DNA from: Pseudomonadota bacterium
GTDB lineage: Bacteria; Pseudomonadota; Alphaproteobacteria; Rhodobacterales; Rhodobacteraceae
DNA: 64,000 nt
Assembly: GCA_020161615.1 (NCBI GenBank)
Contig: JAIUPD010000008.1
Span: 186,001 to 250,000 of the forward strand
Reading direction: 5' to 3'
Shown here: positions 1-64,000 of the stretch, piece by piece
Position numbering within the stretch: position 1 is the stretch's first letter
Layout of the letters: each line of letters starts with the position of its first letter
The notes under the pieces: generated by a model
Told to the model about the DNA's origin: nothing
Databases searched by the model: none
What the model saw: the letters and a program-made list of their open reading frames with translations, nothing else
Position numbers and translations under genes: made by a program

Positions 1-714
1 CCAGCCCTTGCCGGGGGCATCCTTGCCCTCGTTCGCCATCAGCGCGGGTTCCAGCGCCATCAATTCGCTGACCCCCTGATCCTGCCGCCGGCGGACCCTG
101 ACCAGCCGGTCGAAACCCTCGACCAGTGGCCAGCGATAGGTGGCGGGAACCTTCACCCGTTCAGCGGGCGTGAACAGCACGCGGATATAGGTGTCGTCGC
201 TGATGATGCGGGGAAAGGTCCCCCAGCGCGCCCGCCCTGCCCCGTTCACCGCGTAAAGGCCGAAGCCCGGCACGCCCTCGGCCACGAAGGGCAGCCGGGT
301 CCAGAACCGGGCGAAGGCGCGCGTGACCCAGCTTTCCGCCGTCACCACCGGTGTGCCCGAGGCATAGCGCGCCCCCTCGCCCGCCAGCGCCTCGGCGATC
401 TGGCCCATGAGGGGCGGCGAGACCAGGACATCGGCGTCCAGGTAGACCCGCGCCGGAAAATCCGCCATCGCCTCGCCCGCGTCCAGCGCCCCCATCTTGC
501 CCAGCGCCGGCAAGTCCATCACCGACAGGCTCCAGCCCCGCGCGGCGAAGGCCGTGGCATGCGACAGCGCCCGGGACACGGTGTCGTCGGTGCAGCCATT
601 GGCGGCGACGATGACCTGCGCGCGCTCCGGCCCTGTCGAGGCCAGCAGCGCAGAGAGGCAGGCATCGATATAGCCGGCCTCGTTGCAGGCGGGGATGACG
701 ATGGACAGGCTCAC
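1..714 (-). CDS. Glycosyltransferase family 2 (3' end beyond window)
   Basis: Transfers a sugar from a nucleotide-sugar donor, probably for a surface polysaccharide; acceptor unknown. The 238 visible residues begin SLSIVIPACNEAGY, the classic first strand of a GT-A fold, followed by a VIVAANGCTDDT segment and a DAD metal-binding motif near residues 93-95 (YLDADVLVSP). The start is a GTG at 714 whose GTGA overlaps the stop of the upstream glycosidase gene, so the two are translationally coupled. The reading frame is still open at base 1, so the C-terminus is missing. No membrane segment is visible in the part present. Family assignment is secure; the specific reaction is not. Confidence 0.85.
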   Translation of the reverse strand, partial: MSLSIVIPACNEAGYIDACLSALLASTGPERAQVIVAANGCTDDTVSRALSHATAFAARGWSLSVMDLPALGKMGALDAGEAMADFPARVYLDADVLVSPPLMGQIAEALAGEGARYASGTPVVTAESWVTRAFARFWTRLPFVAEGVPGFGLYAVNGAGRARWGTFPRIISDDTYIRVLFTPAERVKVPATYRWPLVEGFDRLVRVRRRQDQGVSELMALEPALMANEGKDAPGKGW

Positions 715-2417
715 CGGGCCGAAGCCTCCATCAGCGCATCCCAGCGCGGCGTGGAATCGTCGAGGTGGCGCAGATGACCCCAGGAGCCCCAGACGCTGGG
801 CCGCGAGACATCGTTGAAGGCGACGAAGGGCGCGGGGGTCAGGGCCTGCCAGCCGCGGATCAACTCGCGGTAAAGGTCGCCCATCTGCGGCGAATAGTTC
901 AGCGCCTCGAAGAAGGCGATCCGCTCGTCGTCCTGATGGTCGCGGGGATGCGTCACCACATGCGTGCCGCCCTCGTACATGACCAGCGCCATGCCGTGAT
1001 CGGCTGCCACCTGCGCGTGATGGACAAGCGTGCGGTCCAGAAGGTCGCGCACCGAATTGTCCGGCCGGCCCGAGACCGAGCCATCCCGCAATTCCTGCGC
1101 CGCCCAGTCGATGGCGCGGTCGAAGCGATGGGCCTCGACATACTCGGCCAGCGCCCTTGCGCCGAGGCCCTGCGCCCGGCCCTGCGCCTCGGCGGCGGCG
1201 CGGCTGTCGGCCAGCCAGCGCCCCACCAGATCGGATTTGGATTCCGCCTGCAACTCGCCGCTGAAATAACCGGTGACGGCCAGCACATCGAAGAATTCAT
1301 GCGGCGGGCGATGATTGGCGGGATCCTCGGCCATGAAATCGGGGGCGTCCAGCATCACGCCCTCCAGCCCGAGCCAGGCAGTGAACAGGCCCAGCACCCG
1401 GACCCGCCGCGCCTCGTCGCCCTGATAGATACCGTCGATCAGCCGCATGACCTCGGCCGCCCGGACGGCGCCATACTGGACCCAGGCGGAATCGACGTTC
1501 CAGCGCCCGCGTCCTGTCTGGTCGGCCCAATGCGCCTGATCGAACTGCCAGTTCCAGATCTCGTTCGAGAATTCGTACCAGGCGCGCAGATCGGGGCGGA
1601 GGCCGTCATGCACCATCTGCGCGAACTGGCCGACGAAATCGTCATCAGCCAAATGCGGCAGGGTGAACCAGGGTTCGGCGCCGGTCTGGTTGGCGAGTTG
1701 CAGCATGATCTCCAGCGGCACCCCCCGGCGCGACCAGGAGTAATCGCTGACCTGCGGCCGGTCCTGCCAGCGGCTCAGCGTGGAATGGTTGGTCAGCATC
1801 CAGTCCATGAAGCGCAGGATCTCCATATCGCCCACCAGCGCCAGCCAGTCGGGGTTGAAGACCTCGCCCCGCGCCGCAGGCTCGAGGTTGCGCTCATGCA
1901 CGATCCGCAGATTGCGCAGGGTGCCGCGGTTGAACTGGATCAGCACGCCCCCCTGCCCCGGTGTATAGTCGAAGGTCGCGCTGTTCTCGCCATAGCGCAC
2001 ATTGCGCGCGGCGCCGTCGAAGCCGAGGTTGGCGTTGCCCTCCCAGCTGGCGTGCCAGGTGCCGGCGGCCGAGGTCATCTCGGCCGGCAGCTCGTTCAGC
2101 ACGAAGGTCGAGATGCGGCGCAGCCCACGGGGAAAGGCCACGACCCAGCCGTCCGCATCCAGCGCGCCCGCCGCGAAGAGCGCCGGTTCGTCCATGCCGC
2201 CCCAGCCCTCGCCGGTGTGGCCGGTCCAGCGGCTGGCGCTGCGCATCACGTCGAGGAAGGGCAGCTCGGTCGACCAGCCCGCGACCTCGGCCAGGTTCAG
2301 GCCCAGCGCGCGCCGCCCCTCGCGCGGGGCGGTGTCGATCTGGGCCGCGGCGGGCAGCGCCAGGGCCAGAAGCAGGATCAGCGCGCGGCACAGGGCGCGC
2401 AGGGGCGAAAACGGCAT
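711..2417 (-). CDS. Secreted clan GH-A-like glycoside hydrolase
   Basis: A 568-residue exported protein, probably a polysaccharide hydrolase acting in the periplasm or outside. Residues 1-25 form a signal peptide ending ALPAAAQ. The core looks like a TIM-barrel glycosidase: YEFSNEIWNW around 281-290 carries the Asn-Glu pair typical of the acid/base catalyst of clan GH-A enzymes, and MYEGGTHVV around 480-488 supplies a second Glu suited to the nucleophile role. I cannot assign a numbered GH family. It is sandwiched between two glycosyltransferase genes and overlaps the downstream one by 4 bases, so trimming or processing of the glycan they build is the likely job (inference). It is divergent from the glycosyltransferase starting at 2520. 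Confidence 0.7.
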   Translation of the reverse strand: MPFSPLRALCRALILLLALALPAAAQIDTAPREGRRALGLNLAEVAGWSTELPFLDVMRSASRWTGHTGEGWGGMDEPALFAAGALDADGWVVAFPRGLRRISTFVLNELPAEMTSAAGTWHASWEGNANLGFDGAARNVRYGENSATFDYTPGQGGVLIQFNRGTLRNLRIVHERNLEPAARGEVFNPDWLALVGDMEILRFMDWMLTNHSTLSRWQDRPQVSDYSWSRRGVPLEIMLQLANQTGAEPWFTLPHLADDDFVGQFAQMVHDGLRPDLRAWYEFSNEIWNWQFDQAHWADQTGRGRWNVDSAWVQYGAVRAAEVMRLIDGIYQGDEARRVRVLGLFTAWLGLEGVMLDAPDFMAEDPANHRPPHEFFDVLAVTGYFSGELQAESKSDLVGRWLADSRAAAEAQGRAQGLGARALAEYVEAHRFDRAIDWAAQELRDGSVSGRPDNSVRDLLDRTLVHHAQVAADHGMALVMYEGGTHVVTHPRDHQDDERIAFFEALNYSPQMGDLYRELIRGWQALTPAPFVAFNDVSRPSVWGSWGHLRHLDDSTPRWDALMEASAR

Positions 2418-2519
2418 GGCTTGGGATCCCTTTGGCGGCCAAGGGCCAATTTAGGATGGACTTTTCCCGAGATTCCAGCGTTTTCTCCATCGCAGGGAAA
2501 AAGGGATAGACGCGCCGGA

Positions 2520-3692
2520 ATGGCATCGCTGGTCATGCTCTCGCCCGCCCCGGTCGTCGAATTGCCGGGGGGCGAAGTCGTCCTCGACGTGAAATTCGTC
2601 GAGGGCATGAAACTGCATTGCCAACTCTGGCCCGGGGCCGTGCGCTGCGTCATGCGCCGCGGTCCGCACCAGATCGACGCGCCGATGCGCTATTCGGTGG
2701 CGCAGCTGGGGTTCGACCTGATCGTGCTGGGCGCCGATGCCCCGGTGCCGGACCTGCTGCTGGACAGCGCCACGCTGGTTTATGTTGCCGCCGATGACAT
2801 GAAATACCTCCACCTGCCCAAGGCGATGGAGGGGCGGCTCGGCAAGCTGGTCTACACGATCGAGGAGCCGCTGGGCGGGCGCATCGCCCATGCGCTGGCC
2901 GCCAGCCCCTCGATCCGGCGCAAGCTGGGCGGGACCTGGTGGAACCTCAGGCGCGAAGGCGGGCTGAAAGCCGCGCTCAGGGCTGCAGACGGCGTGCATT
3001 GCGACGGCTACCCGGCGCATGACCGTTACCACCGGCTCAATCCCCGCTCGCTGCGCTACCTCGACAACCGGATGCGCACGCCGATGATCGCCCGCCCGGC
3101 CGAACAATCCGAGCGCGCCGCGCATCTGCACCGGGGCGAGCCGCTGCGCCTGGCCTGGTTCGGGCCGGTCGACGCGATATCGGGGGTCGGGGATCTGCTG
3201 CCGATGGCCTTCCTGCTGCGCCAGCGGGGAATCCCCTTCCGGCTTGAGATGTTCGGCACCGGCCCGCTGGCGTCGCGGATCCAGGACGGGATCGACGGGC
3301 TGGGTCTGGGCGATCAGGTTTCGCTGAACGAGCCTGGTCCGTTTGACCCGGTGCTGGTGCCGCATCTGCGCCGCTCGGCCGATCTGTTCCTGGCGCCTCT
3401 CAGCCTGTCCTCGCCTCAGAGCGCCTATGTTGAGGCTTTGGGCTGCGGCTTGCCGATCCTGGGCTACGGCAACCGGATGTGGCGGCGGATGCAGGCGGAA
3501 TCGGGCGCGGGCTGGGTGGTGCGTCGGGGCAGCGTGCAGGGGCTGGTGCGCCAGATCGCCGCGTTGGACCGCGACCGGGTGGCGATCATCGAGGCCTCGC
3601 GCAAGGCGGTGGACTTCGCCCGGGCCAATGCCTTCGAGCAGGTCTTTGCCCGGCGGATGAATGACCTGCGGACCATCGCCGGGGTGGAGTGA
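2520..3692 (+). CDS. Glycosyltransferase family 4-like protein
   Basis: A 390-residue cytoplasmic protein with a GT-B style C-terminal half: LRLAWFGPVDAISGVGDLLP opens the donor-binding domain, then FGTGPL, and SSPQSAYVEALGCGLPILGY resembles the E-x7-E nucleotide-sugar region of GT4 enzymes. The N-terminal half is poorly conserved, as usual for acceptor-binding domains. The reading frame stays open far upstream only because it lies antisense to the neighbouring hydrolase. I chose the ATG at 2520, in the 100-bp divergent gap, with a purine-rich GGGAAAAAGGGA stretch upstream. Context suggests the same polysaccharide pathway as the two genes to its left. Substrate unknown. Confidence 0.7.
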   Translation: MASLVMLSPAPVVELPGGEVVLDVKFVEGMKLHCQLWPGAVRCVMRRGPHQIDAPMRYSVAQLGFDLIVLGADAPVPDLLLDSATLVYVAADDMKYLHLPKAMEGRLGKLVYTIEEPLGGRIAHALAASPSIRRKLGGTWWNLRREGGLKAALRAADGVHCDGYPAHDRYHRLNPRSLRYLDNRMRTPMIARPAEQSERAAHLHRGEPLRLAWFGPVDAISGVGDLLPMAFLLRQRGIPFRLEMFGTGPLASRIQDGIDGLGLGDQVSLNEPGPFDPVLVPHLRRSADLFLAPLSLSSPQSAYVEALGCGLPILGYGNRMWRRMQAESGAGWVVRRGSVQGLVRQIAALDRDRVAIIEASRKAVDFARANAFEQVFARRMNDLRTIAGVE

Positions 3693-3695
3693 CCC

Positions 3696-3721
3696 CCGTA
3701 GGGTGGGATTTCATCCCACCC
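3696..3721. repeat. Short dispersed repeat with perfect inverted repeat
   Basis: The sequence cccgtagggtgggatttc runs into a perfect 9-bp inverted repeat (gggtgggat / atcccaccc, 3-base loop) just after the glycosyltransferase stop and before the convergent gph stop. A near-identical copy (18 of 19 positions, opposite orientation) lies at 26341-26360. It may serve as a bidirectional terminator between the convergent genes although no T-run follows; the second copy suggests a small dispersed intergenic repeat. Confidence 0.6.
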
Positions 3722-3728
3722 CTGGGCG

Positions 3729-4379
3729 CTACCTCGCGATCCGCGCGGCGATGGCGGGCAGCTCGGCCCAGTCGCTGAACGCCTCGCTATGCGGCAGTGC
3801 CTCGATGGGATTCTTGCGATAGCCTTCGGTGAAAAGCGCGAAGGGCACGCCCGCCGCCTTGGCCGTCGCCGCATCGACCTCGCTGTCGCCGACGAACAGG
3901 CAAATGCCCTCGCCCAATTCCTCCAGCGCGGCTTCCAGCGGCTCGGGATCGGGTTTCATCCGGGTCAGGCTGTCGCCCGCGAAAACCGTCTCGAAGAGGT
4001 CGTCCCAGCCGAAATGCTTCAGCACGGCGCGGGTCGGCACCATCGGCTTGTTGGTGCAGAGGCCAATGCGCCAGCCCTGCGCCTTCAGCGCGTCCAGCGC
4101 CTCGGCCACGCCGGGATAGACCTGGGTCAGGTCATGCGCCTTGCGGTATTCCTCGGCGAAGACGGCGCGCATGCGCTCGGTCCGCTCGGGGATGTTGGAA
4201 CCCGCCGTCGCGCGCTCCAGCCGTTCGACGAAGACCCGCGCGCCGTTGCCGACGAAGCTGCGGGTCTGCTCCAGCGTGACCTCGGGCAGGCCCTCGGCCC
4301 GGACGGTGGCCGAGGCAGCGTGGTGGATGTCTGCGGCGCTGTCGATCAGCGTGCCGTCCAGGTCGAAGACGATTCTCAT
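3729..4379 (-). CDS. gph: HAD-family phosphoglycolate phosphatase
   Basis: Hydrolyses 2-phosphoglycolate, salvaging the product of DNA repair or oxygenase side reactions. The 216-residue protein has the HAD motifs in order: MRIVFDLDGTLIDS at the N-terminus (nucleophile Asp in DLDGT), a cap domain, IGLCTNKP for motif II, RMKPDPEP with the motif III lysine, and CLFVGDSEVDAATAKAAG for motif IV. The ATG at 4379 directly precedes the DLDGT motif and overlaps the MFS gene stop by ATGA, so a longer upstream extension in the same frame is rejected. Other HAD phosphatases with different substrates look similar, so the substrate is likely rather than certain. Confidence 0.85.
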   Translation of the reverse strand: MRIVFDLDGTLIDSAADIHHAASATVRAEGLPEVTLEQTRSFVGNGARVFVERLERATAGSNIPERTERMRAVFAEEYRKAHDLTQVYPGVAEALDALKAQGWRIGLCTNKPMVPTRAVLKHFGWDDLFETVFAGDSLTRMKPDPEPLEAALEELGEGICLFVGDSEVDAATAKAAGVPFALFTEGYRKNPIEALPHSEAFSDWAELPAIAARIAR

Positions 4380-5620
4380 GCCGGAACCGCGTTCAGCGGC
4401 CGCTCGCGGATCGGCAGATGCACGATAGCCGAAAAGGCCCCGACGCCGACGCCGACCCACCAGACCAGGGTGTAATCGCCATAAAGGTCATACAGCGCGC
4501 CGCCCAGCCAGACGCCGAGGAAGCCGCCGATCTGGTGGCTGAGGAAGACGAAGCCATAAAGCGTGCCCATGTAGCGCAGCCCGTAGATATGCGCGACCAG
4601 GCCCGAGGTCAGCGGCACCGTGGCCAGCCACAACGCGCCCATCAGGAGTGAGAAGATCAGCACCGACCCGGGCGTGATCGGCAGCGCGATGAACAGACCC
4701 GCGATCACGGTGCGGGCCAGATAGATCCCGGCCAGCAGGTATTTCTTGGTCCAGCGCTTGCCCGCCCAGGCTGCGGCCAGCGTGCCGCCGATATTGGCGA
4801 GGCCGATCACGGCGATGGCCAGCGCCCCCAGGGCCGAGGTGGTGGTGATGCCGATCCCGGCCAGGAAACTGTCGGGCGCGATGGCGCCGCACATCTCGGT
4901 CACCATCGCCGGGAAATGGGCGGTGATGAAGGCGAGCTGATAGCCGCAGGAGAAAAAGCCGAGGAAGATCAGCGAGAAGGACGGATCCTTGAAGGCCTGG
5001 GTCAGCGCCTGGCCCAGCGATTGCTGCAGCTCGGCCTTGGTCGCCATGGCGGGCGAGCGCATCATCGGCAGCACCAGCAGCACGGCCAGGATGGCCACGG
5101 CGAAGATGATGAACACGGTCTGCCACGGGTAATAGCCCAGCAGGATCTCGGCAATGGGCGCACCGATCACCTGCCCCGCCGAGCCCGCGGCGGTGGCAAC
5201 GCCCAAAGCCAGCGAGCGGTTCTCGTCCGACGCCGCGCGGCCGACCACGGCCAGGATCACGCCGAAGCCGGTGCCGGCAACGCCGAAGCCCACCAGGATT
5301 TCCAGCAGCTGCATGGAGCCCGGGGTCATGGCGAAAGCGGTCAGCAGCAGACCCGCCGAATAGAACAGCGCGCCAAGGATGATCGCCTTGCGGTCGCCGA
5401 AGCGTTCCGCGACGGCGCTGAACATCGGCTGGCCGATGCCCCAGGCCAGGTTCTGGATGGCGATGGCCAGCGAGAAATCGGCCCGTGGCCAGCCGAATTC
5501 CTCGGCAATCGGGATCTGGAACACGCCGAACGAGGCGCGGATCGCGAAGCCCAGGAGGATGATGATCGAGCCGCCGATCAGGACGGGCGTGAACAGCGGG
5601 GCGCTACGGGCGGTCGACAT
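4376..5620 (-). CDS. Major facilitator superfamily transporter
   Basis: A 414-residue inner-membrane transporter with about twelve hydrophobic segments in two halves. AERFGDRKAI in the loop after the second helix fits the MFS loop 2-3 signature, and the central hydrophilic loop (KAELQQSLGQALTQAFKD) separates the halves. The N-terminal helix pair resembles the oxalate/formate antiporter-like branch, which moves small organic acids, but I cannot name a substrate. It shares a 4-base overlap with gph, so both are read from one transcript starting upstream of 5620. Confidence 0.85.
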   Translation of the reverse strand: MSTARSAPLFTPVLIGGSIIILLGFAIRASFGVFQIPIAEEFGWPRADFSLAIAIQNLAWGIGQPMFSAVAERFGDRKAIILGALFYSAGLLLTAFAMTPGSMQLLEILVGFGVAGTGFGVILAVVGRAASDENRSLALGVATAAGSAGQVIGAPIAEILLGYYPWQTVFIIFAVAILAVLLVLPMMRSPAMATKAELQQSLGQALTQAFKDPSFSLIFLGFFSCGYQLAFITAHFPAMVTEMCGAIAPDSFLAGIGITTTSALGALAIAVIGLANIGGTLAAAWAGKRWTKKYLLAGIYLARTVIAGLFIALPITPGSVLIFSLLMGALWLATVPLTSGLVAHIYGLRYMGTLYGFVFLSHQIGGFLGVWLGGALYDLYGDYTLVWWVGVGVGAFSAIVHLPIRERPLNAVPA

Positions 5621-5690
5621 CGGGTCCCTCGGGTCAAGCGGGTATGAGCCCGCTTAACCTGTTCAAGAACCCGTGAGCGTCAAGGCCAAT

Positions 5691-6254
5691 TCAACGGGCC
5701 TGCGCATGATATTCCGCGTTGGGTTCCATGCCGATTGCTGATGCGACACGGTTCGACATGGCATAGAATCCGGCCACCGCGGCGATGTCGAAGATGTCGC
5801 GGTCGCTGAAGCCCGCGTCGCGCAGCGCCTGGCGGTCGGCCTCGACCACCTCGGAACTGGTCTTGGTGATCTTTTCCACGAAGGTCAGCATGGCGGTCTG
5901 CCGCGCGTCCAGATGCGCGAACCGCCAGTTCATCACCATCGCCTCGCCCAGCGCCGGGCTGCCCAGCGCCCGGACCGCGGCGCCATGGGCGACCTGGCAA
6001 TACCAGCAGCGGTTGATCGAGCTGACGACCACCGCGATCATCTCGCGCTCCAGCTTCGACAGACCCGATTCGCCCAGCATCAGGTCGTTGTACATGACCG
6101 TGAAGGCGTTCAGCTTGTTGATGTCGAAGGTGTAGGCCCGCAGCACATTGGGGACCATGCCCAGCTTTTCCTGGCAGATGTCGAAATAGCGCTGGGTTGC
6201 CTCGGGCAGCGGATCGACCGGCGGCAGGTTCAGGGCGGTGACGGGCTTATTCAT
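5691..6254 (-). CDS. AhpD-like peroxidase-related protein (carboxymuconolactone decarboxylase family)
   Basis: A 187-residue all-helical protein of the AhpD/CMD fold. The key motif is INRCWYCQVAHGAA, a CxxC pair followed by His, as in alkylhydroperoxidase AhpD, where the cysteines cycle through a disulfide and His relays a proton. The N-terminal extension (about 60 residues before the core) matches the subfamily usually annotated as peroxidase-related enzyme. The start at 6254 is chosen because its ATG overlaps the stop of the acetyltransferase gene (ATGA). It is last in a three-gene overlapping set with the GNAT and CinA-like genes. Physiological electron donor unknown. Confidence 0.8.
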   Translation of the reverse strand: MNKPVTALNLPPVDPLPEATQRYFDICQEKLGMVPNVLRAYTFDINKLNAFTVMYNDLMLGESGLSKLEREMIAVVVSSINRCWYCQVAHGAAVRALGSPALGEAMVMNWRFAHLDARQTAMLTFVEKITKTSSEVVEADRQALRDAGFSDRDIFDIAAVAGFYAMSNRVASAIGMEPNAEYHAQAR

Positions 6255-6943
6255 GAGGCTCTCTCCCGGTAGTGATAGGCGGATGTCTCGGTCATGCCGA
6301 GGCCGCGGTAAAGGGCGCGCGCGCCGGCGTTCGCCTCGGTCACGGCCAGGGCCAGGGTATGGGCGCCGTTCTGCTGCGCCCAATAGGCCATGCCGCGCAT
6401 CATCCCCGCGCCGACGCCCTGACGCCGGAAGGCGGGCTCGACATGCACGGCATGGACCATGGCGATGCCCTCATGGATCGCGAGGAACCCGACGCCCGCG
6501 GGCTTGTCGCGGATCCGGGCGATGAAGCTCATCTTCGGATCGACCGCACGCGCCATCACGGCCAGACGCTCGGGGCCGACATGCCCCTCGGCCCAGATCC
6601 GCCGCTGGATCGCCAGAGGCGGCCAGATCGTCGGCAGCGACACCGCCTTGGGCTTGACCGCCAGCGCCTCGACCGGGGCTTCCATCAGCACCGTCGGATC
6701 GACGATCCGGTAGCCCCGGGCGTGAAGCGCGCGGTCCAGATCCTCCTGCCCCGGGCGCAGCTGGAACAGCGGCGCGTCGAGGGCATCGAGCGCGGCCTCG
6801 TCAAACGGGCCCTTCAGCAGCGCGGCGCTGACCCGCTTGCCGCCGCCTGCCCCGTCGCGCAGCCGGAAGGGGCCGCGGGTCTGGCTGGACGCCGGGGGCC
6901 AGGAGGCCTCGAGCGCGTCGAAAAGCGCGTCGGTCCCGCTCAT
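6251..6943 (-). CDS. GNAT family N-acetyltransferase
   Basis: A 230-residue protein whose C-terminal half carries the GNAT acetyl-CoA motif: VHAVHVEPAFRRQGVGAGMM (motif A, R-x-x-G-x-G) followed by ALAVTEANAGARALYRGLGM, the usual motif B with the Tyr near the C-terminus. The N-terminal half is a divergent lobe without a recognisable signature. Substrate not predictable. It overlaps both neighbours by 4 bases, so it is translationally coupled to the CinA-like gene upstream and the AhpD-like gene downstream. Confidence 0.85.
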   Translation of the reverse strand: MSGTDALFDALEASWPPASSQTRGPFRLRDGAGGGKRVSAALLKGPFDEAALDALDAPLFQLRPGQEDLDRALHARGYRIVDPTVLMEAPVEALAVKPKAVSLPTIWPPLAIQRRIWAEGHVGPERLAVMARAVDPKMSFIARIRDKPAGVGFLAIHEGIAMVHAVHVEPAFRRQGVGAGMMRGMAYWAQQNGAHTLALAVTEANAGARALYRGLGMTETSAYHYRERAS

Positions 6944-7665
6944 GCCGTTCCCGCCAGCGCCGCCAGTTCGACCATGGCCGCGGCCAGAAGCCCGGCATCG
7001 GTGCCCCGCACCACCAGCTGCGTGCCATAGGCGCCGTTGCGCTGATAGGGATAGGAGCCGAAACTGAGCGTCGGATATTTCCCCGCCAGATCCTTAAGCG
7101 CCTGGGCGATCTCGCCCTCGCCGCGCGGCACGTCGATCATCTGGCTCAGCAGCGGATCGCCGCCGGTCAGGCCGGGCAGGACGCTGGCCACCATCGCTTC
7201 GAAGATCGCGGGGACGCCAGCCATGACATGCACATTGCCCAGCGTGAACCCGGGCGCGGCGGAAATCGGGTTGTCGATCAGCGTGGCACCCTCGGGGATC
7301 CGCGCCATCCTCAGCCGCATCGCGTTCAGCTCCAGCCCGGTGCGCTGGTAATGCGCCTTGAGGATCTCATGCGCATCCTCCCGCACGTCGATGCCGACGC
7401 CGAAGGCCGCCGCCACCGCATCGGCGGTGATGTCGTCATGCGTCGGCCCGATCCCGCCCGAGGTGAAAACGTGGTCATAGGCCCCGCGCAGCGCGTTCAA
7501 GGCGGCGACGATGGCGGCGTGATCGTCGGCCACCACGCGGGCCTCGCACAGGCGGATGCCGCGGCCGGTCAATTGCGTGGCCAGATGGTTGGTGTTGGTG
7601 TCGCGGGTGCGGCCCGACAGGATCTCGTCCCCGATGACGAGCATGGCGGCGGTAGGGTTGCCCAT
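6940..7665 (-). CDS. CinA-like molybdopterin-binding domain protein
   Basis: A 241-residue protein covering only the N-terminal MoaB/MogA-like domain of CinA (COG1058 type). Signatures are MLVIGDEILSGRTRDTNTNH at the N-terminus and FTSGGIGPTHDDITADAVA in the middle, both diagnostic for this family. CinA proteins with this domain act as ADP-ribose or pyridine-nucleotide salvage enzymes in some bacteria; the C-terminal nicotinamide-nucleotide deamidase domain found in full-length CinA (about 400 residues) is absent here. Such short versions are common in alphaproteobacteria. First gene of an overlapping three-gene operon. Confidence 0.85.
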   Translation of the reverse strand: MGNPTAAMLVIGDEILSGRTRDTNTNHLATQLTGRGIRLCEARVVADDHAAIVAALNALRGAYDHVFTSGGIGPTHDDITADAVAAAFGVGIDVREDAHEILKAHYQRTGLELNAMRLRMARIPEGATLIDNPISAAPGFTLGNVHVMAGVPAIFEAMVASVLPGLTGGDPLLSQMIDVPRGEGEIAQALKDLAGKYPTLSFGSYPYQRNGAYGTQLVVRGTDAGLLAAAMVELAALAGTA

Positions 7666-7734
7666 GGTGTCCTCTCTCTTCTGAGCGGACGTTAGCGCCG
7701 TTCGACGGGCTTTCCAATGCGCCTTGGGCGGGGC

Positions 7735-9165
7735 TCAGCGGTGGGTGACGAAGGGGATCTTGACGCCCAGCGTCAGCGTCAGCGGCGAGAACCCGCCCGA
7801 GCTGACGGCGCGGAGCTGTCCCAGCCCGGCCGACAGGCGCCAGTTCTGGCCGACGCGGTAATCGACCTCGGCCCGCAGGCCCGCGACCAGACCGCCCGCG
7901 GTGTTTACCCCGCCGCCGCCCGCCGCGCCCAGCTGCCCTTCCAACGAAAGATGCCAGCGCTCGCCGATCGGGATCTCGTAGCCCAGGCCGAACATGCCGA
8001 CCGCGAAACCGGCCACGCCGCCGCCCACCGCCGTGGCCGCCGTGCCGGTGACATAGACGCGCTGGCCGACGAAGTAATCGAAGCTCGAATATTGCATGGC
8101 GGTATAGGCGGCGGTGTTGCCCGGGGCGATGAAATAGCCCGGACCGGTGCGCTGCAGCTCGATCCCGCCGGTATAGGCCCAGCGCTGTCCGGCGCCGCCC
8201 GGTCCCTGCCGGTTCAGGTGATGCGTCAGCCCCAGCGACAGCCCGGCCGAGCGATAGTCGCCGTTGACCGCGCCGGTGGCGACCGCGGCCAGTTCGACAT
8301 CGAGGGTGCGCGTGACCGGCACCGCCACGCCCAGCGCGCCGCGCAGGATCAGGCCTGCGCCGGTATCGACCAGCCCGCCGCCCGCGAACCCGGCCGAGCC
8401 CTCGGCAAAGAAGGACAGCCGACCGACCGACAGCCGCTGACGCAGGCCGCCGGTGATTTCCATATAGCCCTGGGCGCCGCGTGCGGCGCCCGCGCTGCCG
8501 AAGGTGAATTGCGTGTTGGGGCCGAGGTCGAAGAACACCCGCGCCCCGGCGATGCTGACATCCGCCTGCGCCCCGGCCGAGCGGTTCAGCGTGCCATTGG
8601 GCGAGACCATATGCGTCACGACCGCGCCGATGGCGTCGAATTCGGGCACGCCCGCGCCGGCCACGCTGCCGCCGCCGATGCGGTAGCGCAGCCCCAGGCC
8701 ATAGGCCGGCCCGTCGATGGGCGCACCGTCGATGCGGATCCACGAGGCGCTGGCCTGAAGGTCCCAGGCCGCCGAGAGCCGGTAATCGAGCGAGGCCGCG
8801 GCGCGCAGCATCAGCCCGTCGCCCACCACCTGCGAGGCCCCGCCGCCGCCGCCCACGAAGCCCGCGAAGGAGAGGCCGAAGCGCTCGCCCAGCGGCACCC
8901 GCGCCACGCCCTCGAAGCCCCAGAAGAAGGCCCCGCCCGCGTCGCCCAGCGCCGCGGAATAGACCGAGCCGCCGACGCTGACATTGGGCGAAATGCGGCG
9001 GCCGATGTAGAGGCGGTGCAGCCCCTCGATCAGCGTCGCCGGGTTGTCGATCGCTTCCAGGCCGGTTTCGATGTCGAAGCCCTGGGCCCCGGCGGCGCTG
9101 CCCAGCCCCAGGCCAGCGGTCAGGACCAGCGCGACGGTGGACAGGCGGCGTCTGACATGCGGCAC
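7735..9165 (-). CDS. Hypothetical exported protein, predicted outer-membrane beta-barrel
   Basis: A 476-residue protein with a signal peptide (RRRLSTVALVLTAGLGLGSA... AGAQG). The mature part is rich in Gly, Ala and alternating hydrophobic residues, with repeated strands such as LSFAGFVGGGGGAS, RLSFFAEGSAGFAGGG and FAVGMFGLGYEIPIGERWHL, as expected of a transmembrane beta-barrel. The C-terminus GVKIPFVTHR is not the classical terminal Phe. I chose the GTG at 9165, preceded by GAGG at 8 bases spacing, because the region upstream in frame lies antisense to map. Adjacent to and divergent from map. Function unknown; I recognise no named family. Confidence 0.65.
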   Translation of the reverse strand: MPHVRRRLSTVALVLTAGLGLGSAAGAQGFDIETGLEAIDNPATLIEGLHRLYIGRRISPNVSVGGSVYSAALGDAGGAFFWGFEGVARVPLGERFGLSFAGFVGGGGGASQVVGDGLMLRAAASLDYRLSAAWDLQASASWIRIDGAPIDGPAYGLGLRYRIGGGSVAGAGVPEFDAIGAVVTHMVSPNGTLNRSAGAQADVSIAGARVFFDLGPNTQFTFGSAGAARGAQGYMEITGGLRQRLSVGRLSFFAEGSAGFAGGGLVDTGAGLILRGALGVAVPVTRTLDVELAAVATGAVNGDYRSAGLSLGLTHHLNRQGPGGAGQRWAYTGGIELQRTGPGYFIAPGNTAAYTAMQYSSFDYFVGQRVYVTGTAATAVGGGVAGFAVGMFGLGYEIPIGERWHLSLEGQLGAAGGGGVNTAGGLVAGLRAEVDYRVGQNWRLSAGLGQLRAVSSGGFSPLTLTLGVKIPFVTHR

Positions 9166-9381
9166 GGCGGGGACCTCGATCTGCTCTGGCTGGCTTTGGT
9201 GCCGACACTGCCGCAGGGACGGCCCGCGGAAAAGACGAAAAGGGCCGGTCGGGGGCTTTCGCGGCCAATCGGCACCCCGATGTTGCAGCAAGGTCGCGCT
9301 CGGTCGCGGTCCCGGGGCGCGGCGGGCTGGCCAAACAAGCGATTCGCGCCTATTTACGGCGTGAAACAAAGAGGTCAGCCC

Positions 9382-10191
9382 GTGTACGACAAGAAAGGTA
9401 CCGTCACCCGCGAGGGCATCCGTATCCACGAACCGGCGGATTTCGCTGGCATGCTGAAGGCCGGGCAGGTTGCGGCGCAGATCCTGGACGACATCGCGCC
9501 GCATGTCTTTCCCGGCCAGACCACCGGCGAGATCGACCGCCTGATCGAGGAAATGGTCCATGCCCATGGCGCCAAATCCGCGACCATCGGCTACCGTGGC
9601 TATCAGCACGCCAGCTGTATCAGCGTGAACCACGTGGTCTGCCACGGCATTCCCGGCGACAAGCTGCTGAAGAATGGCGATATCCTGAACATCGACGTCA
9701 CCGTCATCGTGGACGGCTGGTTTGGCGACACCTCGCGCATGTATGTGGCGGGCGAATTGGGCCGCAAGGCCGAGCGGCTGATCCAGGTGACGCATGACGC
9801 GCTGATGCTGGGGATCGAGGCGGTGAAACCCGGCAATACCTTCGGGGATATCGGCTACGCGATTCAGAGCTATGTCGAGGCGCAGCGCATGTCCGTGGTG
9901 CGCGATTTCTGCGGCCATGGCCTGGGCCGGGTGTTCCACGCCCCGCCGAACGTGCTGCATTACGGCCGTCCGGGGCGTGAGGCGGTGCTGGAGGAAGGCA
10001 TGTTCTTCACCATCGAACCGATGGTCAATCTGGGCCGCCCCGAAACCAAGGTGCTCGCCGACGAATGGACGGCTGTGACCCGCGACAAGTCGCTTTCGGC
10101 GCAATTCGAACATTCGGTGGGCGTGACAGCCGGGGGTTGCGAAATCTTCACGCTTTCGCCCGGCGGAAAGTTTCATTCGACCTGGGCCTGA
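9382..10191 (+). CDS. map: Type I methionine aminopeptidase
   Basis: Removes the initiator Met from nascent proteins after deformylation. The 269-residue protein has the five metal ligands of the family: Asp105 (NIDVTVIVDG), Asp116 (FGDTS), His179 (CGHGLGRVFH), Glu212 (FTIEPM) and Glu243 (FEHSVGVT); His88 in VCHGIPGD fits the catalytic His. There is no N-terminal zinc-finger extension, so it is the short bacterial type. The GTG at 9382 is preferred over the in-frame GTG at 9361 because AAAGAGG lies 7 bases before it. Works downstream of the deformylase/fmt genes found at 23.5-27.3 kb. Confidence 0.93.
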   Translation: MYDKKGTVTREGIRIHEPADFAGMLKAGQVAAQILDDIAPHVFPGQTTGEIDRLIEEMVHAHGAKSATIGYRGYQHASCISVNHVVCHGIPGDKLLKNGDILNIDVTVIVDGWFGDTSRMYVAGELGRKAERLIQVTHDALMLGIEAVKPGNTFGDIGYAIQSYVEAQRMSVVRDFCGHGLGRVFHAPPNVLHYGRPGREAVLEEGMFFTIEPMVNLGRPETKVLADEWTAVTRDKSLSAQFEHSVGVTAGGCEIFTLSPGGKFHSTWA

Positions 10192-10222
10192 ATGATCGGG
10201 GTCTGAGTAATCCCTGCAGTTG

Positions 10223-10246
10223 AAAAAAGGCGGCCGAGAGGCCGCC
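10223..10246 (-). terminator. Rho-independent terminator of the H-NS-like gene
   Basis: A 7-bp GC stem (ggcggcc / ggccgcc, loop gaga) is flanked on its left by six A residues, giving a stem followed by TTTTTT on the reverse strand, downstream of the H-NS-like gene. On the forward strand the stem could also help stop map transcripts, but the T-tract there is weak. Confidence 0.75.
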
Positions 10247-10308
10247 ATTTCAATTCCCGATTGCCGGAAAATCCGGCCGCGCGCAAAGTCCGGCGCGGCA
10301 ATTGGCGC

Positions 10309-10620
10309 TCAGATCGCCATGTCTTCCAGCGTCTTGCCCTCGGCAAACGCCGCCTCGACCCAGCGCGGACGACGGCCGCGGCCGGTCCAGGTCTGCGACG
10401 GATCGGCGGGGTTGGCATATTTCGGTGCGGCGGATTTCCGCGTCCGTTTCGAGGAAAGCTCGCTCAGATCGGCGGCAGTCAGGCCACGTTCGCGGGCAAA
10501 GGCCTCGACCTCGGCCAGGGCCTTGCGGCGCTCGCGATCCTTGAATTCGGTAATCGCGGCGTCGACGTCCTTTTGCAACTGCTTCAACTCTTTAAGCGAA
10601 AGGCTTTCGAGTTCGATCAT
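10309..10620 (-). CDS. H-NS family nucleoid-associated protein
   Basis: A 103-residue DNA-binding protein. The N-terminal half (LSLKELKQLQKDVDAAITEF onward) is a charged coiled coil for oligomerisation. The C-terminal half carries the H-NS core motif as TWTGRGRRPRWVEAA, which inserts into the minor groove of AT-rich DNA. In Rhodobacter-type bacteria such proteins include HvrA and Spb, which regulate photosynthesis or redox genes, so the role is probably silencing or modulation of AT-rich promoters. The ATG at 10620 is chosen over a TTG nine bases upstream because GAGG sits 10 bases before it but only 2 bases from the TTG. Confidence 0.85.
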   Translation of the reverse strand: MIELESLSLKELKQLQKDVDAAITEFKDRERRKALAEVEAFARERGLTAADLSELSSKRTRKSAAPKYANPADPSQTWTGRGRRPRWVEAAFAEGKTLEDMAI

Positions 10621-10704
10621 TCGCTTCAATCCTCACGGGGTTTGCTTCAAGTGAGGTTCATTTGCACGTTTTTCTTTGGCGCGTCAATTGCAATATGCAA
10701 TACA

Positions 10705-11634
10705 TCAGGAAGTTGAGTTACGCGTTTCCCGCCATATCATGTAAATGCCGGCGCCCAGGATCAGGCTAATGCCGATCCAGGCCACGGGATCGGGCCATTC
10801 ACCGAAGACCAGCAAACCCCAGAAGATCGCCATCGGCATCGCGGCATATTCCAGCGGCGCGACCAGGGCGGCTTCGCACAGGCGGTAGGCCTGCGAAATC
10901 AGCAGGCCGCCCAGCGCGGTTCCCAAGCCCGCCAGCAGGAAAAAGGGCAGGTCTTCGGACCGGGGCCAGATCCAGGCACGCAGCAGGAATTCCATCGCCG
11001 CCCCTTCGCCCGCCCAGCGACCCGACCCGAAACTCAGGCCGAAAACCACGCTGAACAGCAGAAAGGTGATCTGGATATAGAACGCCATGGTCGGCGCACG
11101 TTCGCCCGTGCCAAGGCTGCGGGTCATGATCTGCAGGCCGGCATAGCCGGTCGCCGCCAGCAAGGGCAGCAGCGCCACCATCGAGAAGGACTCCGATCCC
11201 GGCCGGATCACCACCACGACGCCTAGCAATCCCGCGGCAATCGCCGTCCAGCGCCGGGGTCCGACCGTCTCGCCCAGAAAGAGGACCGAGAAAAGCGCGA
11301 TGACCAGCGGGCTGACGAAGAAGATCGCCGTGGCATCGGCGATCGGCATCGCGGCCAGCGCCACGAAGAAGCACATGTTGGAAAAGACCACGAAGGCGCC
11401 GCGGATCAGGTGTTTCCCCGGCTGCCGCGTGCGCAACAGCGCATAACCCCCCGACAGCGGCACGATCACCGCCAGCAGCACGGCCAACGCCACCAGCGAG
11501 CGGATCAGGATGACCTCGTGCAGCGGATAGCCGCCCGAGAGGGCCTTCACCGACATGTCGTTGAGCGTGAAAGCCATCGACGCCCCGACGGCGCAAAGCG
11601 CGCCCTGTGCCGGGATCGACAGCGCGGCCCTCAT
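10705..11634 (-). CDS. DMT superfamily transporter with two EamA domains
   Basis: A 309-residue inner-membrane protein with about ten hydrophobic segments forming two five-helix EamA repeats. Characteristic pieces are [20 protein letters not shown] in helix 1, [20 protein letters not shown] at the end of repeat 1 and [22 protein letters not shown] at the end of repeat 2. These proteins export amino acids, purines or other small metabolites; no substrate can be named. The ATG at 11634 overlaps the YaiI gene stop (ATGA), which fixes the start and indicates co-translation. Confidence 0.88.
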
Positions 11635-12077
11635 CGCACGCGGGCCAGCAGGCGTTCCAGCGCCTGGGTGAAGCGCGACCGGTCCCGCGGGCCGAAGGCC
11701 TTGCCCGAGCCCTGACGGAACGGATCGGCCGCGCGCAGATCGGCGGCAAGGTCCCGCATGGCCAGCGCCTGACCGATGTTGGTGGCGGTCAGTACCGAGC
11801 CGTCGGGCTTGATCACCTCGGCCCCGGCGTCGATGCAGCGCGCGGCCAGCGGCATGTCGGCAGTCACCGCCACATCGCCCGGCCGGCAGGCGGCGGCGAT
11901 CCATTTGTCGGCCTCGTCGGCGCCCCGATCGACATAGACCATCCGCACCAGCGGGTGATCGACCGGCCGGATCCCGCCGTTCGAGACGATGACCACCGGC
12001 ACCTTGTGCCTCAACGCCACGCGCAGCGATTCCTCGCGCACGGGGCAGGCGTCGGCGTCGATATAAAGACTGGGCAT
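11631..12077 (-). CDS. YaiI/YqxD family protein (DUF188, UPF0178)
   Basis: A 148-residue protein with the family signature [16 protein letters not shown] near the N-terminus and [18 protein letters not shown] in the middle. The fold is PIN-like, with acidic residues (DADACP) that could bind metal, but the biochemical role of the family is unknown. The start ATG at 12077 has AGG 5 bases upstream; a GTG two codons earlier is possible. Translationally coupled to the EamA transporter. A palindrome lies immediately upstream. Confidence 0.85.
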
Positions 12078-12080
12078 GGG

Positions 12081-12100
12081 CACCTGTTTCTTAACAGGTG
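12081..12100. promoter_or_regulatory. Perfect palindrome upstream of the YaiI gene
   Basis: The 20 bases cacctgtttcttaacaggtg form an 8-bp inverted repeat with a 4-base spacer, directly abutting the YaiI ribosome-binding region. It could be an operator, or a leader hairpin sequestering the Shine-Dalgarno AGG. No regulator can be named. Confidence 0.4.
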
Positions 12101-12133
12101 CATCTATGACGACCGGCCGCCATTATTGCAAGC

Positions 12134-12739
12134 TCAGTGCCCCAGCATGCAGCAGCCTGACAGACCTTGCGCCTGGCCGCGCCAATAGACCTGCCCCTCC
12201 AGCCCGTAGAGCCGGTCGCTCATCCCGTCCGAGCAGACGCCGTTGCGGATCACGGCAAACCCTTCGCGCGCGCCCTGGAAGGGCAAGGTCAGGGTGGGCG
12301 GGAATTGCGTGCCGGGCAGGCGAGGGGCATCGGTACGCACCTCGAACGAGGTGTCGGGCGCGACGTATTCGGCGCGGTTGCCGGGCAGGAAAAAGCGGAA
12401 GGTCCAGAAGGGCTCGGTCCCCAGGCAGGTCAACGTCTGCTGACCGTCGCGCCAGCTGTCGCTACGTTCGGCCTGCAGATAGCGCATCGAGGTCCAGCCG
12501 ATCCCCTCGTCGGTCCGCACCAGGCCCCAGCGGCGATCCTCGGACAGGCCCACCACCTCGATCCCGACCTGCGTACGCTCGAACCGGCCGACGATGGCGG
12601 CCCGGGCGTTGGGTTCGGCGCGGATGTTCAGCACGTCTCCGGCCGAGACGTTGACGACCCGGAACAGGGCCGGAAAATCCTGGGCGGCGGCGGTCTGGGC
12701 GAAGACCAGGGCGAGGAGCAGGGCGGCAAGGCGGAGCAT
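12134..12739 (-). CDS. Exported SH3-domain protein (YraI/COG4991 type)
   Basis: A 201-residue exported protein. A signal peptide (MLRLAALLLALVFAQTAAAQ) is followed by a bacterial SH3 domain: VSAGDVLNIRAEPNARAAIV and RRWGLVRTDEGIGWTSMRYL at about residues 28-85 are the standard SH3b strands. The C-terminal part includes a CLGTEPFWTF segment found in several rhodobacterial periplasmic proteins and a CCMLGH end, so disulfide or metal binding is possible. Start ATG at 12739 with GAGGTCC upstream. Probably periplasmic; partner unknown. Confidence 0.75.
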   Translation of the reverse strand: MLRLAALLLALVFAQTAAAQDFPALFRVVNVSAGDVLNIRAEPNARAAIVGRFERTQVGIEVVGLSEDRRWGLVRTDEGIGWTSMRYLQAERSDSWRDGQQTLTCLGTEPFWTFRFFLPGNRAEYVAPDTSFEVRTDAPRLPGTQFPPTLTLPFQGAREGFAVIRNGVCSDGMSDRLYGLEGQVYWRGQAQGLSGCCMLGH

Positions 12740-12755
12740 GAAAGGACCTCGTTTG

Positions 12756-12792
12756 AAAAATCGGCGGGGCAAAAGGGCATCCCCGCGCCGAT
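12756..12792 (-). terminator. Terminator of the polysaccharide-export permease gene
   Basis: On the reverse strand, ATCGGC-GC-GGGG pairs with CCCCGCCGAT (a two-base bulge in the stem), followed by five T residues, about 56 bases after the permease stop. It lies just upstream of the SH3-domain gene start. Confidence 0.6.
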
Positions 12793-12847
12793 CCTAGCAC
12801 GGAATCTCAGGCCCGGGATGGGCCTACACCGATTTGTCAGGCGCGCA

Positions 12848-13669
12848 TCAGGTCTTTGCGCCCCAGCTGAGCGAGGCCCGGCGTCGCGTGTAGAATTCGG
12901 CCATCAGACCCAGCAGCAGACAGGCCGCGGTAATGGCGACCGGGTAAAGCAGGCTGGTGTAATGCGGCGTGTAATTGAGAAAGGCAAAACCGCGCGCCTG
13001 GTCGATGATGTGAAACAGCGGATTCCAGGCGAAATAGGGCAGCATGAATCCGGGCAAGGCATTGGCCACGAACATCTTGCCCGAGGCGAACATGTTCACC
13101 CGCGTATAGATCTGCTGGATCAGCCCCACGAATTTCGGGGCCCAGGGCTTGGCCGCCAGAAAGATCGTTCCCACCGCCACGCCCGAGAACCAGGCCAGCA
13201 GCAGCATCAGGATGCAGCCCAGCGGATCATGGATGACCAGCGGCTGCCAGGCGGCGTGATAGAGGAACAGCACCACCGCGACCGACAGGATCTGGATATA
13301 CAACTCGCCCAGGGCGGCGGCGCCGATGGCGACGATCGTGTTCATCGGCGCGTGTTTCATCATCGCCGAGGTCGGCCCCTCGGCCCCGAAGACGGCGCCA
13401 ATGGCCTTGACGTGGCACATATACAGGAAGACGCCGGTCATCAGATAGAGCATGAAGTCGCCCCGGATTCCGGTCGGGCGCCAACCGCCGAAGGCGTAGA
13501 GCAGGTAAAAGACGCCCACCAGCATCAGGGTCTGGGCAATGTTCAGCATCAGGCCGATCAGCGCATTGCCATGCGCGTTGCGGACCGACCGGACGCCGGA
13601 ATGATAGATCAGCTCCAGAATCGTGAAGGCCGAGGCAACCCACGCTTCCTGTCTGCGGTTATTGAGCAT
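12848..13669 (-). CDS. ABC-2 type polysaccharide export permease (KpsM-like)
   Basis: A 273-residue inner-membrane protein with six predicted helices, matching the ABC-2 permease family that exports capsule or other polysaccharides (KpsM/RkpT/CtrC). Recognisable parts are a soluble cytoplasmic N-terminus, RGDFMLYLMTGVFLYMCHVK in helix 2-3, NPLFHIIDQARGFAFLNYTP in the loop before the last helix pair, and a C-terminal YTRRRASLSWGAKT tail. The cognate ATPase (KpsT-like) is not next to it and not in this window, so it must lie elsewhere. It fits with galU nearby and the glycosyltransferases in this window. Start ATG 13669 gives the family length. Confidence 0.82.
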   Translation of the reverse strand: MLNNRRQEAWVASAFTILELIYHSGVRSVRNAHGNALIGLMLNIAQTLMLVGVFYLLYAFGGWRPTGIRGDFMLYLMTGVFLYMCHVKAIGAVFGAEGPTSAMMKHAPMNTIVAIGAAALGELYIQILSVAVVLFLYHAAWQPLVIHDPLGCILMLLLAWFSGVAVGTIFLAAKPWAPKFVGLIQQIYTRVNMFASGKMFVANALPGFMLPYFAWNPLFHIIDQARGFAFLNYTPHYTSLLYPVAITAACLLLGLMAEFYTRRRASLSWGAKT

Positions 13670-13786
13670 CCGCGCTAGTCCCTGCCGCTGGCCCGCCGTC
13701 GGGGCCCTGACCTTGCCTTCCGGGTCGGGGCAAGGATAAGGCGAAAGCTGTTTCCATTCAACTCGCCGCCCCGAAGGACCATCCTG

Positions 13787-14584
13787 ATGACCGATACTTT
13801 CGAAAGCCTTGTCGAAACCGCCTTCCGGCGCATCGCGCTTCAGGCTGGAGCGGTGATCATGCAGGTCTATGCCCGCCCGGATTTCGAGGCCCGCGCCAAA
13901 TCCGACAATTCTCCGGTGACCGAGGCCGACGAGGCCGCGGATGCCCTGATCCGCGCCGAACTGGCCAGGGTCTTTCCCGACATGCCGGTGGTGACCGAGG
14001 AACTCTCGGACAGCCATTCCATTCAGGCGGATCGGTTCATCATCGTCGACCCGCTGGACGGCACCAAGGAATTCGTCCAGCGCCGCGGCGATTTCACCGT
14101 CAATATCGCGCTGGTGGAAAACGGCGTGCCGGTGCGGGGCGTGGTCTATGCCCCGGCGAAAGAGCGGCTGTTCTATACCCGCGCCGATGGGACCTCGGTC
14201 GAGGAGCAGGGACCCTTCGGCGACGAGGCCGGCGAGCTGACGCCGATCCGGGTCTCGCAGCCCGACAACGCGGCGCTGCTGGTCGTGGCCTCGAAATCGC
14301 ACCGCGATGCGGCGACGGATGAATACATCAACCGTTACGCCGTGAAGGATGCGAAAAGCGCCGGCTCCTCGCTGAAGTTCTGTCTGGTGGCGACGGGCGA
14401 GGCGGATTTCTATCCGCGCCTTGGCCGCACGATGGAATGGGACACCGCCGCCGGGCATGCCGTCGTCCTGGGCGCGGGCGGGCAGGTGCTGCGCTTCGAC
14501 GACCACAGCCCGCTGTCCTATGGCAAACCGGGCTACGAGAACCCCTTCTTCCTGGTCCTGGCGCCGGGTGTCACCTTGCGCTGA
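13787..14584 (+). CDS. cysQ: 3'(2'),5'-bisphosphate nucleotidase
   Basis: Converts PAP to AMP plus phosphate, clearing the by-product of sulfate assimilation and of PAPS-dependent sulfotransferases. The 265-residue protein shows the inositol-monophosphatase-fold metal motifs in order: FPDMPVVTEEL (Glu), IIVDPLDGTKEFVQRRGDFT (D-P-L-D-G-T) and GRTMEWDTAAGHAVVLGAGG (W-D-x-A-A-G-H). Length is normal. A sulfotransferase gene at 44145 would need this activity, a plausible functional link but not evidence of joint regulation. Confidence 0.92.
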   Translation: MTDTFESLVETAFRRIALQAGAVIMQVYARPDFEARAKSDNSPVTEADEAADALIRAELARVFPDMPVVTEELSDSHSIQADRFIIVDPLDGTKEFVQRRGDFTVNIALVENGVPVRGVVYAPAKERLFYTRADGTSVEEQGPFGDEAGELTPIRVSQPDNAALLVVASKSHRDAATDEYINRYAVKDAKSAGSSLKFCLVATGEADFYPRLGRTMEWDTAAGHAVVLGAGGQVLRFDDHSPLSYGKPGYENPFFLVLAPGVTLR

Positions 14585-14610
14585 CTCGTCAGGGACTTAA
14601 CGCACCGAAG

Positions 14611-14656
14611 CCCGGGGCAGGATACGCTGCAATGCGGCAATTGCCCCGGGGTTTTC
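14611..14656 (+). terminator. Probable terminator after cysQ
   Basis: A 9-bp stem (cccggggca / tgccccggg) with a 22-base loop that can itself pair, followed by GTTTT, 27 bases after the cysQ stop. Confidence 0.55.
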
Positions 14657-14772
14657 CCGAAAACATCAACAAATGCTCGATTTCAAGACACAATCGCGCC
14701 TCGATTAACAGTCATTAACCCCCTTGTAGACGGAACAAACCGTCAGTCATCGACAGCAAGGTGGACCCTCCG

Positions 14773-15666
14773 ATGCGCAATAAAGTCACGAAAGCCGTTT
14801 TCCCCGTTGCCGGCCTGGGCACGCGTTTCCTCCCGGCCACCAAGGCTGTTCCGAAGGAGGTTCTGACGCTGGTCGACCGCCCGCTGATCCAATACGCGAT
14901 CGACGAGGCGCGCGAAGCCGGGATCACCGAATTCATCTTCGTGACCTCGCGCGGGAAATCGGCGCTGGAGGATTACTTCGACCGCGCCCCCGAATTGGAA
15001 ATGTCGCTCAAGGCGAAGAACAAGACCGACCTGCTGGACATCTACAACCAGACCTGCATGGACTCGGGCTCCATCGCCTATGTCCGTCAGAACCAGGCGC
15101 TGGGCTTGGGCCACGCCGTGTGGTGCGCCCGCCATCTGATCGGCAACGAGCCCTTCGCGGTGCTGCTGCCCGATGATGTGATCGCCGCCGACAAGCCGTG
15201 CCTCAAGCAGATGGTCGAAGCCTATGCCGAAACCGGCGGCAACATGGTCGCGGCGATGGAAGTGCCCGAGGACAAGGCCTCGTCCTATGGCGTGCTTGAC
15301 GTACCCGCCTCGATGAGCGCGGTGATGCCGGTCAGCGGCATGGTCGAAAAGCCTGCCAAGGGCACCCAGCCCTCGAACATGGCGGTGATCGGCCGCTATA
15401 TCCTCTCGCCCGAGGTGATGCTGGAACTGGACAAGAAGCAGACCGGTGCCGGGGGTGAGATCCAGCTGACCGATGCCATCGCCAAGCAGATCGAGACGAA
15501 GAACAACGTCTATGGCTACCGCTTCCAGGGGCAGCGCTACGATTGCGGTTCGAAAGCCGGGTTCCTTCAGGCCACCGTCGCCTTCGGCCTGGCGCGTGCC
15601 GATCTGCGCGACGAACTGGAGGAATTCCTCTTCGACATGATGGCGATGCGCCACGCCGCGCAATAA
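14773..15666 (+). CDS. galU: UTP-glucose-1-phosphate uridylyltransferase
   Basis: Makes UDP-glucose from UTP and glucose-1-phosphate, the entry point to many surface polysaccharides. The 297-residue protein has the nucleotidyltransferase signature AVFPVAGLGTRFLPATKAVP at its N-terminus (G-x-G-T-R-x-L-P-x-T-K), GHAVWCARHLIGNEPFAVLLPDD in the middle (metal-binding DD) and IQLTDAI plus YDCGSKAGFLQA toward the C-terminus. Length matches bacterial GalU. I prefer the ATG at 14773 to the GTG at 14761, as it gives the usual family N-terminus. Supports the polysaccharide theme of the window. Confidence 0.94.
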   Translation: MRNKVTKAVFPVAGLGTRFLPATKAVPKEVLTLVDRPLIQYAIDEAREAGITEFIFVTSRGKSALEDYFDRAPELEMSLKAKNKTDLLDIYNQTCMDSGSIAYVRQNQALGLGHAVWCARHLIGNEPFAVLLPDDVIAADKPCLKQMVEAYAETGGNMVAAMEVPEDKASSYGVLDVPASMSAVMPVSGMVEKPAKGTQPSNMAVIGRYILSPEVMLELDKKQTGAGGEIQLTDAIAKQIETKNNVYGYRFQGQRYDCGSKAGFLQATVAFGLARADLRDELEEFLFDMMAMRHAAQ

Positions 15667-15687
15667 ACCGCCGCCGGACCCGCTATC

Positions 15688-15708
15688 GGGGCCCTTCGGG
15701 GCCCCTTT
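15688..15708 (+). terminator. UUCG-tetraloop terminator of galU
   Basis: A 7-bp stem ggggccc / gggcccc closed by a TTCG tetraloop and followed by TTT, starting 21 bases after the galU stop codon. Confidence 0.75.
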
Positions 15709-15730
15709 CGCGTTGCGGGCTTGTGATGAT

Positions 15731-15749
15731 ACCGACCGAGTGGTACGGT
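15731..15749. promoter_or_regulatory. Candidate operator of the TetR-family regulator
   Basis: The 19 bases accgaccgagtggtacggt form an imperfect palindrome (accg-acc / ggt-a-cggt with one unpaired base), lying 5 bases before the regulator's ATG. TetR-family repressors commonly bind such sites in their own promoters. It overlaps the ribosome-binding region, suggesting autorepression. Confidence 0.45.
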
Positions 15750-15754
15750 TTCGC

Positions 15755-16378
15755 ATGCCAAGGCCCACCAAGCAAACCCCCGAACGCGGCAGCGCCCGCC
15801 AGCGCCTGCTGGAGGCGGCCCGCGACATGATCCGCGCCAAGGGTTTCGCCGCCACCAGCGTGGACGAACTTTGCGCCGCGGCCGGGGTCACGAAAGGCGC
15901 CTTCTTCCACCACTTCGCCAGCAAGGAGGCGTTGGGCGTCGCCGCGGCCGAGTTCTGGGGCAGTTCCACCGGCGCGCTTTTCGCCGGCGCCCCCTATCAC
16001 GCGCCCGCCGATCCGCTGGAGAGGGTGTTGGCCTATCTCGATTTCCGCGGCCTGCTGATGGGCGGCGAGACCTGGGAATGGACCTGCCTGGTCGGCACCA
16101 TGGCTGAAGAGGTGCACCAGACCCACCCCGGGATCGCCCGCGCCTGTGGCGAGGCGATCTTCGGCCATGCCGCCACGCTGGAGGCCGATATCGCCCTCGC
16201 CATGGCCCAGCACGGCATTACCGAGCCCAGCGCGGCCAGTCTTGCCCGCCACACCCAGGCGGTGTTGCAGGGCGCCTTCGTGCTGGCCAAGGCGGGTGGC
16301 GGGGTGGAGGCCGGGCAGGAAGCGCTGGATCACCTCAGGCGCTATATCGAATTGCTGTTCGGGAAAGGCCGCTCATGA
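15755..16378 (+). CDS. TetR/AcrR family transcriptional regulator
   Basis: A 207-residue repressor-type protein. The N-terminal helix-turn-helix is clear: RQRLLEAARDMIRAKGFAAT, then DELCAAAGVTKGAFFHHFAS, where the FFHHF recognition helix end is typical. The C-terminal ligand domain is unrecognised, so the inducer is unknown. The ATG at 15755 gives the usual length. Its stop overlaps the next gene by 4 bases, so it probably controls the three-gene unit it leads, through the palindrome at 15731-15749 (inference). Confidence 0.88.
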   Translation: MPRPTKQTPERGSARQRLLEAARDMIRAKGFAATSVDELCAAAGVTKGAFFHHFASKEALGVAAAEFWGSSTGALFAGAPYHAPADPLERVLAYLDFRGLLMGGETWEWTCLVGTMAEEVHQTHPGIARACGEAIFGHAATLEADIALAMAQHGITEPSAASLARHTQAVLQGAFVLAKAGGGVEAGQEALDHLRRYIELLFGKGRS

Positions 16379-16899
16379 CCCGGATCACCTGTCCCTGCGG
16401 CCGGACCGCGCTGGAACTGACCGGCCCGCCGATCCTCGCCGCCACCTGTCATTGCACCTCGTGCCGCAGGGCCGCCGCCGAATTGGCGGCGCTGCCGGGG
16501 GCCCTGCCGGTGACGGATGCAAATGGCGGGACGCCCTATGTGCTTTGGCGCAAGGACCGGGTGGCGCTGACGCAGGGCGGTGAGTTCCTGAAAGAGCACA
16601 AGCTCAGCACCAAGGGCAGCCGCCGGGCCGTCGCCACCTGCTGCAACGCGCCGATGTATCTGGAATTCCCCGGCGGGCATTGGCAGTCCTTCTATGCCGC
16701 CCGCTTCAATCCCCCGCCGCCGACGCAGATGCGCACCATGCTGATGGACGCCCTGCCGGGCAGTATTCCCGATGACGGCATCCCGGGGGCGCGGCGGCAA
16801 TCCCTGGGATTCATGATGAAACTGGTGGGCGCCTGGGCGGGCACCGGCTTTCGTTTCTTCAAACTGGCCCCCATGCCCCCGTTGGAGGATTCCCGATGA
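16375..16899 (+). CDS. GFA/CENP-V-like zinc-binding protein
   Basis: A 174-residue protein with a Cys-rich pattern of the GFA (glutathione-dependent formaldehyde-activating) family: TCPCGRTALEL near the N-terminus, ATCHCTSCRRAAAE about 25 residues later, and ATCCNAPMYLEFP near residue 90. These cysteines bind zinc in the family. The C-terminal third (ALPGSIPDDGIPGARRQSLG) is not typical and may define a subfamily. True formaldehyde activation is not established for most members. Overlaps its TetR neighbour upstream and the small gene downstream by 4 bases each. Confidence 0.7.
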   Translation: MTRITCPCGRTALELTGPPILAATCHCTSCRRAAAELAALPGALPVTDANGGTPYVLWRKDRVALTQGGEFLKEHKLSTKGSRRAVATCCNAPMYLEFPGGHWQSFYAARFNPPPPTQMRTMLMDALPGSIPDDGIPGARRQSLGFMMKLVGAWAGTGFRFFKLAPMPPLEDSR

Positions 16900-17186
16900 G
16901 CGACAAGATCGAGGTGCAGAACGTCACCAGCCCCGGCCGCACCACCCGCGTGGACCGGGCGAAATACGAGGCCGCGCGCGCCGCCTTGATGGCGGTTCTG
17001 CCCTCCGAGGCGCCGGGCATGACCCCGGCCGAGGCGCAGAAGGCCATGGTCCCGCATCTGCCGCAGGATCTGTTTCCCGGCGGCGAAAAGGTCGGCTGGT
17101 GGATGAAATGCGTCCAGCTGGACCTGGAGGCCAAGGGCATCCTGGCCCGCGCTCCAAAATCCCCTGTCCGCCTCTGGCGCGTCTAA
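16896..17186 (+). CDS. Small conserved hypothetical protein (DUF6958-like)
   Basis: A 96-residue soluble protein beginning MSDKIEVQNVTSPGRTTRVD. It contains LPQDLFPGGEKVGWWMKCVQ and ends LARAPKSPVRLWRV. From memory this resembles the family called DUF6958, but I cannot confirm that here. The WWMKCVQLDLEAKG segment looks like a winged-helix end, so nucleic-acid or protein binding is conceivable. Third gene of the TetR-GFA unit, starting inside the GFA stop (ATGA), so it is co-expressed. Confidence 0.65.
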   Translation: MSDKIEVQNVTSPGRTTRVDRAKYEAARAALMAVLPSEAPGMTPAEAQKAMVPHLPQDLFPGGEKVGWWMKCVQLDLEAKGILARAPKSPVRLWRV

Positions 17187-17244
17187 CCCCTTGACGTAAC
17201 GCCCCTTCCGGGCCGAGGGTGACGCGGTTCCGCCGGAGGTTGCC

Positions 17245-17616
17245 ATGCGTGTTCTCGCCCTGATCCTGTCCCTTGTCGCCGCGCCCGCTTGGGGTCAGAG
17301 CTTGGCCGCCAGCCTGTCCGGCGATTGGGTGGGCGAGGGGCAGCAGGTCGGCGGCGATGTCTGGGACATCCTTCTGCATCTGCATGCCGATGGTGCCGTT
17401 GTCGATTTCCCCGACATCGGTTGCGCCGCCTGGTGGGAGTTCACCGAGCAGCGCGCCGATCAGGTCAGCGGGGTGGAACATCTGGCCGCGGGTTACGACC
17501 TGTGCATCGACCAATCCGGCATCCGGTTGAACGCCGATGCCAAGGGCGGATTGCGTGTCACCTGGACCGATCCGGCCGGCGCGGTCATCGCCACCGCGGC
17601 GCTGGACCGGCGCTAG
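17245..17616 (+). CDS. Small exported hypothetical protein
   Basis: A 123-residue protein with a signal peptide (MRVLALILSLVAAPAWGQSL) and a mature part of about 105 residues with two cysteines (DIGCAAWW and YDLCIDQSG) that could form a disulfide. Strong ribosome-binding site GGAGG 5 bases before the ATG. Predicted beta-rich periplasmic domain. I do not recognise the family. It lies alone between the TetR operon and gyrB. Confidence 0.65.
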   Translation: MRVLALILSLVAAPAWGQSLAASLSGDWVGEGQQVGGDVWDILLHLHADGAVVDFPDIGCAAWWEFTEQRADQVSGVEHLAAGYDLCIDQSGIRLNADAKGGLRVTWTDPAGAVIATAALDRR

Positions 17617-17634
17617 GCGGACACCCCCCGCTAA

Positions 17635-20426
<2,792 letters not shown>

Positions 20427-20698
20427 GGACAACGGCGGTCTCTACGGTTCTGCTTGCCTCGGTCAACGGTTTGGCACTGGCAACAACACACCCGTACACG
20501 CACATTCCCAACTCACTCGCCTTTAGGGTGATTCATGTGCGAAATGGTTACTCGCCTATTAGTTGTGTTTGATTGTGGCAGCGTCAAGGCGCCATTGCCG
20601 GGAATCGCGCCGTCAGACAGGGAAAGTGCATGGATCGGCGGCCGGTTGCCGATCCGCAGGCGGCATCCGGTCGCTGGCTGGAAACTCTTGGATAGCCC

Positions 20699-21685
20699 TC
20701 AGGCGCCAAGGGCCTCGCGGCCGTGCGGCTGGGTGAAGTCCGGCCGGGGCCCGATAGGGACGATCCGGTTCGGATTGATGGTGTCGTGGCTGTAATGGTA
20801 GTGCCGCGTGATATGGTCCATGAAGACCGTCCCGGCGACGCCCGGCACCTGGTACAGGTCACGGGTATAGGCCCAGAGGTTCGGGTACTCGATCAGCTTG
20901 CGCCGGTTGCACTTGAAGTGGCCGTGATAAACCGCGTCGAACCGCAGCAGCGTGGTGAAGAGCCGCCAATCGCCCTCGGTCATCCGGTCGCCCATCAGAT
21001 AGCGCGCGGTACTGAGGCGGTCTTCCAGCCAGTCGAGCGACTCGAACAGGGGACCGACCGCCTCGTCATAGGCGGATTGGGTCGTGGCGAAACCGGCCTT
21101 GTAGACGCCGTTGTTCACCGTGTCATAGATCCGCGCATTCACCGGCTCCAGCGCCGCGCGCAGATCCTGGGGCCAGAGGTCCAGATCGTTGCCGGTTATT
21201 TCGTCAAAAGCCGAATTGAACATGCGGATGATCTCGGACGATTCGTTCGAGACGATGGTCCCGCGCTGCTTGTCCCACAGAACCGGCACTGTCGCCCGCC
21301 CGGTCATCCCGGGATCGGCGCGGGTATAGATCTGATGCATCGCATTCGCACCATGCAGCCGGTCGCCAGTCGCACCGGGAAAATCCTCGCGGAATTCCCA
21401 ACCCTGTTCCAGCATGTCGGGATGCACGACCGAGATGTCGATGTGCTCTTCCAACCCTTTGAGAACGCAGAAGATCAACGTGCGATGCGCCCAGGGGCAG
21501 GCATAGGAAACATAGAGGTGATAGCGCCCGCTTTCGGCCTTGAACCCGCCCTCGCCCGAGGGGCCGGCGGCGCCATCCGCCGTCACCCAGTTGCGCCAGC
21601 TCGCCTCGCTGCGCTTGAAGGCGCCGCCGGTGGATTTGGTGTCGTACCATTGGTCGTGCCAGGTGCCGTCGATCAATCGTCCCAT
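20699..21685 (-). CDS. Glutathionyl-hydroquinone reductase (Xi-class GST, YqjG/ECM4 type)
   Basis: Reduces glutathionyl-hydroquinones or acts as a glutathione-dependent thiol transferase in the cytoplasm. The 328-residue protein has the catalytic YACPWAHRTLIF motif (Cys in CPWA) around residue 65, WDKQRGTIVSNESSEIIRMF for the glutathione gamma-Glu site, and a long all-alpha C-terminal domain with RYLMGDRMTEGDWRLFTTLL, which is diagnostic. Length fits Xi-class rather than ordinary GSTs (about 200 residues). Monocistronic. Confidence 0.92.
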   Translation of the reverse strand: MGRLIDGTWHDQWYDTKSTGGAFKRSEASWRNWVTADGAAGPSGEGGFKAESGRYHLYVSYACPWAHRTLIFCVLKGLEEHIDISVVHPDMLEQGWEFREDFPGATGDRLHGANAMHQIYTRADPGMTGRATVPVLWDKQRGTIVSNESSEIIRMFNSAFDEITGNDLDLWPQDLRAALEPVNARIYDTVNNGVYKAGFATTQSAYDEAVGPLFESLDWLEDRLSTARYLMGDRMTEGDWRLFTTLLRFDAVYHGHFKCNRRKLIEYPNLWAYTRDLYQVPGVAGTVFMDHITRHYHYSHDTINPNRIVPIGPRPDFTQPHGREALGA

Positions 21686-21871
21686 GAGAAACTCCTTTGC
21701 CCCTTAGCTGGACCCCAGGCCCCGGCGGTCAAGAAACCCCGCCCGGGGAACCCCGCGCAGGCGTTGTGCGTTTGCGCAGGCTGGCCAAAAAATCGCGGTC
21801 GCGACAAATGGCTAACTTGTTTTCGCCAGGATCGGCGTCAACCATGAAGCCACGGGAATCGGGAGGCGCCC

Positions 21872-22225
21872 ATGTTCGAATTTCTGCCGGAAGACATCCG
21901 CCGTGGCCTGCAGGCCGCCCAGACACGCGCCCAGCGCAAAAGCTCGCGGCTGAGCGTGCATATGGGCGATGCGGCCTATCCGATCCTGCGCCTGTCCGAA
22001 TCCGGCTTTGTCGTCGAATCCGGCCGCGTCCCGCCGCTGCGCGGCTTTGTCGATATCTACAATGGCCCCCGCCACATCCTGCAGGCGCTGGTCATCGGGG
22101 TCGAGGATCAGGACGGCGAGCGCAGCTATGAATTCAAGCGCGAAACCGTCGTCCATTCGGCGCCGATCCGCGACTATGCCGACGAACGGCCCGAGCATGG
22201 CGGCTTCCTGCCCAGCCCGATCTGA
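21872..22225 (+). CDS. Conserved hypothetical protein
   Basis: A 117-residue soluble protein, MFEFLPEDIRRGLQAAQTRA at the N-terminus, then a predicted beta-rich region (SRLSVHMGDAAYPILRLSES, GFVDIYNGPRHILQALVIGV). The strand pattern is reminiscent of a small beta-barrel such as PilZ, but I see no RxxxR or D/NxSxxG motif, so I do not claim that. Good ribosome-binding site GGGAGG before the ATG. Divergent from the hydroquinone reductase and convergent with the aminotransferase. Confidence 0.65.
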   Translation: MFEFLPEDIRRGLQAAQTRAQRKSSRLSVHMGDAAYPILRLSESGFVVESGRVPPLRGFVDIYNGPRHILQALVIGVEDQDGERSYEFKRETVVHSAPIRDYADERPEHGGFLPSPI

Positions 22226-22253
22226 GGCCTGTTTCGGAAAAACGCGAAGAAGA

Positions 22254-22275
22254 AAAGGGGGCCGCGGCCCCCTTT
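22254..22275. terminator. Bidirectional terminator between convergent genes
   Basis: A 10-bp perfect stem aaagggggcc / ggccccctt t with a two-base centre, A-rich on the left and T-ending on the right, in the 51-base gap between two convergent stops. Works for both strands. Confidence 0.75.
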
Positions 22276-22276
22276 G

Positions 22277-23449
22277 TCATTGCAGATCGGCGAAGGCCTC
22301 TTGCAGACGTTTCACGGCCTCCTCGATCCGTACCCGGGGCGTGGCGAGGTTGAAACGCATGTAGCTGTCGCCGCCCAGACCGAAGGTCGCGCCATGGTTG
22401 ACCGCGATCCTGGCTTCCGCCTGAATGCGGCGGATCACCTCGTCGGGCTCCATCCCGGTGCCCGAGAAATCGACCCAGGCCAGATAGGTCGATTCCAGAT
22501 CCATCGACTTGACCCCGGGAATGGCGTTCACGCCCGTGTCGAAGATCCGGCGGTTCCCGTCCAGATAGGCCATCAGCGCGTCGACCCAGGCCGCGCCCTC
22601 GGGCGAATAGGCGGCGGTCTCCATCCTCAGGCCGAAGGAACTGGGCGAGATGCCCAAGCCCAGCATCGTCGCCCCAAAGGCCGCGCGCAACGTCGCATCG
22701 GGGATGATGACATTCCCGTTGTGGGCGCCGGCGATGTTGAAGGTCTTGGTCGGCGCGGTCATCATCACCAGCCGGTCCAGCATGTCGGGCAGGGCCTTGA
22801 TGGCCGGAACATGCGTCTGGCCGGGAAACAGCAGGTCGCAATGGATCTCGTCCGACACCAGGATCAGGTCATGCGCCTTGCAGAACTCGCCCAGCGCGCG
22901 GAGTTCGCCCTCGGTCCAGCAGCGGCCGCCGGGGTTGTGGGGGGACGAGATCACCACCAGCTTCTCGTTCCCGGTCAGGCGCCGCGCCGCATCCTCGAAA
23001 TCCATCTCATAGCGGCCATCGACCAGCGCCAGCGGGCATTCGGTGACCGTCCGCCCCGCCGCTTTGATGATCTTGGCAAAGGCGTGGTAGACCGGGGTGA
23101 ACAGCACCACCCCCTCGCCGGGTCGGGACCAGGTATGGACGCACAGCGCCGTGCCGTTCACCAGCCCATGCGCCGTGAAGATCCAGTCGGGATCGACCGT
23201 CCAGCCGTGCCGCGTCCGCATCCACCAGTCGATCGACTCCTTGTAGGCCTTGTCATCGCCGAAATAGCCGAAGACCCCGTGGTCGATCATCGCCTGCAAT
23301 TCGGCCGTCACGCAGGCGGGCGGGCGGAAGTCCATATCCGCCACCCACATCGAAATCCCCTCGTCCGGCGATACGCCATAGAGGGATTCCATCATGTCCC
23401 ACTTGGCCGAATGGGTGCCGCGGCGGTCAATGATCTCGTCGAAATTCAT
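22277..23449 (-). CDS. PLP-dependent aminotransferase, MalY/PatB cystathionine beta-lyase family
   Basis: A 390-residue fold-type I PLP enzyme. It starts MNFDEIIDRRGTHSAKWD, a typical MalY/PatB N-terminus, followed by WVADMDFRPP, SPHNPGGRCW (the Asn contacting PLP), LVSDEIHCDLLF (the Asp pairing with the pyridine N) and TAPTKTFNIAG with the Schiff-base Lys. Family members cleave cystathionine or cysteine to a thiol, pyruvate and ammonia. Length normal. Monocistronic with its own terminator at 22254-22275. Confidence 0.9.
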   Translation of the reverse strand: MNFDEIIDRRGTHSAKWDMMESLYGVSPDEGISMWVADMDFRPPACVTAELQAMIDHGVFGYFGDDKAYKESIDWWMRTRHGWTVDPDWIFTAHGLVNGTALCVHTWSRPGEGVVLFTPVYHAFAKIIKAAGRTVTECPLALVDGRYEMDFEDAARRLTGNEKLVVISSPHNPGGRCWTEGELRALGEFCKAHDLILVSDEIHCDLLFPGQTHVPAIKALPDMLDRLVMMTAPTKTFNIAGAHNGNVIIPDATLRAAFGATMLGLGISPSSFGLRMETAAYSPEGAAWVDALMAYLDGNRRIFDTGVNAIPGVKSMDLESTYLAWVDFSGTGMEPDEVIRRIQAEARIAVNHGATFGLGGDSYMRFNLATPRVRIEEAVKRLQEAFADLQ

Positions 23450-23565
23450 GCCAATCTCCTGAACCTGTGCAGCAGAATGCCCGCTGGGGCGACGGGCGCA
23501 AGAGTGAAACGCGTCCGTGCCGCCGTCCCGTTGCGCGGCGCAGCCGGATCGCCTACATCAGGCGC

Positions 23566-24087
23566 ATGACGCTGAAACCCATCATCCTGCACCCCGATCC
23601 ACGCCTGAAGAAGCTCTGCGCCCCTGTCGAGGGCGTGACCCCTGAGCTGGGCAAGCTGGCCGAGGACATGCTGCAAACCATGTACGACGCGCCCGGCATC
23701 GGCCTGGCCGCGCCGCAGGTCGGCGTCATGCAGCGCCTCTTCGTCATGGATTGCGTCAAGGAGCAGGACGTGGCGCCGAAGCCCATGGTGCTGATCAACC
23801 CCGAGATCACCTGGACCTCGGAGGAGCGCAGCACCTATGAGGAAGGCTGCCTGTCGATCCCCGAGCAATTCGCCGAGGTGACGCGCCCGGCCCGGGTGCG
23901 GATGGCCTGGACCGGCCTCGACAACCAGCGGCACGAGGAAGAATTCGACGGCCTCTGGGCGACCTGCGCCCAGCACGAGTTCGACCATCTGAACGGCAAG
24001 CTGTTCATTGATTACCTTGGCCCGATCAAGCGCCAGCTGATCACGCGGCGCATGGAAAAGTTCAAACGCGAACGCGCGCGGGGGTGA
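23566..24087 (+). CDS. def: Peptide deformylase (canonical copy)
   Basis: Removes the N-formyl group from nascent proteins, next to fmt in function and location. The 173-residue protein has all three deformylase motifs intact: GIGLAAPQ at 44-51, EGCLS at 93-97 (metal ligand Cys95) and QHEFDH with ligands His137 and His141 and catalytic Glu138. The ATG at 23566 is chosen because the sequence upstream in frame has no family similarity. First gene of a forward run def - oxidoreductase - def2 - def-like - fmt, so this is probably the housekeeping enzyme. Confidence 0.95.
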   Translation: MTLKPIILHPDPRLKKLCAPVEGVTPELGKLAEDMLQTMYDAPGIGLAAPQVGVMQRLFVMDCVKEQDVAPKPMVLINPEITWTSEERSTYEEGCLSIPEQFAEVTRPARVRMAWTGLDNQRHEEEFDGLWATCAQHEFDHLNGKLFIDYLGPIKRQLITRRMEKFKRERARG

Positions 24088-24091
24088 GCCG

Positions 24092-25336
24092 ATGAGCCCG
24101 AGACACGGCGGGCTGAGGATCGGCATTGCCGGGGCGGGCATGGGCGGGCTGGCCGCCGGGATCGCGCTGACGCTGGCCGGCCACCGGGTCACCCTCTGCG
24201 ACCGGTTCAAGGCGCCGCGCCCGCTGGGCTCGGGGCTGGTGCTGCAGCCGGTGGGCCAGCGGGTGCTGTCCTATCTGGGTTGCCTCACGGCCGCCCGCGC
24301 GCTGGGCGCGCCGGTTCAGGTGTTGCACGGGGTCGAGGCGAGGACCGGAGCTGGCACGCTGAACGTGCGCTACGACCGGGCGGGCGCGGGCCTGCACGGG
24401 CTGGGCATGCACCGGGCCAGCCTGTTTCACGTCTTGCACGAAAGGCTCGTCTCGCTGGGCGTTACGGTCCTGCCCTCGGCCGAGGTGACGGGCCGCGAGG
24501 GTCAGTCGCTGGTCCTGGCCGATGGCCGTCGCCTTGGTCCGTTCGACCTGATCGTCGATGCTTTGGGCGCGCATTCGCCGCTGACGCCCTTGCGGTCGCG
24601 GATCCTGCCCTATGGCGCGCTCTGGACCACGCTGCGCTGGCCGGCCACTGATCTGCCCGACGATCGCCTCACCCAACGCTATGTCGCGGCGCATCGGATG
24701 GTGGGCGTGTTGCCCATCGGCCGGATGCCTGACGACTCCCAACCCCTCGCCGCCTTCTTCTGGTCGCTGAGGGGCAGCGATTACGCCGATTGGCAGGCGC
24801 AGGGCCTGATCCCCTGGAAAACCGAGATCCTGTCGATCTGGCCTGCGCTCTCGCCCTTCCTCGCCCAGATCACCGATCCCGCGCAGATGGTCTTCGCCCG
24901 CTACGCCCATGGCACGCTCTACCGTCCCCATGGCGACCGGATCGTCCATCTGGGCGACGCTTTCCACCGCGCCAGCCCGCAGCTGGGGCAGGGGGCGAAC
25001 ATGGCGCTGCTCGACGCGCTGGCGCTGGCCCGGGCGCTGGATCAGGCGGGACCGGAGGACGCGCCCGCCCTCTATGCGAAGATCCGCCGTGGCCATGTCG
25101 CGGTGTTCCAGACCGCGAGCCGATTCCTCACCCCGCAATACCAGTCCGACAGCCGCGCCGTGGCCTGGTTCCGCGACCGGATCGTCGCGCCTCTGGGCCG
25201 GGTCCCGCCGATGCCGCGGGTCATGGCCGCCATCGCCGCAGGCCTGATCGTGCCGCCCCTGGGCGGTGAGCCCTATCACGACGGCCGCCCCGTTCCGCCT
25301 GTCTGGGCGATGGACGAGGGCGAGGGCGGGTGGTAA
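24092..25336 (+). CDS. FAD-dependent monooxygenase-like oxidoreductase
   Basis: A 414-residue flavoprotein of the aromatic hydroxylase group. The N-terminal Rossmann motif LRIGIAGAGMGGLAAGIALT (G-x-G-x-x-G) binds ADP of FAD. The second FAD signature is IVHLGDAFHRASPQLGQGAN (G-D-A-x-H near the family's GD motif), and FDLIVDALGAHSPL fits the middle DG-type motif. Similar proteins include salicylate- and UbiH-like hydroxylases. It starts 4 bases after def and ends just before the second deformylase gene, an odd insertion in a deformylase/fmt operon. Substrate unknown. Confidence 0.8.
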   Translation: MSPRHGGLRIGIAGAGMGGLAAGIALTLAGHRVTLCDRFKAPRPLGSGLVLQPVGQRVLSYLGCLTAARALGAPVQVLHGVEARTGAGTLNVRYDRAGAGLHGLGMHRASLFHVLHERLVSLGVTVLPSAEVTGREGQSLVLADGRRLGPFDLIVDALGAHSPLTPLRSRILPYGALWTTLRWPATDLPDDRLTQRYVAAHRMVGVLPIGRMPDDSQPLAAFFWSLRGSDYADWQAQGLIPWKTEILSIWPALSPFLAQITDPAQMVFARYAHGTLYRPHGDRIVHLGDAFHRASPQLGQGANMALLDALALARALDQAGPEDAPALYAKIRRGHVAVFQTASRFLTPQYQSDSRAVAWFRDRIVAPLGRVPPMPRVMAAIAAGLIVPPLGGEPYHDGRPVPPVWAMDEGEGGW

Positions 25337-25345
25337 CCGGGCCTC

Positions 25346-25855
25346 ATGTCCATCCTGCCCATCGTCCTTTTCCCCGATCCGATGCTGCGCCGGCCCTGCA
25401 CGCCGGTGGTGGCGATTGACGCGACCCTCCGCCAACTGGCCGCTGACATGCTGGAAACCATGTATGCCGCGCCCGGAAGGGGCCTTGCCGGGCCGCAGGT
25501 GGGGGTGGCGCTGAGGCTGTTCGTCATGGATGTGACCTGGAAGGAAGGCGAACCCAGCCCCCGCACCTGTATCAATCCGGTGATCCTTGAGGCCTCGGAC
25601 ACGCTGGCCGAGAATACCGAAGGGTGCCTCTCGATCCCCGGCATCCCGGCGCTGGTCTCGCGCCCCGACTGGATCGTCTTGCGCTACACCGATCTGGAGG
25701 GGCAGGAGCGGACCGAACGCCTGACCGGCTTCGAGGCCGTCGCCGCCCAGCACGAACTGGACCACCTGAACGGCCGCCTCTGCATCGACCTGATGGATGA
25801 GGAAAGCCGCGCCGCCGCCTCGCCCGCCCTCGCCGCGATGGGAGCCCTGCCATGA
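25346..25855 (+). CDS. Second peptide deformylase
   Basis: A 169-residue paralogue of the upstream def with all catalytic residues kept: GRGLAGPQ at 44-51 (the usual second Ala replaced by Gly), EGCLS at 92-96 with Cys94, and QHELDH with His136, Glu137 and His140. It should therefore be active. Divergence from the first copy outside the motifs is high, so it is not a recent duplication. Its stop overlaps the third copy's start (ATGA), so expression is linked. Confidence 0.88.
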   Translation: MSILPIVLFPDPMLRRPCTPVVAIDATLRQLAADMLETMYAAPGRGLAGPQVGVALRLFVMDVTWKEGEPSPRTCINPVILEASDTLAENTEGCLSIPGIPALVSRPDWIVLRYTDLEGQERTERLTGFEAVAAQHELDHLNGRLCIDLMDEESRAAASPALAAMGALP

Positions 25856-26343
25856 TCCGCCGTTGCCTGCCCTGGCCCGACGCCCGCTTGCGCACGCCCG
25901 CCGCCCCGGTCGAGGCGATCACGGATGAGATCCGCGCCATCTGGACCGACATGATCGACACGATGGAGGCGATGCCCGGCGTGGGTCTGGCCGCGCCGCA
26001 GATCGGCGTGATGCTGCGGCTTGCGGTGGTCGATGCCTCGGACACCCGCGGTCAGGCGGTGCGCATGGCCAATCCCGAGGTGCTGCACGCCTCGGTGCAA
26101 CTGCGCCCGCATGAGGAAGCCTCGCCCAACCTGCCCGGCGTCTCGGCGGTGATCGAGCGGCCCCGGGCGGTGACGGTGCGGTTTCTGAACGAGGCCGGGG
26201 AGGTCGAGGAGAAGGATTTCGTCGGCCTCTGGGCGACCAGTGTCCAGCACCAGATCGACCACCTGAACGGGCGCATGTATTTCGACCGGCTGGGAAAGGT
26301 GAAGCGCGACATGCTGCTGCGCAAGGCAAAGAAGGCGGGGTGA
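25852..26343 (+). CDS. Degenerate deformylase-like protein, probably inactive
   Basis: A 163-residue deformylase homologue. Motif 1 is intact (GVGLAAPQ from about residue 43), but motif 2 reads EASPNLPG from residue 89, so the metal-binding Cys is replaced (Ser at 91). Motif 3 reads QHQIDHLNG, so the catalytic Glu becomes Gln134, while His133 and His137 remain. Loss of both Cys and Glu should abolish deformylation. The rest of the fold is well preserved and there is no frameshift, so the protein is probably kept for another purpose (binding, regulation). It directly precedes fmt. Confidence 0.85.
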
Positions 26344-26360
26344 AACCCCACCCTACGGGA
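26341..26360. repeat. Second copy of the short dispersed repeat
   Basis: The reverse complement here reads tcccgtagggtggggtttca, matching the copy at 3696-3714 with one difference. It overlaps the stop codon of the third deformylase gene and sits upstream of fmt. The second arm of the inverted repeat seen at 3713-3721 is not present here. Confidence 0.5.
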
Positions 26361-26368
26361 GGCACGCG

Positions 26369-27268
26369 ATGAAGGTCATTTTCATGGGCACGCCGGAGTT
26401 TTCCGTGCCGGTGCTGGAAGCGCTGCATCAGGCGCATGACGTGGTCTGTGTCTATTGCCAGCCGCCCCGTCCCGCCGGCCGCGGCAAGCAGGAACGCCCG
26501 ACGCCCGTGCATGCCAGGGCGCTGGAACTGGGCCTGCCCGTCCGCCACCCCGCGCGGCTGAAGGATCCCAACGATCAGGCGGAGTTCGCCGCGCTCAAGG
26601 CCGATGTCGCGGTGGTCGTGGCCTATGGGCTGATCCTGCCGCAGCCGGTTCTGGACGCGCCGAAACACGGCTGCCTCAACATCCATGCCTCGCTGCTGCC
26701 ACGGTGGCGGGGGGCGGCACCCATTCATCGGGCGATCATGGCGGGAGATGCCCAGACCGGAATCTGCATCATGCAGATGGAGGCGGGGCTGGACACCGGC
26801 CCCGTCCTGCTGCGCGAGGCGCTGGCCATCGGCCCCACCGAAACCACGGCCGAGCTGCACGACCGCCTGTCGGCGCTGGGCGCGCGGCTGATCATCGAGG
26901 CGCTGGACAGGCTGCCGGGCCTCACGCCGGAGCCCCAGCCCGAGGAAGGCGTCACCTATGCCGCCAAGATCGACAAGGCTGAAGCGCGGGTGGACTGGAC
27001 CGCCCCGGCCCCCGAAATCGCGCGCCAGATTAACGGCCTCTCGCCCTTCCCAGGCGCCTGGTGTGACACGCCTGTAGGGCGGCTGAAACTGCTGAACGCT
27101 ACGGCAACGGGCGAACAGGGCCCCCCCGGCACCATCCTGCACGGCCTGACCGTGGCCTGTGGCGAGGGCGCTGTCGCCATCACCCGCGCCCAGCGCGAGG
27201 GCAAGCGGCCGATGGAGGCCGAGGAATTGCTGCGCGGCCTGGGTTGGGAGCCGGGAACCCGGCTTTAG
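26369..27268 (+). CDS. fmt: Methionyl-tRNA formyltransferase
   Basis: Formylates initiator Met-tRNA with 10-formyl-tetrahydrofolate. The 299-residue protein begins [20 protein letters not shown] and holds the catalytic region [20 protein letters not shown] (Asn and His of the N-x-H pair, SLLP loop) followed by GLDTGPVL. The C-terminal domain ([14 protein letters not shown]) binds tRNA. Length is close to the usual 300-315. Last gene of the deformylase operon; its stop overlaps the stop of the convergent response regulator by 4 bases. Confidence 0.95.
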
Positions 27269-27927
27269 CCTTCTGGCACGAAATGGGCGAAGCGGGCCTG
27301 CTGGGCGATCAGCACCGCCTGCGTCCGACTCTGCACCCCCAGCTTGCGCATGATCGCCGTGACATGGGCTTTCACCGTCGTCTCGGCGATCGACAGCTCG
27401 AAGGCGATCTGCTTGTTCAGCCGCCCCTGGCACAGCAATTCCAGGATCTTCGCCTGCTGCCGGGTCAGCTGCGCCAGCCGTCCGACCGCCTCGGCCGCGC
27501 CGTCGTCGGCCTCGTCGGCCACGCCCTCGGGCAGCCAGGCCTCGCCCCGACCCAGCGCCTCCAGCGCCGCGCGGAAACTCTCGCGCCCGGCGTGTTTCGG
27601 CACGAAGCCCGCGGCGCCTGCCGCCAGACCGGCGCGGATCAGCCGCGGTTCGGCCATGGAGGATACGACCAGCACCGGGATCTCGGGATGCGTGGTGCGG
27701 AGCCGGATCAGCCCGTCCAGCCCCTCGACATCCGGCAGGTCCAGATCCAGCAACACTAGCTCGGGGTGGGGCGGAGCCTCCAGCCGCTCCAGCGCGGCGC
27801 TGAGGGAATGGGCGGCATCGACCTCGACCACCCCGGCGATCCCGCGCAGGGTCAGCGCCAGCGCGTCGCAGAACAGCGGGTGGTCATCGACGATCAGGGC
27901 GCGGGCAAAGGTGTCGAGGGGCGGCAT
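27265..27927 (-). CDS. LuxR/NarL-type response regulator
   Basis: A 220-residue two-domain regulator. The receiver domain starts [20 protein letters not shown] with the acidic pair (about 14-15), [14 protein letters not shown] holding the phosphorylatable Asp (about 60) and [11 protein letters not shown] with the conserved Lys. The C-terminal HTH is [20 protein letters not shown] then [20 protein letters not shown], standard LuxR type. No histidine kinase is next to it, so its signal and targets are unknown. Confidence 0.9.
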
Positions 27928-28099
27928 GGCTGACTCCGGCTAACCGGCCCTCAGGATAGCAGCCCGGCCGGCAGCCCGGAACCGCCACGAAAGTCCCCCG
28001 CTGCCAGCCCCCATGCGACCAAGGTCTGACAGACGAAAGCCTGCTTTCGCTGCCTGTCCCGCTGTCTTATGGTGCCCGCGATTTGGGGAGGGAACCACC

Positions 28100-28648
28100 A
28101 TGCAGATGAACGACAGCCGCCTGATCGCCGCTTCGCCCGCCGTGGTCTGGGCCGCGCTTCTGAACCCGGAGGTGCTGAAAGCCGCGGTGCCGGGCTGCGA
28201 GGAGCTGACCGGCAGCGTGGCCGAGGGCTATGAGGCCGCGGTGGTGCAGAAAGTGGGCCCGGTGAAGGCCCGCTTCACCGGCCTCGTGACCTTTGCCGAT
28301 ATTGTGGAAGGCGAGAGCCTGACGCTGCTGGGCGAGGGCAAGGGCGGCGCCGCGGGCTTTGCCAAGGGCGAGGCCAAGGTGGCGCTGGAACCCGCGACCC
28401 TGGAAGACGGGAGTGCGGGCACCAAGCTGACCTATACGGTCGACGCCAAGGTCGGCGGCAAGCTGGCGCAGCTGGGCAGCCGGATCATCGACGGTTTCGC
28501 CCGCAAGATGGCCGACGAATTCTTCGGCCGCTTCGCCGATGCCGTCGAAGGGCCGAAGGACGAGCCTGAAGCGGAAGCCGAGGCCCCCGCGGCCGAGGGC
28601 GAGGCGCCGAAAAAGGGCTGGTTCAAGCGGATGCTGGGTTCGGACTAA
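28100..28648 (+). CDS. CoxG-like SRPBCC protein
   Basis: A 182-residue protein of the CoxG (carbon monoxide dehydrogenase subunit G) family, SRPBCC fold. It starts MQMNDSRLIAASPAVVWAAL, typical for the family, then GPVKARFTGLVTFADIV, and ends in a Glu/Pro/Ala-rich linker plus a positively charged tail KKGWFKRML, which in CoxG proteins anchors the protein to the membrane. Good site GGGGAGGG before the ATG at 28100. No CO dehydrogenase genes are nearby, so a role with another molybdo-hydroxylase or lipid/quinone binding is possible. Stops overlap NnrU convergently. Confidence 0.8.
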   Translation: MQMNDSRLIAASPAVVWAALLNPEVLKAAVPGCEELTGSVAEGYEAAVVQKVGPVKARFTGLVTFADIVEGESLTLLGEGKGGAAGFAKGEAKVALEPATLEDGSAGTKLTYTVDAKVGGKLAQLGSRIIDGFARKMADEFFGRFADAVEGPKDEPEAEAEAPAAEGEAPKKGWFKRMLGSD

Positions 28649-29328
28649 AGTCCCGCCAGCGGATCGACCCCGATCACCAGCGGGTGCAGCCAGATCAGCA
28701 GCGCCCAGACGGCCACCCCCGCCAGCATCGGCACCAGCGGCGGGGGGCCGGGCCGCCATCGACCCGTCAGCAAGCCCGCAAGCGGCACGATCGAGGTGTG
28801 CTGCGCGAGCCTCTCCCACTCGGGCAGCACGCGCCGCTTGCGCCGGTCGATGGCGGCCATCCCGGCCAGCGCGAACAGGCCCATCGGGCCGAAGAGCAAC
28901 AGATGCGCAAGGTCGCCATTGGCGATGGCATGGGCAAAGGCCCAGAGCGCCAGCGCCCAGAGGACCGGATGCCGCGTGACCCCGGCGATGCCGGGCCGCG
29001 TCGGATCGAAGGGCGCCGCGTGCGAGCCGAAGCTGAGGGGATTGGTGCCGGCCAGCGCCCCCGCGACCAAGAGGCACGCGGCCAGCATCAGCGCCCCCGC
29101 CACCCAGATCTGCCAGGGCGCCGGATCCCAGAGCGCGACATAGGGCGCCCGCCCGGCGGCGACGATCACCCAGACCAGCAGCAGGATCGACAGCGCCGAA
29201 TAAGCGAGGCCAAATCCGGCATGCCCCAGCCGGGCCACCAGCGGCGCCTTCAGCCCCGGCCGCGCGGTCAGCGCATGCGAGCCGATGAACACCGCCATCG
29301 CCAGCGCGAAATTCCCCCAGCCGTCCAT
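28645..29328 (-). CDS. NnrU family membrane protein
   Basis: A 227-residue inner-membrane protein with about six hydrophobic segments and the NnrU signature: GSHALTARPGLKAPLVARLG near the N-terminus, GIAGVTRHPVLWALALWAFA in the middle. NnrU is linked to nitrite/nitric-oxide reduction in Rhodobacter-type denitrifiers, but related proteins also occur without denitrification genes and none is present here; the family overlaps with the isoprenylcysteine-methyltransferase-like fold. The ATG at 29328 follows GGGGGATGG. The stop overlaps that of CoxG from the opposite strand. Confidence 0.8.
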   Translation of the reverse strand: MDGWGNFALAMAVFIGSHALTARPGLKAPLVARLGHAGFGLAYSALSILLLVWVIVAAGRAPYVALWDPAPWQIWVAGALMLAACLLVAGALAGTNPLSFGSHAAPFDPTRPGIAGVTRHPVLWALALWAFAHAIANGDLAHLLLFGPMGLFALAGMAAIDRRKRRVLPEWERLAQHTSIVPLAGLLTGRWRPGPPPLVPMLAGVAVWALLIWLHPLVIGVDPLAGL

Positions 29329-29403
29329 ACCATCCCCCGTCTGCGGTGATTGACCCTGCCCCGATTTCCCCGACAATGCCAGCCAACGCAACCGGAGAGT
29401 GCC

Positions 29404-30003
29404 ATGCGAACCGAACCCGGCCCCGATGGCCAGCCCCGCTGCTGGTGGTGCCTGTCGACCCCCGATTACGTCGCCTATCACGACGACGATTGGGGCTATC
29501 CCGTCGCCGATGACCGCCGTCTCTTTGAGAAGCTGACGCTGGAGGCCTTCCAGTCCGGCCTGAGCTGGCGCACCATCCTGGAAAAGCGCGACGGCTTCCG
29601 CGCCGCCTTTGCCGGTTTCGACGCGGCGCAGGTCGCGGCATTTACCGAGGCCGATGTCGAGCGTCTGTTGCAGGACAAGGGCATCGTTCGCCACCGCGGC
29701 AAGATCGAGGCCACGATCAACAATGCCCGGCGGCTTCTTGACCTGCAGGCCTCGGGCACCAGCTTTGCCGCCTATCTGTGGTCCTTCGAGCCGCGCGAGC
29801 CGGGCCCTGTCGGGGCCTCGACCACGCCCGAATCGCTGGCCATGTCCAAGGATCTGAAGAAACGCGGCTGGAAATTCGTGGGACCGACGACGATCTACGC
29901 CTTCATGCAGGCCGCCGGGGTGGTGAACGACCACCTGCCGGAATGCAGCCATCACGCCAAATCGGTCGCCGCCCGCGCCGCTTTCGAAAGACCCGCGGCG
30001 TGA
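29404..30003 (+). CDS. tag: DNA-3-methyladenine glycosylase I
   Basis: Excises 3-methyladenine from alkylated DNA. The 199-residue protein contains CWWCLSTPDYVAYHDDDWGY at the start, with the Cys and His of the zinc-binding quartet, FQSGLSWRTILEKRDGFRAA with the conserved helix-hairpin-helix region, and DHLPECSHH near the C-terminus giving the other Cys and His. Length is normal. The ATG at 29404 is chosen over an upstream frame extension because the family N-terminus starts here. Overlaps the CPBP protease gene (GTGA). Confidence 0.93.
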   Translation: MRTEPGPDGQPRCWWCLSTPDYVAYHDDDWGYPVADDRRLFEKLTLEAFQSGLSWRTILEKRDGFRAAFAGFDAAQVAAFTEADVERLLQDKGIVRHRGKIEATINNARRLLDLQASGTSFAAYLWSFEPREPGPVGASTTPESLAMSKDLKKRGWKFVGPTTIYAFMQAAGVVNDHLPECSHHAKSVAARAAFERPAA

Positions 30004-30893
30004 GCCTGCCCGGGATCCCGCTCAGCTACGAGCCGCTGGTCGCCCCGGCCCGCCCGCGCCGCCAGATCTGGCGCACGCTGCTGGGGCTGGCGATCACCGG
30101 CGCGGTCTATTTCGGCTGGATGGTGGGGCTGGCGATGCTGGCGGCCTGGTATCAGGACGTGCCCTTCGACCGGCTCCTCTATCGCGTGGCCACCGGGGCC
30201 GATCCCTGGGCGATGATCCTGCTGCTGGGCGGGTTCCTGGGGGGCTGGATCGGCGTCTGGGTGGCAATCCATCTGCTGCACCGGCGGCGGCTGGGCAGCC
30301 TGCTGGGTCGGGCGCCCGCCGTGCTCAGGGATTTCGTCACCGGCATGGTGATCCTGGCGCTGATCGGCGGCGGTCTCACGCTGGTGATGATGCCGATGCT
30401 GCCGCCGCTCACGCTGCGGCCGGATGTCTCGGTCTGGCTGACCTTCCTGCCGCTCGCGCTTCTGGGGGTGCTGGTCCAGACCGGGGCCGAGGAAGTGCTG
30501 TTCCGCGGCTATCTGCAAAGCCAGCTCGCTGCCCGTTTCGCGCGGCCCCTCATTTACCTGACCCTGCCCGCCATTCTGTTCGGACTTGCCCATTACAACG
30601 CCGAGGAAATGGGCGCCGACGCCTGGCTGGTGGTCGGCTCGACCGCGCTGTTCGGGCTGATCGCCGCCGATGTCACGCAGAGGACCGGCAACCTCGGGAT
30701 GGCCTGGGGCCTGCATTTCGCCAACAACGTCCTGGCCATGCTGGTGCTCAGCGTGACCGGCGCGCTGAACGGACTCGCGCTGTTCGAGGCGGGAGAACTC
30801 GCGCCCGAGATGGCGCGGCCCCTGCTCATCGCCGACATGCTGGTCACCGTGGCGGTCTGGGCGGTGTGCCGCCTCTGGCTCAGACGCCGCTGA
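30000..30893 (+). CDS. CPBP family intramembrane glutamic endopeptidase
   Basis: A 297-residue inner-membrane protein with about eight hydrophobic segments. It holds the three family motifs: [12 protein letters not shown] (EExxxR), [11 protein letters not shown] (FxxxH) and LHFANNVL (HxxxN), so it should be an active Abi/CAAX-type protease or a related prenyl-peptide processing enzyme. Start is a GTG at 30000 overlapping the tag stop, so translation is coupled although the two functions look unrelated. Such proteins are often involved in bacteriocin self-immunity or membrane protein processing; substrate unknown. Confidence 0.85.
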
Positions 30894-30948
30894 TGTTGCA
30901 TTCCCTGAGGTCCCGGCCTATCTGGACCCAACAGCAGGGGGAGACCCG

Positions 30949-31893
30949 ATGAACTGGATCACCAACTACGTCCGCCCGACGATCAACTCGCTCTTCTCGC
31001 GCCGCGAGGTGCCCGAGAATCTGTGGACCAAATGCCCCGAATGCGGAACCATGCTCTTCCACCGTGAGCTGACCGACAATCTTCAGGTCTGCACCAACCC
31101 CTCCTGCCAGCACCATCTGCCGATCAGCCCGCGCGACCGGTTCAAGGCGCTGTTCGACGGCGGCGTCTTCGGTGAGGTGGCGGTGCCCGAGCCGGTCGCC
31201 GACCCGCTGCAATTCCGCGACCAAAAGAAATATCCCGACCGGATGAAGGCCGCCCAGAAGGCCACCGGCGAGAAGGAGGCGATGCTGGTCGCCGAGGGCG
31301 AGATCGGCCGCCAGCTGGTTGTCGCCGCGGCGCAGGACTTCAGCTTCATGGCCGGGTCCATGGGCATGTATGTCGGCAACGCCCTGATCGCCGCCTGCGA
31401 ACGCGCGGTCGAGCGCCGCGCGCCGCTGGTGGTCTTTGCCGCTGCCGGGGGCGCGCGTATGCAAGAGGGGATCCTGTCCCTGATGCAGATGCCCCGCACC
31501 ACGGTGGCGATTCAGATGCTGAAGGAAGCGGGCCTGCCCTATATCTGCGTGCTGACCCATCCGACGACGGGCGGCGTGACGGCCAGCTACGCGATGCTGG
31601 GCGACATCCAGATCGCCGAGCCCAACGCCCTGATCTGTTTCGCCGGCCCCCGGGTCATCGAACAGACCATCCGCGAGAAATTGCCCGAGGGTTTCCAGCG
31701 CGCCGAATACCTGCTGGACCACGGCATGCTGGACCGCGTGACCCACCGCAAGGAGATGCGCGGCGAGTTGATCGCCATCCTGCGCATGCTGACCGGCTTG
31801 CCGCCCGCCGTGGTCGGCGAACTTCCCGCCCCGGCCGAGGGCGCCGATTCCATCCCCGCCGCCCCCTCGGCCGCGGAAACGGGTGAGCCCTGA
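30949..31893 (+). CDS. accD: Acetyl-CoA carboxylase carboxyltransferase subunit beta
   Basis: Transfers the carboxyl group from biotin to acetyl-CoA in fatty acid synthesis, as part of the AccA2AccD2 complex. The 314-residue protein has an N-terminal zinc ribbon with Cys29, Cys32, Cys48 and Cys53 (CPECG and CTNPSC; the second pair is C-x4-C instead of the E. coli C-x2-C) and the crotonase-fold core with [20 protein letters not shown] and [21 protein letters not shown] poorly conserved Pro/Ala-rich tail ends the protein. Followed 3 bases later by folC, a widespread pairing. Confidence 0.96.
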
Positions 31894-31895
31894 TC

Positions 31896-33170
31896 GTGAC
31901 CGCTGCCACCTCGGACGTCATCCTGCAACGCCTGATGGCGCTGCATCCGAAGATCATAGACCTGACGCTGGATCGCGTCTGGGCGCTGCTGGAAAAGCTG
32001 GGCAATCCCCAGAACGACCTGCCGCCGGTGATCCATGTCGCGGGCACCAACGGCAAAGGCTCGACCCAGGCGATGATCCGCGCCGGGCTGGAAGCCGCAG
32101 GCAAGACGGTGCACGCCTATACCTCGCCGCATCTGGCGCGGTTTCACGAGCGGATCCGCGTGGCAGGCGAGCTGATCACCGAACCCGACCTCGCCGCGCT
32201 GCTCGATGAATGCGAGGCGGTGAATGGTGGCACGCCGATCACCTTCTTCGAGATCACCACCTGCGCCGCGATCCTGGCTTTCGCCCGCACGCCAGCGGAT
32301 TATCTGCTGCTGGAAGTGGGCCTCGGCGGGCGGCTCGATGCCACGAATGTGGTGGCGAAACCGGCGCTGACCATCATCACCCCGGTGTCGATCGACCATC
32401 AGCAGTATCTGGGCGAGACGCTGGCCGAGATCGCGGGCGAAAAGGCCGGGATCCTCAAGCGCGGCGTGCCCTGCGTCGTGGGCCCGCAGGCCGATGACGC
32501 GCTGGCGGTGATCGAGGCCAAGGCCGAGCGCCTTTCCGCGCCGCTGATTGTCGCCGGTCAGCATTGGTTCGCCTTCGAGGATGCCGGGCGGCTGGTCTTC
32601 CAGGACGAGAACGGACTTCTGGACCTGCCGCTGCCCAACCTGCCCGGCCCGCACCAGATCGAGAACGCCGGCGCCGCCCTGGCCGCCCTGCGTCACCTGG
32701 GCTTCGATGCCGATGCCTGCGAGGCGGCGGTGACCGAGGCTTATTGGCCCGCCCGCATGCAGCGCCTGCGCCAGGGTCCGCTGGTCGAACAGGCACCCGA
32801 GGTCGAGCTTTGGCTGGACGGCGGGCATAACCCGGCGGCGGGCGAGGCCATCGCGGCGACGCTGGACCGGCTGCCGCCCCGGCCGACGCGGATCATCTGC
32901 GGCATGCTCAACACCAAGGACGTGAGGGGCTTCATGCGCCCGCTGGCGGGCCATGCCGAGGGGCTCTATGCCGTGTCGATCCCGGGCGAGGCCAATACGC
33001 TTGCTGCCGAGGCCACGGCCGAGGCTGCCAGCGCCGCCGGACTGACCGCGCAGACCGCCGAGTCGGTTCAGGCGGCGCTGGGAGCGATCATCGCCGAGGT
33101 GCCTCAGGCCCGGGTGCTGATCTGCGGCTCGCTCTATCTTGCCGGGGCGATCCTGCGCGAAAACGGCTGA
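31896..33170 (+). CDS. folC: Bifunctional folylpolyglutamate synthase / dihydrofolate synthase
   Basis: Adds Glu to dihydropteroate and further Glu residues to folates. The 424-residue protein has the P-loop IHVAGTNGKGSTQAMIRAGL and the following YTSPHLARFHERIRVAGE, then LLLEVGLGGRLDATNVV, and SIDHQQYLGETLAEIAGEKAG with the DH residues, all standard Mur-ligase-family FolC motifs. The C-terminal domain carries LWLDGGHNPAAGEAI. GTG start at 31896, immediately after accD. Followed by a strong terminator. Confidence 0.95.
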   Translation: MTAATSDVILQRLMALHPKIIDLTLDRVWALLEKLGNPQNDLPPVIHVAGTNGKGSTQAMIRAGLEAAGKTVHAYTSPHLARFHERIRVAGELITEPDLAALLDECEAVNGGTPITFFEITTCAAILAFARTPADYLLLEVGLGGRLDATNVVAKPALTIITPVSIDHQQYLGETLAEIAGEKAGILKRGVPCVVGPQADDALAVIEAKAERLSAPLIVAGQHWFAFEDAGRLVFQDENGLLDLPLPNLPGPHQIENAGAALAALRHLGFDADACEAAVTEAYWPARMQRLRQGPLVEQAPEVELWLDGGHNPAAGEAIAATLDRLPPRPTRIICGMLNTKDVRGFMRPLAGHAEGLYAVSIPGEANTLAAEATAEAASAAGLTAQTAESVQAALGAIIAEVPQARVLICGSLYLAGAILRENG

Positions 33171-33194
33171 ACCGACGCCGCCGCAGCGATTGAA

Positions 33195-33226
33195 AAAACC
33201 CGTGACGCCCCAGCGTCACGGGTTTT
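33195..33226 (+). terminator. Strong terminator after folC
   Basis: A 14-bp perfect stem (aaaacccgtgacgc / gcgtcacgggtttt) with a CCCA loop; its T-rich end on the forward strand and A-rich start make it a good terminator for folC and, on the other strand, for the metalloprotease gene ending at 33246. Confidence 0.9.
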
Positions 33227-33245
33227 CGCGTCTCAGGCCGGCCAC

Positions 33246-36200
33246 TCAGTTCGGCGCGGCATAGACATAGCCGGGGATCGGATTCGCCTCGGTCGTGCCG
33301 TTGCCCAGCTGCCCCGAGTCATTGGCCCCCCAGCACAGCGCATTGCCCGTGCTGTTGATGATGCCGCAGCTGTGCAGGCCTCCGGTCGTCAACTGGTCCA
33401 TCGGCGTTTCCGAGGCTGCGACCATCACCGGCCGCCAGCGGTTGCTCATCGTGCCGTCGCCCAACTGCCCTGCCGTGTTGTTGCCCCAGCAATAGGCGCT
33501 GCCGTCCATGGCCAGGGCGCAGGTATGCAGGCCCCCGGCGCTGACCTGGACGATGCTCTGCACCGGCAGCCTCAGCACGCGCACCGCCTGCGGGCGGTCG
33601 GTGAACGACCCGTCGCCCACCTGGCCCGAGCTGTTCGATCCCCAGCAGAAGACGTTGTTGAAATTGTGCACGGCGCAGGTGTGACGGCTTCCGGCCGTGA
33701 TCTGGCGCACCCGGCCGAAGGGAATCACGTTGGTCGGCTGGTTGCGGTTGGTGGTGGTGCCGTCGCCCAGCTGGCCTGCGTCATTGGCCCCCCAGCACAA
33801 CACCATCCCCGTGTCGCGCAGGGCGCAGGTATGGTTGCCGCCCGCGGTCAGCGCCACGACCCGGCGCAGGCCGATCACGCTGACCGGCGTCAGCCGGTCG
33901 ATGAAGGTCCGGTCGCCCAGCTGCCCCGCGCCATTGGCCCCCCAGCACGACACGGTGCCGTTGCTGTGCAGCGCGCAACTATGCTCGGCCCCGGCCACCA
34001 CCTGCGTCACCCGCCGCAGTCCGGGGACCGAGACCGGCCGCCAGCGGCCCTGCGTGGTGCCGTCGCCGACCTGTCCCGCATTGTTGCGACCCCAGCAATA
34101 GGGGCGTCCATTCTCGCGCAGGGCGCAGGTGTGGAAATCCCCCAGCGCGATGTCGCGCGAATAGACCGGGATCGGCTGCGGGTTCAGCTGATCGTCGTTC
34201 GAGGCATTGCCGACCTGGCCGTTGATGTTGTCGCCCCAGCAAAAGAGCGCCCTGTCGGTGGTGCGCGCGCAGCTGTGGCTGCCGCCTGCCACGATCTGCG
34301 GTCGGCTGATGATCGTCAGCGGCTGCGCGGCCGAGGTCGAACCGGCGAAGATGCCGTCGCCGCCATAGACCGCGGTGATGGCGCTGCTCCCCATCGGCAA
34401 GGTGGTGACATCGACGCTGGCGCGCCCGGTGATGTCCAGCGCGCCGGTGGCGACTTCCACCCCGTCGCTGCGGAAGCTGACGCTGCCGGTCGGCGTACCG
34501 CCCGGGCCGCTGACCACGGCGGTGACATTCGTCGGCTCCTGGAAATAGCCCAGCGAGGGCACGGTCAGTGTGGTGGTGGTCGCGACCTGCGTGGTCTCCA
34601 GGATGACGGTGAGGGTGATGTCGCCCTCCTCGCCGCTGTAGCCTGCGACGGCGATCTGGTACTCGACCCCGGCCGTAGCAACGAACGCGACCTCCGACTG
34701 GTAGAGGCAGGTGTCGTCATCCTCGCCCACCAGAGACAGCGCGTTGACCGCAACCCCGGTAAAGACCGCCAGAATGGTGTCGAGATCGCTGCCGCAGGTG
34801 TTGATGGTCAGCGTTCCGTCCGTCGCCGGGGTGAAGCGCCACCAGACCGCATTGGCGTCGCTGAAGCCCTCGATCACCGGCTGTCCGGCTTCGGCGGTGG
34901 CGTCGATCGTGGTGCCGGTGACGGTTCCCGGGGCGGCGATGGTGATGCGGTTGGCGAAGTCGTCATTCGCCGGACGGACCACCACGCGCGGCACGATGGT
35001 CAGGGTCCGCGCGGCCGAGGCCGAGGCGGTGAACCCGGCGCTGCCCAGAAAATGCGCGGTGATCTGATAGGTGCCGACCGGCAGCGTGGCGACGCTGAGG
35101 CGGGCCTGCCCCTGCGCATCGAGCGCGCCCTGGCCGATCTCGGTTCCGTCGCGCCGGAAGCTGACCATGCCGTTGACGACCCCCTGCGCGGCGCTGACCG
35201 AGGCCTGGAAGAGCACCGAATCGCCCTCGGTCGCCTGGGCGCCATTGCCGGGCGAGACCAGCATGGTCGTGGTCGTGGCGGGCGCCGCCGGGTTCATCGA
35301 GAGATTCAGGGCAATGGTGCCGCTGGCGTCGAGCTTGCCCGCGACCGCGATCTGGTATTCGGTTCCGGCCAGTGCCTGAAAGGTGACGCTGGCATTGAGT
35401 CCGCAGAAATCGTCATTCTCGGCCACCGGTGTCAGCGTATTGACCGCCGCGCCCGTGAACACCGCCACCACCGAATCGAAGTCGCTGCCGCAGGTGCTGA
35501 CCGTCAGCTGCCCGTTGACCGTGGGGATATAGCGCCACCAGACGGTATTGGTCGCGCCGGCCGCGAGCGTCGGCTGGCCGGCCTCGGCCGTCGCGTTGAC
35601 ATTGGTGCCGGCCAGGGTGCCCGGCGCCGCGATCAGCACGCGGTTGGCGAAATTGTCGTTGATCGGGGCGCCGCCGGCGCCGACCTCGGGCCGATAGGCG
35701 GCGACCGCCTCGCGCACGGCGTTGAGCCAGCGCGCGGCATTGGCTGCGCCCGGGTTGCCCGCCAGAATGCCGGTGGTCTGGCCGTTGTAGCTGACCTCGG
35801 GGTTCGAGAAATGGTTGATCCGGGTGCAGCTGACACCCTGATCCGAGCACCGGTTGGCATAGGCCATGATCGTGCGGAACCGCGAGGGCACGTCAACATA
35901 GCCGTATTGGTCCGCCGTATCCGGCGGCGTCGGGCTGACCACGTAGCGGTCATGGTTGACCCCGGCGTTATGCCCCAGCTCATGCACGAAAGTGTGGTTC
36001 GAGATGCAATTGACCGCCGTGACCGAATAGGCCAGATGCGCCGTTGCCGGCCCGGGCACGTCCGGCAGATAGCCGATGCCGCAATATTGGCTCGAGGCGG
36101 AAACCAGCAGGGCCACCAGATCGGCCCCGCGGGCATCGCGTTCGGTATGAACGGTCTGGAAGCCGGGGATCGTTGCCAGCCGCAGGTCTTCCAGCATGGT

Positions 36201-36995
36201 CTCCATGTCGGTCTCGGCGTAATTCTGCACCTGGACCAGGCCCACAAGCCGGTACTGAATCAGCACATTGCTGTTGGTGAAGCCGGTATTGGCCAGCGAG
36301 ACCGCAAGATTGGCCGCGCTTTCGATGCCCGAGGCCGCCGCCGAGGTATAGGCGACCAGCACGTCGATCGTCGTCACGGTATCCGACTGCACCCGGTCGA
36401 AGGGCAGGGCGTCCTGCAGTGCCCCGTGGTCATCGTGGTCGCCGTGGTCGTCATGCGGCGGATGGCCCTCGCTGGGGAAACCCGCGCTGTCCAGCTCGGT
36501 GATGCGATGGATGCCGCCCTGGGCGATGGGGTCGATCCGATAGCTGCGGGGCTCGGCGCCGCCGATCTCCACATGGCCGGTGACGGTCCCGTCGCGGATC
36601 ACCAGATTGGCCAGCGCCTCGACCGGGCTCTGCGCGGCGCCGGTCCAGACATAGCCGCCGCCGAAAGCCTCGGAGATCGAGGTGCGCTGGAAATCCACCA
36701 CGATCCCGGGGAACAACTCGATCCGCACGCTGGTCGGCTGCGGCACCGCGCTCAGCCGCCCGGGCTGCCGGTCCATGCCGAGCGGGGCGATGGTATCGGC
36801 CAGATAGGCCTGATCGAGGATCACGTCGCGCGCGCGGCTGGTCGCCAGAAACGGCGGGGCGGTATCCGCCGCGGCAGAGCGCTGGGGCGCCGTGCCCAGG
36901 AAAAGCCCGTCGGCTGCGGCGCTCTGGGAAGACGCGATGACGATGAACAGAAGAACAAGAAAGCGGCGGGCGACCGAATAGGCGAACGGATACAT
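33246..36995 (-). CDS. Secreted zinc metalloprotease with Ig-like repeats and a seven-fold RCC1 propeller
   Basis: A 1249-residue exported protein. Residues 1-28: signal peptide (FLVLLFIVIASSQSAAA). About 178-191: His/Asp-rich HPPHDDHGDHDDHG. About 210-440: metzincin-type protease with HELGHNAGVNHD (338-349; three His ligands and Glu) and Met-turn TIMAY (375-379). About 445-565 and 677-798: two similar beta-sandwich repeats (NDNFANR.. and NDDFANR..). About 573-668 and 803-896: two Ig-like (Big_3-type) repeats. About 900-1249: seven RCC1-type repeats of about 50 residues with CWG at 919, 967, 1017, 1067, 1117, 1169, 1221, each with a preceding Cys (HTCALR-type) suited to a disulfide. The C-terminus lacks RTX or T9SS signals. 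The protease type is clear; the substrate and the role of the propeller are not. Confidence 0.88.
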   Translation of the reverse strand: MYPFAYSVARRFLVLLFIVIASSQSAAADGLFLGTAPQRSAAADTAPPFLATSRARDVILDQAYLADTIAPLGMDRQPGRLSAVPQPTSVRIELFPGIVVDFQRTSISEAFGGGYVWTGAAQSPVEALANLVIRDGTVTGHVEIGGAEPRSYRIDPIAQGGIHRITELDSAGFPSEGHPPHDDHGDHDDHGALQDALPFDRVQSDTVTTIDVLVAYTSAAASGIESAANLAVSLANTGFTNSNVLIQYRLVGLVQVQNYAETDMETMLEDLRLATIPGFQTVHTERDARGADLVALLVSASSQYCGIGYLPDVPGPATAHLAYSVTAVNCISNHTFVHELGHNAGVNHDRYVVSPTPPDTADQYGYVDVPSRFRTIMAYANRCSDQGVSCTRINHFSNPEVSYNGQTTGILAGNPGAANAARWLNAVREAVAAYRPEVGAGGAPINDNFANRVLIAAPGTLAGTNVNATAEAGQPTLAAGATNTVWWRYIPTVNGQLTVSTCGSDFDSVVAVFTGAAVNTLTPVAENDDFCGLNASVTFQALAGTEYQIAVAGKLDASGTIALNLSMNPAAPATTTTMLVSPGNGAQATEGDSVLFQASVSAAQGVVNGMVSFRRDGTEIGQGALDAQGQARLSVATLPVGTYQITAHFLGSAGFTASASAARTLTIVPRVVVRPANDDFANRITIAAPGTVTGTTIDATAEAGQPVIEGFSDANAVWWRFTPATDGTLTINTCGSDLDTILAVFTGVAVNALSLVGEDDDTCLYQSEVAFVATAGVEYQIAVAGYSGEEGDITLTVILETTQVATTTTLTVPSLGYFQEPTNVTAVVSGPGGTPTGSVSFRSDGVEVATGALDITGRASVDVTTLPMGSSAITAVYGGDGIFAGSTSAAQPLTIISRPQIVAGGSHSCARTTDRALFCWGDNINGQVGNASNDDQLNPQPIPVYSRDIALGDFHTCALRENGRPYCWGRNNAGQVGDGTTQGRWRPVSVPGLRRVTQVVAGAEHSCALHSNGTVSCWGANGAGQLGDRTFIDRLTPVSVIGLRRVVALTAGGNHTCALRDTGMVLCWGANDAGQLGDGTTTNRNQPTNVIPFGRVRQITAGSRHTCAVHNFNNVFCWGSNSSGQVGDGSFTDRPQAVRVLRLPVQSIVQVSAGGLHTCALAMDGSAYCWGNNTAGQLGDGTMSNRWRPVMVAASETPMDQLTTGGLHSCGIINSTGNALCWGANDSGQLGNGTTEANPIPGYVYAAPN

Positions 36996-37229
36996 GGGGC
37001 CTCGAATCAGGGGGCTGTGCCGGGAATCGGGCCTTTATAGCAAGCGCTCAACACCCATCCAGACAGCAATTTTTCCCCAATCGGCGACTCTTCCGCAAAA
37101 ATCGGCGCGGCGCGGCCTGTCCCGCCGCAAGCGCCGCGCAGGTGGCGGCCGACTGGGCGGGCCGGGTGGTGACGGGCTGCGGCCGGCTTCGGCGTTGCGG
37201 CGGGGCGCGTTGTTCCGTAACCCTGCCTC

Positions 37230-38315
37230 ATGTCGCTCAGCCTTGTCCGCCTCACCCTCTCGCGCTTTCGCTCGCATCCGCGGGCCGATCTGGCCTTCGA
37301 CGGGCGGGTTGTGGTGCTGTACGGCGACAACGGCGCGGGCAAGACCAACCTGCTGGAGGCCATCTCGCTGTTGTCGCCCGGCCGCGGCCTGCGCCGGGCC
37401 GCGCCCGAGGAATTGGGCGCCCAGCCCGCGGGCCTGGGCTGGAAGATCGGGGCCGAGATCGACCATCGGGGCACCGGGCATGAGATCGAGACCGCCGCCG
37501 CCCCCGGCCAGCCGCGCAGCGTGCGGATCGACGGCAAGGCGGCGGCGCAATCGGCGCTGGGGCGTCTGGCGCCGATGCTGTGGCTCACGCCCGCCATGGA
37601 CCGGCTCTGGATCGAGGGGGCCGAGGGGCGGCGGCGCTTTCTCGACCGGCTGGTGCTGGGCTTCCAGCCCGACCATGCCGAGGCCTCGCTTGCCTATGAC
37701 AAGGCGATGCGCGAACGAAACCGCCTGCTGCGCGAGGGCGTGACCGATGCCCGCTGGTACGCCGCGCTGGAGGCGCAGATGGCCGATGCGGGCGCCCGCG
37801 TGACCGAAGCGCGGCTGGCGACGCTCGACCGTCTCGCCGCGGCGCAGGACCCGGACAGCCCTTTCCCTCAGCCCGACCTGACGCTGGCGGACGACAGTCC
37901 CGAGGATCTGGCCACCGCGCTGGCCGAGAACCGGCGCCGGGATCTTTCGGCCGGGCGCACGCTGGTCGGGCCGCATCGCGCCGACCTCGCCGCGCTCTGG
38001 GCGGCGCGGGGGCGGGTGGCGGCGCAATGTTCGACCGGCGAGCAGAAGGCGCTCCTGATTTCCACTTTGCTGGCCCATGCCAGGGCGCTGCACGCCGACC
38101 GGGGCCATGCGCCCTTCCTGCTGCTGGACGAGGTGGCGGCGCATCTCGACGACGGACGGCGCACGGCACTGTATGACGCGCTCTGCGCCATGGGGGTGCA
38201 GGCCTTCCTGACCGGCACCGGGCCTGAACTCTTCACCCCCCTCGGCGCGCGGGCGCAGGCCTTCCGGCTGGGCGAAACCGCCGGGGAAACCCACCTGACG
38301 GAGACTGAGCTATGA
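37230..38315 (+). CDS. recF: DNA replication and repair protein RecF
   Basis: ATPase that guides RecA loading at single-strand gaps with RecO and RecR. The 361-residue protein has the Walker A VVLYGDNGAGKTNLLEAISL near residue 35, a QxR-type region, and a signature/Walker B region LRGHTLVGPHRAD-like (AGRTLVGPHRADLAA), then CSTGEQKALLISTLLA and FLLLDEVAAHLDDGRR. Length is standard. In many bacteria recF sits between dnaN and gyrB, whereas here it is about 10 kb from dnaN and 17 kb from gyrB. Its stop overlaps the VOC gene start. Confidence 0.94.
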   Translation: MSLSLVRLTLSRFRSHPRADLAFDGRVVVLYGDNGAGKTNLLEAISLLSPGRGLRRAAPEELGAQPAGLGWKIGAEIDHRGTGHEIETAAAPGQPRSVRIDGKAAAQSALGRLAPMLWLTPAMDRLWIEGAEGRRRFLDRLVLGFQPDHAEASLAYDKAMRERNRLLREGVTDARWYAALEAQMADAGARVTEARLATLDRLAAAQDPDSPFPQPDLTLADDSPEDLATALAENRRRDLSAGRTLVGPHRADLAALWAARGRVAAQCSTGEQKALLISTLLAHARALHADRGHAPFLLLDEVAAHLDDGRRTALYDALCAMGVQAFLTGTGPELFTPLGARAQAFRLGETAGETHLTETEL

Positions 38316-38728
38316 AATCGCAACGCATCACCCTGGTCACGCTGGGCGTGGCCGATCTGGAACGCGCCCGCGCCTTCTATGCCGCGCTGGGCTGGGAGCC
38401 GCAGGAAACCAATCCCGGGGTGATCTTCTACGACCTCGGCGGGATGAAGATGGGCCTCTTCGGCCTCGACCCGCTGGCCGAAGATCAGGGCAGGAAGGGT
38501 GCCGCGCTGGGCACCGGGGCGATGACGCTGGCGCAGAATTTCGACAGCCGCGAGGCGGTGGACGCGGCTTTCGCCCAGGCGCTGGCCGCTGGCGCCACGG
38601 TGCTGAAGGCGCCCGAGGCGGTCTTCTGGGGCGGGTATTCCGGCTATTATGCCGATCCTGACGGGCATGTCTGGGAGCTGGCGCATAACCCGTTCTGGCC
38701 GCTCGACGCCGAGGGGCACCTGGCCTAG
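38312..38728 (+). CDS. VOC/glyoxalase superfamily protein
   Basis: A 138-residue vicinal-oxygen-chelate protein with two beta-alpha-beta-beta-beta modules: RITLVTLGVADLERARAFYA in the first and SGYYADPDGHVWELAHNPFW in the second (DPDGHVWE is a typical VOC end). Some members isomerise or bind small ligands, others are resistance proteins. The exact role is unknown. ATGA overlap with recF means it is co-translated, an arrangement I cannot explain functionally. Confidence 0.85.
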   Translation: MKSQRITLVTLGVADLERARAFYAALGWEPQETNPGVIFYDLGGMKMGLFGLDPLAEDQGRKGAALGTGAMTLAQNFDSREAVDAAFAQALAAGATVLKAPEAVFWGGYSGYYADPDGHVWELAHNPFWPLDAEGHLA

Positions 38729-38757
38729 GCTGAGGGCAGCGGCAGGGCAGGGGCGGG

Positions 38758-39780
38758 ATGCGCCGGACACGGAAATGGTGGCTCGATTACCTTTGGCGCC
38801 GCAAGCGCCAGCTCCGGCTGGCCCGGGCCCTGCGCAAGCGGCGTGAGCTGACCGCGCTGGTGGACCGGACCGAGGCGATTGCCAAAGGCGACGTGCTGGC
38901 CTTCACCACGCTTCGCAACGAGATCCAGCGCCTGCCGCATTTCCTGACCCACTATCGGGCGCTGGGCGTGCGGCATTTCCTGATCGTCGACAACGACAGC
39001 GACGACGGCAGCCGCGATTTCCTGGCCGATCAGCCGGACGTCTCGCTCTGGCACACCGGCGCCAGCTACCGCGCCGCGCGCTTCGGGGTCGACTGGATGC
39101 AAGGGCTTCTGGCGCGCCATGGCCGGGGCCATTGGTGCCTCAGCGTCGATGCCGACGAATTGCTGGTCTATCCCCATCACGACACCCGCCCGCTGCCCGC
39201 GCTGTGCGATTTCCTCGATAGCGAGGGCGAGGTGGCCTTCGGCGCGCTGATGCTGGACCTCTATCCCAAGGGGCCGCTCGATCAGGTCGCCTATCGCCCC
39301 GGTCAGGACCCGGTCGAGGTTCTGGGCTGGTACGACCGCGCCAATTACACGATCACCCGCAAGCCCGATACCAAGGCGCTGTGGATTCAGGGTGGGCCCC
39401 GGTCGCGGGCCTTCTTCGCCGATCAACCGGAACGCGGGCCGACGCTGGCCAAGATCCCGCTGGTGAAATGGCATTGGCGCTATGTCTATCTCAATTCGAC
39501 GCATGTGCTTTTGCCCCGGACGCTGAACGGCGTCTATGACACGGACGGGGGCGAGAAATTGTCCGGCGTGCTGCTGCACACGAAATTCCTGCCCGGCATC
39601 GGGGCCAGATCGGCCGAGGAAAAGACCCGCCGCCAGCATTTCGGCGATCCCGGGGTGTTCGATCCCTATTACGACGCGCTGATTGCCGCGCCCGACCTCT
39701 GGACGCCGCATTCCACCCCCTATCGCGGCTGGCGTGCGCTCGAGGCCGAGGGGCTGATGTCGCGCGGCCGCTGGGGATGA
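38758..39780 (+). CDS. Glycosyltransferase (Glyco_tranf_2_4 type), copy A
   Basis: A 340-residue GT-A-like protein without signal peptide; basic N-terminus (RRTRKWWLDYLWRRKRQLRL). It reads LAFTTLRNEIQRLPHFLTHY, then LGVRHFLIVDNDSDDGSRDF with an acidic DxD-like DNDS, GHWCLSVDADELLVYP with DADE as metal-binding motif, and WIQGGPRSRAFF then VKWHWRYVYLNSTHVLLP, a combination found in the glycosyltransferase group often named DUF23/GT92-like. It is a clear paralogue of the gene at 41444 (same motifs, same order and length). Sugar and acceptor unknown; probably cell-surface glycan. Confidence 0.8.
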   Translation: MRRTRKWWLDYLWRRKRQLRLARALRKRRELTALVDRTEAIAKGDVLAFTTLRNEIQRLPHFLTHYRALGVRHFLIVDNDSDDGSRDFLADQPDVSLWHTGASYRAARFGVDWMQGLLARHGRGHWCLSVDADELLVYPHHDTRPLPALCDFLDSEGEVAFGALMLDLYPKGPLDQVAYRPGQDPVEVLGWYDRANYTITRKPDTKALWIQGGPRSRAFFADQPERGPTLAKIPLVKWHWRYVYLNSTHVLLPRTLNGVYDTDGGEKLSGVLLHTKFLPGIGARSAEEKTRRQHFGDPGVFDPYYDALIAAPDLWTPHSTPYRGWRALEAEGLMSRGRWG

Positions 39781-40141
39781 AAGCCGGCCCTGCCGCGCTG
39801 CTGACAGGGGTGGATGCCGGCGCAGATGTCCGGGGCAAGGCTGCTTTCGGGCGCCGGACCGTGTGATTCGCCATCGCGGCCCGCGCAACCCGGGATGGAA
39901 AGGGCAACTGAATTGCCCGCAATCCGGTCGCGCGCCCTGACGGCGACAGCACCCCGAACGCGCCTGTTCGTGACAAGTTCACGCAACGTCAACCTGAATC
40001 TCCGCCGAAGAGACGCTGCGGGGTCAATTCCGGTTGATCGCTTCCGGCAGTTCCGGGACGATTTTTGATGAGCGGCGGGGTCTGCATCGCTTGCACCACC
40101 ATCCCGCGCGCTCGTCAGAGCAAATCCTGGGGGGGATAGCC
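39781..40141. other. 361-bp intergenic region, no gene found
   Basis: No coding frame with a plausible start or family match. It holds a short hairpin gggcaa-ctgaa-ttgccc (39902-39918) without a T-run and ends with the ribosome-binding site GGGGGGAT of the next gene. Likely the promoter region of the beta-barrel gene at 40142; I cannot place -35/-10 boxes. Confidence 0.5.
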
Positions 40142-41290
40142 ATGAAAAACGGAACCTGCGATCGGTGGAGGCCCATTCATTCCTGTGCGGCGGCGGCGGG
40201 GGCGGCCGCGTTTTTCCTGGCGGGCACCGGCACCGCCCGCGCGGATTACCTGGAGGTCTGCCGCGATGCTCAGGCGAGGGGTGAGGTGCTGGACCAATCC
40301 TGCACCGAGGCGCTGCGCCGCGAAGAAGATCGGCAATCCTTCGGGCTATCGCTCGGCACCAGCCAGTACACGCTGGGACCCCGCGCGTTTCTGGCGCGCG
40401 AGAATCTGGGGACCAACGTGCTGGAACTCGGTATCGCCAGGCCCGGCAGCCATGTGCGGACCAACACCTATGGGCTGGAGTATTCGAGCGACGGCTTCTC
40501 GCCCTTCGGTCTGTCGTCCAGTTCGTCCCTGCCCTTCGGCGGCGAGGTCTGGCGGATCTTTGGCAGCCTGATGTGGTCCGAGGGCAGCGCCAATACCTTT
40601 TTCCCGACCATCGACCCGGGCGCGGGGCATGGCCTGGGCATCCCGGGCATCAACGGCGGTGCCAGCGGGATCTTCCTGCCGGTCAATCCGCAGAACACCG
40701 TGGTCGATGCCGAGCACCGGGTCGAGATCCGCTGGGGGCAGGTCGACCTGAACCTCGGTTTCGCGACGGATGACAACCTCTATACCCCGGACTTCCACGT
40801 CGGTCTGCGCTACAGCGACCTCGACCAGCGGGAACGATTCGGCGGCGACATTCCGGGATACGGGGCCGGATCGGGGTTCCAGTATCAGTTCCACACGGAA
40901 ACCCGTGCTGTCGGCATCCATGCCGGCTTTTCGGGCGCGGTGCCGTTGCGCAGCAACGATTCCTGGGACGTTGCGCTGCGCTATGCCGGGGAATTCGGCG
41001 TCGCGCGCATCGCGGGCGACGGGTTCGCCCAGCTGGAGAATTACGGCACGCTGGCGGTCGTCCCGCCATCGAGCAACACCTTCGACATTTCGGGCTACGG
41101 AGCCTATGCCTCGTTGCAGGCCTCGCTCGAGGCGCGTTTCAACGAGCGGTTCTCGGCCCAGCTTGGCGTGCGGTATGACCTCCGCCCCTGGGGCGCAGGT
41201 TTCTCGGGGGATGGGACAAACCCGTTCACCATGCAGTTCCAGGACATGCAGGTCGTGACGGCCTTCCTGGGCGCACGCGTGCGGTTCTGA
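40142..41290 (+). CDS. Predicted outer-membrane beta-barrel protein
   Basis: A 382-residue exported protein. The N-terminal stretch includes AAAAGAAAFFLAGTGTARAD as signal peptide. The mature part begins with a Cys-bearing DYLEVCRDAQARGEVLDQSC segment, then alternating amphipathic strands (FGLSLGTSQYTLGPR, GIHAGFSGAVPLRSNDSWDV, ALRYAGEFGVARIAG) and ends VVTAFLGARVRF, a terminal Phe as required by the BAM insertion machinery. Length suits a 14-18 strand barrel. It lies between two paralogous glycosyltransferase genes. Porin, adhesin or polysaccharide channel are all possible; no named family recognised. Confidence 0.72.
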   Translation: MKNGTCDRWRPIHSCAAAAGAAAFFLAGTGTARADYLEVCRDAQARGEVLDQSCTEALRREEDRQSFGLSLGTSQYTLGPRAFLARENLGTNVLELGIARPGSHVRTNTYGLEYSSDGFSPFGLSSSSSLPFGGEVWRIFGSLMWSEGSANTFFPTIDPGAGHGLGIPGINGGASGIFLPVNPQNTVVDAEHRVEIRWGQVDLNLGFATDDNLYTPDFHVGLRYSDLDQRERFGGDIPGYGAGSGFQYQFHTETRAVGIHAGFSGAVPLRSNDSWDVALRYAGEFGVARIAGDGFAQLENYGTLAVVPPSSNTFDISGYGAYASLQASLEARFNERFSAQLGVRYDLRPWGAGFSGDGTNPFTMQFQDMQVVTAFLGARVRF

Positions 41291-41443
41291 GACCGGCCAC
41301 AGGTCGAGCAGGCGCGCCGGTCGTTCCGGCCCGCCTGCCGATGGCCCCTGCGCGGCCCGCCGGGCACCCGGACTGAAAGTTTTCGGTTTGATCCTGATTC
41401 GCTCTCCGGTATTTTCGGGGGAAATCCCTTAGGGACGGGCAGT

Positions 41444-42454
41444 TTGGGCATCCTCACCTCATATCGGCTGCGGCTGATGCGCCGGCGCTGGAAAATCCGC
41501 GCGCGGCTGAAAGGGCGTGAGTTGCAGCCCTTGGCCGAGCGCACCGGCCAGATCGGCAAGAACGCCATCCTGCTCTTCGCCACGCTCAGGAACGAGAAGC
41601 CGCGCCTTGCCTGGTTCCTGCAGTATTACCGCGCGCTGGGCGTGGAGCATTTTCTCTTTGTCGACAACGGCTCGGAGGATGGCTCGGCCGAATACCTCGC
41701 CGGTCAGCCCGATGCCTCCGTCTGGCGGGCCGAGGCGAGCTACAAGGCCTCGCGCTTTGGCATGGACTGGATGAACGGGCTGCTCCGGCGCTACGGGCAC
41801 GGGCATTGGGCGCTGACCGTCGATGTGGACGAGTTCTTCCTCTATCCCCATTGCGACACCCGCCCGCTCCGGGCGCTGACCGATTGGCTGGACGACGCCG
41901 GGCTGCGCAGCTTCGGCACGCTGCTGCTCGATGTCTATCCCAAGGGGCCGGTCGGCGATCAGCCCTGTCTCGAGGGGCAGAATCCGCTGGAAATCGCCAG
42001 CTGGTTCGATAGCGGTAATTACACGATTACCCGCAACCACCGCTTCCGCAACCTCTGGATCCAGGGCGGCCCCCGGGCGCGGGGCTATTTCGCCGATCAG
42101 CCCCGGGCCGCGCCTGCGCTGAACAAGGTGCCCCTGGTCAAATGGCACCGCAGCTTCGTCTATGTCAGCTCCACCCACATGCTGCTGCCGCGCGGCCTGA
42201 ACCTGACCTATGACACGCTGGGGGGCGAAAAGGCCTCGGGCTGCCTGCTGCACGCGAAATTCCTGGCCACGCTCAGTGACAAGGTGCGCGAGGAGATGGC
42301 GCGCGGCCAGCATTATGCCGAAAGCCGCGAATATCAGGCCTATGCCAGCGGGATCGCCGATCGCACCGACCTCTGGACCAAATGGTCCGAACGCTTCATC
42401 AACTGGCGGCAGTTGGAAATCATGGGGCTGATGTCGAAAGGAAACTGGGCGTGA
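41444..42454 (+). CDS. Glycosyltransferase (Glyco_tranf_2_4 type), copy B
   Basis: A 336-residue paralogue of the enzyme encoded at 38758, with the same succession of motifs: ILLFATLRNEKPRLAWFLQY, LGVEHFLFVDNGSEDGSAEY, GHWALTVDVDEFFLYP, RNLWIQGGPRARGYFADQ and VKWHRSFVYVSSTHMLLPRG. Here the metal-binding DADE of copy A reads DVDE, so both acidic residues persist. The start is a TTG at 41444 with AGGGA about 8 bases upstream; the next ATG, at 41477, is an alternative. Its stop overlaps the GT14 gene start (GTGA), so it belongs to an operon with the next two genes. Confidence 0.8.
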   Translation: MGILTSYRLRLMRRRWKIRARLKGRELQPLAERTGQIGKNAILLFATLRNEKPRLAWFLQYYRALGVEHFLFVDNGSEDGSAEYLAGQPDASVWRAEASYKASRFGMDWMNGLLRRYGHGHWALTVDVDEFFLYPHCDTRPLRALTDWLDDAGLRSFGTLLLDVYPKGPVGDQPCLEGQNPLEIASWFDSGNYTITRNHRFRNLWIQGGPRARGYFADQPRAAPALNKVPLVKWHRSFVYVSSTHMLLPRGLNLTYDTLGGEKASGCLLHAKFLATLSDKVREEMARGQHYAESREYQAYASGIADRTDLWTKWSERFINWRQLEIMGLMSKGNWA

Positions 42455-44145
42455 GCGCGCGGCTGGGCTTCATCATGCTGGTGCATACGGCGCTGGACCG
42501 CGCCGCCGACGTCGTGCGTTTTGTCGCCGCGACCGGCAGCCCCGTGGTGATCCATGTCGATGCCTCGACCCCACCCGCCCAGCGCGAGGGGCTGCTGCAG
42601 GCGCTGGCCCATTTGCCGCAGGTGCGGTTCTGCAAGCGGCATCGCTGCGATTGGGGCACCTGGTCGCTGGTCGCCGCGATGCAATCGGCCTCGGAACTGC
42701 TGCTCAGGGATTTTCCGGGGGTTGAACGGGTCTATGCCATGTCCGGGGCCTGCCTGCCGCTCAGGCCGGTGGCCGAGCTTCAGGCCTGGCTGGACCGCCA
42801 CCCCGACGCCGATTTCATCGAATCGGTCAATGTGGCGGATGTGAACTGGACCAAGGGCGGGTTGAACGAGGAACGCTTCACCCTCTGGTTCCCGGTCGGA
42901 TTCAAACGCCGGAAATGGGTCTTCGACCGGCTGGTCGACGCCCAGCGCCTGCTTCACGTGAAACGGGACATCCCCGACGGGATTGTCCCGCATATGGGCA
43001 GTCAATGGTGGTGCCTTACCCGGGAAACGCTGGAGGCGATCCTCAAGGACCCGATGCGCCCGGTCTATGACCGCTATTTCAGGCAGGTCTGGATCCCGGA
43101 CGAGAGCTATTTCCAGACCCTCGTGCGGCTGCATGCGCGGCGGATTGAAAGCCGCTCGCTGACGCTGGGCAAGTTCGACCACCAAGGCAAGCCGCATGTC
43201 TTCTACGACGACCATCTGACGCTGCTGCGCCGCTCCGACTGCTTCATGGCCCGCAAGATCTGGCGCGGGGCCGACCGGCTCTATCAGCATTTCCTGGCCC
43301 CGCGCGAGGCTGCCTCCGATGCCGAGCCCCAGCCCAGCCGCATCGACCGCCATTTCGCCCGCGCCACCGAACAGCGGGTGCGGGGGCGTCCGGGCCTCTA
43401 CATGGCCAGCCGTTTTCCCGTCGCCAACCGCGAGAATGGCAAGACGGCCGAGCCCTATTCGGTGTTCCAGGGCTTCACCGAAGTCTTTCAGGATTTCGAG
43501 GGCTGGCTTTCCGCCGTGGCCAATTGCCGGGTGCACGGCCACCTGTTTGCGCCGCAGAAGGCCCAGTTCGCCGGGCGCGAGCGCCATTTCGCGGGTGGGC
43601 TCAGCGACAGCGCGACGCTGCGCGACTACAACCCGCGCGCGTTTCTCACCAACCTCCTCTGGGCCACGAGGGGTGAACGGCAGTGCTTCCAGTTCGGCCC
43701 CGGCGACACGCAGGGCCGCAAGTTCGACCTTCTGTGGTTCATGGCCACCGATTCCAACGCCCAGATTTCGGTCATTTCCGGCGCCTGGGCGGTGCCGCTC
43801 TACCGCTCGGGCGGGGATTTCGCCCAGTTGAGGCGTGAGGCCGCGCGGCTGCAGCGCATCGAATCCGAGATGATCGAGATCCTTCACGCGCCGCAGACCC
43901 GGGCCCGGATCCGCATCTGGACCATGGCCGAGTTTCTGGAGAACCCGGCCGAGCCGCTGCATACCCTCTTTGACGAGATCGCCCCCCATTCCGCCGCCCG
44001 CCTGATGCGCCTGCCCGATCTGGTGGACCTGACCGGCTTCGGCTCGTTCCTGCAGGAACTGCGCAATCAGGGCATGCAGCCGGTGCTGATGGGCGACTTC
44101 CCGACCACGCCCCTGCCCCCCGATCCCTCGCACCGGATGAAGTGA
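42451..44145 (+). CDS. Core-2/I-branching beta-1,6-N-acetylglucosaminyltransferase-like protein with C-terminal extension
   Basis: A 564-residue protein. Residues 1 to about 290 match the Core-2/I-branching (GT14) family: LGFIMLVHTALDRAADVVRF at the start, VVIHVDAST, RCDWGTWSLVAAMQSASELL and YAMSGACLPLRPVAEL, then MGSQWWCLTRETLEAIL and WIPDESYFQTLV with the expected acidic residues. The remaining 270 residues form a separate domain (from memory DUF5927-like) with FLAPQ/FAPQKAQFAGRERHFAG and TLFDEIAPHSAARLMRLPDL. It overlaps the upstream GT gene (GTGA) and its stop abuts the sulfotransferase start. Could add a beta-1,6 branch to a surface glycan; the bacterial acceptor is unknown. Confidence 0.8.
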   Translation: MSARLGFIMLVHTALDRAADVVRFVAATGSPVVIHVDASTPPAQREGLLQALAHLPQVRFCKRHRCDWGTWSLVAAMQSASELLLRDFPGVERVYAMSGACLPLRPVAELQAWLDRHPDADFIESVNVADVNWTKGGLNEERFTLWFPVGFKRRKWVFDRLVDAQRLLHVKRDIPDGIVPHMGSQWWCLTRETLEAILKDPMRPVYDRYFRQVWIPDESYFQTLVRLHARRIESRSLTLGKFDHQGKPHVFYDDHLTLLRRSDCFMARKIWRGADRLYQHFLAPREAASDAEPQPSRIDRHFARATEQRVRGRPGLYMASRFPVANRENGKTAEPYSVFQGFTEVFQDFEGWLSAVANCRVHGHLFAPQKAQFAGRERHFAGGLSDSATLRDYNPRAFLTNLLWATRGERQCFQFGPGDTQGRKFDLLWFMATDSNAQISVISGAWAVPLYRSGGDFAQLRREAARLQRIESEMIEILHAPQTRARIRIWTMAEFLENPAEPLHTLFDEIAPHSAARLMRLPDLVDLTGFGSFLQELRNQGMQPVLMGDFPTTPLPPDPSHRMK

Positions 44146-45509
44146 TGGCTTTCGACTATTTCGTGGTTCTGGCCGAGATGCGCACGGGCTCGAACCTCCT
44201 GGAATCGAACCTGAACGCCTTCGAGGGGATCGAATGCCATGGCGAGATCTTCAACCCCGGGTTCATCAACACGCCGGGCACCGAAAGCTACAAGGGCATC
44301 ACCTTTGCCGAGCGCGAGGCCGATCCCTGGCGCCTGATGATGGCGGTGCGGCAGGGGGTGCGGATGCCGGGGTTTCGCCTGTTCCACGACCATGACCGCC
44401 GGATCTGGGACCATGTGCTGGCCGATACCGCCTGCGCCAAGGTCATCCTGACCCGCAACCCGCTGGACAGCTATGTCTCGCGCAAGATCGCCGCCGCCAC
44501 GAACCAGTGGAAGCTGGGCGATGTAAAGAACCGCCGGCAGGTGCAGGTCCCCTTCGTCGCCGCCGAGTTCGAGGAGCATCTGTCGCGCCTGCAGGCCACC
44601 CAGATCGAGATCCTGAACACCTTGCAACGCAGCGGCCAGACGGCCTTCTACATCGGCTATGACGATGCCAACGATCTGGATGTGCTGAACGGCCTCGCGC
44701 GTTGGCTGGGGGTGCCCGCGCGCATCGCCGATCTGCCCCGGGCGCTGAAAAAGCAGAACCCCGAACCGCTGGAGCAGAAGCTCACCAACCCGGCCGAGGT
44801 CGCCAAGGCCCTGGCGCGCATCGACCGCTTCGATCTGGGCCGGACCCCGAATTTCGAGACCCGGCGCGGCCCGCTGCTGCCCGCGATCCAGGCCGGGGCA
44901 CGGACACCGCTGCTCTTCCTGCCGCTCAGGGCCGCGCCCGAGGCCAGCGTCATCGACTGGCTGCGCGCGCTGGATGGCGCCGCGCCTGAAAGCGGGTTCG
45001 ACGAGGGGCGGCTCGACCGCTGGCGGCAGGCGCATCCGGGCTTCCGGTCCTTCACCGTGCTCCGCCACCCGCTGCGCCGCGCCCATGCGGCCTTTGCCCG
45101 GGTGCGCGACAGCGGCGACTTCACCCCGGTGCGCGAGCATCTGGCGCGGCTTTACGGCGTCGATCTGGTGGCCTCGCCCGATCCCGCGACCGCCTTCAAG
45201 GCCTATCTGAACTTCTGCCGGGCCTCGATCCAGGGGCAGACCGGGTTGCAACCCTGGCCCCTCTGGGCGACGCAGGCCGCGCAGTTGCAGGGATACGGCG
45301 CGGTGATCCAGCCCGACCTGATACTGCGGGACGAGGATCTGGCCCAGGACCTGCCGGCCTTGGCCCGCCGCCAGGGGCATGCCGCGCCCCCGGCCCCGCA
45401 GCCAGAGCCCGATACCGGCCTTGGCGCGATTCTCGATGACGAAATGCAAAGGCTCTGCCGCGCGGCCTATGGGCGCGACTACGACAGGTTCGGCTTCGAC
45501 GATCTGTGA
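44145..45509 (+). CDS. Sulfotransferase with duplicated domain
   Basis: A 454-residue protein that probably transfers sulfate from PAPS to a glycan. The first half has the PAPS 5'-phosphosulfate loop RTGSNLL (13-19) and the 3'-phosphate motif ILTRNPLDSYVS (about 101-112), as in Stf0/nodulation-type sulfotransferases. The second half repeats the layout in degenerate form: FLPLRAAPEASVIDWL (258-273) sits where a PAPS loop would be but lacks its Gly/Thr pattern, while FTVLRHPLRRAHAAF (303 on) resembles the 3'-phosphate segment. A GTG three bases earlier is an alternative start. Last gene of the GT operon, so the glycan is probably both branched and sulfated (inference). Confidence 0.72.
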   Translation: MAFDYFVVLAEMRTGSNLLESNLNAFEGIECHGEIFNPGFINTPGTESYKGITFAEREADPWRLMMAVRQGVRMPGFRLFHDHDRRIWDHVLADTACAKVILTRNPLDSYVSRKIAAATNQWKLGDVKNRRQVQVPFVAAEFEEHLSRLQATQIEILNTLQRSGQTAFYIGYDDANDLDVLNGLARWLGVPARIADLPRALKKQNPEPLEQKLTNPAEVAKALARIDRFDLGRTPNFETRRGPLLPAIQAGARTPLLFLPLRAAPEASVIDWLRALDGAAPESGFDEGRLDRWRQAHPGFRSFTVLRHPLRRAHAAFARVRDSGDFTPVREHLARLYGVDLVASPDPATAFKAYLNFCRASIQGQTGLQPWPLWATQAAQLQGYGAVIQPDLILRDEDLAQDLPALARRQGHAAPPAPQPEPDTGLGAILDDEMQRLCRAAYGRDYDRFGFDDL

Positions 45510-45517
45510 GGAAAACG

Positions 45518-45554
45518 AGATGGGGGGCTCACGGTTTCCCGGAACCCCCCATCT
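45518..45554 (+). terminator. Hairpin after the sulfotransferase gene
   Basis: A 10-bp stem (agatgggggg / ccccccatct) with a 17-base loop, 9 bases after the stop. No T-run follows, so it may stabilise mRNA or end transcription only weakly. Confidence 0.45.
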
Positions 45555-45658
45555 TCCCACGTGCCCTTCGCACCACACGTAGAAACGGATATGTCCCGGA
45601 CCATCCTGGCCCACGAACACAGCCTGCCACGTGAGGGGCGTTCAGGCAAAAGGATTAC

Positions 45659-45685
45659 GCGCGGCATTTGTCGCGAATGCCGCGC
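45659..45685 (-). terminator. Probable terminator of the DUF2853 gene
   Basis: A 10-bp stem gcgcggcatt / aatgccgcgc with a 7-base loop, 10 bases beyond the DUF2853 stop; on the reverse strand it is followed by GTAATCCTTTTG, a weak T-tract. Confidence 0.55.
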
Positions 45686-45694
45686 AGCCGATCC

Positions 45695-46036
45695 TCAGGC
45701 GTAGACCGCCTCTTTGCCGAAATGCTTGCACAGCATGTAATAGACCACGGCGCGATACTTGTTGCGCTCGGACTTGCCATAGGTGGCGATCACCGCGTCG
45801 ATCGCTTCGTCCAGCTTCGGCCCATCGGTCAGGCCCAGCTTCTTGATCAGGTACTTTTCCTTGACGGTGGCGATCTCGCTCGGCTGGCTCGCTGCCACGG
45901 TCGCCGAGTCGGCGTCATAGATCGACGGGCCGCAGCCGATCGTCACTTTCGTCAGCAGCGCCATATCCGGTTCCATCCCGCATTTGTTGCGCAGGTCATC
46001 GGCGTATTTGGCGATCAGATCGTCGCGGCGTCCCAT
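45695..46036 (-). CDS. DUF2853 family protein
   Basis: A 113-residue soluble helical protein, MGRRDDLIAKYADDLRNKCG at the start, VTIGCGPSIYDADSATV in the middle and RNKYRAVVYYMLCKHFGKEA at the end, all close to the DUF2853 family pattern. Function unknown; structures in the family show a helical dimer. Start ATG 46036 gives the family length; a longer frame upstream is not supported. Convergent with the glycan operon. Confidence 0.85.
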   Translation of the reverse strand: MGRRDDLIAKYADDLRNKCGMEPDMALLTKVTIGCGPSIYDADSATVAASQPSEIATVKEKYLIKKLGLTDGPKLDEAIDAVIATYGKSERNKYRAVVYYMLCKHFGKEAVYA

Positions 46037-46138
46037 CGTTCGTTGTCTCCCTGAGAATGTGCCTTCTTCGGCGGAAACCATACGAACCGCTTGGTCCCCG
46101 CCGCAAGCATAAACCGCGGCGGGGCAGGCAATTGGCGC

Positions 46139-47323
46139 TCAGAGCCGGCGCAGCAGCTCGGGCGTGGGCCAGCCATCGGCCGGCAGGCCCAGCTGCGCCT
46201 GCACATCCTGCACCGCGGCGCGGGTGCCCGCGCCCAGGATGCCGTCCACCTCGCCCACGTCGAAGCCGCGCGCGGCCAGGCGGCGCTGCAACTCCATCAT
46301 CTGCTCGCGGCCCAGCCCCTCCTGCGGGTTGCCCGCCTCATAGACCGGCGCGCCCTCGATGCGGGTGGCGAAATAGGCGGCGGTCACGACATAGGTGAAG
46401 GACTGGTTCCACTCGAAGAGCACGCGGAAATTGTCGAAGATCATGAAGGCCGGGCCGCGATGCCCCTGCGGCAGGATGACCGAGGCGCGCAACCCGCCCG
46501 AGGGCATCGGCACGCCCCGCGCCTGAACCCCCAGACGCGCCCAGTCGCTGACGCTCATCTGCGTGCGAAGCCCGGTGCGCGTCAGGTCCAGATTCGAGGG
46601 GATCTGCACCTCGACCAGCCAGGGCTCGTTCGGCCGCCAGCCATGGTGACGCAGCAGCGCGGCCCCGGTCAGCACCGCATCCGGCAAGGAGCCCCGCACG
46701 TCGACATGCCCGTTCCCGTCGGCATCGACCCCCAGCGCCAGGATGTCGCGCGGCAGCATCTGCACCATGCCGATCTCACCGGCCCAGGCGCCTTGCGTGG
46801 TCGCCGGATCCAGATCGCCCCGGCGATAAAGCTCGGCCATGGCGATCAGTTGCGGGCGGAACAATCCCGGGCGTCGGCAATCATGCGCCAGCGTGGCCAG
46901 CGCATTGGCGGTGTTGATGTCGCCCTGCACCTGACCGAAATCGGTCTCAAAGGCCAGGAAGGCCAGCATCACGCCCGGGTTGATCCCGTAGTCACGCTGC
47001 AGGCGCTGGAACAGCTGCGGCTGCTGCTGCAACAGGCGCCGCGCCCGGTCCAGCCGATTCTGGCTAATCAGCGAGCGCGAGAAATCGATGAAGGGCCGCT
47101 GAAAGAATCCCTGCCCGCGGTCGCGGCTCAGCACCGTCTGGCTTTGCTGCAAGCGGCCGAAGAAGCGGTCCGCGACATCGGCGGGGATCCCGTTCTGGAC
47201 CGCCTCCTGTTCCAGGCCGGCGATGAAGCTGGACCAGCTTCCGCCGCAGGGCGCCGACTGGGCGCCGGCGGCAAGGGGGGACAGGCAAAGGGCCGAAATC
47301 GCGGCGGCAAGAACGAGGCGCAT
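46139..47323 (-). CDS. Lytic murein transglycosylase (SLT_2) with peptidoglycan-binding domain
   Basis: Cleaves the MurNAc-GlcNAc bond with 1,6-anhydro product, in the periplasm. The 394-residue protein has a signal peptide (MRLVLAAAISALCLSPLAAG...), an MltB-like catalytic domain with GVMLAFLAFETDFGQVQGDI (catalytic Glu in FETDFG), GQIGMVQ-type AGEIGMVQMLPRDILALGVD, and an N-terminal part FFQRPFIDFSRSLISQNRLD. The C-terminus holds a PG_binding_1 repeat: EQMMELQRRLAARGFDVGEV and GTRAAVQDVQAQLGLPADGW. No lipobox, so it is soluble rather than a lipoprotein. Start ATG 47323. Confidence 0.92.
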   Translation of the reverse strand: MRLVLAAAISALCLSPLAAGAQSAPCGGSWSSFIAGLEQEAVQNGIPADVADRFFGRLQQSQTVLSRDRGQGFFQRPFIDFSRSLISQNRLDRARRLLQQQPQLFQRLQRDYGINPGVMLAFLAFETDFGQVQGDINTANALATLAHDCRRPGLFRPQLIAMAELYRRGDLDPATTQGAWAGEIGMVQMLPRDILALGVDADGNGHVDVRGSLPDAVLTGAALLRHHGWRPNEPWLVEVQIPSNLDLTRTGLRTQMSVSDWARLGVQARGVPMPSGGLRASVILPQGHRGPAFMIFDNFRVLFEWNQSFTYVVTAAYFATRIEGAPVYEAGNPQEGLGREQMMELQRRLAARGFDVGEVDGILGAGTRAAVQDVQAQLGLPADGWPTPELLRRL

Positions 47324-47527
47324 GAAATCTCCTGTGGAATGGTGCCGCAACCTAGCAAGAAACCGGCCCAGCGGCCAAGCGTTCCGCATGGTGCCCCGGT
47401 CACATCCCCGCCAAAAGGCCGCGCCGTCTTTGCGCTGCAAATATCCTCGGGGGGTGAATTGGCCACAGGCCAAGAGGGGGGCAGAAAGCCCCCCTGACCC
47501 GGTGTCGCCCTGCGCGCCGTCCGGGTT

Positions 47528-48646
47528 TCAGACCCGCATCGGCATCACGACATAGACCGCCGAGGAATCGGTACCTTCGCGCACCAGCGCCGGTTCGCCC
47601 GAGGAATTGAACAGGAAGACCGCGTTCTCGCGGTCGATCTGGCTGGCGATTTCCAGCAGGTACTTGGCGTTGAACCCGATCTCCAGATGATCGTCGCCGT
47701 AAGCCACGACCAGCTCTTCCTGCGCCATGCCGCTGTCCGGCGCGTTGACCGAGAGGGTCAGCTTGTCCTCGTCCAGGATCAGCTTCACCGCGCGCGAACG
47801 TTCCGAGGATACCGTTGCCACCCGGTCCACCGCCTTGGCGAATTCACTGGCGTCGACTTCCAGCCGCTTCTGGTTGCCCATCGGGATGACGCGCGAATAA
47901 TCCGGGAAGGTCCCGTCGATCACTTTCGAGGTCAGCGCGATTTCTGCCGTGGCGAAGCGCACCTTGGTCTCGCTGACCGAGATGGCGATGTCCGCCGCGT
48001 CGTCATCGAGCAGCTTCTTCAGCTCGTTCACCGTCTTGCGCGGCACGATCACGCCCGGCATCGCCTCGGCGCCCGGGGGCACCGGGCTGTCGATCCGGGC
48101 CAGCCGGTGGCCATCGGTCGCGACGCAGCGCAGGACGCGCCCGTCCTCGCCCTCGGCCACATGCATGTAGACGCCGTTCAGGTAGTAGCGGGTTTCTTCG
48201 GTGGAAATCGCGAACTTGGATTTCTCGAACAGCCGTTTCAGGTCGCCCGCCCTGGCGGTGAAATTCGTCTGGTATTCCGACGACGCCATGACCGGAAAAT
48301 CCTCACGCGGGAGCGTCGCCAGCGCGAAGGTCGAGCGTCCGGCCTCGACCGTCAGCCGCCCGGTGCGGGGATCGTCGGTCAACGAGACCAGCGCGCCGTC
48401 GGGCAGTTTGCGGACGATCTCGTGCAGCATCACCGCGGAAACCGTGGTGGCGCCGGCGCGTTCGACCATGGCGGCGGCCTTGTCCACCACCTCGATATCG
48501 AGGTCGGTGGCGCGGAAGCTGACGGTGGCGCCTTCGGCCTCGATCAGGACATTGGCCAGGATCGGGATGGTGTTGCGCCGCTCGACCACCGATTGAGCCT
48601 GCGCCACGGCCTTCAACAGCGTTGCGCGTTCGATGCTGAGCTTCAT
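47528..48646 (-). CDS. dnaN: DNA polymerase III sliding clamp, beta subunit
   Basis: Ring-shaped clamp that tethers polymerase III to DNA. The 372-residue protein covers the three clamp domains: MKLSIERATLLKAVAQAQSV at the N-terminus, the middle AGDLKRLFEKSKFAISTEET and VSSERSRAVKLILDEDKLTL, and the C-terminal NAKYLLEIASQIDRENAVFL with SSAVYVVMPMRV, whose VMPMR end forms part of the peptide-binding pocket. Length is standard. Directly downstream of dnaA on the same strand, as in many bacteria. Confidence 0.97.
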   Translation of the reverse strand: MKLSIERATLLKAVAQAQSVVERRNTIPILANVLIEAEGATVSFRATDLDIEVVDKAAAMVERAGATTVSAVMLHEIVRKLPDGALVSLTDDPRTGRLTVEAGRSTFALATLPREDFPVMASSEYQTNFTARAGDLKRLFEKSKFAISTEETRYYLNGVYMHVAEGEDGRVLRCVATDGHRLARIDSPVPPGAEAMPGVIVPRKTVNELKKLLDDDAADIAISVSETKVRFATAEIALTSKVIDGTFPDYSRVIPMGNQKRLEVDASEFAKAVDRVATVSSERSRAVKLILDEDKLTLSVNAPDSGMAQEELVVAYGDDHLEIGFNAKYLLEIASQIDRENAVFLFNSSGEPALVREGTDSSAVYVVMPMRV

Positions 48647-48787
48647 CGCCTTCCCTCCGACACATCAGGCCGGTGCTGGCATCACGCCGGCCCGGCCCGT
48701 CTTTTCTGGTTCCTGTTTGTTTGCGGCCCTTTGGGCCCGCCGTCAAGGTTCACCGGGCGTTCCGGCGCCTTGTTCTGGGCCCTGGGC

Positions 48788-50158
48788 TCAGCTTTCCAGC
48801 AACCGGCGCAGCAGATCCAGATCCTCGGACAGCTGGCTGTCCTGGGCGCGCAGCTCCTCGACCTTGCGCACGCCGTGCAGGATGGTGGTGTGATCGCGCC
48901 CGCCAAAGCGGCGGCCGATCTCGGGCAGCGAGCGCGTGGTCATGTGCTTGGCCAGATACATCGCCACCTGCCGCGGCCGGGCGATGGTGCGCAGGCGCTT
49001 GGGGCCGATCAGGTCGCTGAGGCGCACGTTGTAATGTTCGGCGACCTTGCGCTGGATCTCCTCGACCGTGACCTTGCGCTCGGACGAGCGCAGGATGTCG
49101 GCCAGCGTGTCCTGCGTCATGTCGAGCGTGATCTCACGCCCCAGAAGCGAGGCCAGCGCGAAGAGGCGGGTCAGCGCGCCTTCCAGCACGCGGACGTTGG
49201 TGGTGATCCGGTGGGCGAGGAATTCCAGCACATCCGGCGCGATCGAGACATTGCCGTAATTGGCGCGGTTCTGGTCGACCTTCTGTTGCAGGATGCCCAG
49301 CCGCAGCTCGTAATCGGTGGGGTGCAGGTCGACCACCAGCCCCGATTGCAGGCGCGACTTGATGCGTTCCTCAAGATCCTTGATCTCGCCCGGCGCGCGG
49401 TCGGCGGAAATCACGATCTGCTTGTTCTGGTCGATCAGCGCGTTGAAGGTGTGGAAGAATTCTTCCTGCGTCGAATCCTTGCCGGCGATGAACTGCACGT
49501 CGTCGACCATCAGGATGTCGACCGAGCGGAACAGCGACTTGAAGTCCATGATCTGCTTTTCGCGCAGCGCCTGCACGAAGCGGTACATGAACTGCTCGGC
49601 GCTGAGGTAGAGGACACGCGCTTCCGGGTTGCGCGCCTGAAGCTCCCAGGCGATGGCGTGCATCAGATGGGTCTTGCCCAGCCCGACGCCGCCATACAGG
49701 AAAAGCGGGTTGAAGGTGACGGCCGCGCCCTCGGCCACCCGGCGGGCGGCGGCATGGGCCAGCGCGTTCGGCTTGCCCACCACGAAATTGTCGAATGTAT
49801 AGCGCGCGTCGAGCGGCGCGCCCGGCAGATCCTCGCCCTGCGGCGCGGCCATGGCAGCGGCGCGCGGGGCGGCGGGGGCAGGCGAATCCTCGGCCTCGGA
49901 CCGGGCGCCGGGGACGCGCACCTGCACCGCCAGGTCCAGGCGATGGACCTCGGCCCCGGCGGCGTTCAGCGCGCGCAGGATCTGGTCGGCGAAGTTGCGG
50001 TTCACCCAATTGGCGATGAAATTGGTCGGCGCGGCCAGCTGCGCGACGCCGCCCCGGAATCCGGTCAGCTCCAGCGGCGCGATCCAGGTGATGAAATTGC
50101 TTTCCCCGACAACGTCCCGAAGTTTCTTGCGGACATCGCCCCACACGCCGTTTGTCAT
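48788..50158 (-). CDS. dnaA: Chromosomal replication initiator protein DnaA
   Basis: Binds DnaA boxes and opens the origin. The 456-residue protein has domain I (VWGDVRKKLRDVVGESNFIT), an Ala/Pro-rich linker, the AAA+ domain with Walker A FLYGGVGLGKTHLMHAIAWE, Walker B ILMVDDVQFIAGKDSTQEEF, and the C-terminal domain IV DNA-binding signature LPEIGRRFGGRDHTTILHGV. Two in-frame ATGs, 50173 and 50158, are possible; I choose 50158, with GGGA about 5 bases upstream. Followed by dnaN, preceded by rpsT, the usual alphaproteobacterial order. Confidence 0.96.
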   Translation of the reverse strand: MTNGVWGDVRKKLRDVVGESNFITWIAPLELTGFRGGVAQLAAPTNFIANWVNRNFADQILRALNAAGAEVHRLDLAVQVRVPGARSEAEDSPAPAAPRAAAMAAPQGEDLPGAPLDARYTFDNFVVGKPNALAHAAARRVAEGAAVTFNPLFLYGGVGLGKTHLMHAIAWELQARNPEARVLYLSAEQFMYRFVQALREKQIMDFKSLFRSVDILMVDDVQFIAGKDSTQEEFFHTFNALIDQNKQIVISADRAPGEIKDLEERIKSRLQSGLVVDLHPTDYELRLGILQQKVDQNRANYGNVSIAPDVLEFLAHRITTNVRVLEGALTRLFALASLLGREITLDMTQDTLADILRSSERKVTVEEIQRKVAEHYNVRLSDLIGPKRLRTIARPRQVAMYLAKHMTTRSLPEIGRRFGGRDHTTILHGVRKVEELRAQDSQLSEDLDLLRRLLES

Positions 50159-50604
50159 TCTGTCCCAACCCATGGCCGCGTCCGGATGGCGCGGTATTCT
50201 GTTCTCGTTCTTTCGTCCGGTAGACCCGGATCGCGTGGCGCGGCACATCGCCAGACCGGCCGCCAGAGGCGGCGACAGACAAGAGGGGAACGACCCGTCC
50301 AGGCGGCAGGGCCCGAACGGACAAACAACAACAACCCGGTTCCCAGAGCGGCAGCAAGGGCAGCGAATCGTCGCGGTTCAGGAATGTCCCCCCCAGGGCT
50401 TCGTGAATCGCACGGCAAGGCTATCAAGCCCTCGGCGATGGCTTCAACCGAACAACGTTCTTGACAGGAAGGGGCGCCGAAGGAATCGGCATTGGCGTGG
50501 GTTTCGTGCCACACTCGGCCCGCAGACCCCCTGCGAACGGCCACGAAAAAAGCGCACCCGAGGTGCGCTTTTCCATTTCTTTATAAAGCGTTAACCTTAT
50601 CAGG
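50159..50604. other. rpsT-dnaA intergenic region (dnaA upstream region)
   Basis: About 446 bases with no credible gene. I scanned both strands for DnaA-box consensus (TTATCCACA or close variants) and found none, so this does not look like the origin. The right end holds the rpsT terminator (50546-50572). The rest should contain the dnaA promoter, which I cannot place with confidence. Confidence 0.6.
50546..50572 (-). terminator. Rho-independent terminator of rpsT
   Basis: An 11-bp perfect stem aaaagcgcacc / ggtgcgctttt with a CGA loop; on the reverse strand it is followed by a run of T residues, 33 bases after the rpsT stop. Confidence 0.9.
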
Positions 50605-50871
50605 TCAGGCGTTCAGGGCCTTCACGCGCGAGCTCAGACGCGACATCTTGCGCGCGACGGTGTTCTTGTGCAGCACGCCTTTCGACACGCCGCGGGCCAG
50701 TTCCGGCTGGGCGGCGAGCAGGGCGGTTTTCGCGGCTTCGGCATCGCCCGAGGCGATCGCTTCTTCGACCTTGCGCAGGTAGGTGCGGATGCGCGAACGG
50801 CGGGCTTTGTTCACTTCAAAGCGGGCCTCGTTCTGACGGGCGCGCTTTTTGGACTGGGGCGTATTGGCCAT
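50605..50871 (-). CDS. rpsT: 30S ribosomal protein S20
   Basis: Small-subunit protein that binds 16S rRNA. The 88-residue protein starts [20 protein letters not shown], is rich in Lys and Arg, and contains [20 protein letters not shown] and [19 protein letters not shown], matching S20 along its full length. Own terminator downstream. Lies between enoyl-CoA hydratase and dnaA, a conserved alphaproteobacterial location. Confidence 0.97.
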
Positions 50872-51013
50872 GGTCTGGGCTCTTTCAGGGTCTGTTACAA
50901 TATCGTTGCACCCAGACCCTCCGATCCGCCGGAACAGGTTCCGTCTGGATCAGGTCGATTCTCGCCTAAGCGGGCCCACGCGCATGTGGGGCGGTCCATA
51001 AGCCAACCGCCGG

Positions 51014-51040
51014 AAAAAGAAAAGGGGGGAAATCCCCCCT
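51014..51040 (-). terminator. Terminator overlapping the enoyl-CoA hydratase stop
   Basis: A 7-bp stem (agggggg / cccccct, AAAT loop) followed on the reverse strand by TTTTCTTTTT. Its right arm starts at the stop codon of the gene, an unusually tight placement. Confidence 0.75.
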
Positions 51041-51816
51041 CACTTGTCGCGGAACTGCGCCTCGCGCTTTTCCAGGAAGGCGCCCATGCCCTCTTTCTGG
51101 TCCTCGGTGCTGAACAGCGCGTGGAAGATGCGCCGCTCGAACAGGATCCCCTCGCGCAGCGTCGTCTCATAGCTGCGGTTGACGGCCTCCTTGACCACCT
51201 TGGTGGCGATGCCCGATTTCGACGCGATCTTCTGTGCCGCCGCCATCGCCTCTTCCATCAGCTTCTTGGTGGGCACCACCCGGCTGACGAGGCCCGAGCG
51301 TTCGGCCTCTTCGGCATCCATGAAGCGGCCGGTCAGATGCATGTCCATGGCCTTGGACTTGCCGACGAAGCGGGTCAGGCGCTGGGTGCCGCCGATGCCC
51401 GCGACCACGCCGAGGTTGATTTCGGGCTGGCCGAATTTGGCATTCTCGGCGCAGATGATGAAGTCGCACATCATCGCCAGTTCGCAGCCGCCGCCCAGGG
51501 CATAGCCCGCCACCGCGGCGATGACCGGCTTGCGCACGGCGACCAGCGTCTCGGTCTCGGGCGTGAAGAAATCGCTCTCGAACATGTCGACAAAGCTCTT
51601 CTCGGCCATTTCCGAGATATCGGCCCCCGCTGCAAAGGCCTTTTCCGAGCCGGTGATGATGATCGCGCGCACCTTATCGTTGCGGTCGGCCGCCTTCAGC
51701 GCATCGGACAGTTCGCCCAGCAGTTTCGAGTTCAGCGCGTTCAGCGCCTCGGGCCGGTTCAGCCGGATCGTGGCCACGTAATGGTCGATCTCGACGAGGA
51801 TGGTTTCATACGCCAT
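51040..51816 (-). CDS. Enoyl-CoA hydratase
   Basis: Hydrates trans-2-enoyl-CoA to 3-hydroxyacyl-CoA in fatty acid beta-oxidation. The 258-residue crotonase-fold protein begins [20 protein letters not shown], has the oxyanion-hole region [33 protein letters not shown] (first catalytic segment) and [20 protein letters not shown] with the second catalytic Glu. Length and motifs fit short-chain enoyl-CoA hydratase (EchA/PaaF). ATG at 51816. Part of the conserved mutM - hydratase - rpsT - dnaA block. Confidence 0.93.
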
Positions 51817-51891
51817 GAGGTTTTCCCTGTGGTCGTTCACTCGCCCGTGTCTAGCAGCCCCGGCCCCGGGATCAAGGCATCTCTCGCCGCG

Positions 51892-52755
51892 CTATCGCTG
51901 GCAGGTCGCGCAGTAATAGCTGGACCGCCCGCCCTGCACGATGCGCTGCACCGAGCCGGTGCAACCGGGGGTAGGGCAGGGCGCGCCCGCCCGGTCATAG
52001 ACGCGGAAGGAATGCTGGAAATAGCCCAGCTCGCCATCCGCCTGCCGGTAATCCCTGAGCGAGGATCCCCCCGCCTCGATCGCCTCGGCCAGCACGGCGC
52101 GGATATCGCCGACCAGCCGCTCCAGCCCGTCGCGCGGGATACTGCCGCCCGCGCGTTCGGGATGGATACCGGCCCGGTGCAACGCCTCGGAAACGTAGAT
52201 GTTCCCCAGCCCCGCCACGATCCGCTGATCCAGCAGCAAGACTTTCACCGGCCCCTTGCGCCCCTTCAGCCGGGCCGCCAGCCCCTCGGCGTGGAAATCG
52301 TTGCCCAGGGGCTCGGGCCCCAGCGCTGCCAGCAGGGGATGCGCCTCGGCCCGGTCGGTCGGCATCAGGTCCATGGCCCCGAACCGCCGCGCATCGTTGA
52401 AGGTGACGCGCGCCCCGTCCTCCATGTCGAAGACCACGTGATCGTGTTTCTCGGTCAGGGGATGGGCGTGGTGGAACTGTCCCGGCACATAGGGTGCGGC
52501 GATACCGGAAACGGTCATCCGCCCGGTCATGCCCAGATGCACCAGCAGCGTCTCGCCGGTGCTGAGGTCGGCGAGGATGTATTTGGACCGTCGCCGCAAC
52601 CGGTCGATCCCGGCGCCGGCCAGCCGCTCGGCCATCCGTTCGGGAAAGGGCCAGCGCAGGTCGGGGCGGCGGACCTCGGCCCGGGCGATGCGCTTTCCCT
52701 CCATCGCCGGGACCAGCCCGCGGCGCACGGTTTCGACCTCGGGCAATTCGGGCAA
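51892..52755 (-). CDS. mutM: Formamidopyrimidine-DNA glycosylase
   Basis: Removes 8-oxoguanine and FaPy lesions and nicks the AP site. The 287-residue protein begins with [12 protein letters not shown] after a TTG start at 52755; Met removal exposes the catalytic Pro1 and Glu2. It has [24 protein letters not shown]-type [20 protein letters not shown], and the C-terminal zinc finger CPTPGC ... YYCATCQR (four Cys). The TTG is required to place Pro1 and is preceded by GGAG 8 bases upstream. Divergent from ubiE by 99 bases. Confidence 0.95.
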
Positions 52756-52854
52756 GGGCAGGCTCCGGCGAGAAGGGGTCGCATTGTGAGGGAGGCCATC
52801 CTCGGCTAAGGAAGGGCGCAACACAAGATCACCGCGCAGGATCAGGGGAAAGCC

Positions 52855-53607
52855 ATGAGCCCGGATAACCGCACCACCCATTTCGGCTTTCAGACCGTGG
52901 ACGAGGACCAGAAGGCCGGCATGGTGCACGGGGTCTTTTCCTCGGTCGCCTCGAAATACGACGTGATGAACGATCTGATGAGCCTGGGCATCCACCGCGT
53001 CTGGAAAGACGCGATGATGGACTGGCTCGCCCCCCGCGCTGGCCAGCACCTGCTGGATGTGGCGGGCGGTACCGGCGACGTGGCCTTCCGCTTCCTCAGC
53101 CGGGCGGGTGAGACCGCGCGGGCCACGGTCTGCGACATGACCGCGCCGATGCTGGAGGAAGGCCGCAAGCGGGCCGAGGCCGAGAAGCTGGGCGAACGCC
53201 TCGATTGGGTCTGCGGGGACGCCATGGCGCTGCCCTTCCCCGACAATACCTTCGACGTCTACACGATCAGCTTCGGCATCCGGAACGTGACCCGCATCCC
53301 CGACGCGCTGAAGGAAGCCCACCGCGTGCTGCGCCCCGGCGGGCGGCTGATGGTGCTGGAATTCAGCCAGATCCCCAACGAGGGGCTGCAGAAACTCTAC
53401 GACCTCTATTCCTTCAACGTCATTCCCCGCATGGGGCAGGCGGTGGCGGGCGATCGCGACAGCTATCAATATCTGGTTGAATCGATCCGCAAATTCCCCG
53501 ATCAGGAGACCTTCGCCACGATGATCCGTACGGCCGGGTTCCAGCAGGTGAAATACCGCAACCTGTCGATGGGCATCGCCGCGCTGCATTCGGGGTGGAA
53601 GATCTGA
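52855..53607 (+). CDS. ubiE: Ubiquinone/menaquinone biosynthesis C-methyltransferase
   Basis: Methylates the ring carbon of the ubiquinone (demethylmenaquinone) precursor. The 250-residue SAM-dependent enzyme has the family starts [20 protein letters not shown] and [20 protein letters not shown], then the SAM motif [40 protein letters not shown], and the UbiE signature [20 protein letters not shown]. Length standard. One base separates it from ubiB, so both belong to one operon. Confidence 0.96.
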
Positions 53608-53608
53608 C

Positions 53609-55138
53609 GTGAAGGGTCCCCACAACCTCTGGCGGCTGATCCGCACCGGTGCCACGTTCGAGCGTACCGGCGCCATGCGCGTCGTGCTGGAGGCGATGAA
53701 TGTCCCGCCGCGCCTGCGCTTCGTGGCGCGTGTCATGGGCTGGCCCTTCGCCTGGCTGGGGCTCAAGGGCGATCCGGCCCTGCCGCCGGTGACGCGGGCG
53801 CTGACCGCGCTGGGTCCGGCCTATATCAAGTTCGGGCAGATCCTCTCGACCCGGCCCGATATCGTCGGGCTCGATCTGGCCAACCAGCTGCGTTACCTGC
53901 AGGACAAGCTGCCCGCCTTCCCCACCGCCCAGGCCCGCACCCTGATCGAGGCCGAGCTGGAGCGCCCGGTCGAGGCGCTGTTTTCCGAATTTTCCGAGCC
54001 CGTCGCCGCCGCCTCCATCGCGCAGGTCCATCACGCGCGGGTGGCCGAGACGGGCGAGGAAGTCGCGGTGAAGGTGCTGCGGCCCGGCATCGTGAAGGCC
54101 TTCCGCCGCGACATCGACGCCTTCTATTTCGCGGCCGGGATGATCGAGCGGCTGCTCCCCTCGACCCGACGCCTGCGCCCCAAGGATGTGATCGCGCATT
54201 TCGAGGGCGTGGTAATGGGCGAGCTGGATCTGCGCCTCGAAACCGCCGCCGCCGCCGAATTTGCCGCCAATACCGCGGGCGACAAGGGCTTCCGCGTGCC
54301 GCAGCCGGTCTGGCATCTGTCCGGCCGGCAGGTGATGACCCTGGGCTGGGCCGAGGGCGCGCCGCTCGGCGACAACGCCTCCATCGACGCGCTGGGCGTC
54401 GATCGGATGGAGCTGGGCGAGCGGGTGCTGCAACTCTTCCTCAAACACGCGCTGCGGGACGGGTATTTCCACGCCGACATGCATCAGGGCAACCTGAAGG
54501 TGGCGGCGAACGGCGACCTCATTGCCTATGATTTCGGCATCATGGGCGTGCTGGATGAATACACCCGCCGGGTCTATGCCGAGATCCTGTTCGGCTTCAT
54601 CCGCAAGGATTACCGCCGCGTCGCCGAGGTGCATTTCGAGGCGGGCTATGTCCCCGCCGACCGCGATGTCGAGGAATTCGCCCGGGCCCTGCGCTCGGTC
54701 GGCGAGCCGATCTTCGGCATGGACGCGAGCCGGATCTCCATGGCGCGGCTGCTGAACTACCTGTTCGAGGTGACGGAACGCTTCGGCATGCAGACCCGGA
54801 CCGAGCTGATCCTGCTGCAACGCACGATGGTGGTGGTCGAAGGGGTGGCGCGCTCGCTCAACCCGTCGATCAACATCTGGCATGTCGCGCAGCCGGTGGT
54901 CGAGGACTATATCCGCACCAACCTCGGACCCGCCGCGCTGGCCCGCGATCTGGGGCGGGCGCTGACGGTGATGGCCCGCTTCGGCCCGCATCTGCCGGGC
55001 GCGGTCGAGGGCGCGCTGATCCGCCTGCGGACCCCCGCCGACCCCCTGCCGCCCCGCCGCTCGCTGGCCCCTTTCGCCTGGTTCATCGCCGGTGCTGCGG
55101 TAACTTGGGCGGTCTTCGCGACCTGGCTTGCGGCCTGA
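53609..55138 (+). CDS. ubiB: Ubiquinone biosynthesis protein UbiB (2-polyprenylphenol 6-hydroxylase accessory kinase-like)
   Basis: ADCK/COQ8-family atypical kinase-like ATPase needed for ubiquinone synthesis. The 509-residue protein has KxGQ motif [20 protein letters not shown], the Ala-rich [13 protein letters not shown] loop in place of a usual kinase P-loop, [11 protein letters not shown] with the ATP Lys, [20 protein letters not shown] (catalytic loop with Asp and Asn) and DFGIMG. Two C-terminal hydrophobic segments end the protein. GTG start at 53609, right after ubiE. Confidence 0.95.
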
Positions 55139-55639
55139 AGACCGGGCGGCAAGGTCCCGGCACATGCCGGGTGGACAGGGCGCCGAAGTATCGGCGTGGC
55201 GGCGCGGGACGCGGCAACGAGGCTCCGGCGAAACGAACGGCCCTCGCCCGAGGGGTCGCGACGCCTTGCCGACGCGCGGACAGCAGCGCGACGGTTCAGG
55301 GCAAGCCTCTCGCGGGGAATCGCTTGCGGTGCGGTCTCGGCGCGGGGTCAGCCGGCCCGTCCGATCCCTCGCGCCAGGGCAGCCTCGTTCGGCGCGGGTC
55401 AGGGGGTCGCGGGCAGTCCAACACCGGAAGGTCCCCGTGCGTCGGGCCTGCGGGTTCGGCGGGGGAAGCCCGGGCCCATCCCTGGATGCGGGGCTGCGGG
55501 TGAACGAGGGGTTTCGCCCTCGGCCGGAACGCCTCCGGCGCTCAGCCCTCGGGCGACCGGGCGCGCCGGACGTGCCGCCCGGCGCGCGGGGCCTGTCTGA
55601 CGGCTGCGGCGGGAAAGTCCCGGGCGCCTCCGGTGGCGA
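55139..55639. other. 501-bp GC-rich region without an identifiable gene
   Basis: Between ubiB and flgD. All three forward frames remain open for most of it, but the translations are low-complexity Arg/Gly/Pro/Ala strings with no family similarity, while no reverse-strand frame is open. A small hairpin cccggc-acat-gccggg at 55156-55171 follows ubiB. I recognise no RNase P, tmRNA, SRP or tRNA signature. It could be a non-coding RNA, a decayed gene, or spacer. Confidence 0.5.
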
Positions 55640-56296
55640 TCAGGCCGCAGGCAGGCTGTCCGGCCGCCGCAGACCGGTCACCTGCGCGCTGTCGACATAG
55701 AGCCCGCCGGGCAGCACCAGCAGCGTCATCCCGTTCTCATAGCGCGCCTCGAGGATCGGCACATAGGCGGCGACCGGCTGGGTGTCCAGCGTCTCGCCTT
55801 CGACCGTCGAGTCGATCTCGAAAGAATAGCGGCCGGGGGGCAGCTGCGCCCCCTCGCTGTCGCGCCCGTCCCAGCGGTAGCTCTGCGTCTCGGGGTCGAG
55901 GGGGCGGCTGTCGACGATGCGCCCCTCCGCGTCCCGCACGATCAGCGTGACCGCTTCTGCCCCGAGGGCCGGGTCCGGGGTCAGCGCGATCGGCGTCCCG
56001 TCGAAATGCACGCCGCCATAGATCCGGGCCTCCATCCCGACCCAGCCGCCAAGCTCGGCCAGCCCAGTCTGCCCCAGCATCGAGGACAGAAGCTGGTTGG
56101 TGAAGGTCTGCTGCTCGACCCCGGCGAAAGTGGCGAGCTGTACGGCGAAATCCGAGGCCGATTGCGGGTTCAGGGGGTCCTGATTCTGCATCTGGGTCGT
56201 CAGCATGCGCAGGAAGGTGACGAAATCCGATTGCTCGGGCGCGCCGGTGGCAGAGGCGGAGGACCCGAAGGATCCGAAAGTCGAGGCGATTTCCAT
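55640..56296 (-). CDS. flgD: Flagellar hook assembly protein FlgD
   Basis: Scaffold cap for hook assembly. The 218-residue protein has the FlgD N-terminal region EQSDFVTFLRMLTTQMQNQD and PLNPQSASDFAVQLATFAGV, including the conserved LTxQMxNQDPLxP pattern, then the FlgD Ig/FlgD-tudor core SYRWDGRDSEGAQLPPGRYS. Length normal. It is read from the same strand as fliK, 9 bases downstream of the fliK stop, a common pair. Confidence 0.9.
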   Translation of the reverse strand: MEIASTFGSFGSSASATGAPEQSDFVTFLRMLTTQMQNQDPLNPQSASDFAVQLATFAGVEQQTFTNQLLSSMLGQTGLAELGGWVGMEARIYGGVHFDGTPIALTPDPALGAEAVTLIVRDAEGRIVDSRPLDPETQSYRWDGRDSEGAQLPPGRYSFEIDSTVEGETLDTQPVAAYVPILEARYENGMTLLVLPGGLYVDSAQVTGLRRPDSLPAA

Positions 56297-56305
56297 GGCT
56301 TCCTC

Positions 56306-59300
56306 TCAGAGGCGAAGGTCGAGGTGGTCGCGCGCGCGGGGGGGCGCGGGCGCAGTCTGGGTCGAGGGCCGGGGATCGGCGGCGGGTGTCCCCTCGCTGG
56401 CGGCCTGTGGCGCGGCGTGCTGCGCCGCGCGCTGCCCCGCGTCCCCGGCATGGCCGCCCGAGAAGCGCAGCGAGAGCTGGTCATGGCCCAGCGCCCGCAG
56501 ATCCTGCTCCAGCACGCCGATATGGCGGCGCATCAGGTCGAGCGTTTCGGGCCGTTCCGCCTGCACGATCAGCAGCGATCCGGCGTCATGGCTGACCAGT
56601 TTCAGGCGCACCTGGCCCAGTTCCTCGGGTTGGAGGGCTAGGTCGAAGGTGCCGGGACCGGGTACGTCGAGCCGGGCAGCGATCTGCTGGGCGATCCTTT
56701 GGGCGGTGTCGAGGGCGGGCGTGGTTCCCGCGCGCGGCTCCGCCATCGCCTCGGCCCGGGGTGGCGCGTCGAGGCGATGGATCAGATCGACCGGCTGATC
56801 GCCGCCGGGGGGCGTCTGGTCGATGGGGACGGGGGGCGGGACGAGGGCGGCGCCCGGCGGCAGGACGGCCTGGGCGGCGGGTGCAGCAGAAGCGGTGTCT
56901 GGCGCCGGATGGACCGGTTCGGCGCGGATTCTGTCGGGCGAAAGGCGCGCGGCGGGCAGCGCTGCGCCGGACCCGAGAGGCATGGCCGGCAGGGGCAGGG
57001 GGCTTGGGCCCGCCGCCCGGGCTGGTTTGGCGGCGAAGACCGCGCGCGCGGCACCATAGGGATCGCGCGGACCGGCGCCCGGCGCGGCGTGGATCCGGGC
57101 CGGCGACCCGGGCGGAACGGGCGCGGCCTTGTCAACCGCCGGGACCGGAGCCAGCGCACCGGGCGCGAGCTGTCGCATGGGGGGCTGAACCGGCATGCCG
57201 GGCTCGGTTGCGGTGATTGCCGGGGTGCGTTGCGGGGACCCGGGCAGACCCGTCGCGGCATTGGTGACGGTGGTGATTGCAGGGGGCGAGTGGGGTGCAA
57301 GCTGCCGTGTGGCGAGCGATGCCGGATCTGGGGTGCTAGGCTGGATTGCGGTGATTGCCGGGGTACGTCGCGGGAACTCGGGCAGGCCCGTCGCGGCATC
57401 GGTGACGGTGGCGACTGCAGGGGGCGGGTTGGGTGCAAGCTGCCGTGTGGCGAGCGATGCCGGATCTGGGGTGCTAGGCTGGATTGCGGTGATTGCCGGG
57501 GTACGTCGCGGGGACACGGGCAGGCCCATCGCGGCATCGGTGACGGTGGTGATTGCAGGGGGCGAGTGGGGTGCAAGCTGCCGTGTGGCGAGCGATGCCG
57601 GATCTGGGGTGCTAGGCTGGATTGCGGTGATTGCCGGGGTACGTCGCGGGGACTCGGGCAGGCCTATCGCGGCATCGATGAGGGTGGCGACTGCGGGAGG
57701 CGCGCTGGGCGCAAGCTGCTGTGTGGGAAGCGAGGCCTGAACTGGTGTGCCGGGCTGCCTTGTGGTGACCGTTGGGGTTCGCAGCGGTGCCGGTGCGGTG
57801 TCGACCGCCGGCTTCGATGCCGTTGCGGCCGGTGTTGGCCGGCGGTCGGTGGGGGCGGAACCCGTCGCAAGGGCGGCAAGTGGCGCGGGCATCTGGGGCG
57901 ATACCATGGTCGGGGCGACGGCCCTCTGCGCCTGAATGGGGGTCGCCGGTCGGGCCTCGGGGGTCAGGGGGCGGAGAATCTCGGCCGGTGACGGGAAGAG
58001 AAGGGCGTTCGTGGGCGTTGGGGACGATCCGGTGTCGCCGCGCCCGGCGGGCGCTGCCAGCAGGGCGCTGATGGCCACGGTTCGGCTGGGCGGCGACACC
58101 CCCGTCGGTTGCCCTTCGGATGTGACCGGGGGTTTGTCTGTGATCACATCGGGTGGTGTCGGGGCAGAGGGGAGGTTCGGAACGAACCCGGCGGTCTGCG
58201 GCAATGCCGGCCGGGCCGCAGGGAAGGGCGGCCGAACCAGCGCCGCGGCCGTCGCCGGGGGGGCGCCTGCTCCGGCGGGCGCCTGGCTGGGGGCGGCCTG
58301 CCCGGGCCCAGCCTGATTGAGCAAGGCGGGTCCGGGCATAGCCTGTCCTGGCTGTGCCGGTCCGGCGTGCACTGGATTTTGGTCCGTCCAGGGGACTTGC
58401 GCGTGCTGGCGAGACGACAGTCCGAGGGGCCGCTGCGCAGGCCCCGTCTCAGCCGTCTGAGCCAGCGATAGAATCCTCTGATCGGGCCGGGACTCACCGT
58501 GCTGCAACCTGGACAATTCCGGCTGATCGACCGGCACCGACGGCCCGGTGGAGCGGTGCGGCGCCGAGGCGGCCGCCGGCATGGTCCCCGGGGCGTCGGC
58601 CTGGACCACCGGGCGCGGCATGGGCGCCCGGGTCGCTTGCACGGTCTGCGCGGCGGAGGCCTGGGTCGGCGCGGGGGGCAGGGCGCTGGCGGCCGGTGCC
58701 CCGGCCGCTGCCTCCGGCCCGGAGGCCCGGGTTACGGGCGCCTGCGGGACATCGGGCATCGGGATGTGCGGCGCCTCCGCCGGGGGTGGTGCGACCCGGG
58801 ACGATGGTAAGGCAGACTGGAGGCGCGGAGTCGGGGAAGGGATCGCCGTCTCCGGCATGCCGGTGGCGGGAAAGGGCTCGCGCACCGGTGCGCTGTCGTC
58901 GGCCGAAAGCGGAGCGGCTGCAGCCAGCGCGCTGGCGGGTCCGGTGCCCCCGGCGCGACCGGCAGCCGGCACAGGGCCCGCCCCCTCCTGCGCCAGGGCC
59001 AAACGGGCGCGCAGCAGTGATTCGCGGCCTTCCTCGCGCCCCTGAGGCGCGGGATCCGGCGCCGCGGCGCCGATCGGCGGCTGGGCGGGCAAGGCCGCAC
59101 CTGCGTCCCCCTCCGGCAGGTCGGGAAAGGCGCCGACCACGCCGTCCGGGCCGGACCCATCATCCTCCGGCGAACCATCGGCCGGCGCCCCGGCGGGTCT
59201 CGGCGCGTCCTCCCCCTGCGGGGGAATCTCGGCCGTCGCCCCCGCCGCCGCGTCCGGCTGGCCCGGCGCCATCATCGCCCTGAGCCGACCGAGGATCGCG

Positions 59301-59389
59301 GCGAAATCCGCAGCCTCCGGCGGCGCGGCCGGCGGATGTGTCACCCCCCGGGGCAGGGGCGTATTCTCGGCGGTGACCAGGGGCATCAT
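56306..59389 (-). CDS. fliK: Flagellar hook-length control protein FliK
   Basis: Molecular ruler that sets hook length and switches export specificity. The 1027-residue protein is mostly low-complexity Pro/Ala/Ser/Thr linker. The C-terminal Flg_hook domain is clear: LDVPGPGTFDLALQPEELGQ, VRLKLVSHDAGSLLIVQAER and MRRHIGVLEQDLRALGHDQL. The protein is far longer than the 400-500 residues typical of enteric FliK and contains four tandem copies of a 46-residue repeat (see repeat entry). It starts the fliK-flgD unit. Confidence 0.88.
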   Translation of the reverse strand: MMPLVTAENTPLPRGVTHPPAAPPEAADFAAILGRLRAMMAPGQPDAAAGATAEIPPQGEDAPRPAGAPADGSPEDDGSGPDGVVGAFPDLPEGDAGAALPAQPPIGAAAPDPAPQGREEGRESLLRARLALAQEGAGPVPAAGRAGGTGPASALAAAAPLSADDSAPVREPFPATGMPETAIPSPTPRLQSALPSSRVAPPPAEAPHIPMPDVPQAPVTRASGPEAAAGAPAASALPPAPTQASAAQTVQATRAPMPRPVVQADAPGTMPAAASAPHRSTGPSVPVDQPELSRLQHGESRPDQRILSLAQTAETGPAQRPLGLSSRQHAQVPWTDQNPVHAGPAQPGQAMPGPALLNQAGPGQAAPSQAPAGAGAPPATAAALVRPPFPAARPALPQTAGFVPNLPSAPTPPDVITDKPPVTSEGQPTGVSPPSRTVAISALLAAPAGRGDTGSSPTPTNALLFPSPAEILRPLTPEARPATPIQAQRAVAPTMVSPQMPAPLAALATGSAPTDRRPTPAATASKPAVDTAPAPLRTPTVTTRQPGTPVQASLPTQQLAPSAPPAVATLIDAAIGLPESPRRTPAITAIQPSTPDPASLATRQLAPHSPPAITTVTDAAMGLPVSPRRTPAITAIQPSTPDPASLATRQLAPNPPPAVATVTDAATGLPEFPRRTPAITAIQPSTPDPASLATRQLAPHSPPAITTVTNAATGLPGSPQRTPAITATEPGMPVQPPMRQLAPGALAPVPAVDKAAPVPPGSPARIHAAPGAGPRDPYGAARAVFAAKPARAAGPSPLPLPAMPLGSGAALPAARLSPDRIRAEPVHPAPDTASAAPAAQAVLPPGAALVPPPVPIDQTPPGGDQPVDLIHRLDAPPRAEAMAEPRAGTTPALDTAQRIAQQIAARLDVPGPGTFDLALQPEELGQVRLKLVSHDAGSLLIVQAERPETLDLMRRHIGVLEQDLRALGHDQLSLRFSGGHAGDAGQRAAQHAAPQAASEGTPAADPRPSTQTAPAPPRARDHLDLRL
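57161..57706. repeat. Four tandem 138-bp repeats inside fliK
   Basis: Units of 138 bases (46 codons) repeat at a fixed spacing: the marker gctgccgtgt starts at 57301, 57439 and 57577, and a diverged equivalent at 57715. The unit nearest the FliK C-terminus is 6 bases shorter. Units two and four in protein order share HSPPAITTVT while units one and three share PPAVAT, so the array looks like a duplicated two-unit block. Long identical stretches between units indicate recent duplication. Confidence 0.9.
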
Positions 59390-59488
59390 GCCGGACCTCC
59401 GTTCTGGATTTCCGAACCCTAGCAGCCGCTGGTTACTGCTTCTTTACCGCCCCCTGCGAGGATTTGGCCTCCGTATCAGGAGGTTCCG

Positions 59489-59761
59489 ATGATCCAACCC
59501 CTTGCCCTGCCCACCCCGCCGCCGGATGCCCTGCGCCGCAGTGCCGAGGCGCTGGAAGCCGCCTTTCTGGCCGAGATGCTGAAAAGCGCCGGTGCCTTCC
59601 GGCCAACCGAGGGGCCCGGTTCGGGCGGCGAGGGCGAGGCGCAGTTCGCCTCGTTCCTGGCCGACGAACAGGCCCGTGCCATGGTCGCGCGCGGCGGCAT
59701 CGGCCTGGCCGATTCGATCGAGCACGCGCTGAGGCTGCGCGCCGCCGGGCGGGCGTCGTGA
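59489..59761 (+). CDS. Flagellar rod-binding protein (FlgJ N-terminal domain only)
   Basis: A 90-residue protein matching the rod-binding domain of FlgJ: LRRSAEALEAAFLAEMLKSA then FASFLADEQARAMVARGGIG and LADSIEHALR. The C-terminal muramidase domain of enteric FlgJ is missing, as is common in alphaproteobacteria where a separate hydrolase acts. Strong site AGGAGG upstream. Divergent from fliK. Its stop overlaps the FlgN-like start (GTGA). Confidence 0.85.
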   Translation: MIQPLALPTPPPDALRRSAEALEAAFLAEMLKSAGAFRPTEGPGSGGEGEAQFASFLADEQARAMVARGGIGLADSIEHALRLRAAGRAS

Positions 59762-60129
59762 GTGCGCCGTCTCCGTCCCGGGGGGACCTCGGGCGCCTTG
59801 CGGCGCTCTTGCGGCAAGAGCGCGCGGCGCTGATCCGCGGCGATTACGCGCGTCTCGAGGCGCTGGCGCGGCGCAAGATCCAGCTGCTGGACTGGCTTGA
59901 GGCGGCCGAACCCCTGTCCCCAACCCCCGGCAATCGGGCCCTGGCGGCCGAGATCCGCGCCGCCGCGACCCGCAACGCCCCGCTGTTCGAGGCGGCGATC
60001 GCCGGGATTCGCGAGGCGCGCGCGCTGCTGTTGCGGGCGCGCGACCGCGGACGCGGCCAGACCTATGGCCGCAACGGCACGCGTGCCGCGCTCGAACCCG
60101 CCGCCGGACAGCTGTACCGGCGGGCCTGA
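59758..60129 (+). CDS. FlgN-like flagellar export chaperone
   Basis: A 123-residue helical protein starting at a GTG within the FlgJ-like stop. It has two long helices: RGDLGRLAALLRQERAALIR and IRAAATRNAPLFEAAIAGIR, with the typical LxxLLxxERxAL pattern of FlgN, chaperone for the hook-filament junction proteins. The Arg-rich tail (RDRGRGQTYGRNGTRAALEP) is like other alphaproteobacterial members. Identity rests on position and pattern, not on strong signatures. Confidence 0.65.
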   Translation: MSAPSPSRGDLGRLAALLRQERAALIRGDYARLEALARRKIQLLDWLEAAEPLSPTPGNRALAAEIRAAATRNAPLFEAAIAGIREARALLLRARDRGRGQTYGRNGTRAALEPAAGQLYRRA

Positions 60130-60310
60130 GACCTGCGCCGTCGCGTTGAATTTGACGGAAATTGCGATGGGCCGGAGGGCGGGGTTTAAGCCGTTGTTAG
60201 CACTTCGCCCCGAGTCTGGCTGAGCACCGACCAGGTGGCGCGTCATCCGAAAACCGGACAGCCGCAGGTCCAGAATGGGCTTGGCCGCCGTTCTCGAACG
60301 GCACGAAACC

Positions 60311-60325
60311 GGCGTGAAACACGCC
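60311..60325 (+). promoter_or_regulatory. Hairpin in the fliC leader
   Basis: A 6-bp perfect stem ggcgtg / cacgcc with an AAA loop, 19 bases before the fliC ATG and just ahead of the AAGGGAAAA ribosome-binding site. In Caulobacter FlbT acts on the flagellin leader mRNA; flbT is downstream here, so this hairpin is a candidate target (inference). Confidence 0.35.
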
Positions 60326-60344
60326 ATGTGACAAGGGAAAATCC

Positions 60345-61622
60345 ATGTCCTCCATTCTGACCAACAACACCGCCATGGTGGCGTTGCAGACCCTCAAGTC
60401 GATCAACGCCAACATGGGGAAAACCCAGAACGAGATCTCGACGGGCAAATCGGTTGCGACCGCCCGCCAGAACTCGGCCGTCTGGGCGATCTCCAAGACC
60501 ATGGAATCGGACGTCAAGGGCTTCAAGGGAATCGCCGATTCGCTCGCTCTGGGCTCCTCGACCGTCGCCACCGCGCGCTCGGCCTCGGAGCAGATCACCG
60601 ACCTTCTGACGGAGATCAAGGGCAAGATCGTCGCCGCCCAGGAAGACAACGTTGATCGCGACAAGATCCAGACCGACCTGTCGGCGCTGCGCAGCCAGAT
60701 CTCCTCGATCGTCGGTGCGGCACAGTTCAACGGTCTGAATCTGCTGTCCAACCGTCAGAGCGGTGCCACCGTAGCCAACATCGTCGGCAACACCGGCACC
60801 GGTGCCGGCATCCTCGGTTCGGGCAGCGTCAGCATCCTGTCGTCGCTCGACCGCAGCAGCACCGGGTCCGTCTCGGCCTCGTCCATCACCGCCACCAAGG
60901 CCGACCTGGGCACCCAGGCTTCGGTCCAGGGGGCGGGAACGGATCTGGCGGCCGGTGCGGTGACCGGTGCAGGCGCCATCGCGGCGGCGGCCACCGGCAC
61001 GCTGACCATCGTCGGCGATACCGCCACCGCGGCGCGGGGCGGCAACCGCGTGCTGGCGGGCGATTCCTATACGATCGGCGGTCTGACCGGCGTCTCCGGT
61101 GCCGTTCGCTACGTCGCCCGTGACGGCGATACGGTGAACGACATCGCCAGCGCCCTGAACGACATGCTGAACTTCCAGGCCTCGAAATCGGGGATCGCCA
61201 TCTCGTCCACGGTGTCGGGGGCGGCGATCACCATCACCAACGGCACCTCGGCGGGGATCACCACCGCCATGACGTTGAACACCGGCGGCACGGCGGGCGG
61301 CGGGCTGGAGATCCTGTCCAGCATCGACGTCTCGACCGCGCAGGGCGCCGAGGCCGCCCTGAACGCCATCGAGGGCCTGACCCAGACCGCGATCGAGGCT
61401 GCGGCCAACTTCGGTTCGGTCCAGGGGCGGATCGAGATCCAGAGCGAATATGTCTCCAACCTGATGGATTCGCTCAAATCGGGGATCGGTTCGCTGGTCG
61501 ATGCCAATATGGAAGAAACCTCGGCGCGCCTGCAGGCGCTTCAGGTGCAGCAGCAGCTGGGCATCCAGGCTCTGTCGATCGCCAACCAGGCGCCGCAGAA
61601 CATCCTGGCACTCTTCCGCTAA
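60345..61622 (+). CDS. fliC: Flagellin
   Basis: Filament subunit, exported by the flagellar type III system. The 425-residue protein has conserved D0/D1 helices at both ends: SSILTNNTAMVALQTLKSIN with QNEISTGKSVATARQNSAVW at the N-terminus, and QGRIEIQSEYVSNLMDSLKS plus QVQQQLGIQALSIANQAPQN at the C-terminus, ending ILALFR. The middle (about 150-330) is a Gly/Ala/Thr/Ser-rich variable domain. Followed by flaF and flbT, the post-transcriptional control genes, as in other Rhodobacterales. Confidence 0.97.
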   Translation: MSSILTNNTAMVALQTLKSINANMGKTQNEISTGKSVATARQNSAVWAISKTMESDVKGFKGIADSLALGSSTVATARSASEQITDLLTEIKGKIVAAQEDNVDRDKIQTDLSALRSQISSIVGAAQFNGLNLLSNRQSGATVANIVGNTGTGAGILGSGSVSILSSLDRSSTGSVSASSITATKADLGTQASVQGAGTDLAAGAVTGAGAIAAAATGTLTIVGDTATAARGGNRVLAGDSYTIGGLTGVSGAVRYVARDGDTVNDIASALNDMLNFQASKSGIAISSTVSGAAITITNGTSAGITTAMTLNTGGTAGGGLEILSSIDVSTAQGAEAALNAIEGLTQTAIEAAANFGSVQGRIEIQSEYVSNLMDSLKSGIGSLVDANMEETSARLQALQVQQQLGIQALSIANQAPQNILALFR

Positions 61623-61628
61623 GGCCTC

Positions 61629-61652
61629 GGGCCGGGGCATCAGCCCCGGCCC
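61629..61652 (+). terminator. Hairpin after fliC
   Basis: A 10-bp perfect stem gggccggggc / gccccggccc with an ATCA loop, 6 bases after the stop. No T-run follows, so it may attenuate readthrough into flaF or protect the abundant fliC mRNA rather than terminate fully. Confidence 0.55.
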
Positions 61653-61687
61653 ATCCCCTCCATGTCTTCGCACCATGAGGCCTTGAG

Positions 61688-62071
61688 ATGAGTGTTGCCG
61701 TCCATGCGCGTACCAGTTACGGCCATCACGCCCGTGCGCTGAAAACCCCGCGTGATATCGAATACGAGGTGCTGGCCCGGATCACCGGCCGCATCCAGTC
61801 GGAACTTCCGCATCAGCCTGGCAGGATCAGCCTTGCCCTGACCATGGCCCTGAACGAAAACCGTCGCCTCTGGGCCACTTTCGCCACCGATCTCGCCAAT
61901 CCCGAGAATGGCTTCCCGGCCGATCTGCGGGCCCGGCTCTTCTCGCTGGCCGAGTTCACGCTCAAGCATACCACCCAGGTGCTGACCGGCCGGGCGCGCG
62001 CCGATGTCCTGGCCGAGATCAACACCGCGGTGATGCGCGGGCTGCGGCCGAACGGGGGGGCACGGCCATGA
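61688..62071 (+). CDS. flaF: Flagellar biosynthesis regulator FlaF
   Basis: A 127-residue protein that promotes flagellin secretion or synthesis and counteracts FlbT in Caulobacter. It begins MSVAVHARTSYGHHARALKT and holds RDIEYEVLARITGRIQSEL and LTMALNENRRLWATFATDLA, in good agreement with the FlaF family pattern, where LxENRxLWxxFAxDL is conserved. Overlaps flbT by 4 bases. Confidence 0.9.
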   Translation: MSVAVHARTSYGHHARALKTPRDIEYEVLARITGRIQSELPHQPGRISLALTMALNENRRLWATFATDLANPENGFPADLRARLFSLAEFTLKHTTQVLTGRARADVLAEINTAVMRGLRPNGGARP

Positions 62072-62475
62072 GCGGCCTGATTCTCAAGCTCGCTCCGCAT
62101 GAGCGTGTGCTGATCAACGGCGCGGTGATCGAGAATGGCGAGCGGCGCTCGCGCCTGTCCATCGTCACGCCCAATGCCAATATCCTGCGGCTGAGGGATG
62201 CGATCCACCCGGGCGAAGTTTCGACGCCGGTGCGCCGCGTCGCCTATATCGCGCAGCTCGTGCTCTCGGGGGACGCCGTGGCCGAGGAGGCGACCCCACA
62301 ATTGCTGCGCGGGATCGAGCAGCTCAGCCAGGTGCTGACCGACCCCGACAGCCGGTCGTTGCTGGGTCGTGCCGGCCAGGCGGTGCTGGACGGCGAATTC
62401 TATCCCGCGATGCGCCATCTGCGGGCGCTCCTGCCCCGGGAGGAGCGGCTCTTCGCGGCCGTGCCGCGCCAATGA
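62068..62475 (+). CDS. flbT: Flagellin mRNA regulator FlbT
   Basis: A 135-residue RNA-level repressor of flagellin synthesis. It has MSGLILKLAPHERVLINGAV and RRSRLSIVTPNANILRLRDA, the N-terminal FlbT pattern (LKPxERxxINGAVxxN), followed by VRRVAYIAQLVLSGD. Length standard. ATGA overlaps join it with flaF and the DUF1217 gene, so the three are co-translated after fliC. Confidence 0.92.
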   Translation: MSGLILKLAPHERVLINGAVIENGERRSRLSIVTPNANILRLRDAIHPGEVSTPVRRVAYIAQLVLSGDAVAEEATPQLLRGIEQLSQVLTDPDSRSLLGRAGQAVLDGEFYPAMRHLRALLPREERLFAAVPRQ

Positions 62476-63299
62476 GTTTCCAGCCGATCCTGCCTCTCGA
62501 TGGCTATGTCGGCTGGCGCTTCCTGCAAAAGACGCTGGACAGGCAGCAGGCGGCGGCCAGCGCCGCCCCGCAGCAGCAACGCGACGAGGCCTATTTCCGC
62601 GAGAAGATCGCCTCGATCACCAGCGCCGAGGCGCTGGTCGCGGACCGCCGGCTTCTCTCGGTGGCGCTGACCGCCTTCGGCCTGCAGGACGATTTGCCGA
62701 ACCGCGCCTATATCCAGAAAGTTCTGGAAAGCCCGGCGAAGGAGGAGGGCAGCTTTGTCAGCCGCCTCGCCGACCGGCGGTACAAGCAGCTGAACGCGGC
62801 CTTTGGCTTCGGCGATACCTATGTTTCGTGGAACCAGATCGACGATTCCTTTGCCGACCGCATGATCGCGGCCTATCGCGACCGCAGCTTCGAAGTCGCG
62901 GTCGGTACTCAGAACGAATCGATGCGGCTGGCGCTCAACCTGCAGCGCGATCTGGCGGATCTCGCGGCCCAGGACAGCAGCGAACTGACCCGCTGGTACA
63001 CAATCCTCGGCACCGGCAGCCTGCGCGCGGTGTTCGAGACAGCCTTCCTGTTGCCGAGCGGCTTCGGCGCGCTCGATCTCGAGCGGCAGGTCGAGATCCT
63101 GCAAGGACGGATGGCGCAGCTGACCGGCTCGGACACGATCAGCCAGTTCAGGGATCCGGAAGCCATCGATACCCTGATTCGCCGCTATTTCCTCGCCGGT
63201 CAGGTGCAGGCGATTCAGGACAATGCCGGGGTCGGCGGCGGCGCCCTGACCCTGTTGCAGAACGGTCAGGCCTCGCTGCGCGGCATCCTCGGCCGCTGA
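62472..63299 (+). CDS. DUF1217 flagellar-cluster protein
   Basis: A 275-residue protein of the DUF1217 family, typical next to flaF/flbT in Rhodobacterales. It starts FQPILPLDGYVGWRFLQKTL, contains DEAYFREKIASITSAEALVA, LTAFGLQDDLPNRAYIQKVL and VALEVAVGTQNESMRLALN-like segments (FEVAVGTQNESMRLALNLQR). Mostly helical with no signal peptide. Some related proteins consist of several repeats of this unit; here one is visible. Function in flagellar assembly is suspected but not shown. Confidence 0.8.
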   Translation: MSFQPILPLDGYVGWRFLQKTLDRQQAAASAAPQQQRDEAYFREKIASITSAEALVADRRLLSVALTAFGLQDDLPNRAYIQKVLESPAKEEGSFVSRLADRRYKQLNAAFGFGDTYVSWNQIDDSFADRMIAAYRDRSFEVAVGTQNESMRLALNLQRDLADLAAQDSSELTRWYTILGTGSLRAVFETAFLLPSGFGALDLERQVEILQGRMAQLTGSDTISQFRDPEAIDTLIRRYFLAGQVQAIQDNAGVGGGALTLLQNGQASLRGILGR

Positions 63300-63759
63300 T
63301 CGCCGGGACCCGCGGCCGGTGTCGACGCGGACCGAATGGCCCGATCCCCGGCAGGTACATTGCGCCTGCCCGGGGGCGCCAGGACTCACCGTCACCCCGG
63401 CAACGGCCGATATTCTGCGGGGCAGAGCGTGTCACTGCCATGGCCGCGCCTCGGGTCCATTTCTGCGCGTCACCCGGTGTCGGATTGCGCCCTGGACGTC
63501 GGGCGGCCTGTGGCCCCCCGCGGACGATTCTGCGGCGCCCACCCCGGATATGGCCCTGACCGAAAGCCATAAGCCGAGCCTGGCGCATAGCGCCCTTCTT
63601 CCAGCGCCACGCCACGATCCGCGCCAGCAACCGAATCCCCCTTGCCGGCCACCAGGCCGGCAAAGCGAATCGCTCGCCCCGGGGCGCAAGGCAAAGGGGG
63701 CCGCGATTCATCGCGGCCCCCTTGGGAATCCCGGTCCGGCCCGGCGCCAGGCGAGCCGT
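63300..63759. other. 460-bp intergenic region between DUF1217 and sdhB
   Basis: No credible gene: candidate frames are short and lack family features. The right end holds the sdhB terminator (63694-63723). The remainder marks the boundary between the flagellar block and the succinate dehydrogenase genes and shows nothing else I can identify. Confidence 0.55.
63694..63723 (-). terminator. Terminator of sdhB
   Basis: A 13-bp perfect stem aagggggccgcga / tcgcggccccctt with a TTCA loop, about 36 bases beyond the sdhB stop; on the reverse strand only a short T-tract follows, but the stem is very strong. Confidence 0.75.
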
Positions 63760-64000
63760 TCAGACCACGCGTTCGACCATCATCTTCTTGATCTCGGCGA
63801 TGGCCTTGGCCGGATTCAGGCCCTTGGGGCAGGTCGAGGTGCAGTTCATGATCGTGTGGCAACGGTACAGCTTGAACGGATCGTGCAGCTGGTCCAGCCG
63901 TTCGCCCGTCATCTCGTCGCGCGAATCGATGATCCAGCGATAGGCATGCAGCAGCGAGGCCGGACCCAGATAGCGGTCGCCGTTCCACCAATAGCTGGGG
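63760..64000 (-). CDS. sdhB: Succinate dehydrogenase iron-sulfur subunit (5' end beyond window)
   Basis: C-terminal 79 residues of SdhB, the electron-carrying subunit of complex II. Visible are [40 protein letters not shown] and the cluster-binding end [20 protein letters not shown] with three of the Cys ligands of the 3Fe-4S and 4Fe-4S centres, ending [14 protein letters not shown]. All residues expected at the quinone-site side are present. The start lies beyond base 64000. Confidence 0.95.

Follow-up and report, generated by a model that had tools for sequence, protein, structure and literature searches.

A protease-RCC1 gene between folC and recF

The window, the whole 64,000-nucleotide stretch of DNA that was analyzed and to which all positions refer, carries a gene for a 1,249-amino-acid protein located between folC and recF. 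The gene occupies 33246..36995 on the minus strand, with an ATG at 36995 and its stop codon at 33246-33248, and all features described below lie on that strand. The first-pass annotation had given these coordinates correctly but left the coding strand unstated; an ORF check of 33246-36995 identified the minus strand as coding, and a 1,222-amino-acid open frame is also present on the plus strand (33372-37040). A probable terminator (33193..33226), composed of a hairpin and a U-run, lies directly past the stop codon, between the gene and the end of folC. This hairpin was spotted by eye and then folded (−25.6 kcal/mol; z, −5.6); a promoter and terminator pattern scan listed none. PADLOC returned no defence-system match, and no pointer to a binding partner was identified in the neighboring genes.

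An orthologue sharing 90% identity across residues 6 to 1249 was identified in Pararhodobacter aggregans. It was the sole full-length orthologue found, and all 22 of the 22 cysteines are kept in it. Comparison of the pair by the Nei-Gojobori method showed that purifying selection acts on the gene, with dN/dS values of 0.20 for the whole gene, 0.14 for the catalytic domain, and 0.17 for the RCC1 region. Given this value for the whole gene, the Pfam E values below, and the 90% identical orthologue, chance is excluded. The protein contains a single Lys in its 1,249 residues. Low Lys content is common to five further genes of the window (0 to 0.49%), which we take to encode exported products; flagellin, at 2.82%, departs from this pattern although it too is exported.

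Domain organization of the encoded protein

Residues 1 to 28 (36912..36995) read as a Sec-type signal peptide, with an RR pair, a hydrophobic core, and SQSAAA before DG, in agreement with the earlier suggestion that the protein is exported. Residues 29 to 200 (36396..36911) form a putative propeptide-like region that gave no Pfam match up to an E value of 10; in a by-eye comparison, M12B homologues showed N-terminal regions resembling it. The cysteine-switch propeptide of eukaryotic ADAMs was not recognized here, as the region is devoid of Cys and the first Cys of the protein does not occur before residue 305; bacterial M12B enzymes are not known to require such a propeptide. The number of cysteines is even in every domain. 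Within this region lies a His/Asp-rich linker, HPPHDDHGDHDDHG (residues 178 to 191; 36423..36464). The first-pass annotation had singled out this segment, which is indeed present in the sequence but is not a family trait: the P. aggregans orthologue has 5 residues fewer at this place, and of the 92 other homologues measured just one has more His per 16-mer. For the same reasons, we rejected the idea that the family shares this linker as a metal switch.

The catalytic domain (residues 205 to 440; 35676..36383) is of the M12B (reprolysin/adamalysin-like) type. Three Pfam profiles scored above their cut-offs, namely Reprolysin_4 (E value, 3.8e−12; 46.7 bits, cut-off 22), Reprolysin_3 (45.1 bits, cut-off 22.4), and Reprolysin_5 (41.7 bits, cut-off 27), while Reprolysin_2 fell under its cut-off (15.7 versus 27 bits). 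Sequence and catalytic-domain alignment placed the zinc site, HELGHNAGVNHD, at residues 338 to 349 (35949..35984), where the HExxHxxGxxHD motif is complete, and the Met-turn, TIMAY, at residues 375 to 379 (35859..35873), where T, M (M377), and Y are invariant in the alignment. By motif and profile the protein therefore belongs to the M12B metzincins; the first-pass annotation had proposed a metzincin-type motif. The closest sequence matches to the catalytic-domain profile in the PDB were CpaA and adamalysins.

Two pairs of domains follow: a putative beta-sandwich at residues 446 to 571 (35283..35660; Cys pair 502/531), an Ig-like Big_3_5 domain at residues 575 to 670 (34986..35273), a second putative sandwich at residues 678 to 804 (34584..34964; Cys pair 734/763), and a second Big_3_5 domain at residues 806 to 897 (34305..34580). 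Both Ig-like repeats were recovered by Pfam and by profile search, and they share 41 of 92 positions. The duplication of the sandwich domains is evident from their 53% identity (66/125), but the fold name, carried over from the first-pass annotation, is unconfirmed: neither domain has a credible Pfam or PDB match, with no Pfam match and nothing meaningful in the PDB search for the first and only sub-threshold Pfam matches for the second.

The predicted RCC1 propeller

The C-terminal part of the protein (residues 901 to 1249; 33249..34295) consists of seven RCC1 repeats of about 50 residues. Pfam matched RCC1 in seven stretches (E value, 2.3e−67), and WD40_RLD scored 274 bits against a cut-off of 150. 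In a six-frame search the seventh repeat matched only positions 2 to 29 of the 50-position RCC1 profile because the protein ends there. Mean pairwise identity among the repeats is 41%, and each contains a Cys pair, spaced C-x9-CWG in six repeats and C-x10-CWG in the last, so that the motif count and Pfam agree with the number first reported. AlphaFold2 produced a confident model of the region from a 33-row alignment (pLDDT, 92.4; pTM, 0.90) and a pLDDT of 50 from the single sequence. The model contains 28 strands (7 × 4), and its best structural match is plant UVR8 (TM, 0.93; 1.6 Å). The seven repeats are thus predicted to form one closed seven-bladed propeller, with closure read from the superposition on UVR8. 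The proposal that disulfides stabilize the propeller is consistent with the position of the Cys pairs, which resembles that in the CRINKLY4/ACR4 ectodomain, where seven extracellular C-x10-CWG repeats are described and disulfides were themselves inferred (PMC4617170).

If the protein were an effector or virulence factor directed at eukaryotic cells such as protists, with a propeller mimicking eukaryotic RCC1 or UVR8, it would have a parallel in Legionella, in which effectors with RCC1 repeats and a link to the Ran cycle are reported (PMC7157520). We consider this very improbable here. The paired cysteines and the Sec-type N-terminus indicate the extracellular space rather than injection, the gene sits between folC and recF, and neither the protein nor its neighboring genes hold a pointer to a eukaryotic target. 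In the PDB ranking, UVR8, HERC2, and RPGR were all placed above human RCC1. Exactly seven repeats are also present in 46 of 94 RCC1 repeat clusters from complete viral-contig ORFs (near-duplicate contigs included), so the seven-fold likeness to eukaryotic RCC1, which the first-pass annotation had stressed, is not special.

Distribution of the metzincin-RCC1 fusion

Among 109 homologue loci, two clear fusions of M12B with RCC1 were identified, one of them the P. aggregans orthologue; the M12B domain therefore does not need RCC1. The architecture is rare, and neither a description of it nor of a function for it was found in openly licensed PMC papers, in line with the first impression. Two proteins of proteobacterium G525, L153 and L156, also combine an M12B domain with seven RCC1 stretches detected by Pfam. 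Their partner domains are DUF11, TSP3, and cyclophilin in L153 and DUF11, TSP3, and PKD in L156, and the cysteine motif is absent from L153. Both lie on branches apart from the protease studied here in the catalytic-domain tree, and L153, a long-branched row, is on separate branches in both domain trees. The fusion therefore probably arose at least twice, as judged from trees in which the G525 row is long-branched. RCC1 is also joined to a cutinase in a Rhodococcus plasmid protein, and the family includes seven-repeat RCC1 proteins with the same Cys type but no zinc motif, so the RCC1 module occurs without a protease.

Catalytic-domain relatives were found in 51 plasmid records, all below 60% identity, and the whole protein had no place of 80% coverage in plasmid (141 matched) or phage (29 matched) records. 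Viral contigs were rejected as a source of the protease, as 17 stretches fit a search pattern and none encodes a relative. When viral contigs were queried with RCC1, a single sequence likewise retrieved none; an alignment did.

Proposed export and function

GspD (TIGR02517) scored above cut-off in all eight same-genus genomes tested, the source genome included, and in 2 of 14 control genomes; judged from this secretin gene alone, the source genome appears to encode a T2SS. We think it fairly probable that the protein is a T2SS-exported exoprotease whose propeller serves as a disulfide-stabilized binding head. The computed support comprises the domains, the intact zinc site, the predicted propeller, the conserved cysteines, purifying selection, and the GspD gene. 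The Sec signal would bring the protein to the periplasm, where its cysteines would become oxidized, and the T2SS would then carry the folded protein out of the cell. Residues 29 to 200 may hold the enzyme inactive, as in a zymogen-type M12B metalloprotease, until the N-terminal region is cut away near the His/Asp linker, probably via autoproteolysis. The two sandwich-Ig pairs would act as a stalk, and the closed propeller, pinned by disulfides, as a head fixing the enzyme to an extracellular protein or matrix target. The role in substrate recognition or adhesion first suggested for the propeller is plausible.

Disulfide-stabilized closed folds generally withstand proteolysis, which would also suit a structural or maturation cap, one that has no target of its own, aids folding, recognition by the T2SS, or resistance to proteases, and is lost when the protein is exported. 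The C-terminal domains of Mep72 of Pseudomonas aeruginosa are most likely shed in the course of export or afterwards (PMC4334185), and the propeller might therefore also leave before the enzyme acts. Nevertheless, a cap seems unlikely, as constraint on the RCC1 region (dN/dS, 0.17) is about equal to that on the protein overall (0.20) and the family includes RCC1 proteins that have this Cys type but no zinc motif. Somewhat unlikely, too, is a protease that works on the envelope or biofilm matrix of its own producer, with the propeller as a cell-surface anchor. Mep72 is described as a metzincin secreted in biofilm (PMC4334185), and an RCC1-repeat protein is listed among outer-membrane-vesicle proteins of Myxococcus xanthus (PMC4158809); however, no C-terminal anchor motif was seen by eye, and the gene is absent from most of the genus, with a full-length protein in 1 of 17 other genomes, several of them incomplete. 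Such an anchored protease overlaps with the exported exoprotease favored here, the difference being the target.

RCC1 propellers are best known as regulators inside cells. It is quite possible, if short of probable, that bacterial RCC1 propellers serve generally to target proteins outside the cell, much as carbohydrate-binding modules do but with proteins as their probable ligands. Such a module would have been independently attached to exoenzymes (M12B probably at least twice, and a cutinase), would be Cys-stabilized per blade in one lineage, and would also occur in multi-propeller proteins of viral contigs. If so, the gene described here is one clean example of a propeller aiming a protease, many unexplained RCC1 proteins of bacteria and viral contigs would gain a testable role, and propellers would be exchangeable disulfide-stabilized heads on secreted enzymes. 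The propeller alone could then fish out its ligand, and the second, probably independent metzincin fusion makes the idea testable by comparison.

Comparison with known systems

UVR8 of Arabidopsis, the best structural match, is an intracellular UV-B photoreceptor and to our knowledge has neither such cysteine pairs nor a protease. CpaA of Acinetobacter (6o38), which ranked first when the PDB was searched with the catalytic profile (E value, 9.7e−9), is a T2SS substrate and, as far as we know, carries no RCC1 propeller; the protein studied here scored 35.9 against the CpaA family cut-off of 750. L153 and L156 share the M12B domain and seven RCC1 stretches, with other partner domains and tree branches.

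The metzincin domain of Mep72 (NF052434) aligns with residues 209 to 440, and in both proteins the catalytic domain is followed by binding domains, putative ones in the protein studied here. However, Mep72 carries two tandem carbohydrate-binding domains in place of the RCC1 propeller, and the score against its NCBIfam equivalog was 116.9 bits, below the cut-off of 645. Secretion of Mep72 is reported to require the Xcp T2SS, and outside the cell it was found as a form of ∼25 kDa, most likely the metzincin domain (PMC4334185).

The cysteine arrangement of CRINKLY4/ACR4 (7a0j) differs by one residue from that in six of the seven repeats and is identical in spacing to that of the last. Its repeats are 39 residues long and belong to a receptor kinase, compared with about 50 residues on a protease here, and the kinase and TNFR domains of the CRINKLY4 family were absent in the Pfam scan of the protein. 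BLIP-II of Streptomyces is a secreted seven-bladed propeller with a picomolar Ki for TEM-1 and three-stranded blades (PMC6121496), in contrast to the 28 strands in seven blades modeled here. It is a distant structural match (1jtd; rank 47; TM, 0.56/0.73), of smaller size (its PDB chain has 273 residues), and an inhibitor rather than the tail of an enzyme. By analogy, the propeller may grip its target as the related fold of BLIP-II grips beta-lactamases. Each part of the protein is of a known kind, and it is their combination that is rare.

Domain organization of the fusion protein

The gene extends from an ATG at 36995 to 33246 on the minus strand and encodes a protein of 1249 residues. Reading of the sequence by eye identified a Sec-type signal peptide at the N terminus, followed by a propeptide-like region without cysteine, a His/Asp-rich linker, and an M12B-type catalytic domain. 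Between the catalytic domain and the propeller lie a first sandwich domain, a first Big_3_5 Ig-like domain, a second sandwich domain, and a second Big_3_5 Ig-like domain, and seven RCC1 repeats make up the last part of the protein, up to its C-terminal end. The two sandwich domains are identical at 66 of 125 positions and the two Ig-like domains at 41 of 92, which gives the segment linking enzyme and propeller the look of a tandem duplication. No credible match to the sandwich domain was identified in Pfam or PDB, and its fold name is that of the first-pass annotation. Opposite the gene, a 1222-amino-acid open frame was found on the plus strand (33372-37040), probably a shadow ORF of GC-rich coding DNA.

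The catalytic domain has an intact zinc motif, HELGHNAGVNHD, and an intact Met-turn, TIMAY. An alignment of nine sequences (this protein, its Pararhodobacter aggregans orthologue, and seven relatives) revealed no variation in the zinc-binding and Met-turn residues; the invariance of HExxH is by choice, since the relatives were selected for this motif. A profile built from the alignment matched the Acinetobacter protease CpaA and adamalysins in PDB. Against the NCBIfam model for Mep72, a metzincin of Pseudomonas aeruginosa, the protein scored 116.9 bits versus a cut-off of 645, a score that places it as a relative of Mep72 and not a Mep72.

Predicted fold and cysteines of the propeller

AlphaFold2, supplied with 33 rows (the protein, its orthologue, and 31 viral-contig rows of 32-39% identity), predicted 28 strands in seven sets of four (pLDDT 92.4; pTM 0.90), with the model weaker at its ends (pLDDT 52 for the first ten residues and 75 for the last ten). 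The top Foldseek match of the model was the Arabidopsis photoreceptor UVR8 (TM up to 0.93, 1.6 Å), followed by HERC2, RPGR, HERC1, and RCC1, with the Streptomyces inhibitor BLIP-II at rank 47. The closed propeller proposed in the first-pass annotation is thus favored by prediction, with closure suggested by superposition on UVR8. All RCC1 repeats carry C-x9-CWG, the last one with x10. This spacing is close to the C-x10-CWG of the plant CRINKLY4 repeats, for which disulfides have been inferred (PMC4617170). All 22 cysteines are common to the protein and its orthologue.

Distribution and origin of the fusion

A search of the protein's own genome and 99 relatives gave matches in 8 of the 99. Among these, a single genome (G010) had a full-length match (residues 6-1249, 90% identity), with RCC1 or Ig parts only in the others; the named copy is L073, from P. 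aggregans D1-19. With residues 1-440 as the query, 3 of 394 family genomes matched, own genome counted, and the two other matches were weak (E values, 8.6e-5 and 6.2e-4). The catalytic domain matched in 27 of 398 phylum genomes, again counting its own. A genome-collection scan confirmed at least 330 relatives among candidates, of which the best 80 were kept as loci. An ORF with an intact motif was present in 102 of 109 homologue loci (L044-L152), and RCC1 was identified by profile in two of them, L073 and L054, a minimum count because some ORFs are truncated by locus ends. L054 derives from a second proteobacterium (G525), whose two paralogues, L153 and L156, each combine M12B with seven RCC1 stretches (Pfam); L153 (1225-6984) also carries a cyclophilin-type isomerase domain C-terminal to the propeller. 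An M12B protein from a third genome, G775 (L154), had a weak RCC1-like match, with WD40_RLD (E value, 2.1e-9) at 37.6 bits versus a cut-off of 150 and an RCC1 score likewise below cut-off.

An RCC1 tree was built from 39 domains counted by profile as exactly seven repeats, leaving out L156 and other arrays not so counted; many rows differ in amino acid composition, and bootstrap was unsettled. The protein and its orthologue fell inside a 15-row group (support 100/99) that also holds same-family RCC1 proteins without a zinc motif and a Rhodococcus plasmid cutinase-RCC1 protein. All 15 rows have five to seven cysteine motifs, and the other 24 (23 viral-contig rows and L153) have none; L153 was flagged as a long branch of unsure position. 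A quick catalytic-domain tree (97 domains; seven rows excluded beforehand) placed both G525 paralogues in a 10-row group (SH-aLRT 99), with the protein outside it at an unsettled deep position. The fusion of metzincin and RCC1 therefore probably occurred on two or more occasions.

Other RCC1 arrangements were also observed. The cutinase protein of the Rhodococcus qingshengii plasmid (L259:3896-6430) has its Cys-type RCC1 array at the front. One genome, G057, encodes several seven-repeat RCC1 proteins without a zinc motif (L010, L017, L022, L026, L030, and L034), in which most or all repeats have a pair of cysteines; some of the genes are adjacent. Among the matches listed for viral contigs (L157-L232; complete ORFs, near-duplicate contigs included), 46 of 94 clusters had exactly seven repeats, 20 had 12-14, 20-21, or 34-35, which suggests tandem propellers, and 28 had other counts (1-4, 6, 8-10, or 16).

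Genomic surroundings

The gene at 33246-36995 is flanked by genes which we take to be folC and recF, and a 16.5-kb stretch around it is colinear (90.6%) in the orthologue's genome. In a comparison of ten genomes over 33170-37230, a single gene lies between folC and recF in just the two that carry this gene. They were apart in all eight other genomes tested, where recF is adjoined by dnaN; therefore, the gene looks to be located at a rearrangement point. A strong hairpin and U-run directly follow the stop codon; a pattern scan listed no terminator.

Elsewhere in the window, a segment (39781-41376) missing at the same place in P. aggregans lies between two related, presumably glycosyltransferase-like genes (about 70% DNA identity). 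An Rfam Cis2_sRNA match (88.5 bits) occupies 12953-13104, and three ORFs at 23467-26343 resemble what we take to be peptide deformylases, near a presumed fmt-like gene.

Selection, secretion, and proposed function

For the single pair of the protein and its orthologue, dN/dS was 0.20 overall; by region, the values were 0.14 (catalytic domain), 0.17 (RCC1), and 0.40 (propeptide region). Lysine occurs once in the 1249 residues. Among 25 window genes measured, with names and exported location as we assume them, lysine made up 0-0.49% in six exported-looking genes, this one included, and 1.4-6.8% in the other 19; the exported flagellin (2.82%) is an exception to this pattern. GspD scored above cut-off in all eight tested genomes of the genus, own included, and in 2 of 14 control genomes.

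The protease is probably exported through a T2SS and its propeptide removed, and the region between enzyme and propeller probably forms a stalk for the propeller as binding head, a role that we infer. In searches of openly licensed PMC papers for RCC1 with metalloproteases, peptidases, or secretion, no paper listed described this architecture in its title or the opening of its abstract. Mep72 secretion is reported to be Xcp-dependent, and the metzincin domain most likely accounts for the secreted form of ∼25 kDa (PMC4334185); BLIP-II is reported to be a secreted propeller with picomolar binding (PMC6121496). Mep72 and BLIP-II are the closest functional precedents.
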